NCBI RefSeq assembly: GCF_002243645.1
Contig: NZ_CP017704.1
Span: forward strand, 3,304,001 to 3,368,000
Reading direction: 5' to 3'
Length of the DNA stretch: 64,000 nt
Origin: Peribacillus simplex NBRC 15720 = DSM 1321
GTDB lineage: Bacteria > Bacillota > Bacilli > Bacillales > DSM-1321
Shown one piece after another: positions 1-64,000 of this stretch. Under the pieces are notes generated by a model that ran no database searches, had not been told where the DNA came from, and saw only the letters and a program-made list of their open reading frames with translations. Numbering within the stretch: position 1 is the first letter of the stretch; each line of letters opens with the position of its first letter. A program made the position numbers and the translations under genes.

Positions 1-2973
1 ACGCTGAATACGAATCCGGGGGAGTATAAGGAATATCTAAGAACTCTAGGTTTGAAAATCAGTGATGCTAAGGAAAATATTTTATATGCTCCGACTTGGA
101 AGGGGACGAATTTGGCCAAAGTAGATAACGATCTTCTTCAAATCATTGCAGATATTAATTATTTACAAAGTCAAATTGGTGAACAATATAACCTATTTAT
201 TAAGGTGCATCCATTTCTATATAAAGAGGCTGCCAAGCATTCGGAAATCAAGGATCGACTAATACCTGACCATGTGGATACAAATGAATTGCTTTCTGCA
301 GTTGACTTGCTTATCACGGATTATTCCAGCATTTTCTTTGATTACCTTGTTACCGATAAGCCCATTCTATTTTACACATGGGATACGGACGTTTATGCAG
401 AGGAAAGGGGACAATATCTCCAAAATGACGAACTCCCGGGACCAATGCTTTTTAACTCAAAAGAATTGGCACTAGCCATTAAAGATATTAAAAATGTGAA
501 ATTGAGATATTCCGATAAATATAAAAAAATGCAGGGGAAATTCACAAACCATGAGGATGGAAAAGTAACAGAGAGAATAGTCAATAAAATTTTCAATAAG
601 TCTACGAAACAACTAAACACAATTACTGGGCTGGATTCCGCAAAGGAAAAAATATTAATTTACCCGGGCGGATTGAGGGATAACGGAATTACATCCTCTT
701 TCCTTAACTTAATGAATAATATTGATTATGATAAATATGATGTCAGCTGTTTTACTGCCACTCCCCACTCGCACGAGGTTTTGAAAAACATGGGCAAGGT
801 TAATAAGAATGTGCGCTTTCTATTCAAACCTGGCCTGCCTGTGTATAAATTTTTGGAAGTATACAAAGACAAATTCATCCATAACAGAGGGGAAAGAGGT
901 TTCCTAGGGAAGAAGCTTTACCCGGAAAATGCCTATAATAGAGAGCATGCACGTTTATTCGGTAAAACAAAGTTTGATTTTGTTATCGATTTTAGCGGTT
1001 ATAGCCATTATTGGGCTAAATATCTGCTGACGGCAGACGCAAAAAAGAAAGTTTGTTATATGCATAATGATTTGCTTTCTGATAGTGAGCGCATCATTAA
1101 TGGAAAGAGACCTCACCGTATTAATTTAAGAGGGATTTTTTCGGTATACAATCGATTTGATAAACTGGTAAGTGTTTCTGAGGGAACGATGGAATTAAAC
1201 CGAAAGAATCTATTGGAGTATGCAGACTACGATAAATTTGATTATGTAATGAATTCTATCAACCCGGATAAAATCCTTCAAATCGAGTCAAATGAATCTG
1301 AAGTTATCGAAAATGATGAAAAGGCACTGTTCACAGAAAACTTCAAAGCAAGGGCGATATTAAGGGATGTTAAGGATAATCAAGTTTGGAATACCCTTCC
1401 GGGAATTTCGAATGCCACTCAATTTCCACTGGAAGAACGATTTGAAGACGCTGAAATCGTGATTTCGAGAAAAGCCTATGCTGATCAAAAGACTTTTTAC
1501 AAATTCAGTCATAACAATCAAGTAATTGGCTGGATTAGTGAAGAAGCTGTGGAGCTGTTGCCAGACAGTATCATTTATGAAAAAGAAGTCGATAAAATTG
1601 CGAGGTTAGTAAGACCTCGTTCGAACTATATTTGGTCCTTGCCGTACAAGGTTGAAGGAACGTACAAAGTTTCCGGCAGTCATGATTTTAAAGGGATCAT
1701 TGTAAAAGTCGATAGGGAAGCAAAAACCCAGCATTCGATTTATAGCAGAATATCTGTAAAAAACAAGATAATAGGGTGGATAGATAATTCTGCTTTATCC
1801 ATGCTTGAACATTGTACAATCAATGAAGACATGAGCTTTAATGACAAGCTGCAAATCATGATGAAAAGAAAGTATATAATATCCAGAAACTATAAAAACA
1901 ATAAAAAATTCATTGATAAGATTGAGAATAGAACGCTAAAGGAAATAAACACCGGTAATCAGAAGTACGGAAAAATAACCAACCCGGAAGACCATACAAT
2001 CTGGACGAAGGCTTATCCGAACTACAAGGCTAAGAGAGTGAGCAAGGCAATCGATTTTGAAGGGCAAATCGTCAGAATCATAAAGTATAACAGAACCAAC
2101 AAAGGCGGCTATTACCTTTTCGAAATCGATAATAAGAAAATTGGCTGGTTAAATACGGGGGCATTCGAAATCATAGAAGAGCCAATACTGTTAAAAGAAC
2201 GGGAAGTGCGCGGCACTGCCGAAATTAACTTAGGCGATTATAATATTTGGGATAAGCCTTATGGACTGCAAGATGCCATGGTCTTGGAAAATGGGCCAAC
2301 CTTTAATGGCCGGATCGTGAAATTCGATAAAGAAGCGATTACTCAACTTGGTACTTATGCCCATATATTATTGGACGGGATATCTATAGGTTGGATCGAT
2401 AAACAGGCGTTAATCGTACAAGAGGTGCATGGATTGGAAGTGAATAATCAATTCGTTCCATATCCTGATGAAAATGATTTTAACTTTGTCAATATGGGAA
2501 GATTATCTCCTGAAAAAGGTCAAGATAATTTGATTCGTGCATTCGCAGGATTTCATGAGAAACACAAAAATAGTAAACTGTATATTTTAGGACAAGGACC
2601 TTTAAAGGAAGATTTGCAGGCAATCATTGATGACCTGGACTTAAATCATTCCATTCATCTTTTGGGTCAGCTTGAAAATCCATTTTCGTTCATGGAAAAA
2701 TGTGACTGTTTCGTTCTTTCCTCACATTATGAAGGGCAGCCTATGGTATTATTGGAGGCAATGACCTTAGGAATGAAAATCATGGCTACTGATATAGTGG
2801 CTAACCGAACCGTTTTGGAAAACGGTAAATATGGTTTACTTGTTGAAAATAGCATAGATGGACTGGAAAAGGGCTTATCTACTATGGTTAGTAATGATAA
2901 TCCTAAACTAGCGAAGTTTGATTACACCCAATATAATGGATTGGCCATGGAAACTTTCAATAAATGCCTATAA
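1..2973 (+). CDS. CDP-glycerol glycerophosphotransferase / GT4 glycosyltransferase fusion with inserted GW-like repeats (5' partial)
   Basis: The reading frame is open from base 1, so the gene starts outside the window; the internal TTG at 52 is not needed. Residue numbers count from that TTG. Residues 1-190 are the C-terminal part of a TagF/TarB-type CDP-glycerol transferase (motifs NILYAPTWKG and LLITDYSSIFFDYL). A GT4-like N-terminal Rossmann domain follows (about 200-410; YPGGLRDNGITSSF). The nucleotide-sugar-binding half comes only at about 820-973 (NMGRLSPEKGQ, SHYEGQPMVLLEAM). Between the halves lie four repeats of about 75-100 residues, each ending in a G-W-I/L motif (GWISEEAVELL, GWIDNSALSML, GWLNTGAFEII, GWIDKQALIV), like SH3-type GW modules. 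The likely role is synthesis or decoration of a wall teichoic-acid-like polymer at the inner membrane face. galE follows 103 bp downstream and may supply UDP-galactose. Acceptor and sugar cannot be predicted. Confidence 0.85.
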   Translation, partial: TLNTNPGEYKEYLRTLGLKISDAKENILYAPTWKGTNLAKVDNDLLQIIADINYLQSQIGEQYNLFIKVHPFLYKEAAKHSEIKDRLIPDHVDTNELLSAVDLLITDYSSIFFDYLVTDKPILFYTWDTDVYAEERGQYLQNDELPGPMLFNSKELALAIKDIKNVKLRYSDKYKKMQGKFTNHEDGKVTERIVNKIFNKSTKQLNTITGLDSAKEKILIYPGGLRDNGITSSFLNLMNNIDYDKYDVSCFTATPHSHEVLKNMGKVNKNVRFLFKPGLPVYKFLEVYKDKFIHNRGERGFLGKKLYPENAYNREHARLFGKTKFDFVIDFSGYSHYWAKYLLTADAKKKVCYMHNDLLSDSERIINGKRPHRINLRGIFSVYNRFDKLVSVSEGTMELNRKNLLEYADYDKFDYVMNSINPDKILQIESNESEVIENDEKALFTENFKARAILRDVKDNQVWNTLPGISNATQFPLEERFEDAEIVISRKAYADQKTFYKFSHNNQVIGWISEEAVELLPDSIIYEKEVDKIARLVRPRSNYIWSLPYKVEGTYKVSGSHDFKGIIVKVDREAKTQHSIYSRISVKNKIIGWIDNSALSMLEHCTINEDMSFNDKLQIMMKRKYIISRNYKNNKKFIDKIENRTLKEINTGNQKYGKITNPEDHTIWTKAYPNYKAKRVSKAIDFEGQIVRIIKYNRTNKGGYYLFEIDNKKIGWLNTGAFEIIEEPILLKEREVRGTAEINLGDYNIWDKPYGLQDAMVLENGPTFNGRIVKFDKEAITQLGTYAHILLDGISIGWIDKQALIVQEVHGLEVNNQFVPYPDENDFNFVNMGRLSPEKGQDNLIRAFAGFHEKHKNSKLYILGQGPLKEDLQAIIDDLDLNHSIHLLGQLENPFSFMEKCDCFVLSSHYEGQPMVLLEAMTLGMKIMATDIVANRTVLENGKYGLLVENSIDGLEKGLSTMVSNDNPKLAKFDYTQYNGLAMETFNKCL

Positions 2974-3076
2974 AATGAGGGAGGTTCTTTTAATTAGACC
3001 TCACACTAATGACATATATAGGTTGCAAGATTTGTTAATGATTCATTTAAGCTTAAAGTAAAAGGGGAAATTCTAT

Positions 3077-4048
3077 ATGATTTTGGTCGTTGGCGGTGCA
3101 GGATATATTGGAAGTCATCTTGTAAAAGAGTTAGTGAATACTGAAGAGGTAGTCATTCTGGATAATCTCTCTACCGGTTTTCGTTCGCTGGTCGATTCGA
3201 AGGCCATCTTGGTGGAAGGAAATTTAGGTGACGAAGCGGTTTTGAATGAAATATTCCTTAAATATCCCATTAAAGCTGTTATGCACTTTGCCGCTAATAG
3301 CTTAGTTGGTGAGTCTGTTCAAGATCCTTATAAATACTATGAAAATAATGTAGGTGCAACTCTTACATTATTGAATACCATGCTCAAGCATGATGTTAAG
3401 AATTTCATTTTTTCATCAACGGCAGCTACATACGGGATACCGAATGTTGATATGATTGATGAAGATCAGCCAACCAATCCGATTAATCCATATGGTCGCT
3501 CGAAACTGATGGTAGAGCAGATCTTAGGAGACTTTGCAAAGGCATATGGACTCCATTATGTCGTCCTGCGTTACTTTAATGCGGCCGGAGCACATGCATC
3601 GGCAGAAATCGGTGAAAGCCATGATCCGGAAACACACCTGATTCCGATCATTTTACAGCATTTATTAGGTCAACGTGAGAAGATTTCCGTGTTTGGTACG
3701 GACTATGACACAGAAGATGGCACTTGCATTCGTGATTATATTCATGTAACGGATTTAGCTCAAGCTCATATAATCGCGCTTCAAGCCCTATTATCCGGGA
3801 AGAAGGATACGGCCACCTACAATCTTGGGAATGGAAAAGGGTTTTCGGTTAAGGATGTAATCGACACTTGTGAAAAAGTCACAGGAGTGAAACCGACCAT
3901 AGAGTATGCAGACCGTCGCCCTGGAGATCCAGCCCGTCTGGTTGCTTCGGCTAATAAGATATATGAAGAACTTGGATGGAAAGCGTCGATAGATTTGGAA
4001 GAGATCATTGAAAGTGCGTGGAAATGGCATAAATCTCAAATGAATTAA
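3077..4048 (+). CDS. galE: UDP-glucose 4-epimerase
   Basis: 323 residues, normal length for GalE. It interconverts UDP-glucose and UDP-galactose with bound NAD+. The N-terminus has the GGAGYIGSH dinucleotide-binding loop (G7, G10, G13). The catalytic region shows SSTAATYG near 113-120 and the YxxxK pair in NPYGRSK (Y139, K143). The C-terminal half carries RYFNAAGA and RRPGDPARL, typical of extended SDR epimerases. The start ATG follows AAAGGGGAA. It lies just after the glycosyltransferase fusion on the same strand, so it probably serves cell-wall glycopolymer synthesis rather than galactose catabolism; no galK or galT is in view. The strong hairpin at 4080-4125 ends the unit. Confidence 0.93.
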   Translation: MILVVGGAGYIGSHLVKELVNTEEVVILDNLSTGFRSLVDSKAILVEGNLGDEAVLNEIFLKYPIKAVMHFAANSLVGESVQDPYKYYENNVGATLTLLNTMLKHDVKNFIFSSTAATYGIPNVDMIDEDQPTNPINPYGRSKLMVEQILGDFAKAYGLHYVVLRYFNAAGAHASAEIGESHDPETHLIPIILQHLLGQREKISVFGTDYDTEDGTCIRDYIHVTDLAQAHIIALQALLSGKKDTATYNLGNGKGFSVKDVIDTCEKVTGVKPTIEYADRRPGDPARLVASANKIYEELGWKASIDLEEIIESAWKWHKSQMN

Positions 4049-4079
4049 AGGCCCCTTGGGGCTTGATAGTCGTTTCAGA

Positions 4080-4125
4080 CTGTAGACAAACTCGAAGAAA
4101 AGCGAGTTTGCCTACAGTTTTTTTA
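4080..4125 (+). terminator. Rho-independent terminator after galE, part of repeat family 1
   Basis: A 15-bp stem with one mismatch (CTGTAG-A-CAAACTCG pairs with CGAGTTTG-C-CTACAG), an 8-base loop, then TTTTTTT. The same hairpin occurs in reverse orientation after brnQ (41882-41930). Confidence 0.88.
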
Positions 4126-4264
4126 TTTGAAGAAAGTTGCAGTTGATTTCAGAAATCCGCTTTCTTTCCGCCGACTGTCCGCCATGCCTCATCAAAGCAA
4201 GCGCCTGCGGGGTCTCGGCTAGCCATTAATTCGGCAGGAGTGTCGCAAATTTCTTCAATCCATT
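4080..4264 (-). repeat. Dispersed intergenic repeat family 1, copy A
   Basis: Reads in reverse complement the same element as 20850-20975, 21052-21236 and 52170-52310. Diagnostic words on the minus strand are GAAATTTGCGACACTCCTGC, GACCCCGCAGGCGCTTG and GGAAAG..AGCGGATTTCTG. The end next to galE holds the terminator hairpin. No protein is encoded. The element is about 180 bp and probably acts as a mobile or duplicated intergenic unit that brings its own terminator. Confidence 0.8.
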
Positions 4265-4336
4265 GAGTTTTCATTTCATATAACACAGTGAAAATCAGGT
4301 AGTATAACCAAGTTATTTTAAAATCATGGTCCGCGG

Positions 4337-4404
4337 TTATTCGCCCTACCCCACACTTTATTCGACCGTTCACGAATTTATTCGGGCTTCACACACTTTA
4401 TTCG
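4337..4404. repeat. Four phased TTATTCG direct repeats
   Basis: TTATTCG occurs at 4337, 4358, 4378 and 4398, that is every 20-21 bp or about two helical turns. The last three are TTTATTCG. The array ends six bases before the stop codon of the minus-strand ATP-grasp gene. Even phasing suggests a protein-binding array or a decayed tandem repeat; no function is known to me. Confidence 0.6.
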
Positions 4405-4409
4405 ACATT

Positions 4410-5234
4410 CTAAGCTTCCAGTGCTTTCTGGATTGATTTTTTCATGGCTTTTACAAAATTCCGGCGTGTTTCATCGGTTAATTCCAACAGGGAAAGATAG
4501 GGATTTAAATCTTCTAGTTCTACTAATAAAAGTTCACCTTGCTCATTCCGGCACGCATCAACTCGTTGGATGCCCCAATCAAGATTGTTCCATTCAATAA
4601 ATCGTTTAGCAAAAGCCAGATCTGCTTCAGTAGGTATATATTCTTCTAATTCCCATCTTTTCTCTTTATCTGGAGCATAAAGGGCATACTGAAATTCCAT
4701 ATCGATAAAATAAAATGAGACCTCATACTCAAAGTTGATAAATGGCTGTACCAATATGTTCTTTGATACCGAATCCATTTTATCTCCCAATTCTTCTTTC
4801 GTGGAAAATTCCAAACCGATGGAATCCGCTCCATCTTTCGGCTTTACTATATACGTTTCCACATTAGGAAGTTTATTTAAAGATTCAAGTGTATCGATGG
4901 TCGGAATGACAGGGAATTGAGCATTCGTCAGTTCAATTAAGTATTCTTTCCCGTTCATATCAGCCTTTCCAACAAATGAATTGTACGTTTTCAAATAACC
5001 AGCAGCCACTCTATTACGGAATGCTAGATACTTATCTTTAAAATTCGCGACTGGACCTGCATTTCGAAATACGATTAGGTCAAAATCCTTTTCAAACGTT
5101 TCAATGTCTTCAGGATGGCAAAGTACTAACTGAAAATCTTCTCTAAGCTTCGAGGTAAGGAACAAATCCTCCTCATAATAATTTCTTCCTTTTGCTTCAT
5201 AGTATAAATCCGTTACGAATAATAGTGTCTGCAT
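4410..5234 (-). CDS. ATP-grasp domain protein controlled by a T-box
   Basis: 274 residues from the ATG at 5234 (MQTLLFVTDLYY), preceded by GGAG at a short 2-3 nt spacing. A longer reading frame from 5330 would run through the T-box terminator and is rejected. The N-terminal third looks like a pre-ATP-grasp fold (FDLIVFRNAGPV). The middle has YIVKPKDGADSIGLEF and ILVQPFINFEYEVSFYFI, fitting the ATP-binding lysine loop and hinge. Near the C-terminus, VDACRNEQGELLLVELEDLNP supplies acidic and Asn residues for Mg-ATP. The family joins a carboxylate to an amine through an acyl phosphate. The substrate is unknown, but the tRNA-sensing leader points to an amino acid as substrate or product. It has no operon partner. 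Confidence 0.8.
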   Translation of the reverse strand: MQTLLFVTDLYYEAKGRNYYEEDLFLTSKLREDFQLVLCHPEDIETFEKDFDLIVFRNAGPVANFKDKYLAFRNRVAAGYLKTYNSFVGKADMNGKEYLIELTNAQFPVIPTIDTLESLNKLPNVETYIVKPKDGADSIGLEFSTKEELGDKMDSVSKNILVQPFINFEYEVSFYFIDMEFQYALYAPDKEKRWELEEYIPTEADLAFAKRFIEWNNLDWGIQRVDACRNEQGELLLVELEDLNPYLSLLELTDETRRNFVKAMKKSIQKALEA

Positions 5235-5281
5235 GACTCCTGCACCAGCTTTCCCGTTATTTTCATTGATTAGGATAAAAA

Positions 5282-5565
5282 CAAAAAATCCCGTCTCATT
5301 AAGAGACGAGATTTGAACTCGCGGTACCACTCTTGTTTAATAAAATGCTTCGACAGCACATTACTACCCTTTACAAACGCACAATAATACGTTGTCCTAT
5401 ATAACGGGGGAAACCGGTAAAGCTTACTAAAGATTCGGCTTTACTTCTCAGGGATGATCTTCGGTTATATTCTGGACACTGGCTTTCAGCAAAGCACCAG
5501 CTCTCTTTGGAACAGAAACTATAACGTACTCCTTCCCTTCATGGAATTTTACAATTAGATGAATT
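5282..5565 (-). promoter_or_regulatory. T-box riboswitch upstream of the ATP-grasp gene
   Basis: Minus-strand leader. From 5' to 3' it shows an AG/GNUG region (AAAGAGAGCTGGTG, then GCTGAAAGCCAG) near 5475-5515, the Stem I 3' side CGAAGATCATCCCTGAG at 5447-5463, the T-box AGTGGTACCGCG at 5320-5331, and a terminator hairpin (AATCTCGTCTC / GAGACGGGATT) with a T-run at 5282-5312. T-boxes read the charging state of one tRNA and allow read-through when it is uncharged. The specifier is most likely ATC (isoleucine) by alignment with the NNN-ATC pattern; GAT is the alternative. Module identity is firm; specificity is tentative. Confidence 0.88.
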
Positions 5566-5699
5566 TGAGTAATTATACAATAGTCAGAAAATTAAATCAA
5601 TGGTTCTTTCACTGAGTATAGGACGAAAAAGGGATTTTGATTGAGATATAGAATTACTATTCAGGAGAAGCACCATTCATTTAATAGGAGATGTTAGAT

Positions 5700-6590
5700 T
5701 TGAAAATGGTAAGGGTTTTTCATTACGATGCGTTCAGCAGTAAACCGAATAAAGGAAATCCAGCAGGTGTGGTTTTAGATGCGGATGGACTGACGGAAAA
5801 GGAAATGCAGGATATAGCGCTGAAGGTGGGGTTTAATGAAACCTCTTTTCCCATGGAGTCCGATATTGCCGATCTTAGAATCCGTTATTTTACACCAGGA
5901 CACGAAATGAATCTTTGCGGACACGCGACAATGGCTACCATCCATGCACTGAAGACCAGGGGATTATTGGATAAAGATGAGCTGATGATTGAAACAGGAG
6001 CGGGAATATTGCCAATCAAGATCCATACGACGGCTGATCAAGAGATATACATTACGATGAAGCAGGCCGCGCCACAGTTTGAAGCGTTTAACGGAGATAA
6101 GGGGGGCTTAGCCAGTTCCCTGGGCCTTGATATAGAAGATCTGGAAAGTGAATTACCTATTGTTTATGGAAGTACAGGTTTATGGACTTTACTGGTTCCG
6201 GTAAAAGAACGGAATTCATTCAAAAGGATGAAGGCGAACAATAACCTGTTTCCGCAATTATTAAAGGAAATGCCAAGAGCTTCTGTTCATCCCTTTTGCT
6301 TGGAAGCCTATGATAAGGATGCCCATATGCATGCCCGGCATTTTTCCTCGCCATTTTCAGGTACGCTTGAGGACCCGGTTACAGGAACTGCTTCAGGTGT
6401 AATGGGGGCTTATTATGCAAAATACATAAAGGATGATCTTGAAGATGAAGTGCACCTGTTAATCGAACAGGGACATGAAATCGGAAAGGATGGCAGAGTT
6501 CGCGTTACGGCTACCAAAAACCATGACACATATGATATTGAAATCACCGGGAATGCTGTCTACGTTAAAGAATTTGAAGTGGAAGTCTAA
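5700..6590 (+). CDS. PhzF family isomerase/epimerase-like protein
   Basis: 296 residues from TTG 5700, which sits 9 nt after AATAGGAG; the upstream ATG at 5691 abuts that site and ATG 5706 is also possible. The family has a two-lobed diaminopimelate-epimerase-like fold. Visible hallmarks are the N-terminal FHYDAFS and GNPAGVVL, the conserved Glu region [19 protein letters not shown], and the C-terminal DPVTGTASG loop. PhzF enzymes isomerise small acids, but most Bacillus members have no known substrate. It is monocistronic, facing a convergent minus-strand unit. A shorter paralogue lies at 24428-25213. Confidence 0.87.
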
Positions 6591-6657
6591 AGGTTCATGC
6601 AGGGGAGGATGGGCGGTTGAATGTTATTCATATCTGAAATGGTATAGTGAACACGTA

Positions 6658-6699
6658 AAAACCCTGTGCTAAGACGTTTCATGTCTTAGCACAGGGTTC
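6658..6699 (-). terminator. Terminator for the PadR/pentapeptide unit, possibly bidirectional
   Basis: A perfect 16-bp stem AACCCTGTGCTAAGAC / GTCTTAGCACAGGGTT with a 7-base loop. On the minus strand it is followed by a T-rich tract (GGGTTTTTACG), so it best ends transcription of 6708-7885. It also lies after the convergent PhzF gene. Confidence 0.8.
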
Positions 6700-6707
6700 T
6701 TGATGAA

Positions 6708-6806
6708 TCATTCTCCCATGCTCATTCCTTTTAAAACGACCGCAGTCAGAAACACGGTCACGCAAAGGATAGAGGTGGATACGACAATCGCTATCGGTAA
6801 AGTCAT
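6708..6806 (-). CDS. Small single-span membrane peptide (32 aa)
   Basis: Short ORF reading MTLPIAIVVSTSILCVTVFL and ending KGMSMGE. It has a strong ribosome site (AAGGAGG, 6 nt before the ATG). Nearly the whole chain is one hydrophobic helix, with a short polar C-terminus. It follows the pentapeptide gene by 13 bp on the same strand and is closed by the perfect terminator at 6658-6699, so it is probably the last gene of the PadR operon. I do not recognise the family. It could be a membrane anchor or a regulator of the upstream HAAS-pentapeptide protein. Confidence 0.65.
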   Translation of the reverse strand: MTLPIAIVVSTSILCVTVFLTAVVLKGMSMGE

Positions 6807-6819
6807 TGGAAATTCCTCC

Positions 6820-7539
6820 TTAGATGATGGTCACGCCGCTAAGATCAACCTTAGCTCCATGTAAAAAGTTGTAAGTGAGTTTATCCATCGAAGCTCCAGT
6901 AAAGTCGATTTTCTTTAAATCGGACATCCGGAATTGAACATTGATGAGTGTGGCATCGCGAAATGATGCCTTTTTCAATGAAGAACCTTCGAAAATGGTT
7001 TGGTTGAATGTTTCCCCATCAAATATAAGGCCAGATAAATTACAGCTTTTAAAATGGGTTTTATTATAAATGCTGTTCTTGAAAGTTACGCCTTTTAAAT
7101 TTGCACTTTTAAATAAGGTACCAGTTAAATTGGCGTTTTCAAAGATACAATTATCTAAGTTACTGCTTTTAAATGTGCTGTTCGTCAGGTCGGAATGGCT
7201 GAAGTCGGAACGGCTTAAATCGCAGGAATTAAACTTCCCATCATGCACCGAAACCGAGCGAAAGTCGGAATCCAATAAGCGGTGCCTGGAATAGTCCATG
7301 TTTATCGCCTGCTCAAGCACATTATATTGAAGATTGAGTGATTCCATGAGCTCTGATACTTCCCCAATCGAATCCACAGTCAGCTTATAAGCTGACTGCT
7401 CACTGGCACCATTCCTTCTATGGTCATTGTATTTTTCCAGTAAGTTTTGCAGCAATTCTTCTTCCAATTCCTTTGCTGTTTTTGCACTTATGTACGGGGC
7501 AAAAATGCTATGAACATGTGTATGCAGTTTTTCAATCAC
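6820..7539 (-). CDS. HAAS-like N-terminal domain fused to a pentapeptide-repeat domain
   Basis: 239 residues. Residues 1-75 are helical and resemble the HAAS / permease-prefix domain found beside PadR regulators (AKELEEELLQNLLEKYNDHR, then SAYKLTVDSIGEVSELMESL). From about 90 on, the chain shows repeated A(N/D)LXX-type pentapeptides (CDLSRSDFSHSDLTNSTF, CIFENANLTGTLFKSANLKG), predicting a right-handed quadrilateral beta-helix. No transmembrane segment is seen. It lies 16 bp after padR on the same strand. Usually the HAAS partner is a membrane protein; fusion to a beta-helix is less usual. Pentapeptide proteins can mimic DNA or act as scaffolds; the function here is unknown. Confidence 0.83.
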   Translation of the reverse strand: MIEKLHTHVHSIFAPYISAKTAKELEEELLQNLLEKYNDHRRNGASEQSAYKLTVDSIGEVSELMESLNLQYNVLEQAINMDYSRHRLLDSDFRSVSVHDGKFNSCDLSRSDFSHSDLTNSTFKSSNLDNCIFENANLTGTLFKSANLKGVTFKNSIYNKTHFKSCNLSGLIFDGETFNQTIFEGSSLKKASFRDATLINVQFRMSDLKKIDFTGASMDKLTYNFLHGAKVDLSGVTII

Positions 7540-7555
7540 ATTTCATCTTCCTTTC

Positions 7556-7885
7556 TTATAGGAGGCGCTCAAGTATTAGTTTGGCCTGCTCCCAATCATT
7601 TTTATTTTGGGTATATGTGTCTTCCCCGATCGGGGTGATTTTGTAATATTTCCTTCTTCCGCCTTGTGTGGCATCACCCCAATAAGAGATGATGCATCCG
7701 TCCTTTTCCAGACGTTTTAAGCTGGAATACATCGTCGCTTCTTTAATTTCATATTGCTCATTGGAATTCATATATATCAGTTTGCTGATTTCATAACCAT
7801 ATTTATCGCCACTTTGCAGGAGTTTTAGAATCATCGTATCTACATGTCCGCGAAGCAAGTCAGAGGATAGTTGTCGTTGAACCAA
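7556..7885 (-). CDS. PadR family transcriptional regulator
   Basis: 109 residues, the short PadR type. Start is TTG 7885, 6-7 nt after AAAGGAGG. The winged helix shows LLRGHVDTMILKLLQSG, YGYEISKLIY and the wing GGRRKYYKITPIGE. The first gene of a three-gene minus-strand unit with the HAAS-pentapeptide protein and a small membrane peptide. PadR proteins usually repress their own operon; its operator should lie in the region around 7890-7930. The ligand is not predictable. Confidence 0.9.
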   Translation of the reverse strand: MVQRQLSSDLLRGHVDTMILKLLQSGDKYGYEISKLIYMNSNEQYEIKEATMYSSLKRLEKDGCIISYWGDATQGGRRKYYKITPIGEDTYTQNKNDWEQAKLILERLL

Positions 7886-8106
7886 ATCCTCACCTCCTTT
7901 GGTATATCTTATAATATATTACTATGACAGTCAAGGTAATTTGGTTACTATGGTTCGTGCAGTTTATTCTTTATGAAAAGAAACATGTCCGTTTTCGTGG
8001 ATCACTGCGTCGCATACTATTTTTAATTTTACTAATTTGCCAGATATAATATCCGCTTGGAAGGGATTGATTATGCTTTGTAGAAGAAATATGTAAGGGG
8101 GTGGGG

Positions 8107-8730
8107 ATGTTGAATAATTCGTGGAATAAAGTGATTTATAAGGTTTGGTCGCCGATTTATGACAAAATCTTCAACTCTCTTCTCTTTTTAGATGCCAGGA
8201 AAAGAATATTTGAAGAGATGCATTTTCATGATGATGCAAAGGTTCTGTTTGTGGGTGTAGGAACGGGGGCAGATTTGGAGCTGATCAAGAACCTTGACCT
8301 TGAGATAACGGCGATAGACCTGTCAGCGGATATGCTAAAAAAAGCGATGGAGAAATTTGATAATACATCGATCAATTTCCTCGAGATGGATGCACAGCAT
8401 ATGGAATTCGAGAATGAATCGTTTGACTATATAGTGGGAAGTTTGGTCCTTTCCGTCGTACCTGATGCCAATGATTGTCTTCAGGAAATGATCAGAGTTT
8501 TAAAAGAGTATGGAAAAATAATACTATTCGATAAGTTTATTTCTAAAGATGAAGTGCTTTCACTACCCAAAAAGCTTCTGCGACCCATCATTAGATTTTT
8601 AGGAACGGATATCGGCTTGCGGTTTGAGGACTTGTTCAGTAGACATGATAAGAATATGAAAATTGAAGAAGATCGACCGATCATGCTGAATGGAATGTAT
8701 AGAAAGATAATCATCAGTAAACGGATGTAA
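8107..8730 (+). CDS. Class I SAM-dependent methyltransferase
   Basis: 207 residues from ATG 8107, behind AAGGGGGTGGGG; an in-frame GTG lies at 8101. The Rossmann motifs are in order: motif I VLFVGVGTGADLELI, acidic end of strand 2 ITAIDLSADML, then FLEMDAQHMEF, and YIVGSLVLSVVPD as motif IV. The N-terminus (WNKVIYKVWSPIYDKIF) resembles UbiE/PmtA-like phospholipid or quinone methyltransferases. Monocistronic. The substrate is unknown; a membrane lipid is possible given the PmtA-like start. Confidence 0.85.
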   Translation: MLNNSWNKVIYKVWSPIYDKIFNSLLFLDARKRIFEEMHFHDDAKVLFVGVGTGADLELIKNLDLEITAIDLSADMLKKAMEKFDNTSINFLEMDAQHMEFENESFDYIVGSLVLSVVPDANDCLQEMIRVLKEYGKIILFDKFISKDEVLSLPKKLLRPIIRFLGTDIGLRFEDLFSRHDKNMKIEEDRPIMLNGMYRKIIISKRM

Positions 8731-9170
8731 GGGGAAGATGGCGGAAGCATGTTTCAGAAGTGGATTTGGAGTCGGATTCAAAGACATCAGGATACATCAT
8801 AGAGCTGAGTTTTGTTGTTTGGAAGCGAACCTGTCTCCTCTTTTTCTACGCTGACTAATGGGGGGGGCTGTTAAGCCTGATCCGCTGTAAAGAGCATGTC
8901 ATGTTTGACATGCATATATAAAACCCATGTCTTCCCTAACGTGGATATTGAGCTGCTCATCGGGTTATTAAGTAAGAATGGATCATACCATCAGAAGATA
9001 GTTTGAAGACATCTTTGATACCTTTAAATTCCAATGACCAGTATATAAACAACAAGGTCCAATAGTGTCAGAACGTCATACGTAACGCATTTTTGATGCA
9101 GCTGTTACATAGGCATTAGCCGAAATCAGTATAATTAACAAGTGGGATACAATGGGAAGAGGTGATGGTT
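8731..9170. other. Intergenic region without a recognisable gene
   Basis: About 440 bp between two methyltransferase genes. I see an inverted repeat GCATGTCA-TGT-TTGACATGC near 8893-8912 without a T-run, which could be an operator, and a TATAAT-like hexamer near 9130. No ORF with a convincing start was found. Confidence 0.4.
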
Positions 9171-9875
9171 TTGTCGGAGACGATTACAACCTATGAAGAT
9201 CTATTGAATATGCTGGACTCGCTATTGCGAGAGCCGACTGGATTCTGGAATGGTTTTTATGAAGACCGTGAAAAAGGGGTTCCCTTTTTCGAAAATTTCC
9301 CTGATGAGAATTTGGTTGCATATTTTGATAGTGGGTTAATTGTGCCAGGAAAGGTTCTTGAGCTTGGGTGCGGACCTGGAAGAAATGCCATTTATCTCGC
9401 TCAAAAGGGCTGTTCCATTGATGCGGTGGATCTTTCGAAGGAAGCCCTTGAATGGGGAAAAGAACGAGTGGCAGATAAAAATGTGCACGTGAACTTCATT
9501 CAAAGCAATATATTTGATTTGGATATTGAGGAAGGGCAATATGACTTCGTGTATGATTCAGGTTGTTTTCACCATATTGCTCCTCATCGTAGGATCAATT
9601 ATTTGGAGATGGTGAAAAAGGCGTTAAGGCCTAAGGGGCTGTATGCGATTACTTGTTTTGTCGAAGGCGGCATATTGGGTGGTGCTGACATTTCTGATTG
9701 GGAGGTATATAGGCAAAGAAGCCTCAAAGGCGGATTAGGTTTTACTGAAGAAAAACTCAGAATGATCTTCAAGGAATTTGAAGTGGTGGAAATACGTAAA
9801 ATGAGGGAAATGGAACAAACGGATGAAACCTTTGGGGTGCAAGGTTTATGGACGGCTTTATTTATGAAAAATTGA
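9171..9875 (+). CDS. Class I SAM-dependent methyltransferase
   Basis: 234 residues from TTG 9171, which lies about 7-8 nt after AAGAGG; GTG 9162 and ATG 9165 overlap that ribosome site and are less likely. Motif I is VLELGCGPGRNAIYLA, followed by SIDAVDLSKEALEWG, then FDLDIEEGQYDFVYDSGCFHHI and a C-terminal FGVQGLWTALF. The N-terminal GFWNGFYEDREKG resembles TehB/thiopurine-like small-molecule methyltransferases. Not co-directional in an operon with anything else nearby. Substrate unknown; detoxification of a metalloid or sulfur compound is possible. Confidence 0.85.
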   Translation: MSETITTYEDLLNMLDSLLREPTGFWNGFYEDREKGVPFFENFPDENLVAYFDSGLIVPGKVLELGCGPGRNAIYLAQKGCSIDAVDLSKEALEWGKERVADKNVHVNFIQSNIFDLDIEEGQYDFVYDSGCFHHIAPHRRINYLEMVKKALRPKGLYAITCFVEGGILGGADISDWEVYRQRSLKGGLGFTEEKLRMIFKEFEVVEIRKMREMEQTDETFGVQGLWTALFMKN

Positions 9876-9908
9876 TTCTCATAAGATAGGCGAAATGAGT
9901 TTTAAACG

Positions 9909-9936
9909 GAGGATCTGGGATCAGGTCCTTTTTTTT
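9909..9936 (+). terminator. Probable terminator after the second methyltransferase
   Basis: A short stem GGATC / GGTCC (one G-T pair) followed by eight T residues. The stem is weak, but the T-run and position fit. Confidence 0.5.
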
Positions 9937-10001
9937 ATAAAGAAAAGGGGGGGATTTGTTAACAAAATATAAAAATGGTAAACTAAAAAATAAAATGTGG
10001 T

Positions 10002-10178
10002 TTGGGTGAACGTGGATTTTCCAGAATAATAGATGAAGGTTCTCAATCTTTTTTTGAAAAAACAGTGGTTGTATGGTTTCAAAAAAAAGCTGGGAAGGTA
10101 TATGAAAAGAGGGGCAATTGGGCATCAGGTCATGACATTTCATGTATTGAAGAGGTTATCTTCGATGCTTTTCCTTAG
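10002..10178 (+). CDS. Unidentified short ORF, possibly frameshifted
   Basis: An open frame of 58 codons with protein-like composition (RGFSRIIDEGSQSFFEKT, then VYEKRGNWASGHDISC), ending FDAFP. Its only start in frame is TTG 10002, without a good ribosome site. A GGGGGGG-ATT-TTG start at 9956 opens another frame that stops at 10007 just where this frame becomes plausible, so the original gene may have run from 9956 and suffered a frameshift. I do not recognise the family. The rest of 9937-10302 shows no clear feature. Confidence 0.35.
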   Translation: MGERGFSRIIDEGSQSFFEKTVVVWFQKKAGKVYEKRGNWASGHDISCIEEVIFDAFP

Positions 10179-10302
10179 TTGATAAAAAACTTTAACTTTC
10201 AATACCTGACAATGCTGATTTCAGTATTTAGCTGCATTGGATTTATTGATTGCTGAGACCAATTGGAATGCTATTTTATAAAAAAAATAGGTGGAGAAAC
10301 TT

Positions 10303-11136
10303 ATGCACAGAAATAAAGAACTATATTCCTTTTTATTGGGTGTGGCAGGACAATTGACTGAGGATTGGTACGCAACATTGAATAAAAACGATAAGGCGGG
10401 GGTTTATAGCTCACCTGATCCCAAAGTGATCAAAAAACTTAAACAACAAAATAATGAATTCCATTTACGTTTCTTTCAGGTCTTTGATACAGAGGAAAGG
10501 GAATTCTTTAAGCAGCTTGGTGAGTGGATTGAAGATATCGGTCAGGATGAGCAGCATTTAAAAACACCCATCTATTTTATATTGAGGGAGTTTTTTCGAA
10601 CGCAAGAGCAATACCTGGATTATATTGACCGATTTGTAGGGTTGCATGGAGATCAATATACCCAGGAAGAAATAAATTCCTGGTACCGGATAGTTGTGAA
10701 GGTGTTCAGTGAAGTGATGGAGAGGTTTACGGAAGCGAATCATAGATATGCCAATAAAATCATGAAAGCCCAACAAGCAACGATCGATGAATTGAGCACG
10801 CCCATCATTTCCCTTAAAGATAACATGGCGTTGCTTCCCCTGATAGGCGATATTGACACGACGAGGGGCATGTCCTTGCTTGAAAACACATTACAAAAGT
10901 GCGCTGAAAAAAATGTCACCAGGCTTTTCATTGATCTATCGGGCGTTCATGCAATAGATAGTGCAGCCGCCCACAAGCTGTCACAATTGATTGAATCCTT
11001 ACATTTGATCGGAATCCAAACAACCCTTTCAGGACTTCGTCCGGAAATAGCGATGACTGCCGTTAAGCTTCACCTGCCTTTTGATAAAGTGACGATAAAG
11101 TCCACTCTTGCCCAAGCGATCAGTACGATAAAATAA
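10303..11136 (+). CDS. RsbR-type stressosome protein (N-terminal sensor plus STAS domain)
   Basis: 277 residues from ATG 10303, six bases after GGTGGAG; GTG 10291 is upstream in frame but overlaps the ribosome site. The N-terminal half is the all-helical non-haem-globin-like sensor typical of RsbR paralogues. The C-terminal half is a STAS domain: LSTPIISLKDNMALLPLIGD, IDLSGVHAIDSAAAHKL, LSGLRPEIAMTAV. The Ser in HAIDS sits where RsbR/RsbS have the residue phosphorylated by RsbT. RsbR paralogues form the stressosome that controls SigB. No rsbS or rsbT is here, so it is a distal paralogue like YkoB or YojH. Confidence 0.87.
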   Translation: MHRNKELYSFLLGVAGQLTEDWYATLNKNDKAGVYSSPDPKVIKKLKQQNNEFHLRFFQVFDTEEREFFKQLGEWIEDIGQDEQHLKTPIYFILREFFRTQEQYLDYIDRFVGLHGDQYTQEEINSWYRIVVKVFSEVMERFTEANHRYANKIMKAQQATIDELSTPIISLKDNMALLPLIGDIDTTRGMSLLENTLQKCAEKNVTRLFIDLSGVHAIDSAAAHKLSQLIESLHLIGIQTTLSGLRPEIAMTAVKLHLPFDKVTIKSTLAQAISTIK

Positions 11137-11180
11137 TACATACATATCCAGGGCATGGGGATGCTCGTTATAAATTTCAT

Positions 11181-11210
11181 CGAGAAGACCGCCATATGGC
11201 GGTCTTCTCG
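11181..11210. terminator. Perfect 30-bp palindrome after the RsbR gene
   Basis: CGAGAAGACCGCCAT and its exact reverse complement, centred on CATATG, 44 bp after the stop. No T-run follows on either strand. It may still terminate or stabilise the mRNA, or bind a dimeric protein. A related but imperfect hairpin with T-run is at 24285-24312. Confidence 0.55.
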
Positions 11211-11239
11211 CATGTATAAGTGATGCTGCATTCAAAATG

Positions 11240-11272
11240 GGTACCGGGCTCCATAAAGCAAGAGCCGGAACC
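11240..11272 (-). terminator. Hairpin after ktrA
   Basis: On the minus strand GGTTCCGGCTC pairs with GAGCCCGGTACC around a 10-base loop, eight bases after the ktrA stop. The following T tract is weak (CATTTTG), so confidence is moderate. Confidence 0.55.
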
Positions 11273-11279
11273 TGCTGGA

Positions 11280-11936
11280 TTATTCAATATTGGCAAAGAT
11301 GGCTAGATCTTCTTTGTTGCCAACCACTAAAAGCAAATCTTTTTCATGGATATCCTGATCTGGTGAGGGTGCTATGATAATTTCTCCATTACTCACGATG
11401 GCAATGACGCTGATATTATATTTTGCACGCAAATCTAGCTCTCTGAGGCTTTTTCCCTTCATGCTCATGGGGAGGATGATTTCCTCGATATTATATTCTT
11501 TAGAGAGCTCTATATAGTTCAGCATGTTAGGGGAAAGGAGCTGATTCGCGACCCGTTCCCCCATATCCCTCTCAGGATAGATGACCCAGTCGGCACCGAT
11601 TTTAGTGAGCACCTGACCGTGATTTTTATTGAGTGCTTTGGCAATGACCTTTTCGACCCCAAGCTCTTTTAAAAGCAAGGTAGTTAAAATGCTCGATTGC
11701 ATGTCATTTCCGATGGCTACGATGACACAATCGAAATTACGGATTCCGATTGCTTTCAATGTCTCTTCTTCAGTCGTATCCGCCATGACCGCATGGGTAA
11801 CGCTCAGTTCCGAATTCTCGACTCTTTCCTCGTTGACATCAATACCCAATACCTCTTGGCCGGCCGTATATAATCTATGGGCCACACTGGTTCCGAATCT
11901 GCCTAAACCGATCACGGCATATTGTCGTTTTCCCAT
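11280..11936 (-). CDS. ktrA: Potassium uptake regulatory subunit KtrA/KtrC (RCK domain)
   Basis: 218 residues. The N-terminal RCK/TrkA-N domain has the nucleotide loop VIGLGRFGTSVAHRL, acidic VLGIDVNEERV and IRNFDCVIVAIG; the C-terminal TrkA-C domain covers about 140-218. KtrA forms a cytoplasmic octameric ring that binds ATP/ADP on the RCK_N domain and c-di-AMP on the RCK_C domain and gates the KtrB pore. The gene lies 22 bp after ktrB. The order ktrB-ktrA is reversed relative to the B. subtilis ktrAB operon. Whether it is the A or C paralogue cannot be decided by eye. Confidence 0.9.
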   Translation of the reverse strand: MGKRQYAVIGLGRFGTSVAHRLYTAGQEVLGIDVNEERVENSELSVTHAVMADTTEEETLKAIGIRNFDCVIVAIGNDMQSSILTTLLLKELGVEKVIAKALNKNHGQVLTKIGADWVIYPERDMGERVANQLLSPNMLNYIELSKEYNIEEIILPMSMKGKSLRELDLRAKYNISVIAIVSNGEIIIAPSPDQDIHEKDLLLVVGNKEDLAIFANIE

Positions 11937-11958
11937 CTTTTACACTCCTCATTTATGA

Positions 11959-13308
11959 TTAACCAATCATGATTTTCCCTTTTGGCCGGCGGAACGAATC
12001 TGGTTTGCGCCTCATAGTGATAGCAAAGGCCAAAGTCAATGGACCCACACGGCCTGCAAACATCGTGAAAATGATGAGCATCCGGCCAACAGGTGATAAT
12101 TCTGGGGTCAAACCCATTGAAAGTCCCACGGTGGCAAATGCTGAAGTGGCTTCGAATAAAATCATCAAGAAGTCAGTTCCGCTTTCAGTGATGGCCAGCA
12201 GAATGGAGATGATTGAAACCATGAATACGCCAATGAATGTAACGGATAATGCTTTAAAGATCGTTTCACTCACAATGCGGTGACGGAATAATACCACATC
12301 ACCCTTTCCTTTAATCTGAGACCAAACCGTTCCAACAAGCGTTGCCAATGTAGTTGTTTTAATCCCGCCGCCAGTCGATCCGGGTGAAGCCCCAACGAAC
12401 ATCAAGAAAATGATGAGCAGTAATGTAGGCTGAGTTAAATCAGGGATATTCAGCGTATTGGAGCCTGCCGTCCGTGGTGAAACCGATTGAAATAGAGATG
12501 ACAGCATTTTACCCATGAAAGATAAAGGCTGCAATGTCTTGGCATTGCTGAACTCGAATAAAAAGATTAAAATTGTACCGGCAATCGTGAGGGTCAAGCT
12601 AGTCGTCAGAACTATCTTCGTATGTACGGATAAACGATGGGTATTCCGATATTCGTATAGTTCATTCATCACGATAAAACCTATCCCGCCAAACGTGATG
12701 AGGAAGGCGATGGTAAGTGTTACGAATGGATCCGATACATAAGGGGTCAAACTCCTGAATTCCCCCATTAAATCAAAGCCGGCATTATTGAAATTCGATA
12801 TGGAATGAAAAAACCCGTAATAGACTGCCTTGCCGATTGGCATGTCAAAAGAAAAGCGAATCGATAAGATAAGGGCACCCAAGCCTTCAATGATCGCCGT
12901 GAAAATTAAAAGCCGCTTGACTAATTTGACTACACCCGCCATGGATAGATTATTTAAGGACTCCTGCAGAACTAATCTGCCTTTTAAAGAAATCTTTTTG
13001 CCTAATAATAAAAAGAAAAACGTCGCAAATGTCATGAAACCTAAGCCGCCTACCTGAATCAGTGTTAAGATGACCAACTCCCCAAAAGTGGTGAAGGTCG
13101 TTCCCGTATCGACTACGACCAGTCCTGTTACACATGTAGCGGAAGTCGAGGTGAATAAAGCATCCAGAAAAGAAAGGCCATTTCCATTTTCTGTGGAAAT
13201 CGGCAGGGTCAATAAATAGGCCCCAATAAGTATCAAGATGGCAAAGCCGAGTACAAGTATTTTTGGCGGATCCAATTTTGTCATTCTCAAATGATCATCC
13301 CTACCCAT
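11959..13308 (-). CDS. ktrB: Potassium uptake membrane subunit KtrB/KtrD
   Basis: 449 residues with the four-fold M1-P-M2 architecture of Trk/Ktr/HKT pores. The four pore loops are visible: SATCVTGLVVVDTG, SNFNNAGFDL, GASPGSTGGGIKTTT and SAFATVGLSMGLTPELS, each with the filter glycine. The start is uncertain: ATG 13308 has no clear ribosome site, while TTG 13290 and ATG 13284 follow GGGTAGGGATG. It imports K+ (often Na+-dependent) and needs the RCK ring encoded just downstream. A c-di-AMP riboswitch and sigma-A-like promoter precede it. Confidence 0.92.
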   Translation of the reverse strand: MGRDDHLRMTKLDPPKILVLGFAILILIGAYLLTLPISTENGNGLSFLDALFTSTSATCVTGLVVVDTGTTFTTFGELVILTLIQVGGLGFMTFATFFFLLLGKKISLKGRLVLQESLNNLSMAGVVKLVKRLLIFTAIIEGLGALILSIRFSFDMPIGKAVYYGFFHSISNFNNAGFDLMGEFRSLTPYVSDPFVTLTIAFLITFGGIGFIVMNELYEYRNTHRLSVHTKIVLTTSLTLTIAGTILIFLFEFSNAKTLQPLSFMGKMLSSLFQSVSPRTAGSNTLNIPDLTQPTLLLIIFLMFVGASPGSTGGGIKTTTLATLVGTVWSQIKGKGDVVLFRHRIVSETIFKALSVTFIGVFMVSIISILLAITESGTDFLMILFEATSAFATVGLSMGLTPELSPVGRMLIIFTMFAGRVGPLTLAFAITMRRKPDSFRRPKGKIMIG

Positions 13309-13454
13309 AAAAATATTGTGTAAAACTGTATGATATTTTAATCATCAATCTTCCGAATCTTTTTAAGGCATAATAAAAAGACCTGCGAAAACATCGAGCA
13401 GCTATTTTGCCACAAAAAGCGTGCAAAAAAGCTCCCGAAATAGGCGGTCTTATG

Positions 13455-13600
13455 ACCTCCTTCGCTTTAGCCGACGAAGTTAGCTGACGGGTAGGATGGC
13501 GAAAGAGCTGATCTCATCCCTTCTGCAAGGCAGAATTAACCCCAAATGATTGGGTCCTCCGTACTCAATTCCTTTGAGTTTAGGCCGAAATGCATTAAAT
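13455..13600 (-). promoter_or_regulatory. ydaO/yuaA-type c-di-AMP riboswitch
   Basis: On the minus strand, in order: GAGTACGGAGGACCCAATC, TTTGGGGTTAATTC, a GCAGAAGGGATGAGATC arm, and CCATCCTACCCGTCAGCTAA followed by CTTCGTCGGCTAAAGCGAAG. These match the conserved blocks of the ydaO class, which binds two c-di-AMP molecules and shuts off downstream expression when the nucleotide is high. It lies about 150 bp upstream of ktrB, as in B. subtilis ktrAB. A clear intrinsic terminator between aptamer and gene was not found by eye. Confidence 0.93.
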
Positions 13601-13610
13601 TGATAAACGT

Positions 13611-13640
13611 ATTCTACTCCCATCATTTAGCAGTTGTAAA
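13611..13640 (-). promoter_or_regulatory. Probable sigma-A promoter of the ktrBA operon
   Basis: On the minus strand TTTACA, 18-bp spacer, TAGAAT. Transcription would start near 13604, just at the 5' end of the riboswitch, which supports both calls. Confidence 0.6.
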
Positions 13641-13712
13641 CCCCTAATTGGTAAATAAATATTTCTTTAACAAGACTGAAAATTTACGTTTTATTTACAT
13701 TTTAAAAACGTA

Positions 13713-13741
13713 TTGACAAATATTAGTTAGCACATTATGAT
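13713..13741 (+). promoter_or_regulatory. Strong sigma-A promoter for the 63-aa gene
   Basis: TTGACA, a 17-bp spacer, TATGAT. The expected start point near 13748 leaves an untranslated leader of about 180 bases before the ATG at 13929; no known riboswitch was recognised in it. Confidence 0.7.
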
Positions 13742-13928
13742 AGGTTCGATTAATCCGATTATGATAACCAGCATCGATGTACTTTATTCAATACTTTTAA
13801 GCAGAACATGTCATTGCCAATCAAAATTTCTAATATATAAATTATGTTTCTTTTGTGAATTATAAAGAAAAAAAGCATTGCATTCGTATTTAAAAATTCA
13901 ATACATTTTATTAAAAAGGCGGGCAATT

Positions 13929-14120
13929 ATGGAGAAGACGTTCAATAGATATGTTATTAATGCTACAGGCAAGGGTGGCCAGACATATTTAACACAATGC
14001 CAGGATAAAGATGCACTAAGGAAATGGATAGCCGATCATGAGGATCAAATCATCATGAATGAATTAAGGATAACGGATAAGAAAAAGAATCCGTTTTTAA
14101 AATTGTTTTCCCTAAGGTAA
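13929..14120 (+). CDS. Small hypothetical cytosolic protein (63 aa)
   Basis: Starts MEKTFNRYVINATGKGG at ATG 13929, seven bases after AAAGGCGGG; the longer frame from 13878 has no ribosome site. No signal peptide or membrane span. The C-terminus is basic and ends KKKNPFLKLFSLR, possibly an amphipathic tail. It has its own near-consensus promoter (13713-13741), a long leader and a terminator (14221-14250), so it is a true monocistronic gene. I do not recognise the family. Confidence 0.7.
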   Translation: MEKTFNRYVINATGKGGQTYLTQCQDKDALRKWIADHEDQIIMNELRITDKKKNPFLKLFSLR

Positions 14121-14220
14121 ATTAACTGAATCCAACATTCACTAGCGGTATTCAATTATGTAATCCCTGTGTTCTATCCAGGAACGCTGAGCGAAAAATC
14201 CATATCTTGTTTTGCTTTGA

Positions 14221-14250
14221 AACTCATTTATTTTGAATGAGTTTTTTTGT
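14221..14250 (+). terminator. Terminator after the 63-aa gene
   Basis: Stem AACTCATT / AATGAGTT, 8-base loop, followed by TTTTTTT. Confidence 0.82.
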
Positions 14251-14339
14251 GTTGTTTACAATAGTAATCCATTGATGTTAAAATTTAGCAATAGTTAATG
14301 TGGACGTAAATAGGAGAAAAGTAAATGAAATGACCACTT

Positions 14340-14456
14340 TCCAAAAGAGCCCCGAAAGCAGCAGAGTATAGGAAGGGGATGTATGGTGACACGCAGGGGT
14401 GGCACCGCAAATTGATCTCGTCCCGAGACGCATTTCTTTGGGACGTTTTTTTTATT
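14340..14456 (+). promoter_or_regulatory. T-box-type antitermination module before the MFS gene
   Basis: It has the T-box core GGGGTGGCACCGC at 14395-14408 and a terminator hairpin CGTCCC / GGGACG followed by eight T residues at 14423-14456. A CCCC/GGGG helix (GAGCCCC ... GGAAGGGG) lies just upstream at 14349-14380. I cannot find a normal full-length Stem I with AG/GNUG loops or a specifier, so the leader is short or degenerate. The ribosome site of the MFS gene (AAAGGAGGAG) follows directly. Confidence 0.65.
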
Positions 14457-14481
14457 CTTTACGGTCAAAGGAGGAGAAGCG

Positions 14482-15741
14482 ATGACATTACGAAATACAT
14501 TAGTATCCTGGAAATATCCTTCCATTCTATTGTGCGGGATTGGTATCTCCAACTTCGGTTCTTGGGTTTATTTCATTGCACTTAATTTAATCGTTCTGGA
14601 TATGACTGATTCAGCCTTGGCGTTAGCTGGACTTTATATCGTTAAACCGATGGCTGCCATATTTACGAATGTGTGGGCAGGCAGCGTGATTGACCGGATA
14701 AATAAGCGGAATCTAATGGTGGCACTTGACCTATTTCGAATGGTATTCATAGCCTTGCTGCCATTGACTTCTTCTATTTGGATCATCTATTCCCTTGTCT
14801 TCGTGATCAATATGGCAGGGGCCATGTTCGTAACAACATCAAGGTCGTATATTACAAAATTGATACCCGTTGAACAGAGGAAACGATTTAACTCATTACG
14901 AAGCTTAATGGATTCTGGAGCTTTTTTGATTGGACCAGCGCTAGCGGGTATCCTTTTCTTAATCGGTACACCCGTTTTAGCGATTTATATTAACGCGGCT
15001 GCCTTATTATTATCCGGTATCATCACTCTATTCATGCCTAATCTTGAAAAGGATCATTCCCTTGAACAATCCAGTCATTACCTGTCTTGGACCATCATGA
15101 AAAAGGATTGGAGCATCGTCCTGGACTTCAGCCGGAAATCTTCCTATATCATGCTCATTTATTTCCTATTCAGCTGCATGGTGGTGATGGAAACGGCCAT
15201 TGATTCCCAAGAAGCCGCGTTTGCCAAGGCCGTACTCTTTTTGTCAGACAGCGATTACGGATTCCTTGTAAGCATTGCCGGGGCAGGCATCATTGCGGGC
15301 GCCATAGTCAATGCTGTATTCATCAGTAAAGTGCAAATTTCGTACCTGATTGGTCTTGGATCTTTATTTGTCTCGATAGGTTATATGATCTATGCTTTTT
15401 CGAATTCCTTTTCGCTGGCCGCCATCGGATTCTTCATCATTGCCTTTTCACTGGCTTTTGCCAACACAGGCTTTCAAACCTTTTATCAAAATAATATTCC
15501 AGTGGAAATCATGGGCAGGGTCGGAAGTATTTTTGGCTTATTAGAAGCTTTATTGATTATCTGTACAACCGCAATTGTTGGTGTTTCAGCTCATTTCATT
15601 TCGATTCGGTTCGTGGTGATTTCAGGTTCCCTGATCATGCTCGCTTTATCAATTATATTGTCGATGCTTAGTATGAAGGCCTCGAAGAGCAGGTATTATT
15701 CCGTTGGTAATGTAGAGGTGAAAGCGGGGGAAAAGATGTAA
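14482..15741 (+). CDS. Major facilitator superfamily transporter
   Basis: 419 residues with about 12 hydrophobic segments. Start ATG is 7 nt after AAAGGAGGAG. The loop between TM2 and TM3 reads SVIDRINKRNLMVALDLFR, a variant of the MFS G-x-x-x-D-R motif, and the N-terminus (NFGSWVYFIALNLIVLDM) resembles macrolide-efflux-type (MefA/YfmO-like) members. Such proteins export drugs or metabolites by proton antiport. The upstream T-box-like module suggests expression follows tRNA charging, so an amino-acid-related substrate is possible. The TetR gene at 15787 is convergent and probably unrelated. Confidence 0.85.
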   Translation: MTLRNTLVSWKYPSILLCGIGISNFGSWVYFIALNLIVLDMTDSALALAGLYIVKPMAAIFTNVWAGSVIDRINKRNLMVALDLFRMVFIALLPLTSSIWIIYSLVFVINMAGAMFVTTSRSYITKLIPVEQRKRFNSLRSLMDSGAFLIGPALAGILFLIGTPVLAIYINAAALLLSGIITLFMPNLEKDHSLEQSSHYLSWTIMKKDWSIVLDFSRKSSYIMLIYFLFSCMVVMETAIDSQEAAFAKAVLFLSDSDYGFLVSIAGAGIIAGAIVNAVFISKVQISYLIGLGSLFVSIGYMIYAFSNSFSLAAIGFFIIAFSLAFANTGFQTFYQNNIPVEIMGRVGSIFGLLEALLIICTTAIVGVSAHFISIRFVVISGSLIMLALSIILSMLSMKASKSRYYSVGNVEVKAGEKM

Positions 15742-15746
15742 TCCGA

Positions 15747-15780
15747 TTTAAAGGCATGTTGATGGAACATGCCTTTAATG
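15747..15780. terminator. Bidirectional terminator between convergent MFS and TetR genes
   Basis: TTTAAAGGCATGTT / AACATGCCTTTAA around a 5-base loop, lying between two convergent stop codons. T-runs are short on both strands. Confidence 0.65.
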
Positions 15781-15786
15781 AATCGT

Positions 15787-16386
15787 TCATTGAATGAAAG
15801 TGCGCAATTGGCTGATGAAGTTCAAGATTTGAAAATGGATTTTCGCCATTTCTTCCGCCGTTTGCTCTTCACAATTCTCCAGCCACTCCTGTATCACCCC
15901 TAAAATCGCCGATGTCAGGAAGGCGTGCATATACATGCGGAACGCTTCATTTTTAGCTGCTGGATGCAGGCTGATCAAACGCTCCAACAGTACTTCACCG
16001 AATACGCGCTTTATTTTTTTGGCAAAAGAAGGATCGCCCTGATCACCAAGAATGGCCCTTAATTCGTGAGCATGTTCACTGATGAATTGAAAAATCGCTA
16101 CGAAGGGCGGGTATAGTTGTTGTTGATGAAGAGCCAAAAAAGCCTCTTTCGGCAAAATGGCAGTAATGCGAGTTTGAAGTTCATTTAACAATTCCTGCTG
16201 TATGTGATCCATCAATTCATATTTATCTGCGTAATGTAAATAGAATGTGCCCCGATTAATGTTGGCGTGCTCTGCAATTTTCTTCACTGATACATATGAG
16301 AAACCCTCTGCTTCAACGAGTGCAATAAAATGATGTTGTATCTGCATTTTAGTCTTTTGTACCATATCCTCATGAATTGATGCCAT
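15787..16386 (-). CDS. TetR family regulator of the ABC exporter
   Basis: 199 residues. The N-terminal HTH is clear: FSYVSVKKIAEHANINRGTFYLHYADKYEL. The C-terminal all-helical domain ends LEWLENCEEQTAEEMAK-like and belongs to the TetR_C subgroup seen beside ABC-2 exporters. It is divergent from the ABC operon at 16505, with inverted repeats in the shared region, so it most likely represses that operon and itself. Ligand unknown. Confidence 0.87.
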   Translation of the reverse strand: MASIHEDMVQKTKMQIQHHFIALVEAEGFSYVSVKKIAEHANINRGTFYLHYADKYELMDHIQQELLNELQTRITAILPKEAFLALHQQQLYPPFVAIFQFISEHAHELRAILGDQGDPSFAKKIKRVFGEVLLERLISLHPAAKNEAFRMYMHAFLTSAILGVIQEWLENCEEQTAEEMAKIHFQILNFISQLRTFIQ

Positions 16387-16405
16387 GGAATGTCTCCTTC
16401 ACTAA

Positions 16406-16478
16406 ACATTTTTCGAAATGTGTTGATTGTATTAGACCGAATGCTACCTTAGAATGATGATACACTCAACACCGTGTT
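16406..16478. promoter_or_regulatory. Two candidate TetR operators in the divergent promoter
   Basis: ACATTT-TTCG-AAATGT (16406-16421) and AACAC-C-GTGTT (16468-16478) are both perfect inverted repeats in the 120-bp gap between the TetR and ABC genes. Confidence 0.5.
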
Positions 16479-16504
16479 AATTAAAGAGGGAGGATGTGTG
16501 TACA

Positions 16505-17230
16505 ATGAAAAATGCGATTTCCATTGAAGGAATTGCTAAGGGTTTTCATCAGAAGAAGGTCATTCAGCCATTGAGCCTGAATATTGAAAAAAACGGAATT
16601 TTTGGCTTGTTAGGTCCATCCGGATGCGGAAAGACGACCTTGATTAAAATGATTGTCGGATTGATTAAGCCCGATGCGGGTAAAGTAACGGTTCTGGATC
16701 ATGAAGTGCCAAATGTAGCACTGTTAATGGATGTCGGCTATATGGCACAGTCCGATGCTTTATATACAGAACTGACGGGAGCTGAAAACCTCGAATTTTT
16801 TGCGAAGCTATACCGTTTTTCGAAAAAGGAACGAAGGGAACGCATTCAATATGCAGCTGAAATCGTACAGCTGACGAATGATTTGAATGTTCGGGTTGCG
16901 CATTATTCCGGGGGAATGAAACGCCGTCTGTCACTGGCGGTTGCACTCATCCAAAATCCGGAGATTCTCATTTTGGATGAACCGACAGTAGGGATAGACC
17001 CTTTGCTGAAACAATCGATTTGGCAGGAACTTGAGCGTTTAAGAAATGAAGATCATAAGACGATCATCATCACGACGCATGTGATGGATGAAGCGGAACG
17101 ATGCGATAAACTGGCGATGATGCGTGAAGGAGAAATCATCGCGGCAGGAACTCCGGAAGCTTTAAAAACTCAATTTGCCGTGGAAACGCTAGATGATGTT
17201 TTTTTAAGGATTGGAGGCGGCCTAAAATGA
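16505..17230 (+). CDS. ABC transporter ATP-binding protein
   Basis: 241 residues from ATG 16505 behind GGGAGG; GTG 16496 is too close to that site. Motifs in order: Walker A GPSGCGKTT, Q-loop GYMAQSDALY, signature YSGGMKRRLS, Walker B ILILDEP, switch His in IIITTHVMDEA. It is a DrrA/ABC-2-type exporter ATPase, overlapping the permease gene by 4 bp (ATGA), so the two are translationally coupled. With the divergent TetR gene it probably forms an inducible drug or toxic-compound exporter. Confidence 0.92.
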   Translation: MKNAISIEGIAKGFHQKKVIQPLSLNIEKNGIFGLLGPSGCGKTTLIKMIVGLIKPDAGKVTVLDHEVPNVALLMDVGYMAQSDALYTELTGAENLEFFAKLYRFSKKERRERIQYAAEIVQLTNDLNVRVAHYSGGMKRRLSLAVALIQNPEILILDEPTVGIDPLLKQSIWQELERLRNEDHKTIIITTHVMDEAERCDKLAMMREGEIIAAGTPEALKTQFAVETLDDVFLRIGGGLK

Positions 17231-18243
17231 GAATTGCCTCTCTTGTTACTCGAATTACACGGCAGATGCGCCGGGATCGAAGGACGCTCGCTTTATTTTT
17301 CCTAGCTCCATTGCTCATTTTAACGCTCATGTATTTTATTTTCGATACAGAAGCAAGTGATTTGAAAATCGTTGTTACAGGCAGTAATGAAGCTATCGTT
17401 AAAGCATTGAAACAAGCGGATTTTCAAGTAACGGCCGCTGAGGAATTTTCACAGAAAAAAATGATTGAAAATGATACGGATGGCTGGCTGCAGGTTGAAA
17501 ATGGCAAAATAAAACTGACACTATTGAACGACGAACCAACCCGTGCAAAGGCCGTTCAAATGCAAATGATGCATGGCTTGCAAGGGAATGAAAAAAACAC
17601 TCCTTCAATTGAGGAGCAATATGTTTACGGAGATGCCAACACAAAGGGTTTTGATACTTTCAGTCCGATGCTCGTCAGCTTTTTCGTTTTCTTCTTTGTA
17701 TTTTTAATAGCGGGGATTGCGCTTTTGAAAGAGCGTACAAGTGGTACGTTGGAACGGCTGCTTGCCACCCCGATTAAAAGATACGAAATCGTAGCGGGCT
17801 ATGTGATTGGATATGGCTTATTTGCTCTCGTTCAAACCATAATTGTCGTACTATATGCTGTCAATGTACTGGATATCGTCCTTGTTGGCTCCATTTGGCT
17901 CGTTTTACTGACGAATATACTGGTCGCGCTCGTTGCATTATCGCTTGGTACATTACTATCGAGTTTTGCGACATCTGAATTCCAAATGGTACAATTCATT
18001 CCGCTGGTCATCGTGCCGCAAGTCTTCTTTACAGGAATTTTCCCATTAGATGGCATGTCAGACTGGCTGCAAAAAATCGGCAAGGTCATGCCTCTCTATT
18101 ACGCGTCGGATGCCATGAACGGCATTATGTACAAAGGTTTCACATTCAATGAGGTATTACTAGATCTACTCATTCTCCTGGCCTTTGCCGTCGTTTTTAT
18201 CACCATCAATATTATTAGTTTAAAAAAATACCGTGCACTATAA
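17227..18243 (+). CDS. ABC-2 type transporter permease
   Basis: 338 residues. One N-terminal span (LFFLAPLLILTLMYFIF), then a large extracytoplasmic domain of about 140 residues, then five to six spans in the C-terminal half. The loop LLKERTSGTLERLLATPI is the conserved EXE-type coupling motif of ABC-2 permeases such as YhfK/YbhR. It overlaps the ATPase gene and completes the exporter. Substrate unknown. Confidence 0.9.
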   Translation: MRIASLVTRITRQMRRDRRTLALFFLAPLLILTLMYFIFDTEASDLKIVVTGSNEAIVKALKQADFQVTAAEEFSQKKMIENDTDGWLQVENGKIKLTLLNDEPTRAKAVQMQMMHGLQGNEKNTPSIEEQYVYGDANTKGFDTFSPMLVSFFVFFFVFLIAGIALLKERTSGTLERLLATPIKRYEIVAGYVIGYGLFALVQTIIVVLYAVNVLDIVLVGSIWLVLLTNILVALVALSLGTLLSSFATSEFQMVQFIPLVIVPQVFFTGIFPLDGMSDWLQKIGKVMPLYYASDAMNGIMYKGFTFNEVLLDLLILLAFAVVFITINIISLKKYRAL

Positions 18244-18253
18244 ATCATTAAAC

Positions 18254-18297
18254 AAAAAAAGCAGGATTCCTGGAAAGTGAGGAACCGGCTTTTTTGT
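18254..18297 (+). terminator. Terminator after the ABC operon
   Basis: AAAAAAGCAGGATTCCT pairs with AGGAACCGGCTTTTTT around an 8-base loop, followed by T residues. Confidence 0.82.
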
Positions 18298-18486
18298 TTC
18301 GCTGGAAAAAGATGAGATTTTAGTTGATGGTCGAATTATCCTTCCCATCGGTTGATTTATTCGAAAAAGCTTCTCCTTGCCGGTTTTCTAATGACAGGTT
18401 AATGCAGTTTGTTGACGGGCTGTTAAAGTTGTCCTAGGATATAAGGATATGCAATCATTTGGAAAGATATAGTAGGGGGGAGTTAT

Positions 18487-19095
18487 ATGTCTCTAAGATC
18501 GGTCATGCTTTCCCTTTTGCTGTCGCAAACATTGTTTTTGTGCGGTTTGCCTTTTTTTCTTCAGCTTCTATTATATTTGAATCCTTTGGTGATCATGGTT
18601 GTCTGGTTTTGTATACTTCTTTTCTTTTCGTTTGCGGTTCTTTATTTTCGAGGTGAAACGGTCAGAATTCCGCGCCTTTTATGGCAGGCAGTATTGTTTG
18701 GCTACAGTTTATCATTATTGGTTTTGCTGTTCTTTCGTCCAGAAGGGCAGGTATATTCGTATAATTTGATTCCTTTTTCTACGATTCTTTCATATTTATC
18801 TAACGATATGAACGGGCTTGTATCATTTTATAACCTTAGAGCCAATGTGGGGCTGTTCATTCCATTCGGTCTGTATTTGTTGTCCAGGGAAGGGAAAGAG
18901 CCCTCCGCTAAAAGGAAATTTCTATATCCATTATTTTCGATTTCGGGCATCGAAATCTGTCAGTTTGTTTTTCGGCGCGGAAGTTTGGATGTCGATGACC
19001 TGATCCTGAATATGATGGGTGTTTACCTAGGGTACATTCTGTATCCTTTGTTCAAGAAAGTCGTAGTGTTCCGTTCTGGAAAAGTAAAGGGATGA
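18487..19095 (+). CDS. VanZ family membrane protein
   Basis: 202 residues, ATG five bases after AGGGGGGAG. Five to six hydrophobic segments. VanZ hallmarks are YNLIPFSTI, ANVGLFIPFGLYLL, the EICQFVFRRGSLDVDDLILNM-type block with acidic DVDD, and a final span. VanZ confers low-level teicoplanin resistance in enterococci, but most Bacillus homologues have no assigned role. It may be co-transcribed with the dipeptidase 40 bp downstream. Confidence 0.85.
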   Translation: MSLRSVMLSLLLSQTLFLCGLPFFLQLLLYLNPLVIMVVWFCILLFFSFAVLYFRGETVRIPRLLWQAVLFGYSLSLLVLLFFRPEGQVYSYNLIPFSTILSYLSNDMNGLVSFYNLRANVGLFIPFGLYLLSREGKEPSAKRKFLYPLFSISGIEICQFVFRRGSLDVDDLILNMMGVYLGYILYPLFKKVVVFRSGKVKG

Positions 19096-19135
19096 GAGGC
19101 AGTACAAATATGTTAAATGAAAGGGTGTATTTCCC

Positions 19136-20602
19136 ATGTATAACACGTTAGAAGAATTATCGAGCCATCCGGTGTTTCATTATTTTGCAGCGATTTCCCA
19201 AATCCCGAGAGGATCGGCTAATGAAAAAGCGATCAGTGACTATCTGGTTCGCTTCGCTAAGGATAGGAGCCTGGAGGTGACCCAGGATGAGGCGCTGAAT
19301 GTGATTATCAAAAAGCCTGCCACAATTGGATATGAGAGTGCACCTACAGTCATTATCCAGGGGCATATGGATATGGTTTGCGAAAAGAACAAGGGAACGC
19401 TTCATGATTTTGAGAAAGATCCGCTTCAATTAAGGATTGTGGGAGACATGTTGTATGCAACGGATACAACATTGGGGGCGGATAATGGAATTGCTGTTGC
19501 TTATGCTTTGGCATTATTGGATGCAAATGATATTCCGCATCCTTCTCTTGAAATCGTCATAACGACTGAAGAAGAAACGACGATGAACGGTGCACTTGCT
19601 GTGGATCCGGCTCACTTTAAGGGGAAAATGCTGATTAACATCGATTCGGAGGAAGATGGAAAGTTGCTGGTCAGCTCAGCAGGAGGGATACGCGTGCGGC
19701 AGATCCTGCCAATCGGAAGGGAATCGGCTTCTATTGTTGATGCTGCATCTTATAACATCAGGATTAAAGGGTTGAAGGGCGGACACTCCGGTATGTCCAT
19801 CCATAAGGAAAGAGGGAACTCCAATAAACTTTTGGGCAGAGTATTACATGAATTAACGACTGACTTCCCTTGCTTCATTCAGCAAATGAACGGAGGCCTG
19901 AAAGGGAATGCGATTCCTCGTGAAGCAGAGGCGACAGTACTGATTCATGCAGAAGATGTTCAGAAGATAAAGGAGAGACTCCAGCAATGGGAGGATACTT
20001 TTAAAAATGAACTGCAATCTTCCGACCCTGAGGTATCGATTAGGTTTGAAAAGATCGAAACGATTTCTTCAAACGTTTTTTCCAAAGATACGGTGACTAA
20101 AGCCACTTCCTCCTTACTGGTAATCCCGCATGGCGTTCTAGGAATGAGCATGGGAATAGAAGGGTTAGTGGAAAGTTCGACGAATCTAGGGGTCGTTACA
20201 ACAAATGAAACGGAAATGATATTCGAAAGTGAAATCAGGAGTTCGGTCAAAAGCATCAAATATAACATGGTCAAGCAAGCAAAGGCGATTGCCGACATGC
20301 TTGGATGCGAACTATTGGTTGACGCGGATTATCCGGAATGGCCCTATAATCCTGATTCGAAACTCAAGAAATTATTTGAAGAGACATACAAAGAAAAATA
20401 TCAAGTGGATATTGAAATCATCGCTGTGCATGCAGGGATCGAGTGTGGGGTATTCATAGATAAGATACCAGGGTTGGATACTGTTTCAATCGGACCGGAT
20501 ATGTTTTCCGTACATACACCTGAAGAACACTTAAGCATCCCTTCGACCATAAACAACTGGGAATATTTTGTTTACACATTAAAGCGGATGAAGGATCTTT
20601 AA
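19136..20602 (+). CDS. pepD: Aminoacyl-histidine dipeptidase (M20C, PepD type)
   Basis: 488 residues, full length for PepD. It hydrolyses Xaa-His dipeptides such as carnosine with two zinc ions in the cytosol. Metal and catalytic motifs are visible: IQGHMDMVCEKN, TTLGADNGIAVA with the bridging Asp, TTEEETTMNG with the catalytic Glu pair, NIDSEEDG, and C-terminal AVHAGIECGVF and SVHTPEEHLSI. The lid domain has GLKGGHSGMSIHKERGN. Start ATG follows GAAAGGG. A strong terminator closes the unit at 20649. Confidence 0.93.
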   Translation: MYNTLEELSSHPVFHYFAAISQIPRGSANEKAISDYLVRFAKDRSLEVTQDEALNVIIKKPATIGYESAPTVIIQGHMDMVCEKNKGTLHDFEKDPLQLRIVGDMLYATDTTLGADNGIAVAYALALLDANDIPHPSLEIVITTEEETTMNGALAVDPAHFKGKMLINIDSEEDGKLLVSSAGGIRVRQILPIGRESASIVDAASYNIRIKGLKGGHSGMSIHKERGNSNKLLGRVLHELTTDFPCFIQQMNGGLKGNAIPREAEATVLIHAEDVQKIKERLQQWEDTFKNELQSSDPEVSIRFEKIETISSNVFSKDTVTKATSSLLVIPHGVLGMSMGIEGLVESSTNLGVVTTNETEMIFESEIRSSVKSIKYNMVKQAKAIADMLGCELLVDADYPEWPYNPDSKLKKLFEETYKEKYQVDIEIIAVHAGIECGVFIDKIPGLDTVSIGPDMFSVHTPEEHLSIPSTINNWEYFVYTLKRMKDL

Positions 20603-20648
20603 ACAACTGCATGTTTGGGGAAAGTAAAATGATAATTAAATAGATTTT

Positions 20649-20687
20649 GAGACATCCTCTCGTTCAACGATAGGATGTCTCTTTTTT
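20649..20687 (+). terminator. Terminator after pepD
   Basis: Perfect 10-bp stem GAGACATCCT / AGGATGTCTC, 13-base loop, then six T residues. Confidence 0.92.
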
Positions 20688-20689
20688 AG

Positions 20690-21236
20690 GAGTCTCGAAC
20701 ACCCGCTCCAATCACCTTCGTTTAAAAATTTAGATAGAACACTTTTTTTGTAGGCAAAAGGGGTTTGGAACAGTCTCATCCCCGCCCATGATTTTAAGAC
20801 TAATTATCCTTAAGTTTTTTTACTGTAAATATTATTGGATATAAGAAATTTGCGACACTCCTGCCGAATTACTGGCTAGCCGAGACCCCACAGGCGCTTG
20901 CGCCGAGGAGGCTTGGCAGACAGTCGGCGGAAAGGGAGCGGATTTCTGAAATCAGCTGGAATGTTTTCTTGAAAAAACTGTAGGCTGGTCTCATCCCGAA
21001 TTATGTTTAAGATTAGTTTATCCTTTAAGTTTTTTTCCTGTAATCCTTATTGGATCGAAGAAATTTGCGACACTCCTGCCGAATAACTGGTTAGCCAAGA
21101 CCCCACAGGCGCTTGCTTTGATGAGGCTTGGCAGACAGGCGGCGGAAAGGGAGCGGATACCTGAAAATCAACTGGAACGTTAAATAAAAAACTGCAGTCA
21201 AACTCGCTTTTCATCGAATTTGACTGCAGTCTGAAA
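20690..21236 (+). repeat. Repeat family 1, tandem copies B and C
   Basis: Two copies in direct orientation. Copy B core is about 20850-20975 and copy C is 21052-21236, separated by a shared 70-bp linker (GGTCTCATCCCGAA ... AAGTTTTTTT). Both have GAAATTTGCGACACTCCTGC, GACCCCACAGGCGCTTG and GGCGGAAAGGGAGCGGAT. Copy C ends with a CTGCAGTCAAACTCG / CGAATTTGACTGCAG hairpin whose T-run is on the minus strand; copy B has lost it. The left part (20690-20790) matches the flank of the copies at 52 kb. The remaining bases to 21349 hold the gntR promoter region. Confidence 0.82.
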
Positions 21237-21349
21237 GAAACTGAGGTTTCTTTACAATCGTTATAAAATAAACTATTGTAAAGAAAACCTATCATTTAGT
21301 CTAAATTATTGTTCGAAATCATTATGTATAGAGGAAGGTATAGGGAAAT

Positions 21350-22048
21350 ATGGGTGTAAAGTATAGAATGGTCGTAGAACAAATGGAGAAAGAAATATTA
21401 GATGGAAAATATACATTAAATACTAAGTTACCTACTGAAGAAGAGTTGATGAAGAAGTTCGATGTCAGCAGGAATACCATTAGAAAAGCAATCAACATAT
21501 TGGTTGAGCAGGGTTATATCTATCAAGTTCAAGGAAGCGGCATATTCCTTAGGGAATTTTCCAGACCAGGCTGCATTTCGATGAGGGATATGACTGGCTT
21601 AACCAAAGTGTTTCCAAATGATGAAATGAAAAGTAAAGTGTTGAAATTAGAATTAATAGAAGCTGATGAAAAGTTGGCCAAACAAATGAAATGCGATATA
21701 AAAACCAAAATCTATAACCTCAAACGGGTTAGATACTTAAATGGTGAACCCATTGTAATAGAAGAGTCCTTTTTCAATAAAGACATCATCCCCATCATAA
21801 ATAAAGAAATCGCAAATGGTTCCATTTATGAATATATAGTCGAGGATTTGAAGTTGAATATTGGTTTTGCAGATAAAATCATTTCGTGTGAAAAACTAAA
21901 TGACAATGATGCCAAGCTTTTGGACTTGCAGCCAGGTGATCCGACTTTAATCGTTGAAAGTACAGTCTTTTTAAAAGCGGGAGCCGTTTTTGATTTTTCA
22001 ATTGAGAAGTATAATTACACTTCTGCCAAACTGTTAACATTGACTTAA
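21350..22048 (+). CDS. GntR family regulator, HutC/UTRA subfamily
   Basis: 232 residues. The N-terminal winged helix is typical: LPTEEELMKKFDVSRNTIRK and GYIYQVQGSGIFL. Residues 85-232 form a UTRA ligand-binding domain (YNLKRVRYLNGEPIVIEESF and LLDLQPGDPTLIVESTVF). Such regulators sense sugar phosphates or amino-acid-like ligands and control a nearby transport or catabolic gene. No obvious target lies next to it; the following genes are a decayed cardiolipin synthase on the other strand and a spore lysin. The last 70 bp are duplicated at 25216-25310. Confidence 0.88.
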   Translation: MGVKYRMVVEQMEKEILDGKYTLNTKLPTEEELMKKFDVSRNTIRKAINILVEQGYIYQVQGSGIFLREFSRPGCISMRDMTGLTKVFPNDEMKSKVLKLELIEADEKLAKQMKCDIKTKIYNLKRVRYLNGEPIVIEESFFNKDIIPIINKEIANGSIYEYIVEDLKLNIGFADKIISCEKLNDNDAKLLDLQPGDPTLIVESTVFLKAGAVFDFSIEKYNYTSAKLLTLT

Positions 22049-22114
22049 AAAGGGCAGGGAATTCTTTAGATGACTGGATTTTAAGATAACTGAAACAAGT
22101 ATAAATAATATACA

Positions 22115-22152
22115 AAGAGCGGCTGCTTTTAGTTAGCAATCGCTCTTTTTTT
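22115..22152 (+). terminator. Terminator after gntR
   Basis: Stem AAGAGCG / CGCTCTT with a 19-base loop and seven T residues. Confidence 0.75.
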
Positions 22153-22164
22153 AATTTCTCGTTC

Positions 22165-22410
22165 TATAATGATTTTCAGCTGTGGAAATAGGGGAGCTCA
22201 AAATGCTTCGCGTTTTTGCAATAGGTCTAAGAAGATTCCAAAATAAATTAAGCATGAAAGTCAGGAAGATAAAATTTGAGGTTGCTCCCTGGTATTTCGC
22301 ATAGTTTGCTGCGCCTACCTCTGCAATTTCCCCAGCAATGACCACCAGCTTCGCATGTAGCATCTCTTTGTCGTACTGATAGATATGGATCCAGCTTCTA
22401 CACGGTCACC
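22165..22410 (-). pseudogene. Remnant of a cardiolipin synthase / phospholipase D family gene
   Basis: On the minus strand one frame reads WIHIYQYDKEMLHAKLVVIA then GEIAEVGAANYAKY. This matches the second HKD motif of bacterial cardiolipin synthases (HxKxxxxD, followed by GxAN). The Asp position reads Ala, the coding similarity breaks off on both sides, and the upstream frame (NGDRVEAG) needs a frameshift to join. No start codon or ribosome site is present. I call it a decayed fragment. The rest of 22411-22654 shows no other feature. Confidence 0.6.
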
Positions 22411-22654
22411 GTTATAGGTACGGTTTTGGCAATGTCCCTGTCTTTGGGGGATTTGTTTAACTCTTTTCCTCTACTGAAATCACTCCCTTGTTTTTCTTAG
22501 ATAAAGAATCCGGGCTCACAATGGGGAACAAAAATTATAAATAATAAGAGCGAAAAAACTAAGGATTCTGGAATGTTGAACTCAATAAAACATATTAGGC
22601 CTATCTAGGGAATAAAATGAATGGAATATTTTGAAGGAAAGTGGGGCAGTGCAT

Positions 22655-24067
22655 GTGAAAATCCATGTGGTGAATAGGGGGGATTCTTTGTGGGGAATTT
22701 CCCAGCAATATGGTGTCAGCACCAACCGAATTGTTCGGATCAATGGCCTTGAAAATCCAGATAAGCTAGTGATTGGCCTAGCACTTTTGATTCCTGAACC
22801 TTATCTTCAGTACAGGGTTCAGCAAGGGGATACTCTAGATAAAATCGCAAATCAGTTTGGAACTACGGTACAGGAAATTATGCAATCGAATCGCATCACA
22901 AATCCTTCTACTATCTATCCAGGGCAGAGGCTAACCATTCCGGTCATTTATCATACCGTAAGGGAACGAGATACCCTTTATGATATAGCAAGACGTTATG
23001 GAACGACAGTTCAAGCCATTATGCAGACGAACCGGATTACAGATCCTTCCAATATTTATATCGGTCGGATAATAAGGATTCCCCAGAAACCGAAACCCAT
23101 CATTGATGTAAATGGTTTTACAAATGTTTACGGGCAAGTAGGTGCGGAGCAGGTACGTGAAGTAGCCTACGATTTGACCTACGTAAGTCCATTTGGTTAT
23201 AGAATGAGGAAAGATGGCAGCTTAGAAGTCATAGATGACACCCCGACGATACGGGCGGCACAGTCAACTGGCGTCATACCCATGATGTGCATAACGAATT
23301 TTTCCGCCACGGAAGCGGGAACTCAGCTTGCACATACGATACTTTCCGATTTAAGTTTAGTGGAAAAATTATTAACCAACGTCATAAATACGATGAAAAA
23401 TAAAGGGTACCGTGGATTGAATATCGATTTTGAAAGTGTAGCACCAGAGGACCGTGATTTCTATAATCGCTTTCTCCAAAGAGCGGTGGATCGATTGCAT
23501 CCTGAGGGCTACTTTGTGTCATCCTCCCTTGCCCCAAAAACTAGCGCCAATCAAAAGGGAGCATTAGTTGAGGCACATGATTATCCAGTTCATGGACGGC
23601 TGCTCGACTTCGTAGTGCTGATGACATATGAATGGGGTTACCGAAAGGGGCCGCCGCAGGCAATCTCTCCCGTTAATGAAATAAAGCGTGTCCTTGACTA
23701 TGCCGTAACGGCTATACCAACAAATAAAATCTTCATAGGATTTCAAATTTATGCACGGGACTGGCTTGTTCCTCATGAAGAGGGGCAGGAAGCAGAGACT
23801 TTCGACATGCAGGAAGCCATCAGACGCGCCGTCCAATATAATGCAGAAATAAAATATGACGAGACAGCTCAATCACCTTATTATAGGTACAAAGATAATC
23901 AGGGGCGCACACATGAAGTTTGGTTTGAGGATGCACGCAGTGCTAAAGCTAAATTCGACCTGGTGAAGGTTTACAGGTCAAGGGGTCTCAGTTATTGGGT
24001 ACTTGGTTATCCTTTTCCCCAGAATTGGGAACTGCTTGGGGATACATTTATTGTACGGAAACTGTAG
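22655..24067 (+). CDS. LysM-GH18 spore cortex-lytic / germination enzyme, SleL/YaaH type
   Basis: 470 residues from GTG 22655, eight bases after GTGGGG; TTG 22631 and GTG 22649 are alternatives in frame. Three LysM modules (about 3-47, 53-96, 100-143) each start with a (V/R)xxGDTL-like block and bind peptidoglycan glycan. A GH18 domain fills 150-470, with the catalytic strand GYRGLNIDFESV carrying D258 and E260. No signal peptide, as usual for YaaH-type spore coat proteins loaded from the mother cell. SleL is an N-acetylglucosaminidase that cleaves cortex fragments containing muramic lactam during germination. Confidence 0.9.
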   Translation: MKIHVVNRGDSLWGISQQYGVSTNRIVRINGLENPDKLVIGLALLIPEPYLQYRVQQGDTLDKIANQFGTTVQEIMQSNRITNPSTIYPGQRLTIPVIYHTVRERDTLYDIARRYGTTVQAIMQTNRITDPSNIYIGRIIRIPQKPKPIIDVNGFTNVYGQVGAEQVREVAYDLTYVSPFGYRMRKDGSLEVIDDTPTIRAAQSTGVIPMMCITNFSATEAGTQLAHTILSDLSLVEKLLTNVINTMKNKGYRGLNIDFESVAPEDRDFYNRFLQRAVDRLHPEGYFVSSSLAPKTSANQKGALVEAHDYPVHGRLLDFVVLMTYEWGYRKGPPQAISPVNEIKRVLDYAVTAIPTNKIFIGFQIYARDWLVPHEEGQEAETFDMQEAIRRAVQYNAEIKYDETAQSPYYRYKDNQGRTHEVWFEDARSAKAKFDLVKVYRSRGLSYWVLGYPFPQNWELLGDTFIVRKL

Positions 24068-24113
24068 GGTGTTTTTTTACAGCAACGTGGATCACACATA
24101 ATTAATATAGTGA

Positions 24114-24140
24114 TGGGCAGCTTTTTTTATAAAGCTGTCT
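24114..24140 (+). terminator. Weak hairpin after the LysM-GH18 gene
   Basis: CAGCTTT / AAAGCTG around an AT-rich loop about 50 bp after the stop; the T tract lies inside the loop, so function is uncertain. Confidence 0.4.
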
Positions 24141-24284
24141 ATTTTAGTGAAAACCCTTTAGGTTTCGAAATGCACTACAAGAATTACCGGATTTTTATAA
24201 CAACGTTAACAATCGTTTGGAATCCGAGTCCATAAAGGGGCTTAATCGAGGACGCCATATTGAAACTGAAAAATATAGAATTTG

Positions 24285-24312
24285 AAAAGACCGCTATATG
24301 GTGGTCTTTTTC
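24285..24312 (+). terminator. Terminator-like hairpin upstream of the second phzF
   Basis: AAAAGACC / GGTCTTTT with ACC/GGT inside, followed by TTTTT. It ends read-through before the PhzF gene at 24428. The region 24141-24284 has no visible feature. Confidence 0.7.
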
Positions 24313-24427
24313 ATTTTATGAGATAAAGAGAACTCCTTAAAAACAGGTATGGGTAATTACCATAAAGGAAATGTGTTCTTCATTGTGGAAATGTATTACG
24401 GACAATCCCATTTAAGGAGGCATTTTT

Positions 24428-25213
24428 TTGGAATTAACCATCATTAATACGTTTACAGATCAACCTTTTAAAGGAAATCCTGCGGCTGTCTGCCTTCTTA
24501 CCGGGGAAAGTGATAGCGAGTGGATGAAGCGAATAGCTAAAGAGATTAATATGCCTGTTACTGCGTTTATTCACCTTCATAAAGGCGAATGGCAGCTGCG
24601 TTGGTTCACACCTTCCGTTGAAATCCCGATTTGTGGACATGGGACGCTGGCAAGCTCTTTCTTTTTGTGGGGTAAAGGATACGTGCCAAGGGATAAACCA
24701 ATTGCCTATCAGACGAAAAGCGGGCTTCTCACTGCAAAATTCGTTGATGGAATGGTTCAGTTGGAATTTCCGTCATTAATCGAACAGGAGACCGCTGCCC
24801 CTGAATTACTGATAAAAGCTTTAGGTGTTGTGCCTGCGTATGTTGGACAAAACAAATGGGATTATCTAGTCGAAGTTCAATCAGAAGAAATCGTAAGGAA
24901 TTTAAAGCCGGATTTCGATTCCATTGCCCGAATGCCGATTCGGGGCGTCATTGTAACGAGTCTATCGGATAGCGGTGAATATGATTTCGTTTCCCGTTTC
25001 TTTTCCCCTGCCCAAGGCCTTGACGAAGATTATGTAACGGGCTCGGCCCATTGTTGTCTCGGACCCTATTGGAAAAGCAAGCTGGACAAAAGTATCACCA
25101 TAGCCTATCAGGCATCGGAAAGAGGAGGACTATTGAAGGTTGAAGTAACGGAAGACACAGTTAAACTTTCTGGCCATGCCGTGACAATATTCGAAGGGAA
25201 CTTAACCATATAA
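24428..25213 (+). CDS. PhzF family protein (second copy)
   Basis: 261 residues from TTG 24428, eight bases after AAGGAGG. Hallmarks: TIINTFTDQPFKGNPAAVCL, the position NMPVTAFIHL where most PhzF members have a Glu (here a TAF sequence, so the catalytic Glu may be missing or shifted), PICGHGTLASSFFLW and EDYVTGSAHCCLGPYW in place of the usual DPVTGSA. It is shorter and divergent from the copy at 5700. The Cys pair in SAHCCLGPYW is notable. A fragment of a gntR gene follows directly. Substrate unknown. Confidence 0.85.
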   Translation: MELTIINTFTDQPFKGNPAAVCLLTGESDSEWMKRIAKEINMPVTAFIHLHKGEWQLRWFTPSVEIPICGHGTLASSFFLWGKGYVPRDKPIAYQTKSGLLTAKFVDGMVQLEFPSLIEQETAAPELLIKALGVVPAYVGQNKWDYLVEVQSEEIVRNLKPDFDSIARMPIRGVIVTSLSDSGEYDFVSRFFSPAQGLDEDYVTGSAHCCLGPYWKSKLDKSITIAYQASERGGLLKVEVTEDTVKLSGHAVTIFEGNLTI

Positions 25214-25215
25214 TA

Positions 25216-25286
25216 CGGGAGCCGTTTTTGATTTATCAATCGAGAAATATAATTACACTTCAGCCAAATTATTAACATTGACTTAA
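25216..25286 (+). pseudogene. Duplicated 3' end of the GntR/UTRA gene
   Basis: Starting three bases after the PhzF stop, 23 in-frame codons read GAVFDLSIEKYNYTSAKLLT plus LT and a stop, matching the last residues of the GntR protein at 21350 with one change. DNA similarity continues past the stop (AGAGGGCAGG..AATTCTT). The rest of this second gntR copy is missing, so it was lost by deletion or replaced by the segment that carries phzF. Confidence 0.8.
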
Positions 25287-25317
25287 AGAGGGCAGGAAAT
25301 TCTTAAATAAGATTGTT

Positions 25318-25357
25318 ACGGTGTGAATTGGAGATATCGATTCACACCGTTTTTTTT
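25318..25357 (+). terminator. Terminator after the phzF/gntR-tail segment
   Basis: Perfect 11-bp stem ACGGTGTGAAT / ATTCACACCGT and eight T residues on the plus strand. It also separates the convergent TetR gene. Confidence 0.9.
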
Positions 25358-25360
25358 AAT

Positions 25361-25948
25361 TCATTTCTCTTCTTTTCCAACGATCCCATAAAACAAGATC
25401 TTCATAATATCTTCAGTCAAAGGTAGGATTTGTTGATAAACCTCTTCCCGTTGGATATATTCATTCATCGCTTTTATAAAAAATAAAATCGCTTCATTAG
25501 ATAAGTTTGGATCAACATATCCTTGTTCCTTCCCCTCGTTAAAAAGATCAATAAAGCGTGGCAGGGCCTTTTCTGTATATATTTTTTCCATATAATTGAG
25601 CCCGGAAGTATATTCCCTCATTAAATATTGATAAAAATCTTCATGAATTTGTTTCGCTGTTTCATTCTTCGTGAACATAATTTGCTTTATTTTTTCAGGG
25701 AAAGCAATGTTGCTGGTAAGTATTTGTTCAAATTCATCCATTGCCTTATCTGTATAATAAATAAAAACCTCATGAATTAAATTATGTTTACTTTCGAAGT
25801 AATTATATATCGTTACTTGAGATACATTTGCTTTTTTGGCTATTTCTCCTATAGAAATCTTTTGTACACCATACTCCATGAATAAACCTAAGGCAGCCTC
25901 CAGTATATTCAATTTTTTTTGTTCCCTGCGGCGTTGAAATCCGTCCAT
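25361..25948 (-). CDS. TetR family regulator
   Basis: 195 residues. HTH: VQKISIGEIAKKANVSQVTIYNYFESKHNL. The C-terminal domain is helical without recognised ligand motif. It is divergent from the ABC exporter at 26103 across 154 bp; that gap contains AAGTTCATAAACTA (an AGTT/AACT inverted repeat near 26010-26025) as a possible operator. It likely represses the exporter. A strong terminator lies just after its stop on the plus strand. Confidence 0.87.
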   Translation of the reverse strand: MDGFQRRREQKKLNILEAALGLFMEYGVQKISIGEIAKKANVSQVTIYNYFESKHNLIHEVFIYYTDKAMDEFEQILTSNIAFPEKIKQIMFTKNETAKQIHEDFYQYLMREYTSGLNYMEKIYTEKALPRFIDLFNEGKEQGYVDPNLSNEAILFFIKAMNEYIQREEVYQQILPLTEDIMKILFYGIVGKEEK

Positions 25949-26102
25949 TTATTTCACCTCAACCTTAGTTTAATTAAAAATATGTAATAGAACAATAAAA
26001 TAAGTTCATAAACTATTGTCAGGAATTCTTATTTTATATATTATGTACTAAATTGATTAAAATATTTCATAATTTCTTTTCAGAGGAAGAGGTGGATGAG
26101 GA

Positions 26103-27020
26103 ATGTCAGTATTGAAAACAACTGATTTAACGAAAAAGTTTGGAAAGTTTACCGCTTTAAATGGTGTGAACATTGAAGTGAATAAAGGTGAGGTGTTTGG
26201 ATTCATCGGTCCTAATGGTGCTGGAAAATCAACAACGATCCGTGTGCTGCTCGGGATTTTAAAAGCGACGGATGGGGAAGCAAAGATTTTCGGCAAGGAT
26301 GCATGGAAAGATGCGGTTGAAATTCACAAGCGAATCGCGTATGTTCCAGGAGATGTGAACCTATGGCCCAACTTAACAGGCGGGGAAGTTATTGATCTGT
26401 TTGTTGAATTACGCGGGGCGAACAATAAAAGCAGACGCGAAGAACTAATAAAAAAATTCGATTTGGATCCTTCCAAGAAATGTGGAACATATTCAAAAGG
26501 GAACCGGCAAAAGGTTGCTTTGATTGCTGCTTTCTCATCTGATGCCGACCTTTATATATTGGATGAACCAACATCAGGTCTAGATCCATTGATGGAAAGA
26601 GTGTTCCAGGAATGTGTGATGGATGCGAAAAATGAAGGAAAAAGCATCTTGCTTTCCAGTCACATTCTTTCTGAAGTGGAAAGGTTATGCGATAAAGTGG
26701 GCATCATTCGGCAAGGGCAAATAATTGAAACGGGAACATTGGATGAGTTACGTCATTTAACGAGAACAAGCTTGCTTGTCGAAACGAAGCAACCTATTCC
26801 TGCTTTAGGGAATGTAAACGGGGTTCGGGATATCGTGAAGAAAGATGAAGCACTTTCATTCCAAGTGGATACAGATGAATTGGATAATGTAATGAAGTAT
26901 ATAAGCCAATTTGGAATTGTGAAATTGGAAAGCGCGCCGCCTACATTGGAAGATTTATTCATGAGCCATTATGAAGGCGAAAGGAAGACTTCTGATTCTG
27001 GGGCGGGAGGTGCGTTATAA
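26103..27020 (+). CDS. ABC transporter ATP-binding protein
   Basis: 305 residues, ATG after AGAGGAAGAGGTGG. Walker A GPNGAGKSTT, Q-loop YVPGDVNLWP, signature YSKGNRQKVAL (SKGNRQK in place of LSGGQ), Walker B LYILDEPTSGLD and H-loop LLSSHILSE. A C-terminal extension of about 90 residues resembles those of DrrA-type exporters. The permease gene overlaps by one base (TAATG). The pair with TetR resembles the multidrug / polyketide-antibiotic exporter type (COG3559 partner). Confidence 0.92.
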   Translation: MSVLKTTDLTKKFGKFTALNGVNIEVNKGEVFGFIGPNGAGKSTTIRVLLGILKATDGEAKIFGKDAWKDAVEIHKRIAYVPGDVNLWPNLTGGEVIDLFVELRGANNKSRREELIKKFDLDPSKKCGTYSKGNRQKVALIAAFSSDADLYILDEPTSGLDPLMERVFQECVMDAKNEGKSILLSSHILSEVERLCDKVGIIRQGQIIETGTLDELRHLTRTSLLVETKQPIPALGNVNGVRDIVKKDEALSFQVDTDELDNVMKYISQFGIVKLESAPPTLEDLFMSHYEGERKTSDSGAGGAL

Positions 27021-28624
27021 TGGCAAACCGGTCCTATCATAATACAGGAAGACTCTCCCGATTCATCGTACGGCAAGATCGGATTCGGATCCCTGTTTGG
27101 ATAATTTCCCTATCGGTCCTTTCATTTATGGTTGCAATGGCATTCACCGATCTGTACCCGACTGGGCTAGAAAGGCAAACTATTGCTGAAACGATGAGGA
27201 ACCCTGCAATGACAGCGATGGTGGGGAAAGGTTACGGCCTGGATGACTATACAAACGGAGCGATGATGGCGCATCAAATGTTACTTTTAACCGCTATGGC
27301 CGTGGGGATAATGAGCATTTTACTTGTTACGCGCCATACACGCGCAGATGAAGAGGACGGCCGTATCGAAATGATCCGTTCTTTGCCGGCTGGCCGGTTA
27401 GCTAATTTATATGCAACCATTTCCGTATCGTTTGGAACGAATGCATTGATCGCGATAATAACGGGTTTCGGATTGTATGCTCTGGGAATTGAAAGCATGG
27501 ATTTGGAAGGTTCCCTTATGTATGGAGCTGCTTTAGGGGCAACCGGTATTTTCTTCTCGGCGATAACGGCATTATTTGCCCAGCTTACAGAGAGTGCGCG
27601 AGGTACGATTGGTTACTCCATCACTGTTTTGCTTCTCTCCTATCTTATTCGGGCGATTGGGGATGTTAGCAATGAAACACTTTCCTGGTTTTCACCATTG
27701 GGTTGGGTTTTAGGTTCAGAAGTATATGTGAATAATTATTGGTGGCCAATCATCCTTACGATCGGTGCGGCAATGATTTTGTTTGGACTTTCTCTATATT
27801 TGAATGCCATCCGTGATTTGGAAGCTGGATTCATACCGTCTAAGCCTGGCAGAAAATATGCGTCATCCTTTTTGAAAAGTCCGCTTGGTCTCGCGCTAAG
27901 GCTTCAGCGTACAGGATTAATTGCGTGGGCAGCCGGGATGTTCATTTTAGGAGCATCTTACGGTTCCGTTTTAGGTGATTTAGAATCCTTTTTTGCAAAA
28001 AATGAAATGATGGCTGAACTATTGACGCCAGTTGAAGGCTATTCTCTGACAGAACAATTCTTGACAATGTTGATGTCAGTCATCTCCATGGTATGCACCA
28101 TTCCGCCTTTAATGGCGATGTTAAAGCTTAAAGGGGAAGAGAAAAAGAACCATACTGAACATTTACTTAGTCGTGCTGTATCCCGTACAAGGCTTATGGG
28201 GAGCTACTTTATCATCTCCGTGATTGGCGGTTTTCTCATGATTACGCTTGCTGCCGTGGGCCTTTGGGCAGTCGGGAATTCAGTAATGGATGAAGGGATT
28301 GCTTTCGGCACTTTATATAGTGCAGCAATGGTCTACCTACCTGCGATGTGGATCATGATTGGTATCGCAGTGCTGTTTATTGGCTTTGCACCAAAATTCT
28401 CTGGCTTGACTTGGCTTTACTTGACATACTCAATCTTAGTCGTTTATTTAGGAGGAATGCTTCAATTTCCGGAATGGATGGGAAAACTAACACCATTTGG
28501 CCATATTCCGAAACTTCCTGTTGAAGATATGGACTTCATGAAAGTATCCATACTTACAATCATAGCTATAGGTTTTCTGGCTGTTGGCTTTATCGGATAT
28601 AACAAACGGGATATCCGAGGTTGA
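27020..28624 (+). CDS. ABC transporter permease, polyketide-antibiotic exporter type
   Basis: 534 residues, much longer than a normal ABC-2 permease, with about 12 hydrophobic segments in two similar halves. This fits the COG3559 class of putative polyketide-antibiotic exporters. The cytoplasmic loop ADEEDGRIEMIRSLPAGR in the first half is the coupling element, and the second half has KNHTEHLLSRAVSRTRLMGS in the same place. Start ATG overlaps the ATPase stop. Together with the divergent TetR gene it forms a second inducible exporter in this window; substrate unknown. Confidence 0.88.
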   Translation: MANRSYHNTGRLSRFIVRQDRIRIPVWIISLSVLSFMVAMAFTDLYPTGLERQTIAETMRNPAMTAMVGKGYGLDDYTNGAMMAHQMLLLTAMAVGIMSILLVTRHTRADEEDGRIEMIRSLPAGRLANLYATISVSFGTNALIAIITGFGLYALGIESMDLEGSLMYGAALGATGIFFSAITALFAQLTESARGTIGYSITVLLLSYLIRAIGDVSNETLSWFSPLGWVLGSEVYVNNYWWPIILTIGAAMILFGLSLYLNAIRDLEAGFIPSKPGRKYASSFLKSPLGLALRLQRTGLIAWAAGMFILGASYGSVLGDLESFFAKNEMMAELLTPVEGYSLTEQFLTMLMSVISMVCTIPPLMAMLKLKGEEKKNHTEHLLSRAVSRTRLMGSYFIISVIGGFLMITLAAVGLWAVGNSVMDEGIAFGTLYSAAMVYLPAMWIMIGIAVLFIGFAPKFSGLTWLYLTYSILVVYLGGMLQFPEWMGKLTPFGHIPKLPVEDMDFMKVSILTIIAIGFLAVGFIGYNKRDIRG

Positions 28625-28669
28625 CGAATCAACTATGATTCTATTATTCCTGCAAATTGTCTTCAGACT

Positions 28670-28712
28670 AAAGCCTGATTTCTTTGTTTTCGATGAGAAA
28701 TCAGGCTTTTAT
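28670..28712. terminator. Bidirectional terminator between ABC permease and TauE genes
   Basis: A 14-bp stem AAAGCCTGATTTCT / AGAAATCAGGCTTT with a 12-base loop, in the gap between two convergent genes, with T-runs on the plus side. Confidence 0.88.
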
Positions 28713-28718
28713 TGGTTA

Positions 28719-29468
28719 TCAGTCATGAGGAAATAATAATAGTACACCTAGCGCAATGATGATAAAGAATAAATAGCTTTCGAATTTCTTCGCAGGAATT
28801 CGCTTATTCATGAAGATTCCGAGACCTGTCGCAAGTAATATAGCTGGAATGGAATAAGCGTAAAGAATAAGTGAATCGGCAGTCCATAGTCCGCCTAGCG
28901 CATGACCCGTCACGACCAGGATTCCGGATATAAGAAAATGGGCTTGCAATGTTCCGCGGAATCGATCTGGGTTCCATCTTCGTAAAGTTCCATAGACGAC
29001 GACCGGCACTCCGTTAAAGTTATAGGCGCTGCCAAGGACTCCCCACGCAAAACCGAACGGCCATACCCAGCCCTTCGAGTTAAATAACGGTTTATCCACA
29101 GCGTGAAAAAGTTTTTGCTTAAGAAGAGAATATCCTCCATATGCAATCAAAAAAACACCGAGTGCAGAAGTAATGATCATAGAAGGTGCGTAATGAAGCA
29201 AAGCGAGGCCGGCTGGTATTCCGATGACCGTTGCAAGCGCCAGTCTGATTAATACCGAGCGTTCGATATGCTGCCATCCACTAACGACGGTTAATGAAGC
29301 AACGGTAAGACCTGCCAATCCAATCAGGGAAACTGAAGTATTAAGTGGAATGTGAAGTAAGGCAAGCAGAGGCATGCTGACAATCGCTTCACCGAACCCG
29401 AACATCGTCCGCATCAAGGCGCCGATAAAGACTGCCGCCACCACCAATATGATACTGCTGAGCGTCAT
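28719..29468 (-). CDS. TauE/SafE family sulfite/organosulfonate exporter-like permease
   Basis: 249 residues, seven to eight spans, with duplicated TauE-type halves (LMRTMFGFGEAIVSMPLLALL and GSAYNFNGVPVVVYGTLRRW). The start follows AGGAGGTGAAATA. The family moves anions such as sulfite or sulfoacetate. No sulfur genes are next to it, so the substrate cannot be inferred. Confidence 0.87.
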   Translation of the reverse strand: MTLSSIILVVAAVFIGALMRTMFGFGEAIVSMPLLALLHIPLNTSVSLIGLAGLTVASLTVVSGWQHIERSVLIRLALATVIGIPAGLALLHYAPSMIITSALGVFLIAYGGYSLLKQKLFHAVDKPLFNSKGWVWPFGFAWGVLGSAYNFNGVPVVVYGTLRRWNPDRFRGTLQAHFLISGILVVTGHALGGLWTADSLILYAYSIPAILLATGLGIFMNKRIPAKKFESYLFFIIIALGVLLLFPHD

Positions 29469-29813
29469 TATTTCACCTCCTGAAGCAAGAAATTACCCTT
29501 CTATAATTATACCATATCAAAACACTTTTAGTTTGATGGAAACCTGATTTATAACGGGTTATTTAAGGTCTGTTTTACCCTCTTTAACGTGTTTGTCATG
29601 TTGTTTAATAGAGAGGTACACGGGTTTAAATTCGTTGTATAGTAAACTGGAATGAGGGGGATATAGTGGCGCCCTATTTCTTAGGAAGAGTGTGTTGGAA
29701 AATCTTCATTTATCTTAAAGATAAATGGGGGGAAGGGAAATTAACCATTTAATGCAGGGGAGGGTGAGGCATGGGGCAATCCTTCTTAATGAAGGTTCGC
29801 ACCCTTTACCCTT
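29469..29813. other. Intergenic region, no supported gene
   Basis: It contains the promoter side of the TauE gene, an ATTTATCTT / AAGATAAAT inverted repeat near 29707-29727, and a 15-codon ORF (MGQSFLMKVRTLYPF) after GGGAGGGTGAGG at 29771. The ORF is too short to call. Confidence 0.35.
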
Positions 29814-30398
29814 TTAGTGTACAAGAATCGAAAACGCGCTATACACTAATAACAAAGCCATAATTACATTAAACTGACTTCGATACTTTGATAAAAAAGT
29901 TTGAAAAACCGAACCGAACATACTCCAACAGAACGTACTCATAAAACCAACAAAAGCTAGAAATAATGAAAAGAATAGTAAGCTGAAATTTGAAGAGTGA
30001 TAAGGTAGTATGAAGGTCGATATTGCAGTGATGCCATATAAGATGCCTTTTGGATTTATGAATTGTAAAAGCATGCCCGCTATAAAGCTGTTGTTCTTGT
30101 GATCATTATCGTCCTTATCTTTATTTGAACTGGAAATGATTTTTATGGCCAGATACAGCATATAAATTGCACCTAGGATAGTCATGATAAATTCAATCTT
30201 TGGTATGAAATTTTCAAGCAAAACATTAAAATAACTACACAATAACATTATTACAAAAAAACCGGCACCTACCCCGAAACAAAATTTAATCGTCCTTTTT
30301 AACCCGTACTTGTTCGCAAATAACATGGCCATGATGTTATTTGGTCCTGGAGTGAAACTTGTAACAAAAACAAATAGCAAAAAAGATAGTAAAGGCAT
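29814..30398 (-). CDS. LysE/RhtB family amino-acid exporter
   Basis: 194 residues from ATG 30398, six bases after AAAGGGGAG; a longer frame from 30671 runs into the divergent regulator and is rejected. Six spans. Family hallmark near the N-terminus: FVTSFTPGPNNIMAMLFA. The second half reads GMLLQFINPKGILYGITAI, typical of this family. It exports an amino acid or derivative. It is divergent from an XRE-cupin regulator, a common pairing. Confidence 0.9.
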   Translation of the reverse strand: MPLLSFLLFVFVTSFTPGPNNIMAMLFANKYGLKRTIKFCFGVGAGFFVIMLLCSYFNVLLENFIPKIEFIMTILGAIYMLYLAIKIISSSNKDKDDNDHKNNSFIAGMLLQFINPKGILYGITAISTFILPYHSSNFSLLFFSLFLAFVGFMSTFCWSMFGSVFQTFLSKYRSQFNVIMALLLVYSAFSILVH

Positions 30399-30419
30399 GG
30401 TTGACTCCCCTTTGTATGC

Positions 30420-30444
30420 TATAATGACCAAAAGTGACATTATA
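30420..30444. promoter_or_regulatory. Candidate operator between lysE-type and XRE-cupin genes
   Basis: TATAATG - 11 bases - CATTATA, a perfect 7-bp inverted repeat within the 103-bp divergent promoter; one arm also looks like a -10 box for the exporter. Confidence 0.45.
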
Positions 30445-30501
30445 ACGACTTCCTTTTTATTGTACAATGCCGACGTTATATTGTAAATAAGGAGTATTTT
30501 T

Positions 30502-31056
30502 ATGGAAGAAATAAATTTTATTATTGCTAACAATTTAAAAGCCATCAGGGAAAGTAAGAAATTAAGTCTTGAAAAGGTTGCTGAATTAACCGGAGTAAGC
30601 AAAACGATGATCGGACAAATCGAAAGGGGAGGATCGAGCCCGACGATTACAACCATTTGGAAAATAGCCAATGGATTAAAGATTTCATTTTCTTCACTGA
30701 TAAATAGTCCGCAGCCAGATACAAAAATTGTTTTAAAAAGTGAAATTCAATCATTATCTGAGGATAACGGCAAATATCGAGTTTATCCCCACTTTCCCTT
30801 TGAAGATGAGAAGCGCTTTGAAGTATATTCAGTCGAGATAGAAAAAGGTGGATTCCTAAGTTCCGATTCGCATAGAGAAGGAACTGAAGAGTACATAACT
30901 GTTTTTGAAGGGGAAGTGACTGTACGTGTAAATAACGAAGAATATACAGTAAGGAATGGGGATTCTATCAGATTCAAGGCTGACAGACCGCATGCCTACC
31001 ATAATTCAGGGGAAACATTAACTCGATTAAGCATGATCCTATATTATCCAACTTAA
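30502..31056 (+). CDS. XRE family regulator with C-terminal cupin domain
   Basis: 184 residues, ATG after AAGGAG. The N-terminal HTH_3 domain is clear (LSLEKVAELTGVSKTMIGQI). The C-terminal cupin runs about 110-184 (SHREGTEEYITVFEGEVTVR and GDSIRFKADRPHAYHN), which may bind a small ligand or metal. In this family the cupin senses an amino acid or related compound, and the regulator controls a neighbouring exporter. It is divergent from the LysE gene, so it probably controls export. Confidence 0.9.
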   Translation: MEEINFIIANNLKAIRESKKLSLEKVAELTGVSKTMIGQIERGGSSPTITTIWKIANGLKISFSSLINSPQPDTKIVLKSEIQSLSEDNGKYRVYPHFPFEDEKRFEVYSVEIEKGGFLSSDSHREGTEEYITVFEGEVTVRVNNEEYTVRNGDSIRFKADRPHAYHNSGETLTRLSMILYYPT

Positions 31057-31167
31057 AAAAAGGGAGTAATGCTGTTTCTGCTTGTTATATATCTTTGCAA
31101 AAATATTGGTGTTGGAATTATTAAAAGTAAATATATTGGAAGTTTATGTTGAATCAATAAAGAGTGG

Positions 31168-31195
31168 GAGAGATTTAAATCTCTCTCTTTTTTTG
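31168..31195 (+). terminator. Terminator after the XRE-cupin gene
   Basis: GAGAGATTT / AAATCTCTC followed by CTTTTTTT. Confidence 0.82.
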
Positions 31196-31544
31196 TTTTC
31201 GATAAATTAGGTATAAAGACTAAGGGTGATTTCAAGGAAAACCGATACTATTTAACCATTAAATTATTTTATTGATATATCATCAATCTGTTACTAGGTA
31301 TTTTGGGGTGATTATAATGATAATATTCTGTTAATATTCCATGTTGTATTGTAAATATGTTTTAAAATTGGATTATTTTGTTGTAATATAGGAGATACAC
31401 GGATCTTTAGAGGAAAAAAGTAGGGTGGATTTGTGTATGGGTAAGTAAATTTGTCGGAATTGAATTTTTGGAAAAGCGTGTCAATTCTATGGATAAGTTA
31501 GCAGAATGTTATGCCAGTATAGAACTTATGGGGGGATTACTATA
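31196..31544. other. AT-rich leader of the surface nucleotidase gene
   Basis: About 350 bp of AT-rich sequence before the gene at 31545. No ORF. No riboswitch was recognised. A weak TTTAAA - 17 bp - TAATAT promoter lies near 31361-31390, so the untranslated leader could be about 150 bases. Confidence 0.35.
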
Positions 31545-34355
31545 ATGGGGAAAAAGAAAATCGTAAAAATTGCATCAGCTACCATAATGGCTGCGACAGC
31601 GATCGTAGCAGTAGCACCGGCACCTTCGGATGCTGCCACTAGCCTTAATAGTAAGATCAAAACGGCCAAGGCCGCCATCAAAAAACCATTCGACACCTAT
31701 TTCTACACTTCTAAACTCGCTTCAGTGTCCACTGTTGAAAAACAAATCAAGTCTGCAAAACAAGCAAAAAAAGACATCAACTCTACCATTAAAAAATCAA
31801 TGTTAAGCAAAAAAGAAAAAGATGCCAAATACAAAGAAATCGAAGCTTATGATAAGTACATCACTCGTTCAGAAGGTTATGTAAAAGGGTATAAAGCGGC
31901 TGAGAAAGCAAAAGCTGCACATGGCAAATCGATTAGCTCCCTTACGAATTCAATACTTGCCAAGAAATCAATTGATATCAGGAATCAATACGAGGCACTG
32001 GATAAAGCCGTGAAAAAGACAGATAAAGATATTAAAGATACTGTTTACGGTGCGAAAATCGAAAAGCTCTTATACGATAAATTCACTAAATCGACCAAAA
32101 CAGCTTTGAGCGGTGACCTGAAAGTTCCGTACTACTATGAAAAAGCTGCTTACTGGGTGAAGAAGGGTGATTTAAAGACCGCGGACAAGCGGATGCAAAC
32201 CGTTTCTTCGCAGTTGAAAAAGGTCAGCAAAACATCCAAGCTCGGAAAAGCCATACACGCCTATGTTAAAGAAGTGAAAGGTAAGTATGATGAAGCAGTA
32301 TATGCAGAAAAGAAAAAAGAAGTGGCAAAACGGGTCAATGCCTATGTAGCTCTTGCCAATGGGGAACTTAAAACGAAAGAACAGATAAACGCGGCTAAAA
32401 AGGCGAAAGCAGCCATTAATTTAAATGGAATCAAGGAGTCGGACCGAAAGGAATTCCTAGCGAAAATAGCATTGGCGGATAAGAAAGTCGCTGCCGCTGA
32501 AGAAGCCTTGAAAAATCCAGCGAAGGCGATCACGCTTTCCTTGATGCATACGAATGACACGCATGCCCACTTGGATAATGTGGCCAAAAGGGTGACGGCT
32601 GTTAAGGAAGTGCGTAAGAGTAAGCCGCAAGCACTTTTGGTTGATGCTGGTGATGTATTCTCGGGAACTCTCTATTTTAATGAATTCAAAGGGCAGGCTG
32701 ATCTTCGCTTCATGAATTTAATGAAATATGACGTCATGACATTCGGGAATCATGAGTTTGATTTGGGATCAAGCGCCGAAGGGCATCAAGCTTTGGCTGA
32801 CTTCATTAAAGGGGCACAGTTCCCATTTGTCAGTTCGAATGTGGACTTCTCCAAAGATGATAAGTTCAAGGGACTATTCTCGGATTTGATTTCAAGTAAG
32901 CCAGAGCAAGGGAAGATATACAATGGAATCGTAAAACAAGTGGATGGCCAAAAGGTAGGGTTCTTCGGGCTTACAACTGAAGAGACGAAAGACATTTCAA
33001 GTCCAGGAAGTATAGAATTTGAAAACTATCTTGAAGAAGCCGAAAAAGCGGTCAAGGCGTTCAAAGGCATGGGTGTCAATAAGATAGTTGCCGTATCCCA
33101 TATTGGTTATGATGACAATGCAGCTTATGACAATGATTTAACATTAGCTGCCAAGGTCAAGGGCATCGACGTGATTGTGGGCGGACATAGCCATACGCAG
33201 TTAGACGCCCCCGTTGTTGTTGACAAAGATGATAAAGGGAAAACGAAAGAGCCGACTGTCATCGTTCAAGGGTATCAATATAGCGACTATTTAGGAACGA
33301 TCGATGTGAACTTCGATAAGGAAGGCAAGATTGTCGGACAAGCCGGTCAGCTGATTAAGCTTTCTGAAAAACAGGATGATGCTGAAGCGGCAAAAGTGCT
33401 CGAAACATACTCCTCTAAGATTAAGGAGCTGAAGGATACGCAGACTGGTGCATCTGCTGTGAAAGCCTTGGAAACACCGCGTGATGCAGGAGATGCAACG
33501 AAGCCGAGTGTTCGTAAAAATGAAACGGAACTGGGTAATTTAATTACGGATGGAATGCTTAGTAAAGCGAAAGAATTCAATAAGGATGCAGTCATAGCTT
33601 TCCAAAATGGCGGGGGCATCCGCGCTGGCATCGATCAAGGTGAGATCACTTTAGGGGAAATCCTAACCGTTTTACCGTTTGGGAATACGTTAGCGACGAT
33701 GAAGCTTACAGGTGCAGAAATCAATGAAGCATTAGAGCATAGTGTAAGCCTCGCTCCTAAGGAAAATGGCGGCTTCCTGCATGTTTCCGGAATGAAATTC
33801 AGCTACGACAGTTCGAAGGAAGCAGGCAATCGTGTCACAAAGGTTGAAGTCCTGGGACAAGATGGAACATATTCCGAATTGGATGCAACGAAGGAATATG
33901 TCGTGGCGACCAATGCTTTTACAGCCAAGGGCGGAGATGGTTTCACCGTTTTCAAGAAGGCTTATGAAGAAGGAAGAGTGACCGATATCGGACTCGCTGA
34001 TTGGGAGAATTTACGGGATTATGTAAGCGAGCTGAAAACTGTCAATCCAAGCATCGAAGGACGCATCAAGGATGTTGCCGGAAGCAATACAGACCCGACT
34101 GTGGTATTGGCTAAGGACTTTGGCGGAACGGCTGATGCCCCAAAAACACATGAAGGTAATGTAGTTGTGGACATCACGGATATTGCTTCATTAGAAAATG
34201 CAGTGGTTAAAGGGAATCTTACATTAACGGGAACTCCTCCGGATAACTTTACTTTTTCACAGGTTACAGTCGAGGGTAATTTGGATTTATCGGGACTTAA
34301 CGGTAAGACCGTGAGCATGAGCGGTGTCACGGTGAATGGCGAAACCATTCTTTAA
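31545..34355 (+). CDS. Secreted cell-wall-associated 5'-nucleotidase / metallophosphoesterase
   Basis: 936 residues from ATG 31545, after GGGGGG; the frame from 31506 lacks a ribosome site. A signal peptide (MGKKKIVKIASATIMAATAI, cut near APSDAA) exports it. Residues 36-325 are lysine-rich and helical, like the wall-polymer-binding N-terminus of Geobacillus S-layer protein SbsC. Residues 328-590 are a calcineurin-like phosphoesterase (HTNDTHAHLDN, DAGDVFSG, FGNHEFDLG, GGHSHTQ). Residues 655-830 are the 5'-nucleotidase C-terminal domain (NLITDGML, FQNGGGIRAGI). The last 80 residues form a beta-rich tail. It likely dephosphorylates extracellular nucleotides, like B. subtilis YfkN. The nuclease gene follows 54 bp later. 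Confidence 0.9.
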   Translation: MGKKKIVKIASATIMAATAIVAVAPAPSDAATSLNSKIKTAKAAIKKPFDTYFYTSKLASVSTVEKQIKSAKQAKKDINSTIKKSMLSKKEKDAKYKEIEAYDKYITRSEGYVKGYKAAEKAKAAHGKSISSLTNSILAKKSIDIRNQYEALDKAVKKTDKDIKDTVYGAKIEKLLYDKFTKSTKTALSGDLKVPYYYEKAAYWVKKGDLKTADKRMQTVSSQLKKVSKTSKLGKAIHAYVKEVKGKYDEAVYAEKKKEVAKRVNAYVALANGELKTKEQINAAKKAKAAINLNGIKESDRKEFLAKIALADKKVAAAEEALKNPAKAITLSLMHTNDTHAHLDNVAKRVTAVKEVRKSKPQALLVDAGDVFSGTLYFNEFKGQADLRFMNLMKYDVMTFGNHEFDLGSSAEGHQALADFIKGAQFPFVSSNVDFSKDDKFKGLFSDLISSKPEQGKIYNGIVKQVDGQKVGFFGLTTEETKDISSPGSIEFENYLEEAEKAVKAFKGMGVNKIVAVSHIGYDDNAAYDNDLTLAAKVKGIDVIVGGHSHTQLDAPVVVDKDDKGKTKEPTVIVQGYQYSDYLGTIDVNFDKEGKIVGQAGQLIKLSEKQDDAEAAKVLETYSSKIKELKDTQTGASAVKALETPRDAGDATKPSVRKNETELGNLITDGMLSKAKEFNKDAVIAFQNGGGIRAGIDQGEITLGEILTVLPFGNTLATMKLTGAEINEALEHSVSLAPKENGGFLHVSGMKFSYDSSKEAGNRVTKVEVLGQDGTYSELDATKEYVVATNAFTAKGGDGFTVFKKAYEEGRVTDIGLADWENLRDYVSELKTVNPSIEGRIKDVAGSNTDPTVVLAKDFGGTADAPKTHEGNVVVDITDIASLENAVVKGNLTLTGTPPDNFTFSQVTVEGNLDLSGLNGKTVSMSGVTVNGETIL

Positions 34356-34409
34356 GCGGTATTCAAATGATTCCTGGGCCTACGAAAAAAAGTTGGAGGG
34401 GTTGAGATC

Positions 34410-37400
34410 TTGAAGAAGAATGGGATAAGCAAGCTTTTCTTTGCCATACTGATCGTGCTGTCAACGGTTTTGCCAAATGCAGCCGCTGCAAAAGCAGAAG
34501 GGACAATATCGGTAATGGAAGCGATTAATAATAACAGTGGAACGGCGACGGTGAAGGGATACATCGTCGGTACGGCTAAAAGCGGTACAAGCTATCAACA
34601 AACATCGCCTTTTACTGAAAGTACGAATATAGGTATTGCGGATAGTCCGGATGAAACGGATGTTAAGAAAATCATGCCTGTTCAGCTTCCAGCCGGAAAT
34701 ATCCGAACGGCTTTGAATTTGGTCGAACATCCGGAATTACTCAAAGCGCAGGTGACAATTACGGGGAAGCTGGAAAAGTACTTTTCAGTACCCGGTCTGA
34801 AATCCGCAACGGATTACACGATCATCACTGATGGGGGAACAACTCCTGAACAGCCTGATGTGAAGGTTCTGGACTCCATTGCCGAGGCACGCACGAATAC
34901 TGAAGATGTAGTGCAGGTCGATGGGGTGGTCACCACGGGGCTTGGTTATTGGGGAGGAAAAGGCTTTTATATCCAAGATGAAACGGCTGGACTATATGTT
35001 TATGGTTCTTCGTGGCCTGCGGATGTAAAGCAAGGGGATAAGGTTACTTTAATCGGAAAAGTATCCGCTTATAATAAGGAATTACAAATCCAACCAACCT
35101 CCCTTAAAGTGGTTTCTTCTGGGAATGAACTTCCTGAAATCCAAAAAATTGATGCATCTGGCGTCAATGAGGAAACACAGGGTGAGCTGGTAACCATTGA
35201 AAAAGCGACCATTACAGAATTGGCGGCATCGGGAACATACGGAACATTCGAATTCAAGGCGGAAGATACTGAAGGGAAATCTGTAATCGTTCGCCATGAT
35301 AACCGGACCGGTTCGAGTTATGAAGATTTCCTGAATAGCTTTAAAGTAGGGGATGTCATTTCCGTAACCGGAATCGGATCGAGGTTCAATGACATGTATC
35401 AGTTGAAGCCGCGTGGTATTGAAGATTATGAACTGGTGAACAAACCAGCCGTATACGCGGATATTTTCCCTGGTACGGTAAGTGAAAATACAAAAGTATC
35501 ACTTGAATCTGGTTGGCAAGAAGCGAAAATCCACTATACGCTGGATGGATCCACACCGACGTCTTCAAGTGCCTTGTACACAGAACCTATCATTTTAACG
35601 AAAGATACTGTCATCAAGGCAATCGCTGTCAATGACAAGACATCAGAAGTTTTCACATTTGCCTATACCGTTACCAAAACCAATGAAGTGAAGATTCGTG
35701 ACATTCAGGGGATGAATCATTTTTCATCATATGAAAATCAACTCGTCTCAGGTGTGGAAGGTGTGGTCACTTATGTAAAAGATGCAAATAACTTTTATAT
35801 CCAAGATCCCAACCCGGATAAGGACTTAACGACTTCCGAGGGAATACTAGTGTACAACAAAGCACATGGTCTAAAAGCGGGAGATCATATCAAAGTGGCA
35901 GGTAAAGTCGTCGAGTGGTATATCGAAGGATACACTGAAATGAAAACGACTGATCTGCCAACAACTGAATTGACTAATACGACTATTGAAAAGCTTGGCA
36001 CTGCAGCGATACCAGAACCAATCGTCATTGGAAAAGATGTCATTCCGCCGTCTGAGAACATAGATGATGATAGATTGACAGACTTTAATCCGAGCGAAGA
36101 CGGCATTGATTTCTACGAGAGTCTGGAAGGAATGCTCGTGCAAGTATATAACCCGAAAGTGGTTGCTCCTCAAGACTATGGTGAATTGGTCGTGATTCCA
36201 GGGAATATGGAAACGACGACTGCAGTTGGAGGCGTCAAAATAACAGAAACGGATTTCAATCCTGAAAGAATTACCCTGGATATAAATGATGAATCATTTG
36301 CAGCGAAAACGGGTGATTTCTTTGAAGGCTCGGTTACGGGTGTCATCAGCTATGGATATAGCAACTATAGGGTAGTGACGGATAAAGCTCAGCTGCCGGC
36401 GTTAAAGGATGGCGGTACGGCTCGGGAAGTGACATCTTTAGAGAAGGATGCTGATAAGTTATCGATCGCTTCCTATAATATAGAGAATTTCTCCACTCAA
36501 ACCGCTAATTCTAAAGTTGAAACGATCGCAACATCCATCATTACCAATCTTAAACAACCCGATATCATCGGCGTAACGGAAATGCAAGATAATGATGGGG
36601 CAACAGATAGCGGGACAACGGATTCTGCTCAAAGTGCCAAGAAGTTAACCGACAAAATAAAAGAGCTGGGCGGACCGCAATATCAATTCATCGATATCGC
36701 TCCAGAAGATAAACTTGATGGCGGGGCACCCGGCGGGAATATCCGTGTAGGCTTTTTATATAATGTGGACCGTGTCAAATTGACTGAAGGAACGAAAGGA
36801 ACGGCAACACAGTCCGTGGCTTTCAAAGATGGAAAACTTACCTTGAACCCTGGACGAATCGAGCCTACCGATCCCGCCTTCACTTCAAGCAGGAAGCCTT
36901 TAGCCGCTCAATTCGAATTTAAAGGCGAAAGCGTAGTGGTGGTGGCCAATCATTTTAATTCCAAGGGCGGTGACCAGCCATTATTCGGCAAAAACCAGCC
37001 TCCTTTCCTTTCTAGTGAAACGCAAAGGCTTCAGATTGCCTCCATCGTCAATCGGTTTGTCAGTGATATCAAGTCACAGGATGCCAAAGCGAATATCGTC
37101 TTGCTTGGAGACTTTAATGATTTTGAATTTTCGGCACCGCTTAAAACATTAAAGGGCAAAGATCTAACAAATATGATCGAGAAAGTCCCTTTTGAAAAAC
37201 GTTATTCTTACACATATCAAGGCAATTCACAAGTACTGGACCATATCCTGGTATCGAATAATATGGCCGCGGCCACGAAAGTCGATATTGTCCATATTAA
37301 CTCATCCTTCATGGAAGTTCAGGGAAGAGCAAGCGATCATGACCCTGTATTGATTTCAACCTCGTTATCTGAATCAGGTGGTGTTGAACCTCCTGCTCCA

Positions 37401-38741
37401 GAAAAAACGTATCATGTAACAAACGTTAAAACAAAAAGACTAACGATTGCTTCACCTAGTGTTTTGATCGATCTTGACGAAACATCCAACATCGAAGAAG
37501 GTATCTGGTTAAAAGGTTCATATGCTGTACTCAAAGGCCTTGGGCTGAAGAATGCAGCTGTGACGATAAAACCGGATAAGGAGGGCGCAATCATTGATTT
37601 TGGAGGCATGGCGGTGAAGGAAGTCATCATTGACAACGCCAATGTAAAAGAAATCAGGGGCGCTGAAAACGTTCAGAAATGGTCGGTAACAGAAGGTGTC
37701 GACACATCGAATATCAAGTTTGTCAATTCGAAAGGGGAAGCAATTGCTTCCCCTTTCGACCCTAAAGAAAATCATCCGCCCGTTGTAACGAAAAAACTGG
37801 AAAATCTTGAAGTGAAAGCCGGTTCCAAGGTCACCATCGATTTGAGTGAGCACTTCTCAGATCCAGATGGAGATAAGCTGACCTTTTCATCCACTATCGG
37901 TACAGTCACAGGCCAGACATTAACCCTTCCTGCAAATGAAGCTGGAACATACCTTGTCGCAGTCAAGGCCGAGGACCAGCTATCAGAAGTGGTTGCTCGT
38001 TTCACGTTGACCGTATCGAATGATAAGCCGCTTGAAGCTTATTACGAAACGGCGGCAGGAAAAACGGGAACGGAATTGAAATCGGTTCTGAACTCGATAA
38101 TTAAGGGGCATACGATGTTAACTTATGATCAAGTGTGGAATGCCCTTAAAGAAACGGATGAAGACCCGGTGAACAAACAGAATGTCATCTTGCTTTACTC
38201 TGGAAAATCCATCTCGAAGAACGCGAATGGGGGCAATACCGGACAATGGAACCGCGAACATGTTTGGGCAAAGTCCCACGGTGATTTTGGGACAAGCAAA
38301 GGTCCCGGGACAGACCTTCATCACCTCCGTCCCGCTGATGTGACAGTGAATGGTAAACGGGGCCACCTTGATTTCGACGAGGGCGGTCAAACATATAGTG
38401 GATGTGAATGTAAGTTTGATTCAGATTCATGGGAGCCGCCAGATCATGTTAAAGGCGATATAGCAAGGATGTTATTTTACATGGCCGTCCGGTATGAAGG
38501 AAATGGAGAGTTGGATCTTGAATTATCCGATACAGTCAATACGTATCCGAAGCCGCTTCATGGAAAGCTATCGACACTTTTGAAATGGAATGATCTCGAT
38601 CCAGTCGACGATTTCGAGAGCCATCGCAATGATGTCATTTATGACTGGCAAAATAACCGCAACCCATTCATCGACCATCCTGAATGGGCATCCGAAATTT
38701 GGGGTGCAGCTAAATCCATCGATGAGAAAAAAGCGAGTTAA
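34410..38741 (+). CDS. Very large secreted nuclease with two nuclease domains
   Basis: 1443 residues, TTG start 8 nt after GGAGGGG. Order: signal peptide (1-30), a DUF6359/OB-like N-terminal domain (30-140), an OB-fold as in YhcR (150-240), a chitobiase-C-like beta module (355-425; IHYTLDGSTPTSS), a second OB-fold (430-520), an endonuclease/exonuclease/phosphatase domain (684-985; ASYNIENFS, GVTEMQDNDG, NHFNSKGGD, LLGDFND, RASDHDPVLI), a beta linker, a cadherin-like repeat (1120-1203; DPDGDKLTFSS) and a C-terminal endonuclease I domain (1210-1440; QWNREHVWAKSHG, DLHHLRPAD). Both active sites look intact. With the upstream nucleotidase it could convert external nucleic acid to nucleosides and phosphate. 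No LPXTG anchor is seen. Confidence 0.92.
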   Translation: MKKNGISKLFFAILIVLSTVLPNAAAAKAEGTISVMEAINNNSGTATVKGYIVGTAKSGTSYQQTSPFTESTNIGIADSPDETDVKKIMPVQLPAGNIRTALNLVEHPELLKAQVTITGKLEKYFSVPGLKSATDYTIITDGGTTPEQPDVKVLDSIAEARTNTEDVVQVDGVVTTGLGYWGGKGFYIQDETAGLYVYGSSWPADVKQGDKVTLIGKVSAYNKELQIQPTSLKVVSSGNELPEIQKIDASGVNEETQGELVTIEKATITELAASGTYGTFEFKAEDTEGKSVIVRHDNRTGSSYEDFLNSFKVGDVISVTGIGSRFNDMYQLKPRGIEDYELVNKPAVYADIFPGTVSENTKVSLESGWQEAKIHYTLDGSTPTSSSALYTEPIILTKDTVIKAIAVNDKTSEVFTFAYTVTKTNEVKIRDIQGMNHFSSYENQLVSGVEGVVTYVKDANNFYIQDPNPDKDLTTSEGILVYNKAHGLKAGDHIKVAGKVVEWYIEGYTEMKTTDLPTTELTNTTIEKLGTAAIPEPIVIGKDVIPPSENIDDDRLTDFNPSEDGIDFYESLEGMLVQVYNPKVVAPQDYGELVVIPGNMETTTAVGGVKITETDFNPERITLDINDESFAAKTGDFFEGSVTGVISYGYSNYRVVTDKAQLPALKDGGTAREVTSLEKDADKLSIASYNIENFSTQTANSKVETIATSIITNLKQPDIIGVTEMQDNDGATDSGTTDSAQSAKKLTDKIKELGGPQYQFIDIAPEDKLDGGAPGGNIRVGFLYNVDRVKLTEGTKGTATQSVAFKDGKLTLNPGRIEPTDPAFTSSRKPLAAQFEFKGESVVVVANHFNSKGGDQPLFGKNQPPFLSSETQRLQIASIVNRFVSDIKSQDAKANIVLLGDFNDFEFSAPLKTLKGKDLTNMIEKVPFEKRYSYTYQGNSQVLDHILVSNNMAAATKVDIVHINSSFMEVQGRASDHDPVLISTSLSESGGVEPPAPEKTYHVTNVKTKRLTIASPSVLIDLDETSNIEEGIWLKGSYAVLKGLGLKNAAVTIKPDKEGAIIDFGGMAVKEVIIDNANVKEIRGAENVQKWSVTEGVDTSNIKFVNSKGEAIASPFDPKENHPPVVTKKLENLEVKAGSKVTIDLSEHFSDPDGDKLTFSSTIGTVTGQTLTLPANEAGTYLVAVKAEDQLSEVVARFTLTVSNDKPLEAYYETAAGKTGTELKSVLNSIIKGHTMLTYDQVWNALKETDEDPVNKQNVILLYSGKSISKNANGGNTGQWNREHVWAKSHGDFGTSKGPGTDLHHLRPADVTVNGKRGHLDFDEGGQTYSGCECKFDSDSWEPPDHVKGDIARMLFYMAVRYEGNGELDLELSDTVNTYPKPLHGKLSTLLKWNDLDPVDDFESHRNDVIYDWQNNRNPFIDHPEWASEIWGAAKSIDEKKAS

Positions 38742-38752
38742 ATCGGAGATAG

Positions 38753-38786
38753 AAGGGGAAAGCAGCCTGATGGCTGCTTTTCTCAT
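38753..38786 (+). terminator. Terminator after the nuclease gene
   Basis: GGGGAAAGCAGCC pairs with GGCTGCTTTTCTC around a 4-base loop, followed by a T-rich stretch. The bases to 39040 are AT-rich and hold the sdaAB promoter region. Confidence 0.8.
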
Positions 38787-39040
38787 GCTCTTCTACAAAT
38801 ATAATCATCGAAAGTTAATTATCTTAAAATACTGAAAAATCAAATATTGATTTCGCGTTAAAGAATAAAAATTTTGGTAGGTATGTTATGTAATATATGT
38901 TAATATGGGATATCAATGAAAGGGTTTTCATTGCAGGAATGATAAAAATATTTTAATATAGTAATTATGCCGCTTTTTGATATTCATTCACCCTTAAAAG
39001 ACGGTTAAAAAATATATTGCCAGAAAAGGGGCATTACACA

Positions 39041-39703
39041 ATGAAATACAGATCTGCATTCGATATAATCGGTCCCGTCATGATTGGACCTTCAAGCTCA
39101 CATACAGCAGGAGCTGCCAGAATTGGCAGAGTAGCAAGGACATTATTCGGAAAGCAACCGAAGAAAGCCATTATTTCTTTATATGGTTCTTTTGCAAAAA
39201 CATACAGGGGACACGGTACGGATGTCGCTGTCGTAGGCGGGATATTGGATTTCGATACGGATGATGAACGAATCCCTGCCTCTTTAACGATAGCGGAAGA
39301 AGCCGGTATGGAAGTTTCCTTTACAATCGAGGATACTGTGACGGATCATCCTAATACAGTCAAAATCAGACTGTTCGACGAAGATAAAGAATTAGAACTT
39401 GTTGGGATCTCGATTGGCGGCGGAACGATAGAAATAACGGAGTTGAATACGTTCAAGCTTAAATTGTCAGGTGAAAATCCAGCCATTTTAGTCGTGCATA
39501 ACGATGTGTTTGGAATAATTTCTTCCGTTTCGACAGTGTTGGCTAATCATGAGATTAACGTTGGACATATGGAAGTTTCACGAAAAGATAAAGGTCAAAT
39601 GGCCCTTATGGTGATTGAAGTCGATCAGAAAATCAAGGGCGATGTCATGAAGGAAATTGAAGGATTGGAAAACGTGTCGCAAGTCATAAGGATGGTTGAA
39701 TGA
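39041..39703 (+). CDS. sdaAB: L-serine dehydratase, beta subunit
   Basis: 220 residues from ATG 39041, eight bases after AAAAGGGG. It starts with the family signature MIGPSSSHTAGAARIGR and ends with an ACT-like domain (DVFGIISSVSTVLANHEINV). Together with SdaAA it deaminates L-serine to pyruvate and ammonia using a 4Fe-4S cluster. sdaAA follows 40 bp downstream. Confidence 0.95.
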   Translation: MKYRSAFDIIGPVMIGPSSSHTAGAARIGRVARTLFGKQPKKAIISLYGSFAKTYRGHGTDVAVVGGILDFDTDDERIPASLTIAEEAGMEVSFTIEDTVTDHPNTVKIRLFDEDKELELVGISIGGGTIEITELNTFKLKLSGENPAILVVHNDVFGIISSVSTVLANHEINVGHMEVSRKDKGQMALMVIEVDQKIKGDVMKEIEGLENVSQVIRMVE

Positions 39704-39743
39704 TAATCATTAAAAGTGTTGGCATAGATATGGAGGTAAAAAC

Positions 39744-40619
39744 ATGTTCCGAAATGTAGCAGAGTTGGTTGAACTTGCTGAAAGTAAAAATGTAAAAATC
39801 GCGGAGATCATGATTTTACAAGAAATGGAGTTCTCAAGCCTGTCGAGAGAACAGATCATTGAAAAGATGGACAGGAATTTGACCGTGATGGAACAAGCGG
39901 TGGAAAGAGGTCTGAAAGGTGTGCAATCCGTTACAGGCCTAACGGGCGGAGATGCCGTTCTTTTGCAAAATTATATCAAGTCGGGCAAGGCACTCGCAGG
40001 CGATTTATTATTGGATGCCGTCAGTAAAGCTGTTGCGACGAACGAAGTGAATGCTGCAATGGGAATGATTTGTGCCACTCCGACTGCAGGTTCTGCGGGC
40101 GTTGTTCCCGGTACATTATTTGCCGTGAAAGAAAAATTAAACCCGACCCGAGCAGAGATGATTGAATTTCTTTTCACTTCCGCTGCCTTCGGATTCGTGG
40201 TTGCAAACAATGCTTCCATTTCTGGAGCGGCTGGTGGCTGCCAAGCAGAAGTGGGCTCGGCAAGTGGAATGGCCGCAGCTGCGATAGTAGAACTGGCCGG
40301 CGGTACACCAAGCCAAGCTGCAGAAGCGATGGCGATCACATTGAAAAATATGCTTGGATTGGTTTGTGATCCAGTGGCAGGATTGGTTGAAGTTCCTTGC
40401 GTGAAACGTAACGCAATGGGTGCATCCAACGCAATAACGGCAGCTGATATGGCACTTGCAGGCATTACGAGCCGCATTCCATGTGACGAAGTTATCGATG
40501 CCATGTATAAAATAGGTTTGACCATGCCAGTTGCACTTCGTGAAACGGCAGAAGGCGGCCTGGCTGCGACTCCTACTGGGCGTAGATTGGCAAAGGAAAT
40601 TTTCGGTTCATATAAATAA
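39744..40619 (+). CDS. sdaAA: L-serine dehydratase, iron-sulfur-dependent alpha subunit
   Basis: 291 residues, ATG after GGAGG. Family motifs: MICATPTAGSAGVVPG, SGAAGGCQAEVGSASGMAAA, LVCDPVAGLVEVPCVKRN. The cysteines in ICATPT, GGCQAE, VCDPV and PCVKR fit the cluster ligands. It forms the catalytic unit with SdaAB. A terminator follows at 40625. Confidence 0.95.
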   Translation: MFRNVAELVELAESKNVKIAEIMILQEMEFSSLSREQIIEKMDRNLTVMEQAVERGLKGVQSVTGLTGGDAVLLQNYIKSGKALAGDLLLDAVSKAVATNEVNAAMGMICATPTAGSAGVVPGTLFAVKEKLNPTRAEMIEFLFTSAAFGFVVANNASISGAAGGCQAEVGSASGMAAAAIVELAGGTPSQAAEAMAITLKNMLGLVCDPVAGLVEVPCVKRNAMGASNAITAADMALAGITSRIPCDEVIDAMYKIGLTMPVALRETAEGGLAATPTGRRLAKEIFGSYK

Positions 40620-40624
40620 ACTTT

Positions 40625-40663
40625 CAATCCCATTAACATCAGGTTTGTTAATGGGATTTTTAA
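40625..40663 (+). terminator. Terminator after sdaAA
   Basis: AATCCCATTAAC / GTTAATGGGATT with a 9-base loop and TTTTT. Confidence 0.88.
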
Positions 40664-40922
40664 TTTGTCTTAAAAAATCAACTCCAACCCCATAAACCTG
40701 CTCATTTTTGTACATGAAAAAAGGGATTTAGAGGAAGATGGAGGAATTTGGCGTTTATGTACACGGAGATAGAAACAGCTGTTGAAAAATCTGAATTATC
40801 AGTGAATATGGAACCACAGCAACTTTGTGAGTTATCACTTTCAATGATAAGATGAGTACGAAATTCACTATGGGAAGGATTGATTCTTCATTAATTTTCT
40901 CGAATTAACGTACACGTCGGCA

Positions 40923-41081
40923 ATGGAAAAAGCGATGTTTCAGGCTCATGGAATCGGCTATGCACTATATGCTCAAAAACTGGAGCAACGTATGATGGTT
41001 GAACAAGAACGGGAACAGGATTATCTACAGGGCAGGCGTATTTCTGAGGAGATGAGAGCCAATCTTTTTTTAGGGAGTTAA
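40923..41081 (+). CDS. Small hypothetical protein (52 aa)
   Basis: ORF starting MEKAMFQAHGIGYALYA; the C-terminal half is strongly charged (EQRMMVEQEREQDYLQGRRI). The ATG has no clear ribosome site. An in-frame ATT at 40890 is 11 bases after GGGAAGG and would add 11 residues. A strong terminator follows 48 bp later (41129-41157), which supports a transcribed unit. A second short frame (40757-40855, MYTEIETAVEKSELSV) lies upstream. No family recognised. Confidence 0.45.
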   Translation: MEKAMFQAHGIGYALYAQKLEQRMMVEQEREQDYLQGRRISEEMRANLFLGS

Positions 41082-41128
41082 TTTCGAAGTTATCGAATAA
41101 CATAAAACGAAAAAATCATGAACAAGCG

Positions 41129-41157
41129 AAAGAGCAATCAAAAAGATTGCTCTTTTT
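41129..41157 (+). terminator. Terminator after the small ORF
   Basis: Perfect 11-bp stem AAAGAGCAATC / GATTGCTCTTT with a 5-base loop and a T-run. Confidence 0.85.
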
Positions 41158-41244
41158 GTCCTGCTCTAAAAGGTAATTTTTCCATTTAAAAGAAGGAAAC
41201 AACACTTTTAAATAGAATGTACGTTGATGAAGAGGAGGATGATC

Positions 41245-41766
41245 TTGGTGAAGAGAAGAGCATTACTGGTTTCTGCATTATCGGGATATGAAGAGGAAAT
41301 TGGGCGGTGGCTATGGTGTTTAGAAGATGTTCGCCGTACGCTTATATCGGAATTGACTGGAATCAGCCAAAATATACTCGATTCGAAAATCGATGAAAGG
41401 CAAACGATTGGCTCGATATTATATCACATAGCGCTGATAGAGGCAGATTGGTTATACGAGGAGGTCCTTGTTACGGAATGGGATTCGGAAATATCCGCCT
41501 TGTTTCCATTAGGATGCCGTGCTGAAGATGGCTCCCTAAGCCACATTGAAGGACAAACATTAGAAGAACACTTCTACCGTCTCAATAAGGTACGTGAAGT
41601 ATTTCTTTCAAACTTTCGCACAATGGACCTAACGGATTGGCGAAAACCGAGGGTACTTGAACAATATGACGTCACACCTGAATGGGTCGTTTATCATTTG
41701 ATTGAACATGAATCACATCATAGGGGTCAGATTTTTCAATTGCTGAAGAAATTACGGAATGAATGA
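41245..41766 (+). CDS. DinB/YfiT-like four-helix metalloenzyme
   Basis: 173 residues from TTG 41245, six bases after AGGAGG (GTG 41248 is also possible). DinB-superfamily proteins bind a divalent metal through three His residues: here SILYHIALIEADW and the C-terminal HLIEHESHHRGQI supply them. Members include bacillithiol S-transferases and thiol-dependent hydrolases. It could be a bacillithiol transferase in a Bacillus, but the substrate is unknown. Repeat family 1 starts right after the stop. Confidence 0.85.
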   Translation: MVKRRALLVSALSGYEEEIGRWLWCLEDVRRTLISELTGISQNILDSKIDERQTIGSILYHIALIEADWLYEEVLVTEWDSEISALFPLGCRAEDGSLSHIEGQTLEEHFYRLNKVREVFLSNFRTMDLTDWRKPRVLEQYDVTPEWVVYHLIEHESHHRGQIFQLLKKLRNE

Positions 41767-41769
41767 AGA

Positions 41770-41932
41770 ACGCTTTTCCCGCAGGAGTCTCGTACACCAA
41801 CAGGAGTTTGCTTTGATGCGGCTTGGCAGACAGTCGGAGAAAGGGAGCGGATTTCTGAAATCAACTGAACGTTTATAAAAGAAAAAAACTGTAGGCAAAC
41901 TCGCTTTTCTTCGAGTTTGTCTACAGTCAATT
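41770..41932 (+). repeat. Repeat family 1, chimeric copy D
   Basis: It begins with the end of the GC-rich module seen at 51.9 and 52.4 kb (ACGCTTTTCCCGCAGGAGTC), then continues with the core (GGCTTGGCAGACAGTCGG, AAAGGGAGCGGATTTCTG) and ends with the hairpin that serves brnQ as terminator. Confidence 0.78.
41882..41930 (-). terminator. Terminator after brnQ, carried by repeat copy D
   Basis: Read on the minus strand: CTGTAGACAAACTCG, loop, CGAGTTTGCCTACAG, then TTTTTTTC. It is identical to the galE terminator at 4080-4125. Confidence 0.85.
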
Positions 41933-41954
41933 ATGTCTGAACTGATTTATATCA

Positions 41955-43295
41955 TTAATCTATTTGGTGATTATGACCGAATTTCGACCGTAAGACGCTG
42001 CTGGCATACCCAATGAATCCTCCAACAATGGCAGGGATGATCCATCCTAGTCCTGCCTCATACATAGGAAGTATTGCAGTGAAGAAATCATTGATGAATG
42101 AAATGTGTACACCTGCTCCATTTAATCCATCGAATAAACTGACGATGAATGTTAAAAGTAAACTGCCTTGATAAACTTCAGGTCTTCCTTTAAATAAGGA
42201 ATGAAGAAATGTTAAGAAGATCAAAACAATGGCTAATGGATAAATGGCTGTCATAACAGGTACTGAAATGGCGATTAACTCGGTTAGTCCAATATTGGCA
42301 ATTATTGCACTGAATATGGATAAACTTATGGCAATTGTTTTGTAAGGCAGATTTGGAAATAGCTTATGGAAGTATGTCGAGCAAGATGTAATGAGTCCTA
42401 CGCTTGTCGTTATGCAAGCCACTGTGATCATTAATCCTAATAATAGCCCACCATATGCTCCAAAGTAATAATCCGAGACTTTTGCCAAGACAATGCCTCC
42501 ATTATCCAAGCGTCCAAGTTCCCCAACGCTTGAAGCACCCATATAAGAGAGAGCTGTATAAATAGTAGCAAGGATAACGGCCGCAATGGCAGTCGCTTTT
42601 CCACAAACGATCATTATTTGTTTTTTTGTTTTAGCACCTTTTTCTTTGATGGCATTAATGATGATGATGCCAAAAACAAAAGATGCAAGAGTATCCATCG
42701 TTAAATATCCTTCTCTGAACCCATTGAAAAATGGTTGAACCATATAGTGCTCGGCAGGTGCTTGAAAATCTCCAATTGGATTAACGAAAGCGACTACCAC
42801 CAGGATACCAATGAACGTCAACTTGATGGGTGTTAAAACTTTCCCCACAATTTCGACAATTTTCGCAGGATTGAGCGAAAGAAGGCACGAAACTGTAAAA
42901 AAGATGATAGTGAAGATAAGTAAAGGCAATGGACCTGAATCTTCAGGCAAAAAAGGTTTTACACCGATCTCAAAAGAAACGTTTCCTGTTCTAGGCATTG
43001 CGAATAATGGACCAATGGCTAAATAAAGAACGGTTGTGAATACAATACCAAAGACTGGATGGACACGGCTCGCTAATGATTGTAAGTCATCTTTTCCAGA
43101 AAAACCGAGTGCCAGCACACCAAGTAACGGTAGTCCTACTCCTGTGACCAAAAACCCTGCATTAGCTGACCAGACATTTGTACCTGCTGATTGACCAAGC
43201 ATCGGCGGGAAAATTAAATTCCCTGCCCCAAAGAAAAGGGCAAATAACATGAACCCAATCACTACTATAAATGAAGATGGTACCTTATTAGACAA
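41955..43295 (-). CDS. brnQ: Branched-chain amino acid transport system carrier (LIVCS family)
   Basis: 446 residues with 12 hydrophobic segments. The N-terminus has the BrnQ signature FGAGNLIFPPMLGQSAG; ITSCSTYFHKL lies in the middle. It imports leucine, isoleucine and valine with Na+. A CodY-box-like sequence is at 43344-43358 in its promoter region, which fits control by branched-chain amino acids and GTP. It ends 25 bp before the repeat-borne terminator. Confidence 0.93.
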   Translation of the reverse strand: MSNKVPSSFIVVIGFMLFALFFGAGNLIFPPMLGQSAGTNVWSANAGFLVTGVGLPLLGVLALGFSGKDDLQSLASRVHPVFGIVFTTVLYLAIGPLFAMPRTGNVSFEIGVKPFLPEDSGPLPLLIFTIIFFTVSCLLSLNPAKIVEIVGKVLTPIKLTFIGILVVVAFVNPIGDFQAPAEHYMVQPFFNGFREGYLTMDTLASFVFGIIIINAIKEKGAKTKKQIMIVCGKATAIAAVILATIYTALSYMGASSVGELGRLDNGGIVLAKVSDYYFGAYGGLLLGLMITVACITTSVGLITSCSTYFHKLFPNLPYKTIAISLSIFSAIIANIGLTELIAISVPVMTAIYPLAIVLIFLTFLHSLFKGRPEVYQGSLLLTFIVSLFDGLNGAGVHISFINDFFTAILPMYEAGLGWIIPAIVGGFIGYASSVLRSKFGHNHQID

Positions 43296-43343
43296 AATAA
43301 ACCCTCCGAAAAAACCAAAATTTGCTATTTTAGAAAATTATTA

Positions 43344-43358
43344 AATTTTCTAAAAATT
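43344..43358. promoter_or_regulatory. CodY-box-like site upstream of brnQ
   Basis: AATTTTCTAAAAATT matches the CodY consensus AATTTTCWGAAAATT at 14 of 15 positions. It lies about 50 bp upstream of the start codon. A second weaker half (TTTTAGAAAATTA) overlaps on one side. Confidence 0.6.
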
Positions 43359-43554
43359 AAATATACACTAATACTAAGACCGTACAGTATTATATCTAAA
43401 TTAAATTGATATTTCAATATATTTTTGTTTTTTTATTATTTACCCTGATGATCAGTGATCCGCCCTTACCTTATTTTGAACATATAAAAGCTGCTCATAC
43501 TAATGAAATTCATTTTTGAACAAATGAAATTTAAACGGAAATGAGGGTGCAAAA

Positions 43555-44100
43555 ATTAAAAATTTTCTTAGCTTTTTGTTGTTTATCGCAGTGTTTTTAT
43601 GTACAGGTGCATGTAACAAGGAAGTGGTCAAAGAAAACGGTGAAATGACAGAGAGGAGCCCTGTTAAAGAGGGAAATGTGGTCAAATTGGGAGAGGCAGA
43701 AAAATTATTTAAAGGCTATTATATTGCACGATATACCATTAAAGATCCAGCCAATCCTCCAACCTTTGATGAAATTGCAGGTAATATTAAAAGATATTTA
43801 TCAGAAGATGAATATAATGCCCAAATTCTTAACCGTTTTTATTCAATGCCTTCACTGGTAGCCAAAGAAATCAATAAAAGCATCGAAGTGCAAAGTGTGA
43901 AGCTTGAAGAACAAAGCATAAATGAAGATGGCACAGTAGATTACATATACACAACTGTATTTAAGATTTATGACGAGAATTCATCCAAGCTTTATGAGAA
44001 AGAAGGAGAGATCACGATAACCATCATAGATAATGAATTAAAAGTCACCCGTGATTGGAGCAGAGGGATAAAAATTGATGGTTTAGACGGCGGACTTTAA
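43555..44100 (+). CDS. Small lipoprotein, function unknown
   Basis: A TTG start at 43576 would give an N-terminus without charge. The frame extends upstream to ATT 43555, which lies five bases after GAGGGTG and gives a proper lipoprotein signal: MKNFLSFLLFIAVFLCTGAC, with the lipidated Cys last. An ATT start is rare, so this is tentative. The mature part is polar with beta-like repeats (DEIAGNIKRYLSEDEY, EEQSINEDGTVDYIY). It should sit on the outer face of the membrane. The small membrane protein at 44152 follows closely, suggesting a two-gene unit. No family recognised. Confidence 0.7.
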   Translation: MKNFLSFLLFIAVFLCTGACNKEVVKENGEMTERSPVKEGNVVKLGEAEKLFKGYYIARYTIKDPANPPTFDEIAGNIKRYLSEDEYNAQILNRFYSMPSLVAKEINKSIEVQSVKLEEQSINEDGTVDYIYTTVFKIYDENSSKLYEKEGEITITIIDNELKVTRDWSRGIKIDGLDGGL

Positions 44101-44151
44101 TTGAATTTTGCTGTCAATTTGGAACAGTGGAAATTAAGGCGGTGTTTTATA

Positions 44152-44382
44152 ATGGGAGTATTTTTTGAAAAAATACTGGGATTGTTCTTTGAAAAACGGA
44201 AACAAAGCAAAAAAGATTTTTTCTTAATAATTTTCATATTCGCGCTTTCTATATTTAATATGGTTGAATATATCACGGATATGGACTTATTTTGGTTATC
44301 TGACATTGTATTAATTGGAATCATTGTTCTATCGGCATCCATATATTTTGAAGGAAAAAGAAACAGGGAAAATGATAATTAA
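44152..44382 (+). CDS. Small membrane protein (76 aa)
   Basis: Starts MGVFFEKILGLFFEKRKQSK at ATG 44152, 7 nt after GGCGGTG; a TTG at 44101 directly after the lipoprotein stop is less likely. A basic N-terminal segment is followed by two hydrophobic helices and a charged tail (EGKRNRENDN). Likely co-transcribed with the lipoprotein, 51 bp upstream. Family unknown. Confidence 0.65.
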   Translation: MGVFFEKILGLFFEKRKQSKKDFFLIIFIFALSIFNMVEYITDMDLFWLSDIVLIGIIVLSASIYFEGKRNRENDN

Positions 44383-44724
44383 ACTACGGTTTTTGTTGAG
44401 CTGGCGTTAGGCTAACTGTGGTTGGTTAATCAATAAAGTGAAAATAATGGCATCAATATAACACACATGTCCATTCATTGTATTAAATAAGGGACAATTT
44501 AGCTGTTATAAGTGAGTTTAAAATATCGATCTGGGGATGAATAACACGAATGCTAAGATGGGGTTTTATGGGCCTTAGATGTAGTTTCCGTAGAAACAAT
44601 AATTTATTTCCTGGCCTAAATAAATCACCTAATTAAAATTGGCATGTTTAATGCAAGTATAATTAAAATGAATTGTCTTAACTAATCTTTAGGTAAACTT
44701 TTTGAAAGATCGGGGAGAGCGAAC
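44383..44724. other. Intergenic region, no recognisable feature
   Basis: About 340 AT-rich bp. Two possible short terminator stems but none with a clean T-run; no ORF with a ribosome site. The promoter of the SinI-like gene must lie in its right part. Confidence 0.3.
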
Positions 44725-44853
44725 ATGTTAATTTCTTTATTTATTGAAAAAGGCTTGGATAAGGAATGGGCAGAAATGCTATTGTATGCCCGGGAGCTAA
44801 GGATACCTATTAGAGAATTCTTGAATCAATCGCAATCTTTGAGACCTGAATAA
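44725..44853 (+). CDS. SinI-family anti-repressor peptide (42 aa)
   Basis: ATG after GGGGAGAG. Residues 10-34 read GLDKEWAEMLLYARELRI then PIREFLN, which match the SinI domain that forms the helical heterodimer with SinR (compare LDQEWVQLMMEAKKANIS in B. subtilis SinI). It is shorter than SinI (57 aa) and has no sinR next to it, so it may act on a distant SinR/SlrR-type repressor. SinI releases biofilm matrix genes. A terminator overlaps the stop. Confidence 0.8.
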   Translation: MLISLFIEKGLDKEWAEMLLYARELRIPIREFLNQSQSLRPE

Positions 44854-44868
44854 GGTCTTTTTTTTATT
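44842..44868 (+). terminator. Terminator of the SinI-like gene
   Basis: AGACC-TGAATAA-GGTCT followed by eight T residues; the stop codon lies in the loop. Confidence 0.8.
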
Positions 44869-45070
44869 TCATTTTAAAAAACGTCAGAATAAGGGGAAGA
44901 AGGCATATTACACAATTTCACTCGAATTGTGCACTAACGCACGAATCGTAGTCAATTGGTCATTGAAGATATCCTGTTCCTGTTTATAATGTTACACAGA
45001 TGCTCCTTATTGCACATGTATGCAGTTTCTTTTTGGGGCATCGAATTCATTACAAAAAAGGGGAAAAAAC

Positions 45071-45973
45071 ATGAAAAAATCAGTAACGTTTAAAAATGGT
45101 CAATTAAAGATGGTAGGGAACCTTTATTTACCAGATAGATTTGACGAAAGCAAAAAATATTCTGGGATTGTTGTTATACATCCTGGTGGTGGAGTAAAAG
45201 AACAGACTGCAGGGTTATATGCACAAAAGCTTTCTGACAATGGTTTTGTTGCGTTAGCATATGACGCATCTCATCAGGGAGAGAGCGAAGGAGAACCACG
45301 TTTGCTTGAAGATCCGAATGCCAGAGTAGAAGATGTGCGTTGTACGGTGGATTATTTGACAACTCTTCCGTATATTGATCAAGAAAAAATTGGAGCACTT
45401 GGTATTTGTGCGGGTGGCGGTTATGCCGTAGCTACAGCTCAAACTGAACGCCGCATCAAAACTGTAGCGACTGTGAGTGCGGTGGACATCGGTGCTATGT
45501 TCCGAGGAGAAGGTAGCATTGAAACACAATTGCAAACACTTGAGGCTGTTGCTAAGCAGCGTACTGCAGAAGCAAATGGAACAGAAGCGCATTTCCTTAC
45601 TTATGCACCTGATACGCTTGAAGAAATTGATGAAAATACACCTGTGCTAATGCGTGAAGCTTTTGACTACTATAGAACGCCTAGAGCACAGCACCCTAAT
45701 TCTCCAAATCGATTCCTATTTACAAGCGTTGACAAACTCATGGCATTCTCGGCATCAAGCCAAATTAGCACAAACCTGACTCAACCTATGTTATTCATTG
45801 TAGGAACCGAGGCCGACACACGCGGTTACAGCGAACAATTCCATGAATTGTCGAATGGACCAAAGGAATTGTTCTGGGTTGAGGGTGCAACGCATATTGC
45901 TATGTATGATATCCCAGAATATGTAGATCAAGCTGTAACTAAGTTAACAGAGTACTTTGGCAAGAATCTTTAA
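45071..45973 (+). CDS. Alpha/beta hydrolase of the dienelactone-hydrolase-like class
   Basis: 300 residues from ATG 45071 behind AAAAGGGGAAAA; the frame from 45020 lacks a ribosome site. Oxyanion region VVIHPGGGVKEQ, then YDASHQGESEGEPR, the nucleophile elbow GALGICAGGGYAV (Cys rather than Ser, as in dienelactone hydrolases), an acid near TEADTRGY and the final His in EGATHIAMYD. It resembles E. coli YcjY. Substrate unknown. The TetR gene 143 bp downstream on the same strand may regulate it. Confidence 0.87.
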   Translation: MKKSVTFKNGQLKMVGNLYLPDRFDESKKYSGIVVIHPGGGVKEQTAGLYAQKLSDNGFVALAYDASHQGESEGEPRLLEDPNARVEDVRCTVDYLTTLPYIDQEKIGALGICAGGGYAVATAQTERRIKTVATVSAVDIGAMFRGEGSIETQLQTLEAVAKQRTAEANGTEAHFLTYAPDTLEEIDENTPVLMREAFDYYRTPRAQHPNSPNRFLFTSVDKLMAFSASSQISTNLTQPMLFIVGTEADTRGYSEQFHELSNGPKELFWVEGATHIAMYDIPEYVDQAVTKLTEYFGKNL

Positions 45974-46037
45974 GAAATAAGAAAATAGCATCCAATATGT
46001 TTTAAAAAAACAGAAGCTTGGTATCATTAAGAATAAA

Positions 46038-46073
46038 GCCGTTTTCCCAGTACTTTCAGGAAAACGGCTGTAC
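46038..46073 (+). terminator. Hairpin between hydrolase and TetR genes
   Basis: AGCCGTTTTCC / GGAAAACGGCT, 11-bp stem without a T-run. It may attenuate rather than terminate. Confidence 0.5.
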
Positions 46074-46116
46074 CTTATAGCACAAGGTTTTTCAAGAAAG
46101 TTTGGTGACTCTCACA

Positions 46117-46662
46117 ATGTCTATCATAGATAGAAGAATACTCAAATCTCAGGAAGCAATAAAAAAAGCTTTTATTGAACTGATGTCTGAAAAGAATTTT
46201 GATCAGATTACGATACAGGATATTGCCGACAAAGCGAATGTTGGCCGAAGAACCATTTACTCTCATTACCTGGATAAATATGATCTGCTCGATAAGCTCA
46301 TTGAAGAGCATATTAAAGAGCTAAGAAAACTTTGTGAATCCTCAGCTGAATTGAGTTTTACAGATGCTCTTCTCATTTGGTTTGAATACTTTGAAAGTCA
46401 TTATTCCTTCTTTTCAACCATGTTGGCAGACAAAGGGGCACCTTTTTTTCGCAGTCGCTTTCTTGAGCTTGTCATCGAAGAAGTACAGAATGAAGTAGAT
46501 GTAAACAAAGGGAAAAATCAAGGATTAAGTAAAGATGTTATCATTCAATTTTTTGGAGTAGCTATTGTAGGGATAGTAGAATCTTATTTCACGAATGGAA
46601 TACCTGATCCGCCTCAAGTCTTGGCAGAACAAGTGGGAATTTTGTTAGAGAGGAATTTATAA
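46117..46662 (+). CDS. TetR family regulator
   Basis: 181 residues from ATG 46117; GTG 46105 and TTG 46102 are alternative starts and none has a strong ribosome site. HTH: FDQITIQDIADKANVGRRTIYSHYLDKYDLLD. The C-terminal domain is the TetR_C_7/YbiH-like type (SHYSFFSTMLADKGAPFFRS). It likely controls the hydrolase gene just upstream. A terminator follows. Confidence 0.87.
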   Translation: MSIIDRRILKSQEAIKKAFIELMSEKNFDQITIQDIADKANVGRRTIYSHYLDKYDLLDKLIEEHIKELRKLCESSAELSFTDALLIWFEYFESHYSFFSTMLADKGAPFFRSRFLELVIEEVQNEVDVNKGKNQGLSKDVIIQFFGVAIVGIVESYFTNGIPDPPQVLAEQVGILLERNL

Positions 46663-46667
46663 TATTA

Positions 46668-46698
46668 GGCGTGTCTGCAGAACCGGGACGCCTTTTTT
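46668..46698 (+). terminator. Terminator after the TetR gene
   Basis: GGCGT / ACGCC with extra GTC/GAC pairing near the loop, then six T residues. Confidence 0.65.
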
Positions 46699-46704
46699 CT
46701 CTTA

Positions 46705-46790
46705 AGCTAATGGGTGCTTTATTTCAATAAGGGAGTTGCTTTTGCAGCTCTTTTTCTTATGGAGCTAAAGGGGCAGTTTAGTGTAACAAG
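46705..46790 (+). repeat. Repeat family 2, copy 1
   Basis: TAAGCTAATGGGTGC ... GCAGCTCTTTTTCTTATGGAG then CTAAAGGGGCAGTTTAG. The same layout (CTAACGGGTGCGTTAG ... AGCTTTTTTTATG ... AACGGGGCAG) recurs at 55.15, 60.48, 61.48, 62.71, 63.23 and 63.93 kb. Confidence 0.7.
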
Positions 46791-46845
46791 AATAGGTGGC
46801 TTTACTTTAATCAAAAGATGGAGTTGATATACAATAAAAAATAGT

Positions 46846-46899
46846 TTGACTTTTTTTACAACTATGTTTATATTTGGTTTAATACTAACTACCGTTAGT
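46846..46899 (+). promoter_or_regulatory. Sigma-A promoter and TetR-type operator of the ureohydrolase operon
   Basis: TTGACT, exactly 17 bp, TATATT (46846-46874). Just after the expected transcription start is ACTAAC-TACC-GTTAGT (46884-46899). The 13-base word TAACTACCGTTAG differs in one base from TAACTAACGTTAG in front of the TetR gene at 51196, so both are probably bound by that TetR. Confidence 0.75.
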
Positions 46900-47029
46900 T
46901 AATATAGTACGAAAAGTAGGTGTTAGAAATAAAAAGTAATCTAATGAATTATTGGTTGTAAGCGATTACACTACTTGTTTGTAAAATTTGTATGAAAAGA
47001 TTTTTATTTAAAACCAGGAGATGATACTT

Positions 47030-47968
47030 ATGAAATATCCACTTACACCAGATGTAAAGCCAGAGTTTTGTACAACGGGAACTTTTATGCGTTTACCTTC
47101 TCAAAAGCATGATGCGAAGCTAGCAATTGTAGGTATGCCTTTTGATACAGCGGCTTCTTTTCGGGTGGGAGCCAGGTTTGCTCCTCAAGCCATTCGCCAA
47201 GCATCCATGACCTTGTTTCCTTATCATCCGATTCATAAGGTATATCCTTTTGAACAAATGAATGCAATTGATATTGGTGATATCCCGGTTATTCCTCATA
47301 ATATTCATCGAAGCTATGATTTAATGAAGGAATCCATATATGAATTGATGTCCAAAGGAGTCATACCTATTGGATTAGGGGGAGATCATTCTGTTACTTT
47401 AGCTAGTTTACGCGCTGCGGCAAAGGTATATGGCCCTGTAGCCATGATTCATTTTGATTCCCATACAGATACTTGGGATACATATTATGAGGAAAAATAT
47501 TGGCATGGATCTCCTTTTATTCGTGCACACGAAGAAGGTTTGCTACAGACAGATAAAGTATTTCAAATAGGAATCCGAGGCACGCTTAACCACTCTGGAG
47601 ATTTACAGGCAAGTCATGATTTAGGTTATCGTTTGATTACAACTAGTGAACTTTCTGATCGGGGATTTGAAGATGTTTTGAAAGAGATTAGAAAGACTAT
47701 TGGTAACACTCCTTGTTTCTTGACATTTGATATAGATTTCGTTGATCCTTCTTTTGCTCCGGGAACAGGTACACCTGAAGCAGGTGGTTTTAGCAGCTTT
47801 GAAACTCTAAAAATGATACGTTCTCTAACTGAATTTAATTTTATAGGATATGATGTGGTTGAAGTGCTACCTTCATATGATCCAAGTCAAATTACTTCAC
47901 TTTTAGCAGCGACACTTGTACATGAATTTGCCAGCCTTGCAGCATTAAGTACGAAAGAAGATATTTAA
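47030..47968 (+). CDS. Agmatinase/guanidinobutyrase-family ureohydrolase
   Basis: 312 residues from ATG 47030, nine bases after AGGAG. Mn ligands of the arginase fold are all present: H120 (GLGGDHSVTL), D143, H145 and D147 (HFDSHTDTWD), D234 and D236 (TFDIDFVDPSFAPGTGTPEA). The enzyme class removes urea from a guanidino compound. The substrate loop (TYYEEKYWHGSPF) resembles guanidinobutyrase and agmatinase rather than arginase. First gene of an operon with an APC permease and an amidohydrolase, so it likely degrades an imported guanidino compound. Confidence 0.88.
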   Translation: MKYPLTPDVKPEFCTTGTFMRLPSQKHDAKLAIVGMPFDTAASFRVGARFAPQAIRQASMTLFPYHPIHKVYPFEQMNAIDIGDIPVIPHNIHRSYDLMKESIYELMSKGVIPIGLGGDHSVTLASLRAAAKVYGPVAMIHFDSHTDTWDTYYEEKYWHGSPFIRAHEEGLLQTDKVFQIGIRGTLNHSGDLQASHDLGYRLITTSELSDRGFEDVLKEIRKTIGNTPCFLTFDIDFVDPSFAPGTGTPEAGGFSSFETLKMIRSLTEFNFIGYDVVEVLPSYDPSQITSLLAATLVHEFASLAALSTKEDI

Positions 47969-48025
47969 TAATCACTTTAATTTAAAATCAGTCATTACAT
48001 TTAATAAAGGAGGTAGCTCTTTGCG

Positions 48026-49393
48026 ATGAAAGGATTACCCGAGCTTAAGCGTTCACTAAATACAAGATATGTTATTGTATTTGGACTTTCCTTTATGGCG
48101 CCTGTGACAGTCTTTAGCACATATGGTATCGCTATTGATCGTACCCATGGAATGGTTCCGACAGCATACATAATTGCTTTAATTGTTATGCTATTCACTT
48201 CATATAGTTACGCAAAAATGGTTCAGGTATATCCCACTACCGGTTCAGCTTATACCTTTGTGCAGAAAGGAATTAATTCACACCTTGGTTTTCTGGTAGG
48301 ATGGGTAATTTTATTGGATTATCTTTTCAGTCCTATGATCAGTGCTTTACTTTTTGGGATTATGGTGAATGCTTACTTCCCTGGTATTCCAATCATTGCA
48401 GTTATTATTTCTTTTATTATAGCTGTGACTATTATTAATATTTTTGGGATTAAAGTTGCTGCAAATGTAAATACCTTTTTGGTAATGTTTCAATTTCTTT
48501 TTATTATTATTTTCAGCCTGCTTTGCATTAATGGACTTTTAGCAGGAAAAGGTACAGGAGAGTTGTTTTCTATGGATCCTTTTTTTAGTCCTGACGTGAA
48601 TTTTAATAATCTACTCTCAATTGTACCTCTATTATGTTTCAGTTTTCTAGGGTTTGATGCGGTTACTACACTAGCTGAAGAAACCAAAGATCCAAAAAAA
48701 ACACTTCCCAAAGCGATTTATGCTACGACATTAATTGGAGGGTTATTATTTATTGCATCTACCTATTTTGCACAATCCATTTTCCCGAATTTCACTTCTT
48801 TTAAGAACCCTGATACAGCTATAGTGGATATCATGATTTATACCGGAGGTAATTTTCTGAATAGTTTGTTTATTTCTGTGGTAGTGACAGCTGCTACTGC
48901 TTCTGCTATAGCTTCAGGAGGAAGTGGAGCTAGGATTTTATATGCAATGGGGAGAGATAATGTTCTGCCTAAGAGGATTTTCGGATATGTTTCTCCAAAA
49001 TTTCAAACGCCCATATTCAATATCTTGATCATTGCTTGTGTTGCTATGAGTGCTGTATTTTTGGATATAGCAACAGCTACTTCTTTCATTAACTTTGGTG
49101 CACTGTTTGCTTTTACATTCGTTAATCTTTCTGTGCTTATCCATTATTTTGTGAGGCAGAAGCAGAGATCGCCTAAAAGTATCATTTTATATTTACTTCT
49201 TCCCTTAATAGGCACTGGTATAACTATATTGTTTATGACAAAGTTAGATATTCATTCTTTAGTATTAGGAATTACTTGGTTGGCAGTAGGGTTCATTTAC
49301 TTATTGTACTTAACAAAAATGTTTAAGGAACGTCCTCCTGAATTGAATTTTGAAGAGCAAAAAGAAGAGTTCGATGTAAAACTAGTGCAATGA
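48026..49393 (+). CDS. APC superfamily amino acid/amine permease
   Basis: 455 residues, ATG after AAAGGAGGT. Twelve hydrophobic segments. The N-terminal FGLSFMAPVTVFSTYGI and the motif CFSFLGFDAVTTLAEETKDP are typical of APC permeases. It lies 57 bp after the ureohydrolase and 43 bp before the amidohydrolase, so it probably imports the substrate of that pathway, likely a cationic or guanidino compound. Confidence 0.9.
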   Translation: MKGLPELKRSLNTRYVIVFGLSFMAPVTVFSTYGIAIDRTHGMVPTAYIIALIVMLFTSYSYAKMVQVYPTTGSAYTFVQKGINSHLGFLVGWVILLDYLFSPMISALLFGIMVNAYFPGIPIIAVIISFIIAVTIINIFGIKVAANVNTFLVMFQFLFIIIFSLLCINGLLAGKGTGELFSMDPFFSPDVNFNNLLSIVPLLCFSFLGFDAVTTLAEETKDPKKTLPKAIYATTLIGGLLFIASTYFAQSIFPNFTSFKNPDTAIVDIMIYTGGNFLNSLFISVVVTAATASAIASGGSGARILYAMGRDNVLPKRIFGYVSPKFQTPIFNILIIACVAMSAVFLDIATATSFINFGALFAFTFVNLSVLIHYFVRQKQRSPKSIILYLLLPLIGTGITILFMTKLDIHSLVLGITWLAVGFIYLLYLTKMFKERPPELNFEEQKEEFDVKLVQ

Positions 49394-49436
49394 TCAGTTA
49401 CTGTTTTATTAATTTGAATGAAAAGAGGTAACTCCT

Positions 49437-51080
49437 ATGGCTATTAAAAAAGCGGATATTGTTCTTTCTAGTGATGCTATTTTCACAGGGCTTACACATG
49501 AGCCAACATCTGGTGCAATTGCTATCTTAGGTAACAAAATTATGAGTGTAGGATCAAAAGCAGAGATTGAACCTTTTATAGGAAATGAGACAAAAGTATT
49601 TAACTATGGAAATCAATTAATTATGCCTGGGTTTCATGATTTTCATCTCCACATTATGTTTAGTGCACTAAGTTTAAATAGTGTTAACTTATTTGAAGCC
49701 AGGTCAGCTCAAGAAGTAGCTGCAAAAGTACTGGAATTTTCTAAAGATTGTTCTGAGGAAGAATGGATTATAGGTATGCAATGGGACGCAGGTTATTGGC
49801 ATGATAAACAAGAACCCCATTATAAAATACTTGACGCTGTTATTCCAGATCGTCCTGTTGTTCTTTTTCATGCTGAAGGTCATTATACATGGGTAAACAG
49901 TAAAGCTATGGATTTAGCAGGAGTTACAGAGGATATACGTGATCCGGATTTTGGTCGTTATGAAAGAGATAAAGATGGTTTACTCACTGGAATTTTCTAT
50001 GAAGAAGCTCAACAAATAGTTTTAAAAGAGGCATTACGGTTAACACAAAATAAAAAAGAAACGATATTAAAAAAGTTTTTACAATTATTATCCCAATATG
50101 GAATAACTTCTGTAAACGATTTGTATGCTCCAATAGATGACTTTCTTCAAGACTATGACCTTTTTGAGAAATTGGATAAGCAAGGAGAATTAACGACTAG
50201 ATTTCATATCACTCCTGAATTAGATGGCAATTTGGATAAAGCTCAAATACTGAGAAATGAATATGAATCAAAGAAACTTCAATTCTCAGGATTAAAGCAA
50301 TTTGTTGATGGAACAGTCACGGGTCATACCGCTTACTTCCTAAAACCTTACTCCGATCAATTGGATATCTGTGGTCATCCAGCTCTAGATCCAGAAGTAT
50401 TAATTAATCGAGTTGTTAAAGCAGATGAACTTGGATTTAGAATCAGGTTTCATGCTATTGGAGATGCGGCAATTCGTTTAGCTCTAGACGCTTTTGAAGA
50501 AGCTGTACGTAAAAATGGAAAAAGAGACTCAAGGCATACAATAGAGCATATTGAAGTAATCGATCAGGATGACATTGAACGTTTTTCAAAACTGGGAGTC
50601 ATTGTCTCTATGCAACCTGATCACATGGCTGCTTCATCAAGAGAGGTATATTCATCAATTATAGGTCCTGAAAGGGAAAAAAATGTTTTCCTGACGAAGT
50701 CGCTTTTAAATTCAGGTGCATCTTTAGCTTTAGGAACAGATTTTCCGGTATCTATCTCATTAAATCCAATGCGACAAATATATACTGCAATTACAAGAGT
50801 TGATAGTAGTGGAGATCCAAAAAACACATGGCATCCTGAACAAAAACTCACTTTGGCAGAGGCATTGCAAGCATATACATATGGCTCAGCATATGGATGC
50901 TTTAGAGAGCACGAGCTAGGTACAATAGAAGAGGGGAAACTTGCTGATCTTGTGGTGTTAGACAGAAATCTTTTTGATATTCCAGAAAATGAAGTGCTCA
51001 AAACTAAAGTGGAACTTACAATAAACGATGGGAAAGTTGTGTATAAAAGCGAAGAAACTTCTTTATCCAGCATATTCTGA
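49437..51080 (+). CDS. Amidohydrolase family 3 protein (YtcJ-like)
   Basis: 547 residues, ATG after AGAGGTAACTCCT. Amidohydrolase-3 features: metal-binding GFHDFHLHI (H70, H72), KQFVDGTVTGHTAYF, RFHAIGDAAIRLA, HTIEHIEVID and GTDFPVSISLNP with the metal Asp. The family hydrolyses amide or ester-like C-N bonds in small molecules. As the third gene of the operon it may open or deacylate the compound before or after urea release. No signal peptide. Confidence 0.88.
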   Translation: MAIKKADIVLSSDAIFTGLTHEPTSGAIAILGNKIMSVGSKAEIEPFIGNETKVFNYGNQLIMPGFHDFHLHIMFSALSLNSVNLFEARSAQEVAAKVLEFSKDCSEEEWIIGMQWDAGYWHDKQEPHYKILDAVIPDRPVVLFHAEGHYTWVNSKAMDLAGVTEDIRDPDFGRYERDKDGLLTGIFYEEAQQIVLKEALRLTQNKKETILKKFLQLLSQYGITSVNDLYAPIDDFLQDYDLFEKLDKQGELTTRFHITPELDGNLDKAQILRNEYESKKLQFSGLKQFVDGTVTGHTAYFLKPYSDQLDICGHPALDPEVLINRVVKADELGFRIRFHAIGDAAIRLALDAFEEAVRKNGKRDSRHTIEHIEVIDQDDIERFSKLGVIVSMQPDHMAASSREVYSSIIGPEREKNVFLTKSLLNSGASLALGTDFPVSISLNPMRQIYTAITRVDSSGDPKNTWHPEQKLTLAEALQAYTYGSAYGCFREHELGTIEEGKLADLVVLDRNLFDIPENEVLKTKVELTINDGKVVYKSEETSLSSIF

Positions 51081-51153
51081 TTCGCCTATCTTTTCGAGAA
51101 AAAGAACTATGTTCTAAGGTATCAAATCTTTAGTTTAAAAATGGAAATGAGTT

Positions 51154-51177
51154 TATAATGATATTAACTAACGTTAG
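51154..51177 (+). promoter_or_regulatory. Promoter -10 and TetR-type operator of the TetR gene
   Basis: TATAAT at 51154 is followed by TTAACTAACGTTAGATAG, whose core CTAACGTTAG is a perfect palindrome (51168-51177), 19 bp before the start codon. It shares 12 of 13 bases with the operator at 46884-46899. Confidence 0.72.
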
Positions 51178-51195
51178 ATAGTTTGGGGGCTCATT

Positions 51196-51774
51196 ATGAC
51201 AAAAAATGAAATTAAAAACATTTCCTTAACACTTTTTACTAAGTACGGATACGAGGGAACAGCTTTATCGGAAATTGCCAAGAGGGTAGGTATACAAAAA
51301 CCCTCAATATATAACCATTTCAAAAATAAGGATGACCTTTTCTTGTGTCTGTTTGAAGAAATTCTTGAAGAGCATATACACCAGGTCGAACAATTTGTCG
51401 AAGAAATAAATACACTCTCTTCTGAAGAAAAATTGAGGCACATCCTTCTTGATACTTGTAACTATTATAAAAACCATGAAGATAAAGCAACTTTTTTAAA
51501 GAGAGCAATGATCTTTCCACCAGAGCATTTGAAGCACATATTAAATGATAAATTCCTTAGATCTGAAAAATCATTTTCCTCTCTCTTACATGCTATCTTT
51601 GTAGAAGGAATTGACAAAAAAGAAATACGCCAGGTGAAAATCGAGAACTTAATCATGTCCTACCTCTGTTTGATTGATGGGGTATTCATGGAATTTTCTT
51701 ATTATGGGAAAGAGGAAATGGAACCTAGAATTCAGAATATATGGGAGAATTTTTGGTATGGACTAAGTAGATGA
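51196..51774 (+). CDS. TetR family regulator of the ureohydrolase operon
   Basis: 192 residues, ATG after GGGGGCTC. HTH: YEGTALSEIAKRVGIQKPSIYNHFKNKDDLFL. The C-terminal domain is TetR_C-like and ends WENFWYGLSR. It lies 115 bp after the amidohydrolase on the same strand. The near-identical palindromes before it and before the operon suggest autoregulation plus control of the operon. The inducer is probably the imported compound. Confidence 0.88.
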   Translation: MTKNEIKNISLTLFTKYGYEGTALSEIAKRVGIQKPSIYNHFKNKDDLFLCLFEEILEEHIHQVEQFVEEINTLSSEEKLRHILLDTCNYYKNHEDKATFLKRAMIFPPEHLKHILNDKFLRSEKSFSSLLHAIFVEGIDKKEIRQVKIENLIMSYLCLIDGVFMEFSYYGKEEMEPRIQNIWENFWYGLSR

Positions 51775-51814
51775 ATTTTTTCATACGTTAATACAGTTCA
51801 TACTAGGGAAAACA

Positions 51815-52490
51815 GATTGAAGAAATTTGCGAGACTCCTGCCTTAATAACTGGTTAGTCGACAAAATCTGATCGTTGATTTCCACTCCAGGCACTCGCTT
51901 TCCGCGGGCGGTCCGCCCTCGGCGCCTCTGCGCCTGCGGGGTCTCCCCTGGACACGCTTCTCCCGCAGGAGTCTCGTACCTTACGTTCCAATCAACTTTG
52001 TTTTAAAATTTATAGAAATCCTTTTGTCGACAAACTGGTTACTTTCTCATTCCGAGCAAGTACGGTTTGACGACAAAAGGGGGTACGGAATGGTCTCATC
52101 CCGAACCATGGTTTTAAAAAAGATTTGGTTATCCTTCATGTTTTTTTACTTTTTATATGGATGAAACAACATTAGATTGAAGAAATTTGCGAGACTCCTG
52201 CCGAAATAACTGGCTAGCCAAGACCCCACAGCCGCTTGCTTTGATGCGGCTTGGCAGACAGTCGGCGGAAAGGGAGCGGATTTCTGAAATCAATTGGAAC
52301 GTTTTTTTGAGGGTTTGTAATCTGATCGTCGATTTCCACTCCAGGCACTCGCCTTCCGCGGGCGGTCCGCCCTCGGCGCCTTTGCGCCTGCGGGGTCTCC
52401 CCTGGACACGCTTTTCCCGCAGGGTCTCGCACACCAGCTCCATCAACTTTGTTTTAAAATTTAATAGAACTTCTTTTGTCTACAGTTTTA
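51815..52490 (+). repeat. Repeat family 1, composite copies E and F with GC-rich modules
   Basis: Copy E (about 51818-51870) has only the start of the core and then a GC-rich module (CTCGCTTTCCGCGGGCGGTC, then GCGCCTGCGGGGTCTCC, 51875-51990). Copy F (52170-52310) has the complete core, followed by a second GC-rich module (52322-52436). Linkers between them match 20690-20850. The modules are the same pieces seen in copies B-D, so the area looks like a cluster of recombined units. No protein is encoded; open frames here are shadows of the repeat. Confidence 0.8.
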
Positions 52491-52517
52491 CTTGCTCATT
52501 CCGAGCAAGTTTTTTTA
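52490..52517 (+). terminator. Terminator at the end of the repeat cluster
   Basis: ACTTGCTC-ATTCC-GAGCAAGT with seven T residues. Confidence 0.78.
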
Positions 52518-52534
52518 TTGAAATATGAAAAATA

Positions 52535-52569
52535 AAAGCTATGTGAATATAAGTTTTCACATAGCTTTA
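52535..52569 (-). terminator. Terminator after the SDR remnant
   Basis: AAAGCTATGTGAA / TTCACATAGCTTT with a T-rich stretch on the minus strand (GCTTTTATTTTT). Confidence 0.75.
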
Positions 52570-52594
52570 TCTATAAAATGAATGTTATTTTTCG

Positions 52595-52700
52595 TTATGA
52601 GATTAATGCTAATTTCGCTATATTCGGCGTGGTACCGCCATCTATACGGAAATCTGCACCTGTGATGTAACCCCAAATTATTTTGGAACTCCTGCCAAAA
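52595..52700 (-). pseudogene. C-terminal fragment of a short-chain dehydrogenase
   Basis: On the minus strand the frame GRSSKIIWGYITGADFRIDG followed by GTTPNIAKLALIS and a stop matches the typical SDR end (YITGADFRIDGG). No Rossmann or YxxxK part is present upstream, where the PadR gene occupies the other side. A terminator still follows, so this was once a full gene. Confidence 0.65.
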
Positions 52701-52719
52701 ATCCTGCTTTTGAGTAAAC

Positions 52720-53250
52720 TTACAATTCTTTTATCTTAATTCTTCTAATTAACTCTTCAAACCAATATATTGTGTGATCTGTTCTGGTCGAAAAATAGCC
52801 ACCCAAAAATTCACGAATATTCTCGTTGCCTTTAGGTTCTGGCTCGAAATTCCCAAGCTCCTCCCAAATAGCCTTGATGGAATGTACTTTTTTTTCTAAT
52901 ATATCTACTACTTTATCCCGATCTACATACTTGATGTTAGCTAAACCAACAATCATTTCCTTAATTTCATCCGCATTTTCAAATAATTTATAGATTTTTT
53001 TGGGTAGTTCTTCGCGACCCTTAGCCGTAATCGCAAATACTTGTTTATCAGGCCGATGTTCTTCTTTTATTACTTCAACTGGCTCGACTAAACCTTGTTT
53101 TACCAATGACTCAAAATGGTAGTACAGTTTACTTTCCGTTAACCCGCCTAGGCGATCCAGTGGAATGGGTTCTGAAAGCTGCTTTTTTAATTTATAAGGA
53201 TAGTTTTTATCCTCCATCAGCTTGCTCAATATAAAAATTTGAATAGACAT
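52720..53250 (-). CDS. PadR family regulator (long type)
   Basis: 176 residues with the PadR winged helix (LSEPIPLDRLGGLTESKLYY, then KQVFAITAKGREELPKKIY) and a helical C-terminal (Vir_act_alpha-like) part of about 80 residues. It follows the ABC-2 membrane protein by 46 bp on the same strand. It probably represses this pair; a perfect palindrome (54530-54545) precedes the operon. Confidence 0.85.
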   Translation of the reverse strand: MSIQIFILSKLMEDKNYPYKLKKQLSEPIPLDRLGGLTESKLYYHFESLVKQGLVEPVEVIKEEHRPDKQVFAITAKGREELPKKIYKLFENADEIKEMIVGLANIKYVDRDKVVDILEKKVHSIKAIWEELGNFEPEPKGNENIREFLGGYFSTRTDHTIYWFEELIRRIKIKEL

Positions 53251-53296
53251 TTTCTACGCTCCTTTAAGAAGTATTATCTCCTTATTGTAGCAAAAC

Positions 53297-54478
53297 CTAA
53301 GCTGTGATTTCAGCCGCATTCTTTTCAACTTCTGTTTCAGAAACCTGCCCTGGCATTGGTTTTTGTATAAACGCGACAATAGCCATATTAATTAACATCG
53401 AACCGGCACCAACCGCAGCCATTGACCAAATATACGGACTTGGACTGATGCTGCCATATAGGTTTGCAAAGTACGCTTGCACCGAGTAATACATCGGTGA
53501 AATGTGGCTCATCCATTCATATGGTAAATGCATCATATCACGTGTGATAGTGGCACCATTTGCTATTGTTTGTGTTAATAAGATCGGTAAGTTTAAAATC
53601 ATGCCGCCTTCACCAAATAAGAAGATTAAAACCGCGGTGAAATTAAAACATACCATATAGTTTAGTATTTGTTGACCTACTATACCGAAGAATAGGTCAC
53701 CGCTTGGCTTGTCAATTAAATACGCTACACCTACAGCAATGACTGATGAAATAACTGCAATCAATAGCGCTGTTAATTGTGCATAAATGAATAAACGTGT
53801 TTTACTAGCTTTTCCACGGCTGGCTCTAAATGCACCTACTATTTGCATCGCCCCGATCATCGCCCCAACATAACCGGCCATTGTTAAGAACATAGGCAGC
53901 ATATTATTATTCATGCCATCTGGTATTTCGTTGATTGTAACTACATTTCCTACATAAGATTTCTCAATCTTTTCGGCTAATTCAGCGGCTTGCTTTTCTG
54001 GTACATTAAAGTTCATCAATACGCCCTGAGCTGTTTGTTGTGAGAATTGAGTGCTTAACTGGTTATTAATTTCAGTTACGATAGCATTCATGGTAGAAGA
54101 AACGACTGTTGCCCCTGCCTCATTGATTGTAAAGTCGATGCTTGATGACGCTTCACCTTTTTGCATATTTGCAGAGAAGGTTTTTGGGATGTGTACGACT
54201 AATGCTAAATCATTTTGTTCCAATTCTTTTAAGGCTTGTTTATTGGTTATATCCGTCTCGATTTCTTTAAAGGGTAAATTTTCTTGTAACTGTTCGGCAA
54301 TCATTGCCCCATTTTTACCAGCATCATCATTGATGATGGCGATCGGTAATTTATCGACATTTCCTGGAATGGCTGTATACCCAGGCAAGAAGATGCCTAG
54401 CATGACAACTGCATAGAAAATCCCCATAAAGATTGCCGCAGTTGCACCTCTTGTTTTTAAGAATGCAGTAAATTTCAT
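53297..54478 (-). CDS. YhgE/Pip-like ABC-2 family membrane protein
   Basis: 393 residues. One N-terminal span (GATAAIFMGIFYAVVMLGIF), a periplasm-side domain of about 160 residues (LPIAIINDDAGKNGAMIAEQ) and five to six C-terminal spans. This is the layout of the YhgE/Pip N-terminal domain and DUF3533/SNG1 proteins, which export drugs or attach to type VII secretion. No ATPase gene is beside it. It leads an operon with a PadR regulator. Confidence 0.85.
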   Translation of the reverse strand: MKFTAFLKTRGATAAIFMGIFYAVVMLGIFLPGYTAIPGNVDKLPIAIINDDAGKNGAMIAEQLQENLPFKEIETDITNKQALKELEQNDLALVVHIPKTFSANMQKGEASSSIDFTINEAGATVVSSTMNAIVTEINNQLSTQFSQQTAQGVLMNFNVPEKQAAELAEKIEKSYVGNVVTINEIPDGMNNNMLPMFLTMAGYVGAMIGAMQIVGAFRASRGKASKTRLFIYAQLTALLIAVISSVIAVGVAYLIDKPSGDLFFGIVGQQILNYMVCFNFTAVLIFLFGEGGMILNLPILLTQTIANGATITRDMMHLPYEWMSHISPMYYSVQAYFANLYGSISPSPYIWSMAAVGAGSMLINMAIVAFIQKPMPGQVSETEVEKNAAEITA

Positions 54479-54529
54479 ATGTTGAATCCATCCTTTTGAT
54501 TTAATTTCAGTATTTTACTCCATTTGAAG

Positions 54530-54545
54530 TACTCTAATTAGAGTA
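54530..54545. promoter_or_regulatory. Perfect palindrome, candidate PadR operator
   Basis: TACTCTAATTAGAGTA, 16 bp, 52 bp upstream of the start of the ABC-2 gene; a further GAGTACTTTG half site lies 10 bp to the right. Confidence 0.6.
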
Positions 54546-54630
54546 GTTTAAATCGAGTACTTTGTATTTTATTTTATTTTTTTCAAAAAGTCAATTGAAA
54601 AATTTTATGTTTTTTTATGTATATGAAAAA

Positions 54631-54675
54631 ACTCCCAACAAAGCAGAACGTTAAATCTTCTACTTTGTTGGGAGT
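54631..54675 (-). terminator. Minus-strand terminator upstream of the ABC-2 gene
   Basis: A 13-bp perfect stem ACTCCCAACAAAG / CTTTGTTGGGAGT; on the minus strand TTTTTT follows. No minus gene lies to its right any more, so it may be a relic of a lost gene or a leader attenuator of the operon at 54478. Confidence 0.65.
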
Positions 54676-54776
54676 AACTATTACATTCTTTGAGGAAGTT
54701 ACAATAAAGTTTGCTTCAAACTGCCCCGTTAGTAACATTTTTATTCTATTGAATTTTCAAAGATTTTATTGTTCGT

Positions 54777-55121
54777 GAAGAACTGTACTTAGCTTGGCAG
54801 ATTAGCATTCCAAAAGGTTCAAAGAAGGAATACAGAGATGTGCAGTCTTCTTTTTTATCAGGTTTCGTTCTTCAAATTATCAATGTCAAAAGCATATTGT
54901 TCTATTTAACCGTGTTGAGTGCGTTTATTTTACCGTTTAATGAATCGCTTAAATTCGTAGCTATCTATTTAGCCTTAACCATTTTCCTGGGATGGATGGC
55001 ATTGCTTTTGTGGTCAGGATTCGGCTCGCTGTTCAAAGATTTTTTTGCTAAACATGACAAGTCATTTCGGTTAATTATGTGTTTGTTATTGATTTACTCT
55101 GCCGGTACAATTTTTCAGTGA
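54777..55121 (+). pseudogene. 5'-truncated LysE family exporter
   Basis: The plus-strand frame reads ELYLAWQISIPKG then SSFLSGFVLQIINVKSILFY and continues to a normal LysE end (KSFRLIMCLLLIYSAGTIFQ). Only the C-terminal half (three spans) is present; the N-terminal part with the PGP motif is missing. A GTG at 54840 has no ribosome site. It is homologous to the intact exporter at 29814. Confidence 0.75.
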
Positions 55122-55149
55122 TTCCCCAAAATGGAGCAACAGTAACTCT

Positions 55150-55215
55150 TACAGCTAACGGGTTTGGCTGAAGAGCGGAGCTGTCTTTATGTTTATAAAC
55201 GAAGCATTCTTATTT
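55150..55215 (+). repeat. Repeat family 2, copy 2
   Basis: AGCTAACGGGTTTGGCTGAAG followed by GAGCTGTCTTTATG; partial and diverged. Confidence 0.5.
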
Positions 55216-55272
55216 TATAAACAATGACATTAATGCAGGCTTTTTTTCATACGATATATTTGAGGTGAAAAA

Positions 55273-55713
55273 ATGACAAGAGTAAGTTACCGAAGTTCAG
55301 ACGTTGACTTAATGGCAAGGATGATGAGGGCAGAGGCCGAAGGTGAAGGATTACAAGGAATGTTATATGTAGGAAATGTAATTGTTAATCGTGTTAAAGC
55401 AAGTTGTTTAGACTTTAAAGATTTAAGAACAATTCCACAGGTCATTTTTCATGTACAAGGAGGAAATTATTCTTTTGAAGCTGTTCAAAAAGGTAATGTA
55501 TTTTATCAAAGAGCGAGAACTGCTGAAAAAAGATTAGCAAAACAGAATTTGGATTATTGGAGACAACATCCAGGGAAATATGCGCTTTGGTATTTTAATC
55601 CATATGCTCCATGCCCTCCAACATGGTACGATCAACCTTTTGCTGGTCAATTTAAAAATCATTGTTATTATGAACCAAAACCTGGAACATGTGCAAGTGT
55701 TTATACAGGTTAG
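55273..55713 (+). CDS. cwlJ: Spore cortex-lytic cell wall hydrolase CwlJ
   Basis: 146 residues, about the size of B. subtilis CwlJ (142 aa). It begins RVSYRSSDVDLMARMMRAEA and has GEGLQGMLYVGNVIVNRVKA, FYQRARTAEKRLAKQ and FKNHCYYEP, all close to CwlJ. The fold is the SleB-type Hydrolase_2 with the catalytic Glu in RAEAEGEG. Start ATG follows GAGGTG. CwlJ is stored in the spore coat and hydrolyses cortex on Ca-dipicolinate release. In many bacilli it is next to gerQ, which is not seen here. Confidence 0.93.
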   Translation: MTRVSYRSSDVDLMARMMRAEAEGEGLQGMLYVGNVIVNRVKASCLDFKDLRTIPQVIFHVQGGNYSFEAVQKGNVFYQRARTAEKRLAKQNLDYWRQHPGKYALWYFNPYAPCPPTWYDQPFAGQFKNHCYYEPKPGTCASVYTG

Positions 55714-55740
55714 GCTGTCTAGGGGCTATTATTTCATTTC

Positions 55741-55768
55741 AAGGAGCTGATCAGCAGCTCCTTTTTTT
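55741..55768 (+). terminator. Terminator after cwlJ
   Basis: Perfect 9-bp stem AAGGAGCTG / CAGCTCCTT with a 5-base loop and a run of T. Confidence 0.9.
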
Positions 55769-55854
55769 ATGCATCAAACGGGCACTTCAACAAGGAATTG
55801 TGGAACTTATGGTAAAATAAAGGAAATGATGGATTGTTGTTTGGGGGATTTTTA

Positions 55855-56037
55855 GTGGAAGCTATTATATTTTTTGTTTATTTAATTATTGGGTTATTCA
55901 TTCTCTATATAGTTATTGAAACAGCAGTAAGGAAAGGAATTAACAATTCAATTATTGGTCAATTTCTTGAAAAAAAGTATGGAGTTAAAGAAGATAAAAA
56001 GTCATTTCTTGATGATGATTTAGATAATGAAAATTAA
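55855..56037 (+). CDS. Small single-span membrane protein (60 aa)
   Basis: GTG start at 55855, after TTGGGGGATT; the frame from TTG 55834 overlaps that site. Residues 1-25 are a hydrophobic helix (MEAIIFFVYLIIGLFILYIV), followed by a polar tail ending FLDDDLDNEN. Family unknown. A hairpin at 56136-56170 follows. Confidence 0.6.
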   Translation: MEAIIFFVYLIIGLFILYIVIETAVRKGINNSIIGQFLEKKYGVKEDKKSFLDDDLDNEN

Positions 56038-56135
56038 ACGGATTATTAAGATAAGGGATTCCTATGGAAATTTATATTACGAACCCTTTTATTAAAACAA
56101 AATCGACAAGACGACAAGAATGATTGTCCTCAAAC

Positions 56136-56172
56136 AGGCGCTTTCCTATAACAAGGAACAGCGCTTTTATTC
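56136..56172 (+). terminator. Terminator after the 60-aa gene
   Basis: GCGCTTTCC / GGAACAGCGC with a short loop, then TTTT; imperfect stem. Confidence 0.55.
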
Positions 56173-56195
56173 ATTTCAATTGTGGAACAGCACAC

Positions 56196-56558
56196 TTATT
56201 CAGCGTCTTTCCGAGGGCGACGAAATTCGGCGTAGTACACCTTCCGCTTTTCTGGTCCCGATTCAATATTTTCGATGAAAGCTGTTTTGGCTTCCTCCAG
56301 TAACAAACTATTTAATTTTCGAAGCTTTATTGGTCCCATTCCTGGCAACTTATCAGGTATATGTACTTCGAAATTCCCCTGCCGTTTATAAAAGCGAATG
56401 CACCCAAGCCCGATTCTTTCCACTTTCCCCAAGGTATATGTAAATTCAAATCGTTGCTGAATGAATGAAGATAACTCAGGCAGCCCTAAACCTTCATAGA
56501 GGGGAGGGAAGTCATGATAAACTGGAGGTTCTTTGAATGATATTGAAGAGATCTTCAA
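56196..56558 (-). CDS. Hypothetical protein (120 aa)
   Basis: TTG start at 56558, eight bases after AAAGGAGGAG. Soluble, no signal peptide. Recognisable only by composition: N-terminal FKEPPVYHDFPPLYEGLGLP, middle KVERIGLGCIRFYKRQGNFE, C-terminal basic (KRKVYYAEFRRPRKDAE). It looks like a compact alpha/beta domain. It stands alone; I do not recognise a family. Confidence 0.65.
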   Translation of the reverse strand: MKISSISFKEPPVYHDFPPLYEGLGLPELSSFIQQRFEFTYTLGKVERIGLGCIRFYKRQGNFEVHIPDKLPGMGPIKLRKLNSLLLEEAKTAFIENIESGPEKRKVYYAEFRRPRKDAE

Positions 56559-56969
56559 ATAGATACTCCTCCTTTGGTGGAATAAAGATAGACATACGTT
56601 GACTATATTATTGTGCTAGAGGCCAATTTTTTAAACAGCCTTACAGTAGTCGTGCTTCCCTGTAATCAGGAACCGTGCTGATAAGATCCTTCAAAATGAG
56701 GAAGCATACCTAAGATTTTTAGATCTTAGAAGATAAGGTTAAAGACTGTATAAATGTATACCGAATTCAATCTAGGAATGTAACCTTTCTTTCAATTGTT
56801 GTGGAAATCCTAAGAATTCTAGAGCAGTCGTGAGATTGTGATTAGTTTATTGAGGAAGGTTAGTTCATTCGAACTGTACTTAACGTTTGTATCCTTTTTG
56901 AATAAATTACTCCTGTAAAAGCCAGATTATTAACATAGGAAATATGTGTGATAAAAATGAGGGTCCTCT
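56559..56969. other. Intergenic region, no recognisable gene
   Basis: About 410 bp before the germination permease. A short imperfect hairpin (GCTTCCCTGTAATCAGGAACCG) lies near 56658-56681. Otherwise nothing was seen. Confidence 0.3.
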
Positions 56970-58061
56970 ATGAACCAAGCTGGTGTTAATGAAAAGTATA
57001 AGGTATCGCCATTCTATGTGTTATTTTTAGTGCACTCCATGCAAACTGGATTAGGCGTGTTAAATTTTCAAAGAGATTTAGCTAAGGCGACGGGAACAGA
57101 TGGCTGGATCTCCATACTCCTAGCCGGACTGATTGTTCATGTATTAATTTGGGTTATATATAAGATTTTCAGTATTGTTCCTGGTGATCTCATATACGCT
57201 AATAACCATGCGTGGGGTAAATGGATTGGGAATTTCTTTAGTCTCTTATTCATTCTGTACTTTTTCGCCCTTGGTATGACGATCATAATCGGCTATATAA
57301 ATGTTGTACATGTTTGGATGTTTGACGAGGTACCTTCTTGGGCATTTGCTTTGGTTTTCCTGATTCTGATTTATTACATCATTACGGGAGGGTTCCGAAC
57401 CATTACGGGTATTGCCTTTTTAACTGTAATCTTTTCATACTGGCTTTTAATTGTACCTCTATATGGCTTTAAATACGCGGATTTCACCGGAACTCTTCCA
57501 ATATTCGATCATACATTATTGGAAATAATGAAAGGAACTAGAAGTACTTCATTATCAATGCTTGGTTTTGAAATGATCCTGATGTTTTATCCGTTCATCA
57601 AAAATGCAAAAAAATCACAAAAGTATGCTCATGGAGGAGCCTTGGCCACTACGTTATTGATCCTATTAATTTATTTTGTTTCGACAGTCTTTTATTCACA
57701 GGAACAGTTGGTCCTTACCCTATGGCCAACACTCTCATTGACCAGTGTCATTGAATTCCCCTTTATTCAACGTTTCGAATACATAACTGTTTCTTGGTGG
57801 GCCATCGTCATCATTCTCAACATGGTCATTCCTTTGTGGGCTGCCAGCAGGGGTGTCAAGCGCTTATTCAACGTCCAGCAAAAGTATCCCTTATGGGTAA
57901 TGTCCATAATCATACTACTCGTCAATATATTCTTTTTCGATGTCGATTCCTTATTTATATTAAATAAAATGATCAATCCATACTGGGTGTGCTTCCTTGT
58001 TATATACTTGCCTCTTCTTTTGATCTTAATAAGCATAAAAAAGTGGAGGAAACGTTTATGA
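56970..58061 (+). CDS. GerAB/GerKB-type spore germination permease
   Basis: 363 residues, ten hydrophobic segments, APC-like spore germination family. N-terminal VSPFYVLFLVHSMQTGLGVL and LAKATGTDGWISILLAGLI fit GerAB (the GTDGW block is diagnostic). Normally encoded with GerAA and GerAC subunits; neither is here. The stop overlaps ATGA and the new frame has only seven codons (MTNYHLI), as if a gerC start were followed by a truncation. The GerAB subunit binds germinant. It may be an orphan B subunit that joins other receptors. Confidence 0.9.
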   Translation: MNQAGVNEKYKVSPFYVLFLVHSMQTGLGVLNFQRDLAKATGTDGWISILLAGLIVHVLIWVIYKIFSIVPGDLIYANNHAWGKWIGNFFSLLFILYFFALGMTIIIGYINVVHVWMFDEVPSWAFALVFLILIYYIITGGFRTITGIAFLTVIFSYWLLIVPLYGFKYADFTGTLPIFDHTLLEIMKGTRSTSLSMLGFEMILMFYPFIKNAKKSQKYAHGGALATTLLILLIYFVSTVFYSQEQLVLTLWPTLSLTSVIEFPFIQRFEYITVSWWAIVIILNMVIPLWAASRGVKRLFNVQQKYPLWVMSIIILLVNIFFFDVDSLFILNKMINPYWVCFLVIYLPLLLILISIKKWRKRL

Positions 58062-58109
58062 CAAATTATCATTTAATATAAAAAGCAAAGAATTAATAAT
58101 ATATTACTC

Positions 58110-58150
58110 AGTCAAATTCGAAGAAAAGAGAGTTTGCCTGCAGTTTTATT
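58110..58150. repeat. Remnant of the family 1 terminator hairpin
   Basis: CAGTCAAATTCGAAGAAAAG followed by AGAGTTTGCCTGCAGTTTTAT matches the hairpin of copies A, C and D with several changes. It may end the ger unit. Confidence 0.6.
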
Positions 58151-58191
58151 CTATAATAGCTAAAGGTACTCTAGAGGATCTTTAATTTTAA

Positions 58192-58233
58192 TTAAAAAAA
58201 TACGAGCGAAAGTTAATTCACTCGTATTTTTTT
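58192..58233 (-). terminator. Terminator overlapping the fabF stop
   Basis: AAAAAATACGAG / CTCGTATTTTTT; on the minus strand T residues follow. It could also act on the plus strand. Confidence 0.85.
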
Positions 58234-59453
58234 AAAACGATAGCTGCATTATGACCTCCAAAACCAAATGAATTTGATAGACCAATACTTATTTCCACTT
58301 TACGAGCAACACCTGGTACATAATCTAAATCACATAATGAATCAGGCTTTTCTAAGTTGATGGTTGGAGGAATAATTCCTTCCTGTAAACTTTTTGCCAA
58401 AGCAATTGCTTCCACGCCTCCAGCTGCACCTAACATGTGACCAAGCATAGATTTATTGGCTGTTATTGGGATTTGATAAGCTTTTGATTCAAATAGTTTT
58501 TTAATTGCCAGTGTCTCAGATCGATCTCCAACTTCTGTACTTGTTGCATGAGCACTAATAACATCAATCTCTTCAGGAGAAATTTTTGCATTTTTCAAAG
58601 CCATTTTCATTGCAAGATAGGCTCCTTTTCCTTCTGGGTGTGTAGCTACCATATGATAGGCATCAGAACTCGCACCATACCCAATGACTTCTGCATAAAT
58701 TTTTGCATCTCTACGTAAAGCGTGAGACAAAGATTCCAAGATTAAAATTCCTGCTCCTTCGGACATGACAAATCCATCTCGATTTACATCAAAAGGACGG
58801 CTAGCTTTAGCTGGATTATCGTTTCTCGTTGATAATGCTGTAGCATTACCAAAACTAGCTAAAGATAAATCTGTTATAGCTGCTTCTGCTCCTCCTGCAA
58901 AAACGGCATCAGCTTCTCCAAAGCGAATAAGTCTGAATGCTTCACCAATAGCTGTATTTCCGATCGCACAAGCAGAAACAGGGGACATAGTAGGTCCCAT
59001 TGCGTTCCACTTGATACTAATTTGGGCTGCGGCAGCATTTGAAATCATGGCTGGTACCAGGGTTGGACTAACTCTTCTTGGACCTTTCTCTCGAAGAGTA
59101 TCCACATTATCAATCAATGTTTCAATTCCTCCTATCCCCGAACCAACATATACGCCAAGTCTTTCTAGATTGATATCATCAATATCTAAATTAGAATCAG
59201 TCCAAGCTTGTTCAGCGGCAGCCAAAGCAAATTGAGTAAAGCGATCTAGACGTCGTGCTTCATTTTTCCCTAAAGTATCATCTGCATTAAAATCACGAAT
59301 AACTCCTGCAATTTTTGCTTTATGATTGCTTACGTCAAATGTATCAATAGAGGAAATGCCCGACTTCCCTTCAGTCAGATTTCTCCAAAATTTTTCTACG
59401 TTGTTTCCAATAGGAGAGACTACTCCCATTCCGGTAATAACGACTCTTTCCAT
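58218..59453 (-). CDS. fabF: 3-oxoacyl-[ACP] synthase II
   Basis: 411 residues, normal FabF length. Catalytic triad: C162 in SACAIGN, H302 in SAHATSTEVGD, H339 in NKSMLGHMLGAAGG, with K334 near. It condenses malonyl-ACP with acyl-ACP in fatty-acid elongation. It is a solitary copy: no fabH, acpP or fabG around, while bacilli usually have fabHA-fabF elsewhere. It could be an additional copy. It is divergent from an MLTR-type regulator with a 120-bp shared promoter region. Confidence 0.92.
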   Translation of the reverse strand: MERVVITGMGVVSPIGNNVEKFWRNLTEGKSGISSIDTFDVSNHKAKIAGVIRDFNADDTLGKNEARRLDRFTQFALAAAEQAWTDSNLDIDDINLERLGVYVGSGIGGIETLIDNVDTLREKGPRRVSPTLVPAMISNAAAAQISIKWNAMGPTMSPVSACAIGNTAIGEAFRLIRFGEADAVFAGGAEAAITDLSLASFGNATALSTRNDNPAKASRPFDVNRDGFVMSEGAGILILESLSHALRRDAKIYAEVIGYGASSDAYHMVATHPEGKGAYLAMKMALKNAKISPEEIDVISAHATSTEVGDRSETLAIKKLFESKAYQIPITANKSMLGHMLGAAGGVEAIALAKSLQEGIIPPTINLEKPDSLCDLDYVPGVARKVEISIGLSNSFGFGGHNAAIVLKKYE

Positions 59454-59479
59454 TTTTCATCACTCCAAATGAATAGTAT

Positions 59480-59515
59480 ACTTGTATTATACTTCGGAGT
59501 TATCCTATTACAAGT
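59480..59515. promoter_or_regulatory. Candidate operator between fabF and the MLTR-type gene
   Basis: ACTTGTA and TACAAGT arms (7-bp inverted repeat, 22-bp spacer) in the divergent promoter. TATTAT/TATAAT-like boxes overlap it. Confidence 0.45.
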
Positions 59516-59574
59516 GAGTGTTTATCCTGGTATAATAACTACTAGGTTAAATTGTTATGATGGAGGTTTTAGAA

Positions 59575-60429
59575 ATGAATGATAAAACCAGACTGGAAGC
59601 TTTGTCTTCATTTTTGAAAACTAAGCGATCCCAAATAAAGCCTGAATCTATAGGTATACCTGCAGGTACACGGAGAAGAACACCTGGCTTACGAAGAGAA
59701 GAAGTTGCACATTTGGCGGGAGTTAGTACTACTTGGTATACGTGGCTAGAGCAAGGTCGGGATATAAAGGTCTCTACAAGCGTATTGGATTGCATATCTA
59801 CAGCTCTACAATTAAATAAAGATGAACGAGAGTATCTATATGATTTAGCTTTAGAAGTGAAATCATCCATTATTCATCGAAAGAAGGATCAGCCAAAACT
59901 TAGTCCTTCTTTGGAAAGAATTTTAGCTGAGTTAACGTATTGCCCTACTATCATTACAGATCGACATTGTCATATTGTAGGCTGGAACAATGCTGCTGCT
60001 CATGTATTTTTAGATTTTGAACAACTCCCAGATGACCAACGAAATTTGATCCATCTAGTTTTTACAAGAAAAGAATTAAAATCATTAGCTGTGAATTGGG
60101 AGCATTTTGTTAAAGGATTTCTTTCCATTTTTCGTGCCTATTATGGTCACTACTTAGGTGATGAATGGTATAACCTATTTATTAAAGAAATGAGTAATTC
60201 TCACCCGGAATTTCAATCTTTATGGCAAGAAAGTCAAGTGAGCAAAGCTCCAGAAATGATGATTGAATTTAGACATGCTAAAGCCGGAAAGATGCTGTTT
60301 AATTTAACTTCCCTCCAAGTCCAGGGGGACATGGACTTAAGGTGCAGTATCTATACACCAGTAGAGGGAACAGCTACAGAAGATAAATTAAAACGATTAA
60401 TGAAAAAAATCTCCATTGAAAGTTCATGA
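59575..60429 (+). CDS. XRE regulator with MLTR/MmyB-type ligand-binding domain
   Basis: 284 residues from ATG 59575, eight bases after GGAGG. The HTH is typical of the MmyB group: PAGTRRRTPGLRREEVAHLA and GVSTTWYTWLEQGRD. The C-terminal domain (about 105-284) is the PAS-like MLTR ligand-binding domain (CPTIITDRHCHIVGWNNAA), known in some members to hold a fatty acid. It is divergent from fabF, so it probably controls that gene in response to an acyl ligand. This pairing is inference from position. Confidence 0.88.
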   Translation: MNDKTRLEALSSFLKTKRSQIKPESIGIPAGTRRRTPGLRREEVAHLAGVSTTWYTWLEQGRDIKVSTSVLDCISTALQLNKDEREYLYDLALEVKSSIIHRKKDQPKLSPSLERILAELTYCPTIITDRHCHIVGWNNAAAHVFLDFEQLPDDQRNLIHLVFTRKELKSLAVNWEHFVKGFLSIFRAYYGHYLGDEWYNLFIKEMSNSHPEFQSLWQESQVSKAPEMMIEFRHAKAGKMLFNLTSLQVQGDMDLRCSIYTPVEGTATEDKLKRLMKKISIESS

Positions 60430-60479
60430 TCCAGCATATTTACTGTGCCGAAAAATTCCAACTAAGGTGTTTTTTCTTA

Positions 60480-60572
60480 TTAAGCTAACGGTTGCGTAGC
60501 TTAAGATTGGAACTGTCTTTTAGGTAGTTTTTTCTTTATGGAACTATCGTCGCAGGTTAGTTCAATAGTGGT
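60480..60572 (+). repeat. Repeat family 2, copy 3
   Basis: TAAGCTAACGGTTGCGTAGC, then AACTGTCTTTTAGGTAGTTT and TATGGAACTATCGTCGCAGG. It lies right after the MLTR-type gene; the AACTGTCTTTTAGGTAGTTTTTT stretch can form a terminator-like hairpin. The rest to 60706 shows nothing else. Confidence 0.65.
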
Positions 60573-60706
60573 TTCTGATTTTTATACCAATTTCGGGACG
60601 GGTTATCGTAGACAAGCTTGAAATTAGGTGTTTAAGAGCTAGGAGAACTATCCTATGAATAGTCGTAAGACAAAAAGTTGAATTGACTTTAGATAAAATT
60701 CATTAA

Positions 60707-60731
60707 AAAGTATCCTTAAAGGTAAGGATAC
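60707..60731 (-). terminator. Terminator after the DUF2269-like gene
   Basis: AAGTATCCTT / AAGGATACTT, 6-base loop; T-run on the minus strand. Confidence 0.85.
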
Positions 60732-60738
60732 TTACAAC

Positions 60739-61236
60739 TTATATTTCATTTTTCTTCATTCTCTGTCCCCAAGGCTTGAACACTGATATTATAAAAAGCG
60801 TTGTTAGAAAAATTATTTGTAAAACAATTCCTGTCATTAGTTGGTAGTGGTTTACAAAGAAGGCATCACTTAAAAACTTATCTGAGTCATTGAAACCTTT
60901 TAAGGTCCAAAAATAAATAAATAAAAATCCCAATGCCATACAAATCAACGTGATGATTTCCTTGAAAATAATCCAATAAAATTTAAGTAATCCCCATTTT
61001 GTTAGAATGGAAAGTAAAAATCCAGTAATAACTGTTCCAATAATCGAAACTCTACCTGCAGTTTGTTCAAGCCGCAACATGCTTAAATAGTACGCTTTTA
61101 TTGTCCCAATATCATTAGTCATTAGGACACTGATACTTAGTATTAAAAAAGTTACAGTAACGCCAAGCCAGATGGCAGAAAATAATATATGTGCAGTCAA
61201 CCACCATTTTTTCTGAGTTAAAGATAAGTGTTTCAA
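60739..61236 (-). CDS. Integral membrane protein, DUF2269-like
   Basis: 165 residues with four hydrophobic segments. N-terminal WWLTAHILFSAIWLGVTVTF with a membrane His, and RLEQTAGRVSIIGTVITGFL in the second span, resemble DUF2269 proteins. Start ATG follows AAGGAGAG. It is monocistronic and its role is unknown; heme or quinone binding is possible in similar four-helix proteins. Confidence 0.7.
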   Translation of the reverse strand: MKHLSLTQKKWWLTAHILFSAIWLGVTVTFLILSISVLMTNDIGTIKAYYLSMLRLEQTAGRVSIIGTVITGFLLSILTKWGLLKFYWIIFKEIITLICMALGFLFIYFWTLKGFNDSDKFLSDAFFVNHYQLMTGIVLQIIFLTTLFIISVFKPWGQRMKKNEI

Positions 61237-61340
61237 ATAAATCTCTCCTTAAAGATTTACAATAGGTATTTGTTTATTATTGCTATTAAAGAAATTATAG
61301 CATTGAGGAGGTAAGGTACAAGTATGAGTTTTATCTATAA

Positions 61341-61436
61341 CAGGAATTTAAAAACGGAAACCAGAACAATCTTATATTACTAACCGATTTATGGGAAGAA
61401 GCAAACATCCACCATTACTTAGCCGATAAATATTGA
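61341..61436 (+). pseudogene. Unidentified short coding-like remnant
   Basis: 31 codons with protein-like content (EFKNGNQNNLILLTDLWEEA, then NIHHYLADKY) between two stops, without a start. A 14-bp terminator follows, so it may be the end of a lost gene. No family recognised. Confidence 0.35.
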
Positions 61437-61439
61437 TTA

Positions 61440-61483
61440 AAAATGATATCTTAGAAAGTAAGTTAAGATATCATTTTTAAGCT
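61440..61483 (+). terminator. Terminator after the remnant
   Basis: A 14-bp perfect stem AAAATGATATCTTA / TAAGATATCATTTT. T-run follows. Confidence 0.75.
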
Positions 61484-61562
61484 AACGGGTGCGTTAGCTG
61501 AATATCAGTGCTGTCTTTGAGGCAGCTTTTTTTATGTAACTATCGGGGAAGGTTAGTGAAAG
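61480..61562 (+). repeat. Repeat family 2, copy 4
   Basis: AGCTAACGGGTGCGTTAGCTG is a nearly perfect inverted repeat; then GCTGTCTTTGAGGCAGCTTT (a hairpin with T-run) and TATCGGGGAAGGTTAG. The best preserved copy in the window. Confidence 0.72.
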
Positions 61563-61743
61563 AACAAAGTACATTTATTTTAGATATGTCTAAATCTGTA
61601 GTCCTTTTAATCTCAACTTTTACGTTAATCTAACCTGAATATGGAAAAATGTTCGTTTTTTGAAGGTGATTCATTTTTTTTGTTGTATTTTTAATAATTG
61701 GTAGATTAATAAAAAATATAGCGAAAAATGGAGGTAAATTCAC

Positions 61744-62604
61744 ATGTTTAACAATTGGAAAAAAACACTAATGGCTGGAATGATCAGCTTATCCTTGCTA
61801 GGTACAGGGTACGTCGGTCACGACCTAATCTCCTCGCAAAACGTATCGGCTGAACCCGCATCAGAAAATGCACCAGGGCATTTGAAAAATGTTGAGACTT
61901 CGCAGCTTGATGAAATAATCGAAAGAGGATACATTCGGGTAGGAATGACCGGGGACTACAAACCTTTTACCTATTTGAACCCGGAAACAAATGAGTATGA
62001 AGGCATCGACGTGGACGCTGCCAAAGAGCTTGGCAAAGACCTTGGTGTGGAGGTGGAATTTGTCGCTACCACATGGCCTACGATGATGAAAGACCTGAAA
62101 GCGGACAAATTTGATATCGCTGTGGGCGGTGTGACTCGCAACACAGCCAGACAAAAAAGCGCTTATGTATCCCAAGGTTACCTTTCATTCGGTAAGGTGC
62201 CTTTGATTCGCAAGGAAGATAAAGACAAGTATCTTACCATTGAAGATATCAACAAGCCTTCTGTCCGCATCGGCGTAAATCCAGGCGGAACGAACGAAGA
62301 ATTTGTCCTTCAGTATCTAAGCAATGCTAACGTAACGGTTGTAGAAAACAATCTTGATATCCCACATCTTGTTGCAGAAGGTACGTATGATGTTATGATC
62401 ACAGACACAGTAGAAGCAATGCTTTATGCAAAAGCTGATCCCAGATTGTATGCAGCTCTAACTGACAAGCCTTTCACAAACAGTGAAAAAGGTTATATGA
62501 TCCCACGAGGTGATTTCATTTATGCAAGCTACTTGGAAATGTGGATGGATGAAATGAGGCTCCAGGGAAAATTTGATGCACTCTACAAAAAGTGGATGGA
62601 ATAG
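61744..62604 (+). CDS. Cyclohexadienyl-dehydratase-like periplasmic-binding-fold protein
   Basis: 286 residues, ATG after GGAGG. A signal peptide (GMISLSLLGTGYVG; no lipobox Cys, so secreted or N-anchored) is followed by a type II binding fold, about 55-285. Compared with PheC of Pseudomonas it has RVGMTGDYKPFTYLNPETNE, TTWPTMMKDLKADKFDIAVG, the NPGGTNE motif with the Glu thought to be catalytic, VMITDTVEAML and SEKGYMIPRG. No permease or ATPase gene is near, which favours an enzyme over a transport receptor. PheC converts prephenate or arogenate to phenylpyruvate or phenylalanine. An ordinary amino-acid binding role is not excluded. Confidence 0.8.
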   Translation: MFNNWKKTLMAGMISLSLLGTGYVGHDLISSQNVSAEPASENAPGHLKNVETSQLDEIIERGYIRVGMTGDYKPFTYLNPETNEYEGIDVDAAKELGKDLGVEVEFVATTWPTMMKDLKADKFDIAVGGVTRNTARQKSAYVSQGYLSFGKVPLIRKEDKDKYLTIEDINKPSVRIGVNPGGTNEEFVLQYLSNANVTVVENNLDIPHLVAEGTYDVMITDTVEAMLYAKADPRLYAALTDKPFTNSEKGYMIPRGDFIYASYLEMWMDEMRLQGKFDALYKKWME

Positions 62605-62620
62605 AATATAGAGGTGCGCC

Positions 62621-62671
62621 CAAAAGCTACCCGTAATACTTTCGTGTCAGTTTCTAGGGTAGCTTTTTTTG
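62621..62671 (+). terminator. Terminator after the PheC-like gene
   Basis: AAAAGCTACCC / GGGTAGCTTTT with a loop of about 24 bases and seven T residues. Confidence 0.8.
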
Positions 62672-62707
62672 AATTAAAAAGAGCAAATTACTTCGCCTTT
62701 TTCTTGT

Positions 62708-62785
62708 TTCACTAACGGAGCTTTACTTGGAAAGTTGCTGAAGCAACCTTTTTGTTATGCAACTAACGGGGCAGTATAGTTGAAA
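62708..62785 (+). repeat. Repeat family 2, copy 5
   Basis: TTTCACTAACGGAGCTTTAC, then AAAGTTGCTGAAGCAACCTTTTT (a terminator-like hairpin) and CAACTAACGGGGCAGTATAG. Confidence 0.68.
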
Positions 62786-62864
62786 AAGGAACTTAAATTT
62801 AAATCTCGAATATCTAATGTAATCGGATAGCAAAAAATTTGATGACAGACAGGAGTTAGATACG

Positions 62865-63212
62865 ATGATAAAAGGTTTTGGAGGAATATTTTGGATAACT
62901 AAGAATCTTGAAGTTATAAAAAAATGGTACAGTGAAGTGTTGAAGATTGAAATAGAAAATTGGAATGGGACTGTGATAAAACCCCAATTAGGAAATGAGA
63001 CTATCTTTTCTTTCTTTACCGAGAATGACAGTCATTTTCCAACAGAACAACAAGTGATGTTAAATTTCCAAGTACATAATCTAAACGAGACTATTAAGCA
63101 TCTTGAACAAATTGGTGTACCTCTTGCAAAGAAAAAAGAGATTAGTGAATTTGGAAAGTTTATTTGGATTGAAGATCCTGAAGGTCGACTGGTCGAGCTT
63201 TGGGAGAAATAA
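62865..63212 (+). CDS. VOC (glyoxalase/bleomycin-resistance) family protein
   Basis: 115 residues, ATG after CAGGAG. One VOC module made of two beta-alpha-beta-beta-beta units: GFGGIFWITKNLEVIKKWYS and LNFQVHNLNETIKHLEQIGV, ending IWIEDPEGRLVELWE, where the terminal Glu is a metal ligand. Other family metal positions appear degenerate (no His in GFGGIFWIT). Function unknown; it may bind or detoxify a small molecule. Confidence 0.87.
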   Translation: MIKGFGGIFWITKNLEVIKKWYSEVLKIEIENWNGTVIKPQLGNETIFSFFTENDSHFPTEQQVMLNFQVHNLNETIKHLEQIGVPLAKKKEISEFGKFIWIEDPEGRLVELWEK

Positions 63213-63227
63213 CGAGTTGTAATTCAT

Positions 63228-63300
63228 TTGCTATTGAGCTAAAGGGTGCGTTAGTTACATAGGATGCCAAAGAAGACCACTTATAGGTGGTCTCTTTTAT
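63228..63300 (+). repeat. Repeat family 2, copy 6, with terminator
   Basis: GAGCTAAAGGGTGCGTTAG, then AAGACCACTTATAGGTGGTC followed by TCTTTTATTTG, a hairpin that ends the VOC unit. Confidence 0.68.
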
Positions 63301-64000
63301 TTGTTCAAAAATCAACATTAATCTTTAACAAACCCAAAAATTAAAGCAGCCATTCGGGTGTTCTCTTTTTTTGCGCCAGCGGAACGTATGTTCACATCTA
63401 CAGTGAATTAGGTTAATGTTGGAGCGTGGGATTGGACATTGGGGCAGATTTCAAGACATGATAACGCAAGCTAATAAAACTCGTCTTTTATATAGTCTGC
63501 TACAACAAAATGTATCACCTTTTTCATAGAAGCTCGTTCTCAATTACTTCAAAATTTTCGCATATAGAGGTATCGAAGCGAACCGATCCCTTGCTCTCCC
63601 CATCGCATGCGTGTGGGGGGACATTATTTCTCTCTTCTTCTCTCTTGTTGCCCTTTTTATAGTACCATGAAGTGTCGTGTGGGAGACACTCTGTTCCACC
63701 ATGAGGGAACTTAACTAGCACTTCGAATTTGAAGATTTAACTCTACAAGAGGGTCATTGGTCTAGGACAGTATAAAACACTGTAGCGGAACTTAATGGGT
63801 TTACTTTAGGAACGCAAACAATAAAAATAACTTTGGAAAGCACAGGCAAGTCTATTGTGCTTTGTAATCGCAAAATTGGGTTTTTCTGTTAAAATAAACT
63901 TGGTAGATTGTGAAAGCAAATCTTAAATTAACGGGGCAGTTTACTTGAATAAGGTTACAAATATCCAAAGTTTTCCGATTGTTTATTAAAATAATGAGCT
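63301..64000. other. Gene-poor right end of the window
   Basis: No well supported gene. Two short frames were considered: plus 63416-63529 (MLERGIGHWGRFQDMITQAN and so on) and minus 63524-63721 (MLVKFPHGGTECLPHDTSWY and so on). Neither has a ribosome site or recognised family; the second is followed by an ATGA overlap and a frame MKKVIHFVVADYIKDEFY, so a decayed gene pair is possible. A partial family 2 repeat (TTAACGGGGCAGTTTACTTG) lies at 63928-63948. Confidence 0.35.

Follow-up and report, generated by a model that had tools for sequence, protein, structure and literature searches.

We find that, in the window (the whole 64,000-nucleotide stretch of DNA that we analysed from the soil bacterium Peribacillus simplex), a T-box leader with an isoleucine specifier stands directly in front of a lone gene for a predicted ATP-grasp ligase. 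Our preferred reading, to which we assign a probability of roughly 0.72, is that the two make up a self-contained mobile unit, in which a T-box switched on by uncharged tRNA-Ile would control an accessory metabolic or protective ATP-grasp ligase. Taken by itself the T-box is typical of its class; what is unusual is the target, together with its mobility. We hold regulation by an isoleucine T-box with high confidence, and infer its working in vivo.

Positions 4410–5565 hold the leader and the gene (Table 1). The ORF (274 codons) runs on the minus strand from an ATG at 5234 to a stop at 4410, and besides this gene there is no minus-strand ORF of at least 60 codons between the terminator and the gene, in agreement with the first-pass annotation, which had seen a lone gene under the T-box. 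The putative promoter precedes the T-box by ∼20 nt; a scan returned 5 such sites compared to 4.2 expected in shuffles, and the argument for this promoter is its position, not its score. Promoter, T-box, terminator and gene are contiguous, which makes it very improbable that the leader serves another transcript, a concern raised in that annotation. The flanks, named by eye, carry galE, glycosyltransferase, phzF-like and methyltransferase genes, of which the PhzC-PhzF assignment is backed by Pfam. Immediately past the ATP-grasp gene (4337–4404) there are short CGAATAA repeats spaced by ∼20 bases, and the corresponding place in Bacillus sp. BA3 (L042, 3862–4185) has ∼7 repeats of a 42-bp unit. 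Elsewhere in the window, a c-di-AMP riboswitch (RF00379, 13454–13596, minus strand, 72.9 bits) is found upstream of genes that encode, by eye, a Trk-type potassium transporter membrane protein and a TrkA-like protein (13308–11280), which is a common arrangement.

Table 1. Features of the T-box and ATP-grasp locus, in window coordinates
Feature	Position	Strand	Basis
Promoter TTGATT-17-TATAAT, sigma-A type	5572..5600	-	10 of 12 consensus positions, 17-nt spacer
T-box leader RF00230 (Stem I, Stem II/III, antiterminator with T-box sequence)	5299..5551	-	cmscan
Specifier codon AUC (isoleucine), specifier loop GAAG-AUC-A	5456..5458	-	Register of T-boxes with known amino acid
Antiterminator helices and T-box bulge (AGUGGUACCGCG...)	5299..5336	-	Predicted fold, -7.7 kcal/mol
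Intrinsic terminator, predicted to compete with antiterminator	5286..5314	-	12-bp stem, 5-nt loop, T-rich tail
Predicted ATP-grasp ligase gene, 274 aa, sole gene of transcription unit	4410..5234	-	ORF, DcsG-like profile and fold
Gain/loss segment (gene, leader, -10 box)	4268..5590 (left border approximate)		blastn against empty-site genomes

The leader matches the Rfam T-box model over its full length (RF00230, model positions 1–219 of 219), scoring 138.4 bits where the gathering threshold is 93 (E = 9.8e-31). This bears out the first-pass description of a full T-box leader ahead of the ATP-grasp gene; the poor model score that had been named as a danger to it did not occur. The T-box sequence as first read, AGUGGUACCGCG, is present, as is the terminator hairpin, which is followed by TTTGTTTTTA. 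Terminator (−16.4 kcal/mol) and antiterminator are predicted to have one strand in common and are thus mutually exclusive structures before the gene. Simple minimum-energy folding does not recover the T-box fold from the leader (z −2.1) and was left out of the evidence; it is common for minimum-energy folding to miss the functional fold of such switches.

There are 22 T-box matches in the 5.65-Mb genome, in which we took the specifier register to be the three bases just ahead of the one that closes the specifier loop on its 3' side. At the ten T-boxes whose neighbouring genes were identified by curated models (nine aminoacyl-tRNA synthetases and the branched-chain amino acid carrier brnQ), this register yields the expected codons: UAC for tyrS, UCC for serS, GUC for valS, CUC for leuS, CGC for argS, UUC for pheS, GCU for alaS, GGC for glyQ, and AUC for both ileS and brnQ. 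The specifier side of the ATP-grasp leader reads ...ACCGAAG-AUC-A-UCCCUGAG, and the same register (GAAG-AUC-A-UCCC) gives AUC; because this register gives the right amino acid at known genes, we assign the specifier to isoleucine, which had been the first guess. The codon matches the tRNA-Ile(GAU) of the genome, which has an A73-CCA end, and the leader UGGU is complementary to, and predicted to pair with, its ACCA. It is well supported that the T-box would sense isoleucine tRNA and serve the ATP-grasp gene alone. In its motifs, its terminator/antiterminator design, its AUC codon and its match to tRNA-Ile, the leader resembles the transcriptional T-boxes with isoleucine specifiers that precede ileS and brnQ, but it differs from other T-boxes in its target, an uncharacterised ATP-grasp protein; the remaining T-box neighbours of the genome are, by eye, synthetase, biosynthesis or transport genes. 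The same genome has tandem T-boxes (L002/L004 and L016/L017) before trpE and thrS-like genes, both named by eye.

We aligned 20 orthologous leaders, from Peribacillus, Lysinibacillus, Ureibacillus, Caryophanon, Bacillus and two genomes labelled Paenibacillus. The AUC specifier is invariant in all 20, the antiterminator helices are invariant or near-invariant, and standard pairs fill 89.9% of the pair cells. The covariation score (0.071) exceeded that of all 500 shuffles and of all six slid versions (0.027–0.039). Changes on both sides were found at 4 of 47 pairs (11 cells) compared to 2.7 expected, with 65 of 500 shuffles as high, a control that is less clear because many pairs are invariant. 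The leader is 88% identical between the window and Lysinibacillus sphaericus, compared to the ∼39% predicted for unconstrained sites, a rough Jukes-Cantor figure based on how far the gene next to it has diverged at synonymous sites (dS 1.24); the dN/dS of the ATP-grasp gene is 0.07 in this comparison and ranges from 0.07 to 0.13 overall. Since the leader changes far more slowly than synonymous sites and dN/dS is low, leader and protein are both under purifying selection, and the isoleucine control is maintained.

The locus varies in its presence among close relatives. In blastn comparisons of window positions 3001–6600 with the galE–phzF interval of five collinear Peribacillus genomes (G008, G014, G015, G026, G027), the flanking galE and phzF-like genes are present at 91–95% DNA identity, without the ∼1.3-kb segment. 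Leader and gene occur together in unrelated flanks in other Peribacillus species, Lysinibacillus, Ureibacillus and Caryophanon. Judged by these comparisons, leader and gene are gained and lost as one mobile unit. Close homologues of the window protein are found in Peribacillus species. Damaged second copies (L036, L037, L038) are also present in Peribacillus genomes, with in-frame stops in two relatives and as a fragment in a third. They occupy a different site, preceded by a strong terminator hairpin and by a stretch with GGTACC, possibly a T-box in decay.

The ATP-grasp gene is rare in every sample: we found it in 14 of the 43 genomes that represent the family, in 5 of 397 for the order and in 2 of 398 for the phylum, as well as in 12 of 295 Paenibacillaceae, 4 of 349 genomes of the Galbibacter family and 1 of 245 of a clostridial order; these samples overlap and each includes the genome used as its centre. 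Homologues are also found on Paraclostridium, Streptomyces and Deinococcus plasmids, in a contig of the archaeon Methanobrevibacter, and as cargo in two Paenibacillus viral contigs (L083, 5001–5825; L084, 3646–4470), in which the neighbours are of phage type, including, by eye, an integrase and a terminase beside the gene in L084. The phage records that we searched gave no match to the ATP-grasp protein, none of 24 family members matched the PADLOC anti-phage defence models, and the family had no match among the PHROG families. One of the viral contigs also has a FuFi-1 RNA match (L083, 7430–7679, minus strand, 65.2 bits, cut-off 59.6). Homologues that are >50% identical to the window protein occur across phyla, which means strong constraint, recent spread, or both.

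The protein is well supported, by profile and predicted structure, as a probable ATP-grasp carboxylate-amine ligase of DcsG/RimK-like type. No Pfam model scored above its cut-off with the window protein, PF02655 (ATP-grasp_3) being just under (21.2 versus 23.2). A profile of 24 homologues found one solved structure, DcsG (PDB 6jil; 27.5 bits, E 1.7e-5). Similarly, for an AlphaFold2 model of the window protein (pLDDT 88.7, pTM 0.87), DcsG was the best fold match (Z 20.8, rmsd 3.4 Å over 262 residues, 22% identity), followed by RimK and LysX (Z 19–20), synapsin, ArgX, glutathione synthetase and D-Ala-D-Ala ligase. The ATP-grasp fold thus aligns at Z 17–21 over 229–262 residues, and the conserved ATP/Mg residues are in place: K96, K131, D226, E239, E241 and N244 are invariant in homologues and, from the DcsG alignment and the general features of the fold, presumably include the expected ATP/Mg positions. 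R57-N58-G60, R193-W194 and D242-N244 are invariant as well, and would be expected around the acceptor site if the enzyme is analogous to DcsG and RimK.

Although DcsG is the best match in both sequence and fold, and has the KPxDG, RVD and ExE motifs in common with the window protein, the last motif has Glu in DcsG and Asn (N244) here, identity is only 20-odd %, and there is no dcs-like cluster. We rejected an identity as D-cycloserine synthetase, for which NF058666 gave 29.5 bits compared to a curated equivalog cut-off of 360, and the genomic context likewise speaks against DcsG itself, since the dcs biosynthetic cluster is absent around the gene and no conserved cluster was found in relatives. 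The reaction of DcsG is an intramolecular cyclisation, not a two-substrate ligation. RimK, LysX, ArgX, glutathione synthetase and D-Ala-D-Ala ligase share the ATP-grasp fold (Z 17–20), but at 12–17% identity and with no sequence-profile match, and no partner protein such as LysW was seen near the gene. The first-pass annotation had proposed an amino-acid ligase or modification reaction linked to isoleucine; isoleucine sensing and the ligase fold stand, while isoleucine, or any amino acid, as the substrate goes beyond what these results prove. An enzyme that counters an agent blocking the charging of tRNA-Ile, which that interpretation did not include, is equally compatible.

We found no conserved partner gene across the neighbourhoods of homologues, which differ between lineages. 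An aldo/keto reductase gene begins 7 bases behind the ATP-grasp gene in two Bacteroidota (L070, 3001–4786; L108, 1483–3319), and in these the two genes are likely to form an operon. Other neighbours are RidA (L069/L072), an aminotransferase (L055/L066), a member of the arginase family (L109) and a Glu/Leu/Phe/Val dehydrogenase (L065). We judged single pairings of this kind too inconsistent to serve as pathway clues.

When the ATP-grasp leader is aligned with the other 21 T-boxes found in the genome, that of brnQ comes closest (score 68.5; next, 25.5). T-boxes have been described as modules picked up by new genes, often transporters, with ∼8% of them standing before genes of unknown or unrelated function (PMC2494555). 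The simplest reading of the alignment is that the ATP-grasp gene recruited a brnQ-type isoleucine T-box. The T-box is found only in a Bacillaceae/Caryophanaceae clade and a few Paenibacillaceae. In a tree of 49 proteins, the T-box-bearing genes group with some that are T-box-less, and ∼four changes of state are needed; a single gain followed by losses is plausible, with several forks of the tree open. A permissive-cut-off search of 21 homologue loci uncovered as hidden T-boxes only the intact leader of L077, in the same place as that of L048, and a degenerate leader in L087 (genome G955, 1326–1484; 46 bits). In the latter, Stem I (including AUC) and the terminator remain, but an internal deletion has removed Stem II/III along with the T-box sequence. 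The gene behind this leader is intact, and the leader, by its design, should be locked off. Loss is also seen in the P. lautus type (L045, L085), which has no T-box but still has the spacer that precedes the ATG. The more distant homologues, from Clostridia, Bacteroidota, Streptomyces, Deinococcus, Paenibacillus amylolyticus and the viral contigs, gave no motif or no model match for a T-box (the Streptomyces loci were judged on the T-box motif and not by covariance model). T-box-less homologues occur in several other lineages at 50–76% identity; therefore, isoleucine control is the add-on of one lineage and does not define the role of the enzyme.

In the mechanism that we propose, a housekeeping promoter would drive the T-box leader, which would terminate transcription as long as tRNA-Ile(GAU) is charged. 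If uncharged tRNA-Ile accumulates, through isoleucine shortage or inhibition of IleRS, its anticodon would read AUC and its free ACCA end would pair with UGGU, so that the antiterminator would win and the ATP-grasp gene would be transcribed. The product, being of DcsG/RimK/LysX type, would most likely phosphorylate a small carboxylate with ATP and either couple it to an amine or close it upon itself. Because there are no fixed partner genes and the gene is carried as cargo, the enzyme would act alone, on a small molecule present in or taken up by the cell, as an accessory ligase required once the charging of tRNA-Ile breaks down, and its substrate may be related to the charging of isoleucine.

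Three readings of the substrate, protective, biosynthetic and independent of isoleucine, carry similar weight. If the enzyme gives inducible protection, it would inactivate an isoleucine antimetabolite or an IleRS inhibitor by ATP-dependent conjugation, and the uncharged tRNA-Ile that the toxin causes would induce the gene. The rarity of the gene in all genome samples counted (only 5/397 of the order, for instance), its stand-alone position among varying neighbours, its plasmid copies (Paraclostridium, Streptomyces, Deinococcus) and two Paenibacillus viral contigs, and the >50% identity across phyla are as expected from protection. There is also a precedent in the T-box before a mupirocin-resistant IleRS (PMC2494555), an isoleucine T-box ahead of a protective accessory gene, although that product is a tRNA synthetase and this one a predicted ATP-grasp enzyme. 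The gene is not linked to a producer cluster, however, it matches no PADLOC or PHROG family, and most homologues have no T-box, which leaves inducible protection rather unlikely. We consider its most specific form to be quite unlikely: a mobile single-gene cassette giving resistance to a natural toxin (an isoleucine antimetabolite or an inhibitor of isoleucyl-tRNA synthetase) that itself induces the gene via uncharged tRNA-Ile. If instead the enzyme is biosynthetic, it would ligate isoleucine or a precursor to another group, giving a dipeptide or modified metabolite needed when isoleucine is short. The general rule that the specifier matches the function of the gene (PMC2494555), the DcsG/LysX/ArgX-like fold and the occasional neighbours with amino-acid chemistry (L055/L066, L069/L072, L065) point in this direction, but consuming isoleucine during its scarcity makes little sense, the neighbours vary between lineages, and in Peribacillus no partner pathway adjoins the gene; we view a biosynthetic role with about as much doubt as inducible protection. 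A lone, mobile gene carried by plasmids and prophages fits an accessory or protective role better than that of an isoleucine-consuming ligase.

The isoleucine link may be only one of timing, because most of the family is without a T-box. A T-box could have been captured from a brnQ-type gene by rearrangement, giving useful expression at times of starvation to an enzyme unrelated to isoleucine. That the leader is closest to that of brnQ, and that the T-box is limited to one region of the tree, lost in the P. lautus type (L045/L085) and internally deleted in L087, agrees with regulatory capture, which we regard as possible if doubtful: AUC and the fold have been kept in 20 leaders while synonymous sites are near saturation, and the T-box has been kept in several genera at differing genomic sites. 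That the leader belongs to another transcript, or is a relic in decay, is very improbable and largely refuted. Relic states are seen in relatives (L087) and none at the window locus, where the leader is constrained and promoter, full T-box, terminator and gene form an unbroken series. The preferred reading, an accessory metabolic or protective ligase in a mobile unit under T-box control, has to accommodate two points: homologues outside the T-box lineage are without the T-box, so that the role need not involve isoleucine, and the likeness to ligase folds leaves the reaction unfixed, as the best match, DcsG, catalyses a cyclisation and not a two-substrate ligation.

T-boxes belong to a small set of regulatory elements from which the amino acid that concerns a gene can be read, and have been used to assign functions to transporters and hypothetical proteins. 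A literature search for a T-box with an ATP-grasp gene found no paper, and the main texts of the T-box papers are without this gene, which their supplementary listings may include. The constrained isoleucine specifier points to an enzyme family to which no function has been assigned, and which moves as cargo and is present in an archaeon as well as in several phyla of bacteria. If the gene is a resistance cassette, it would be a tRNA-sensing resistance gene other than a tRNA synthetase. The leader thus makes an anonymous ligase directly testable, and may lead to a new resistance or amino-acid conjugation reaction.
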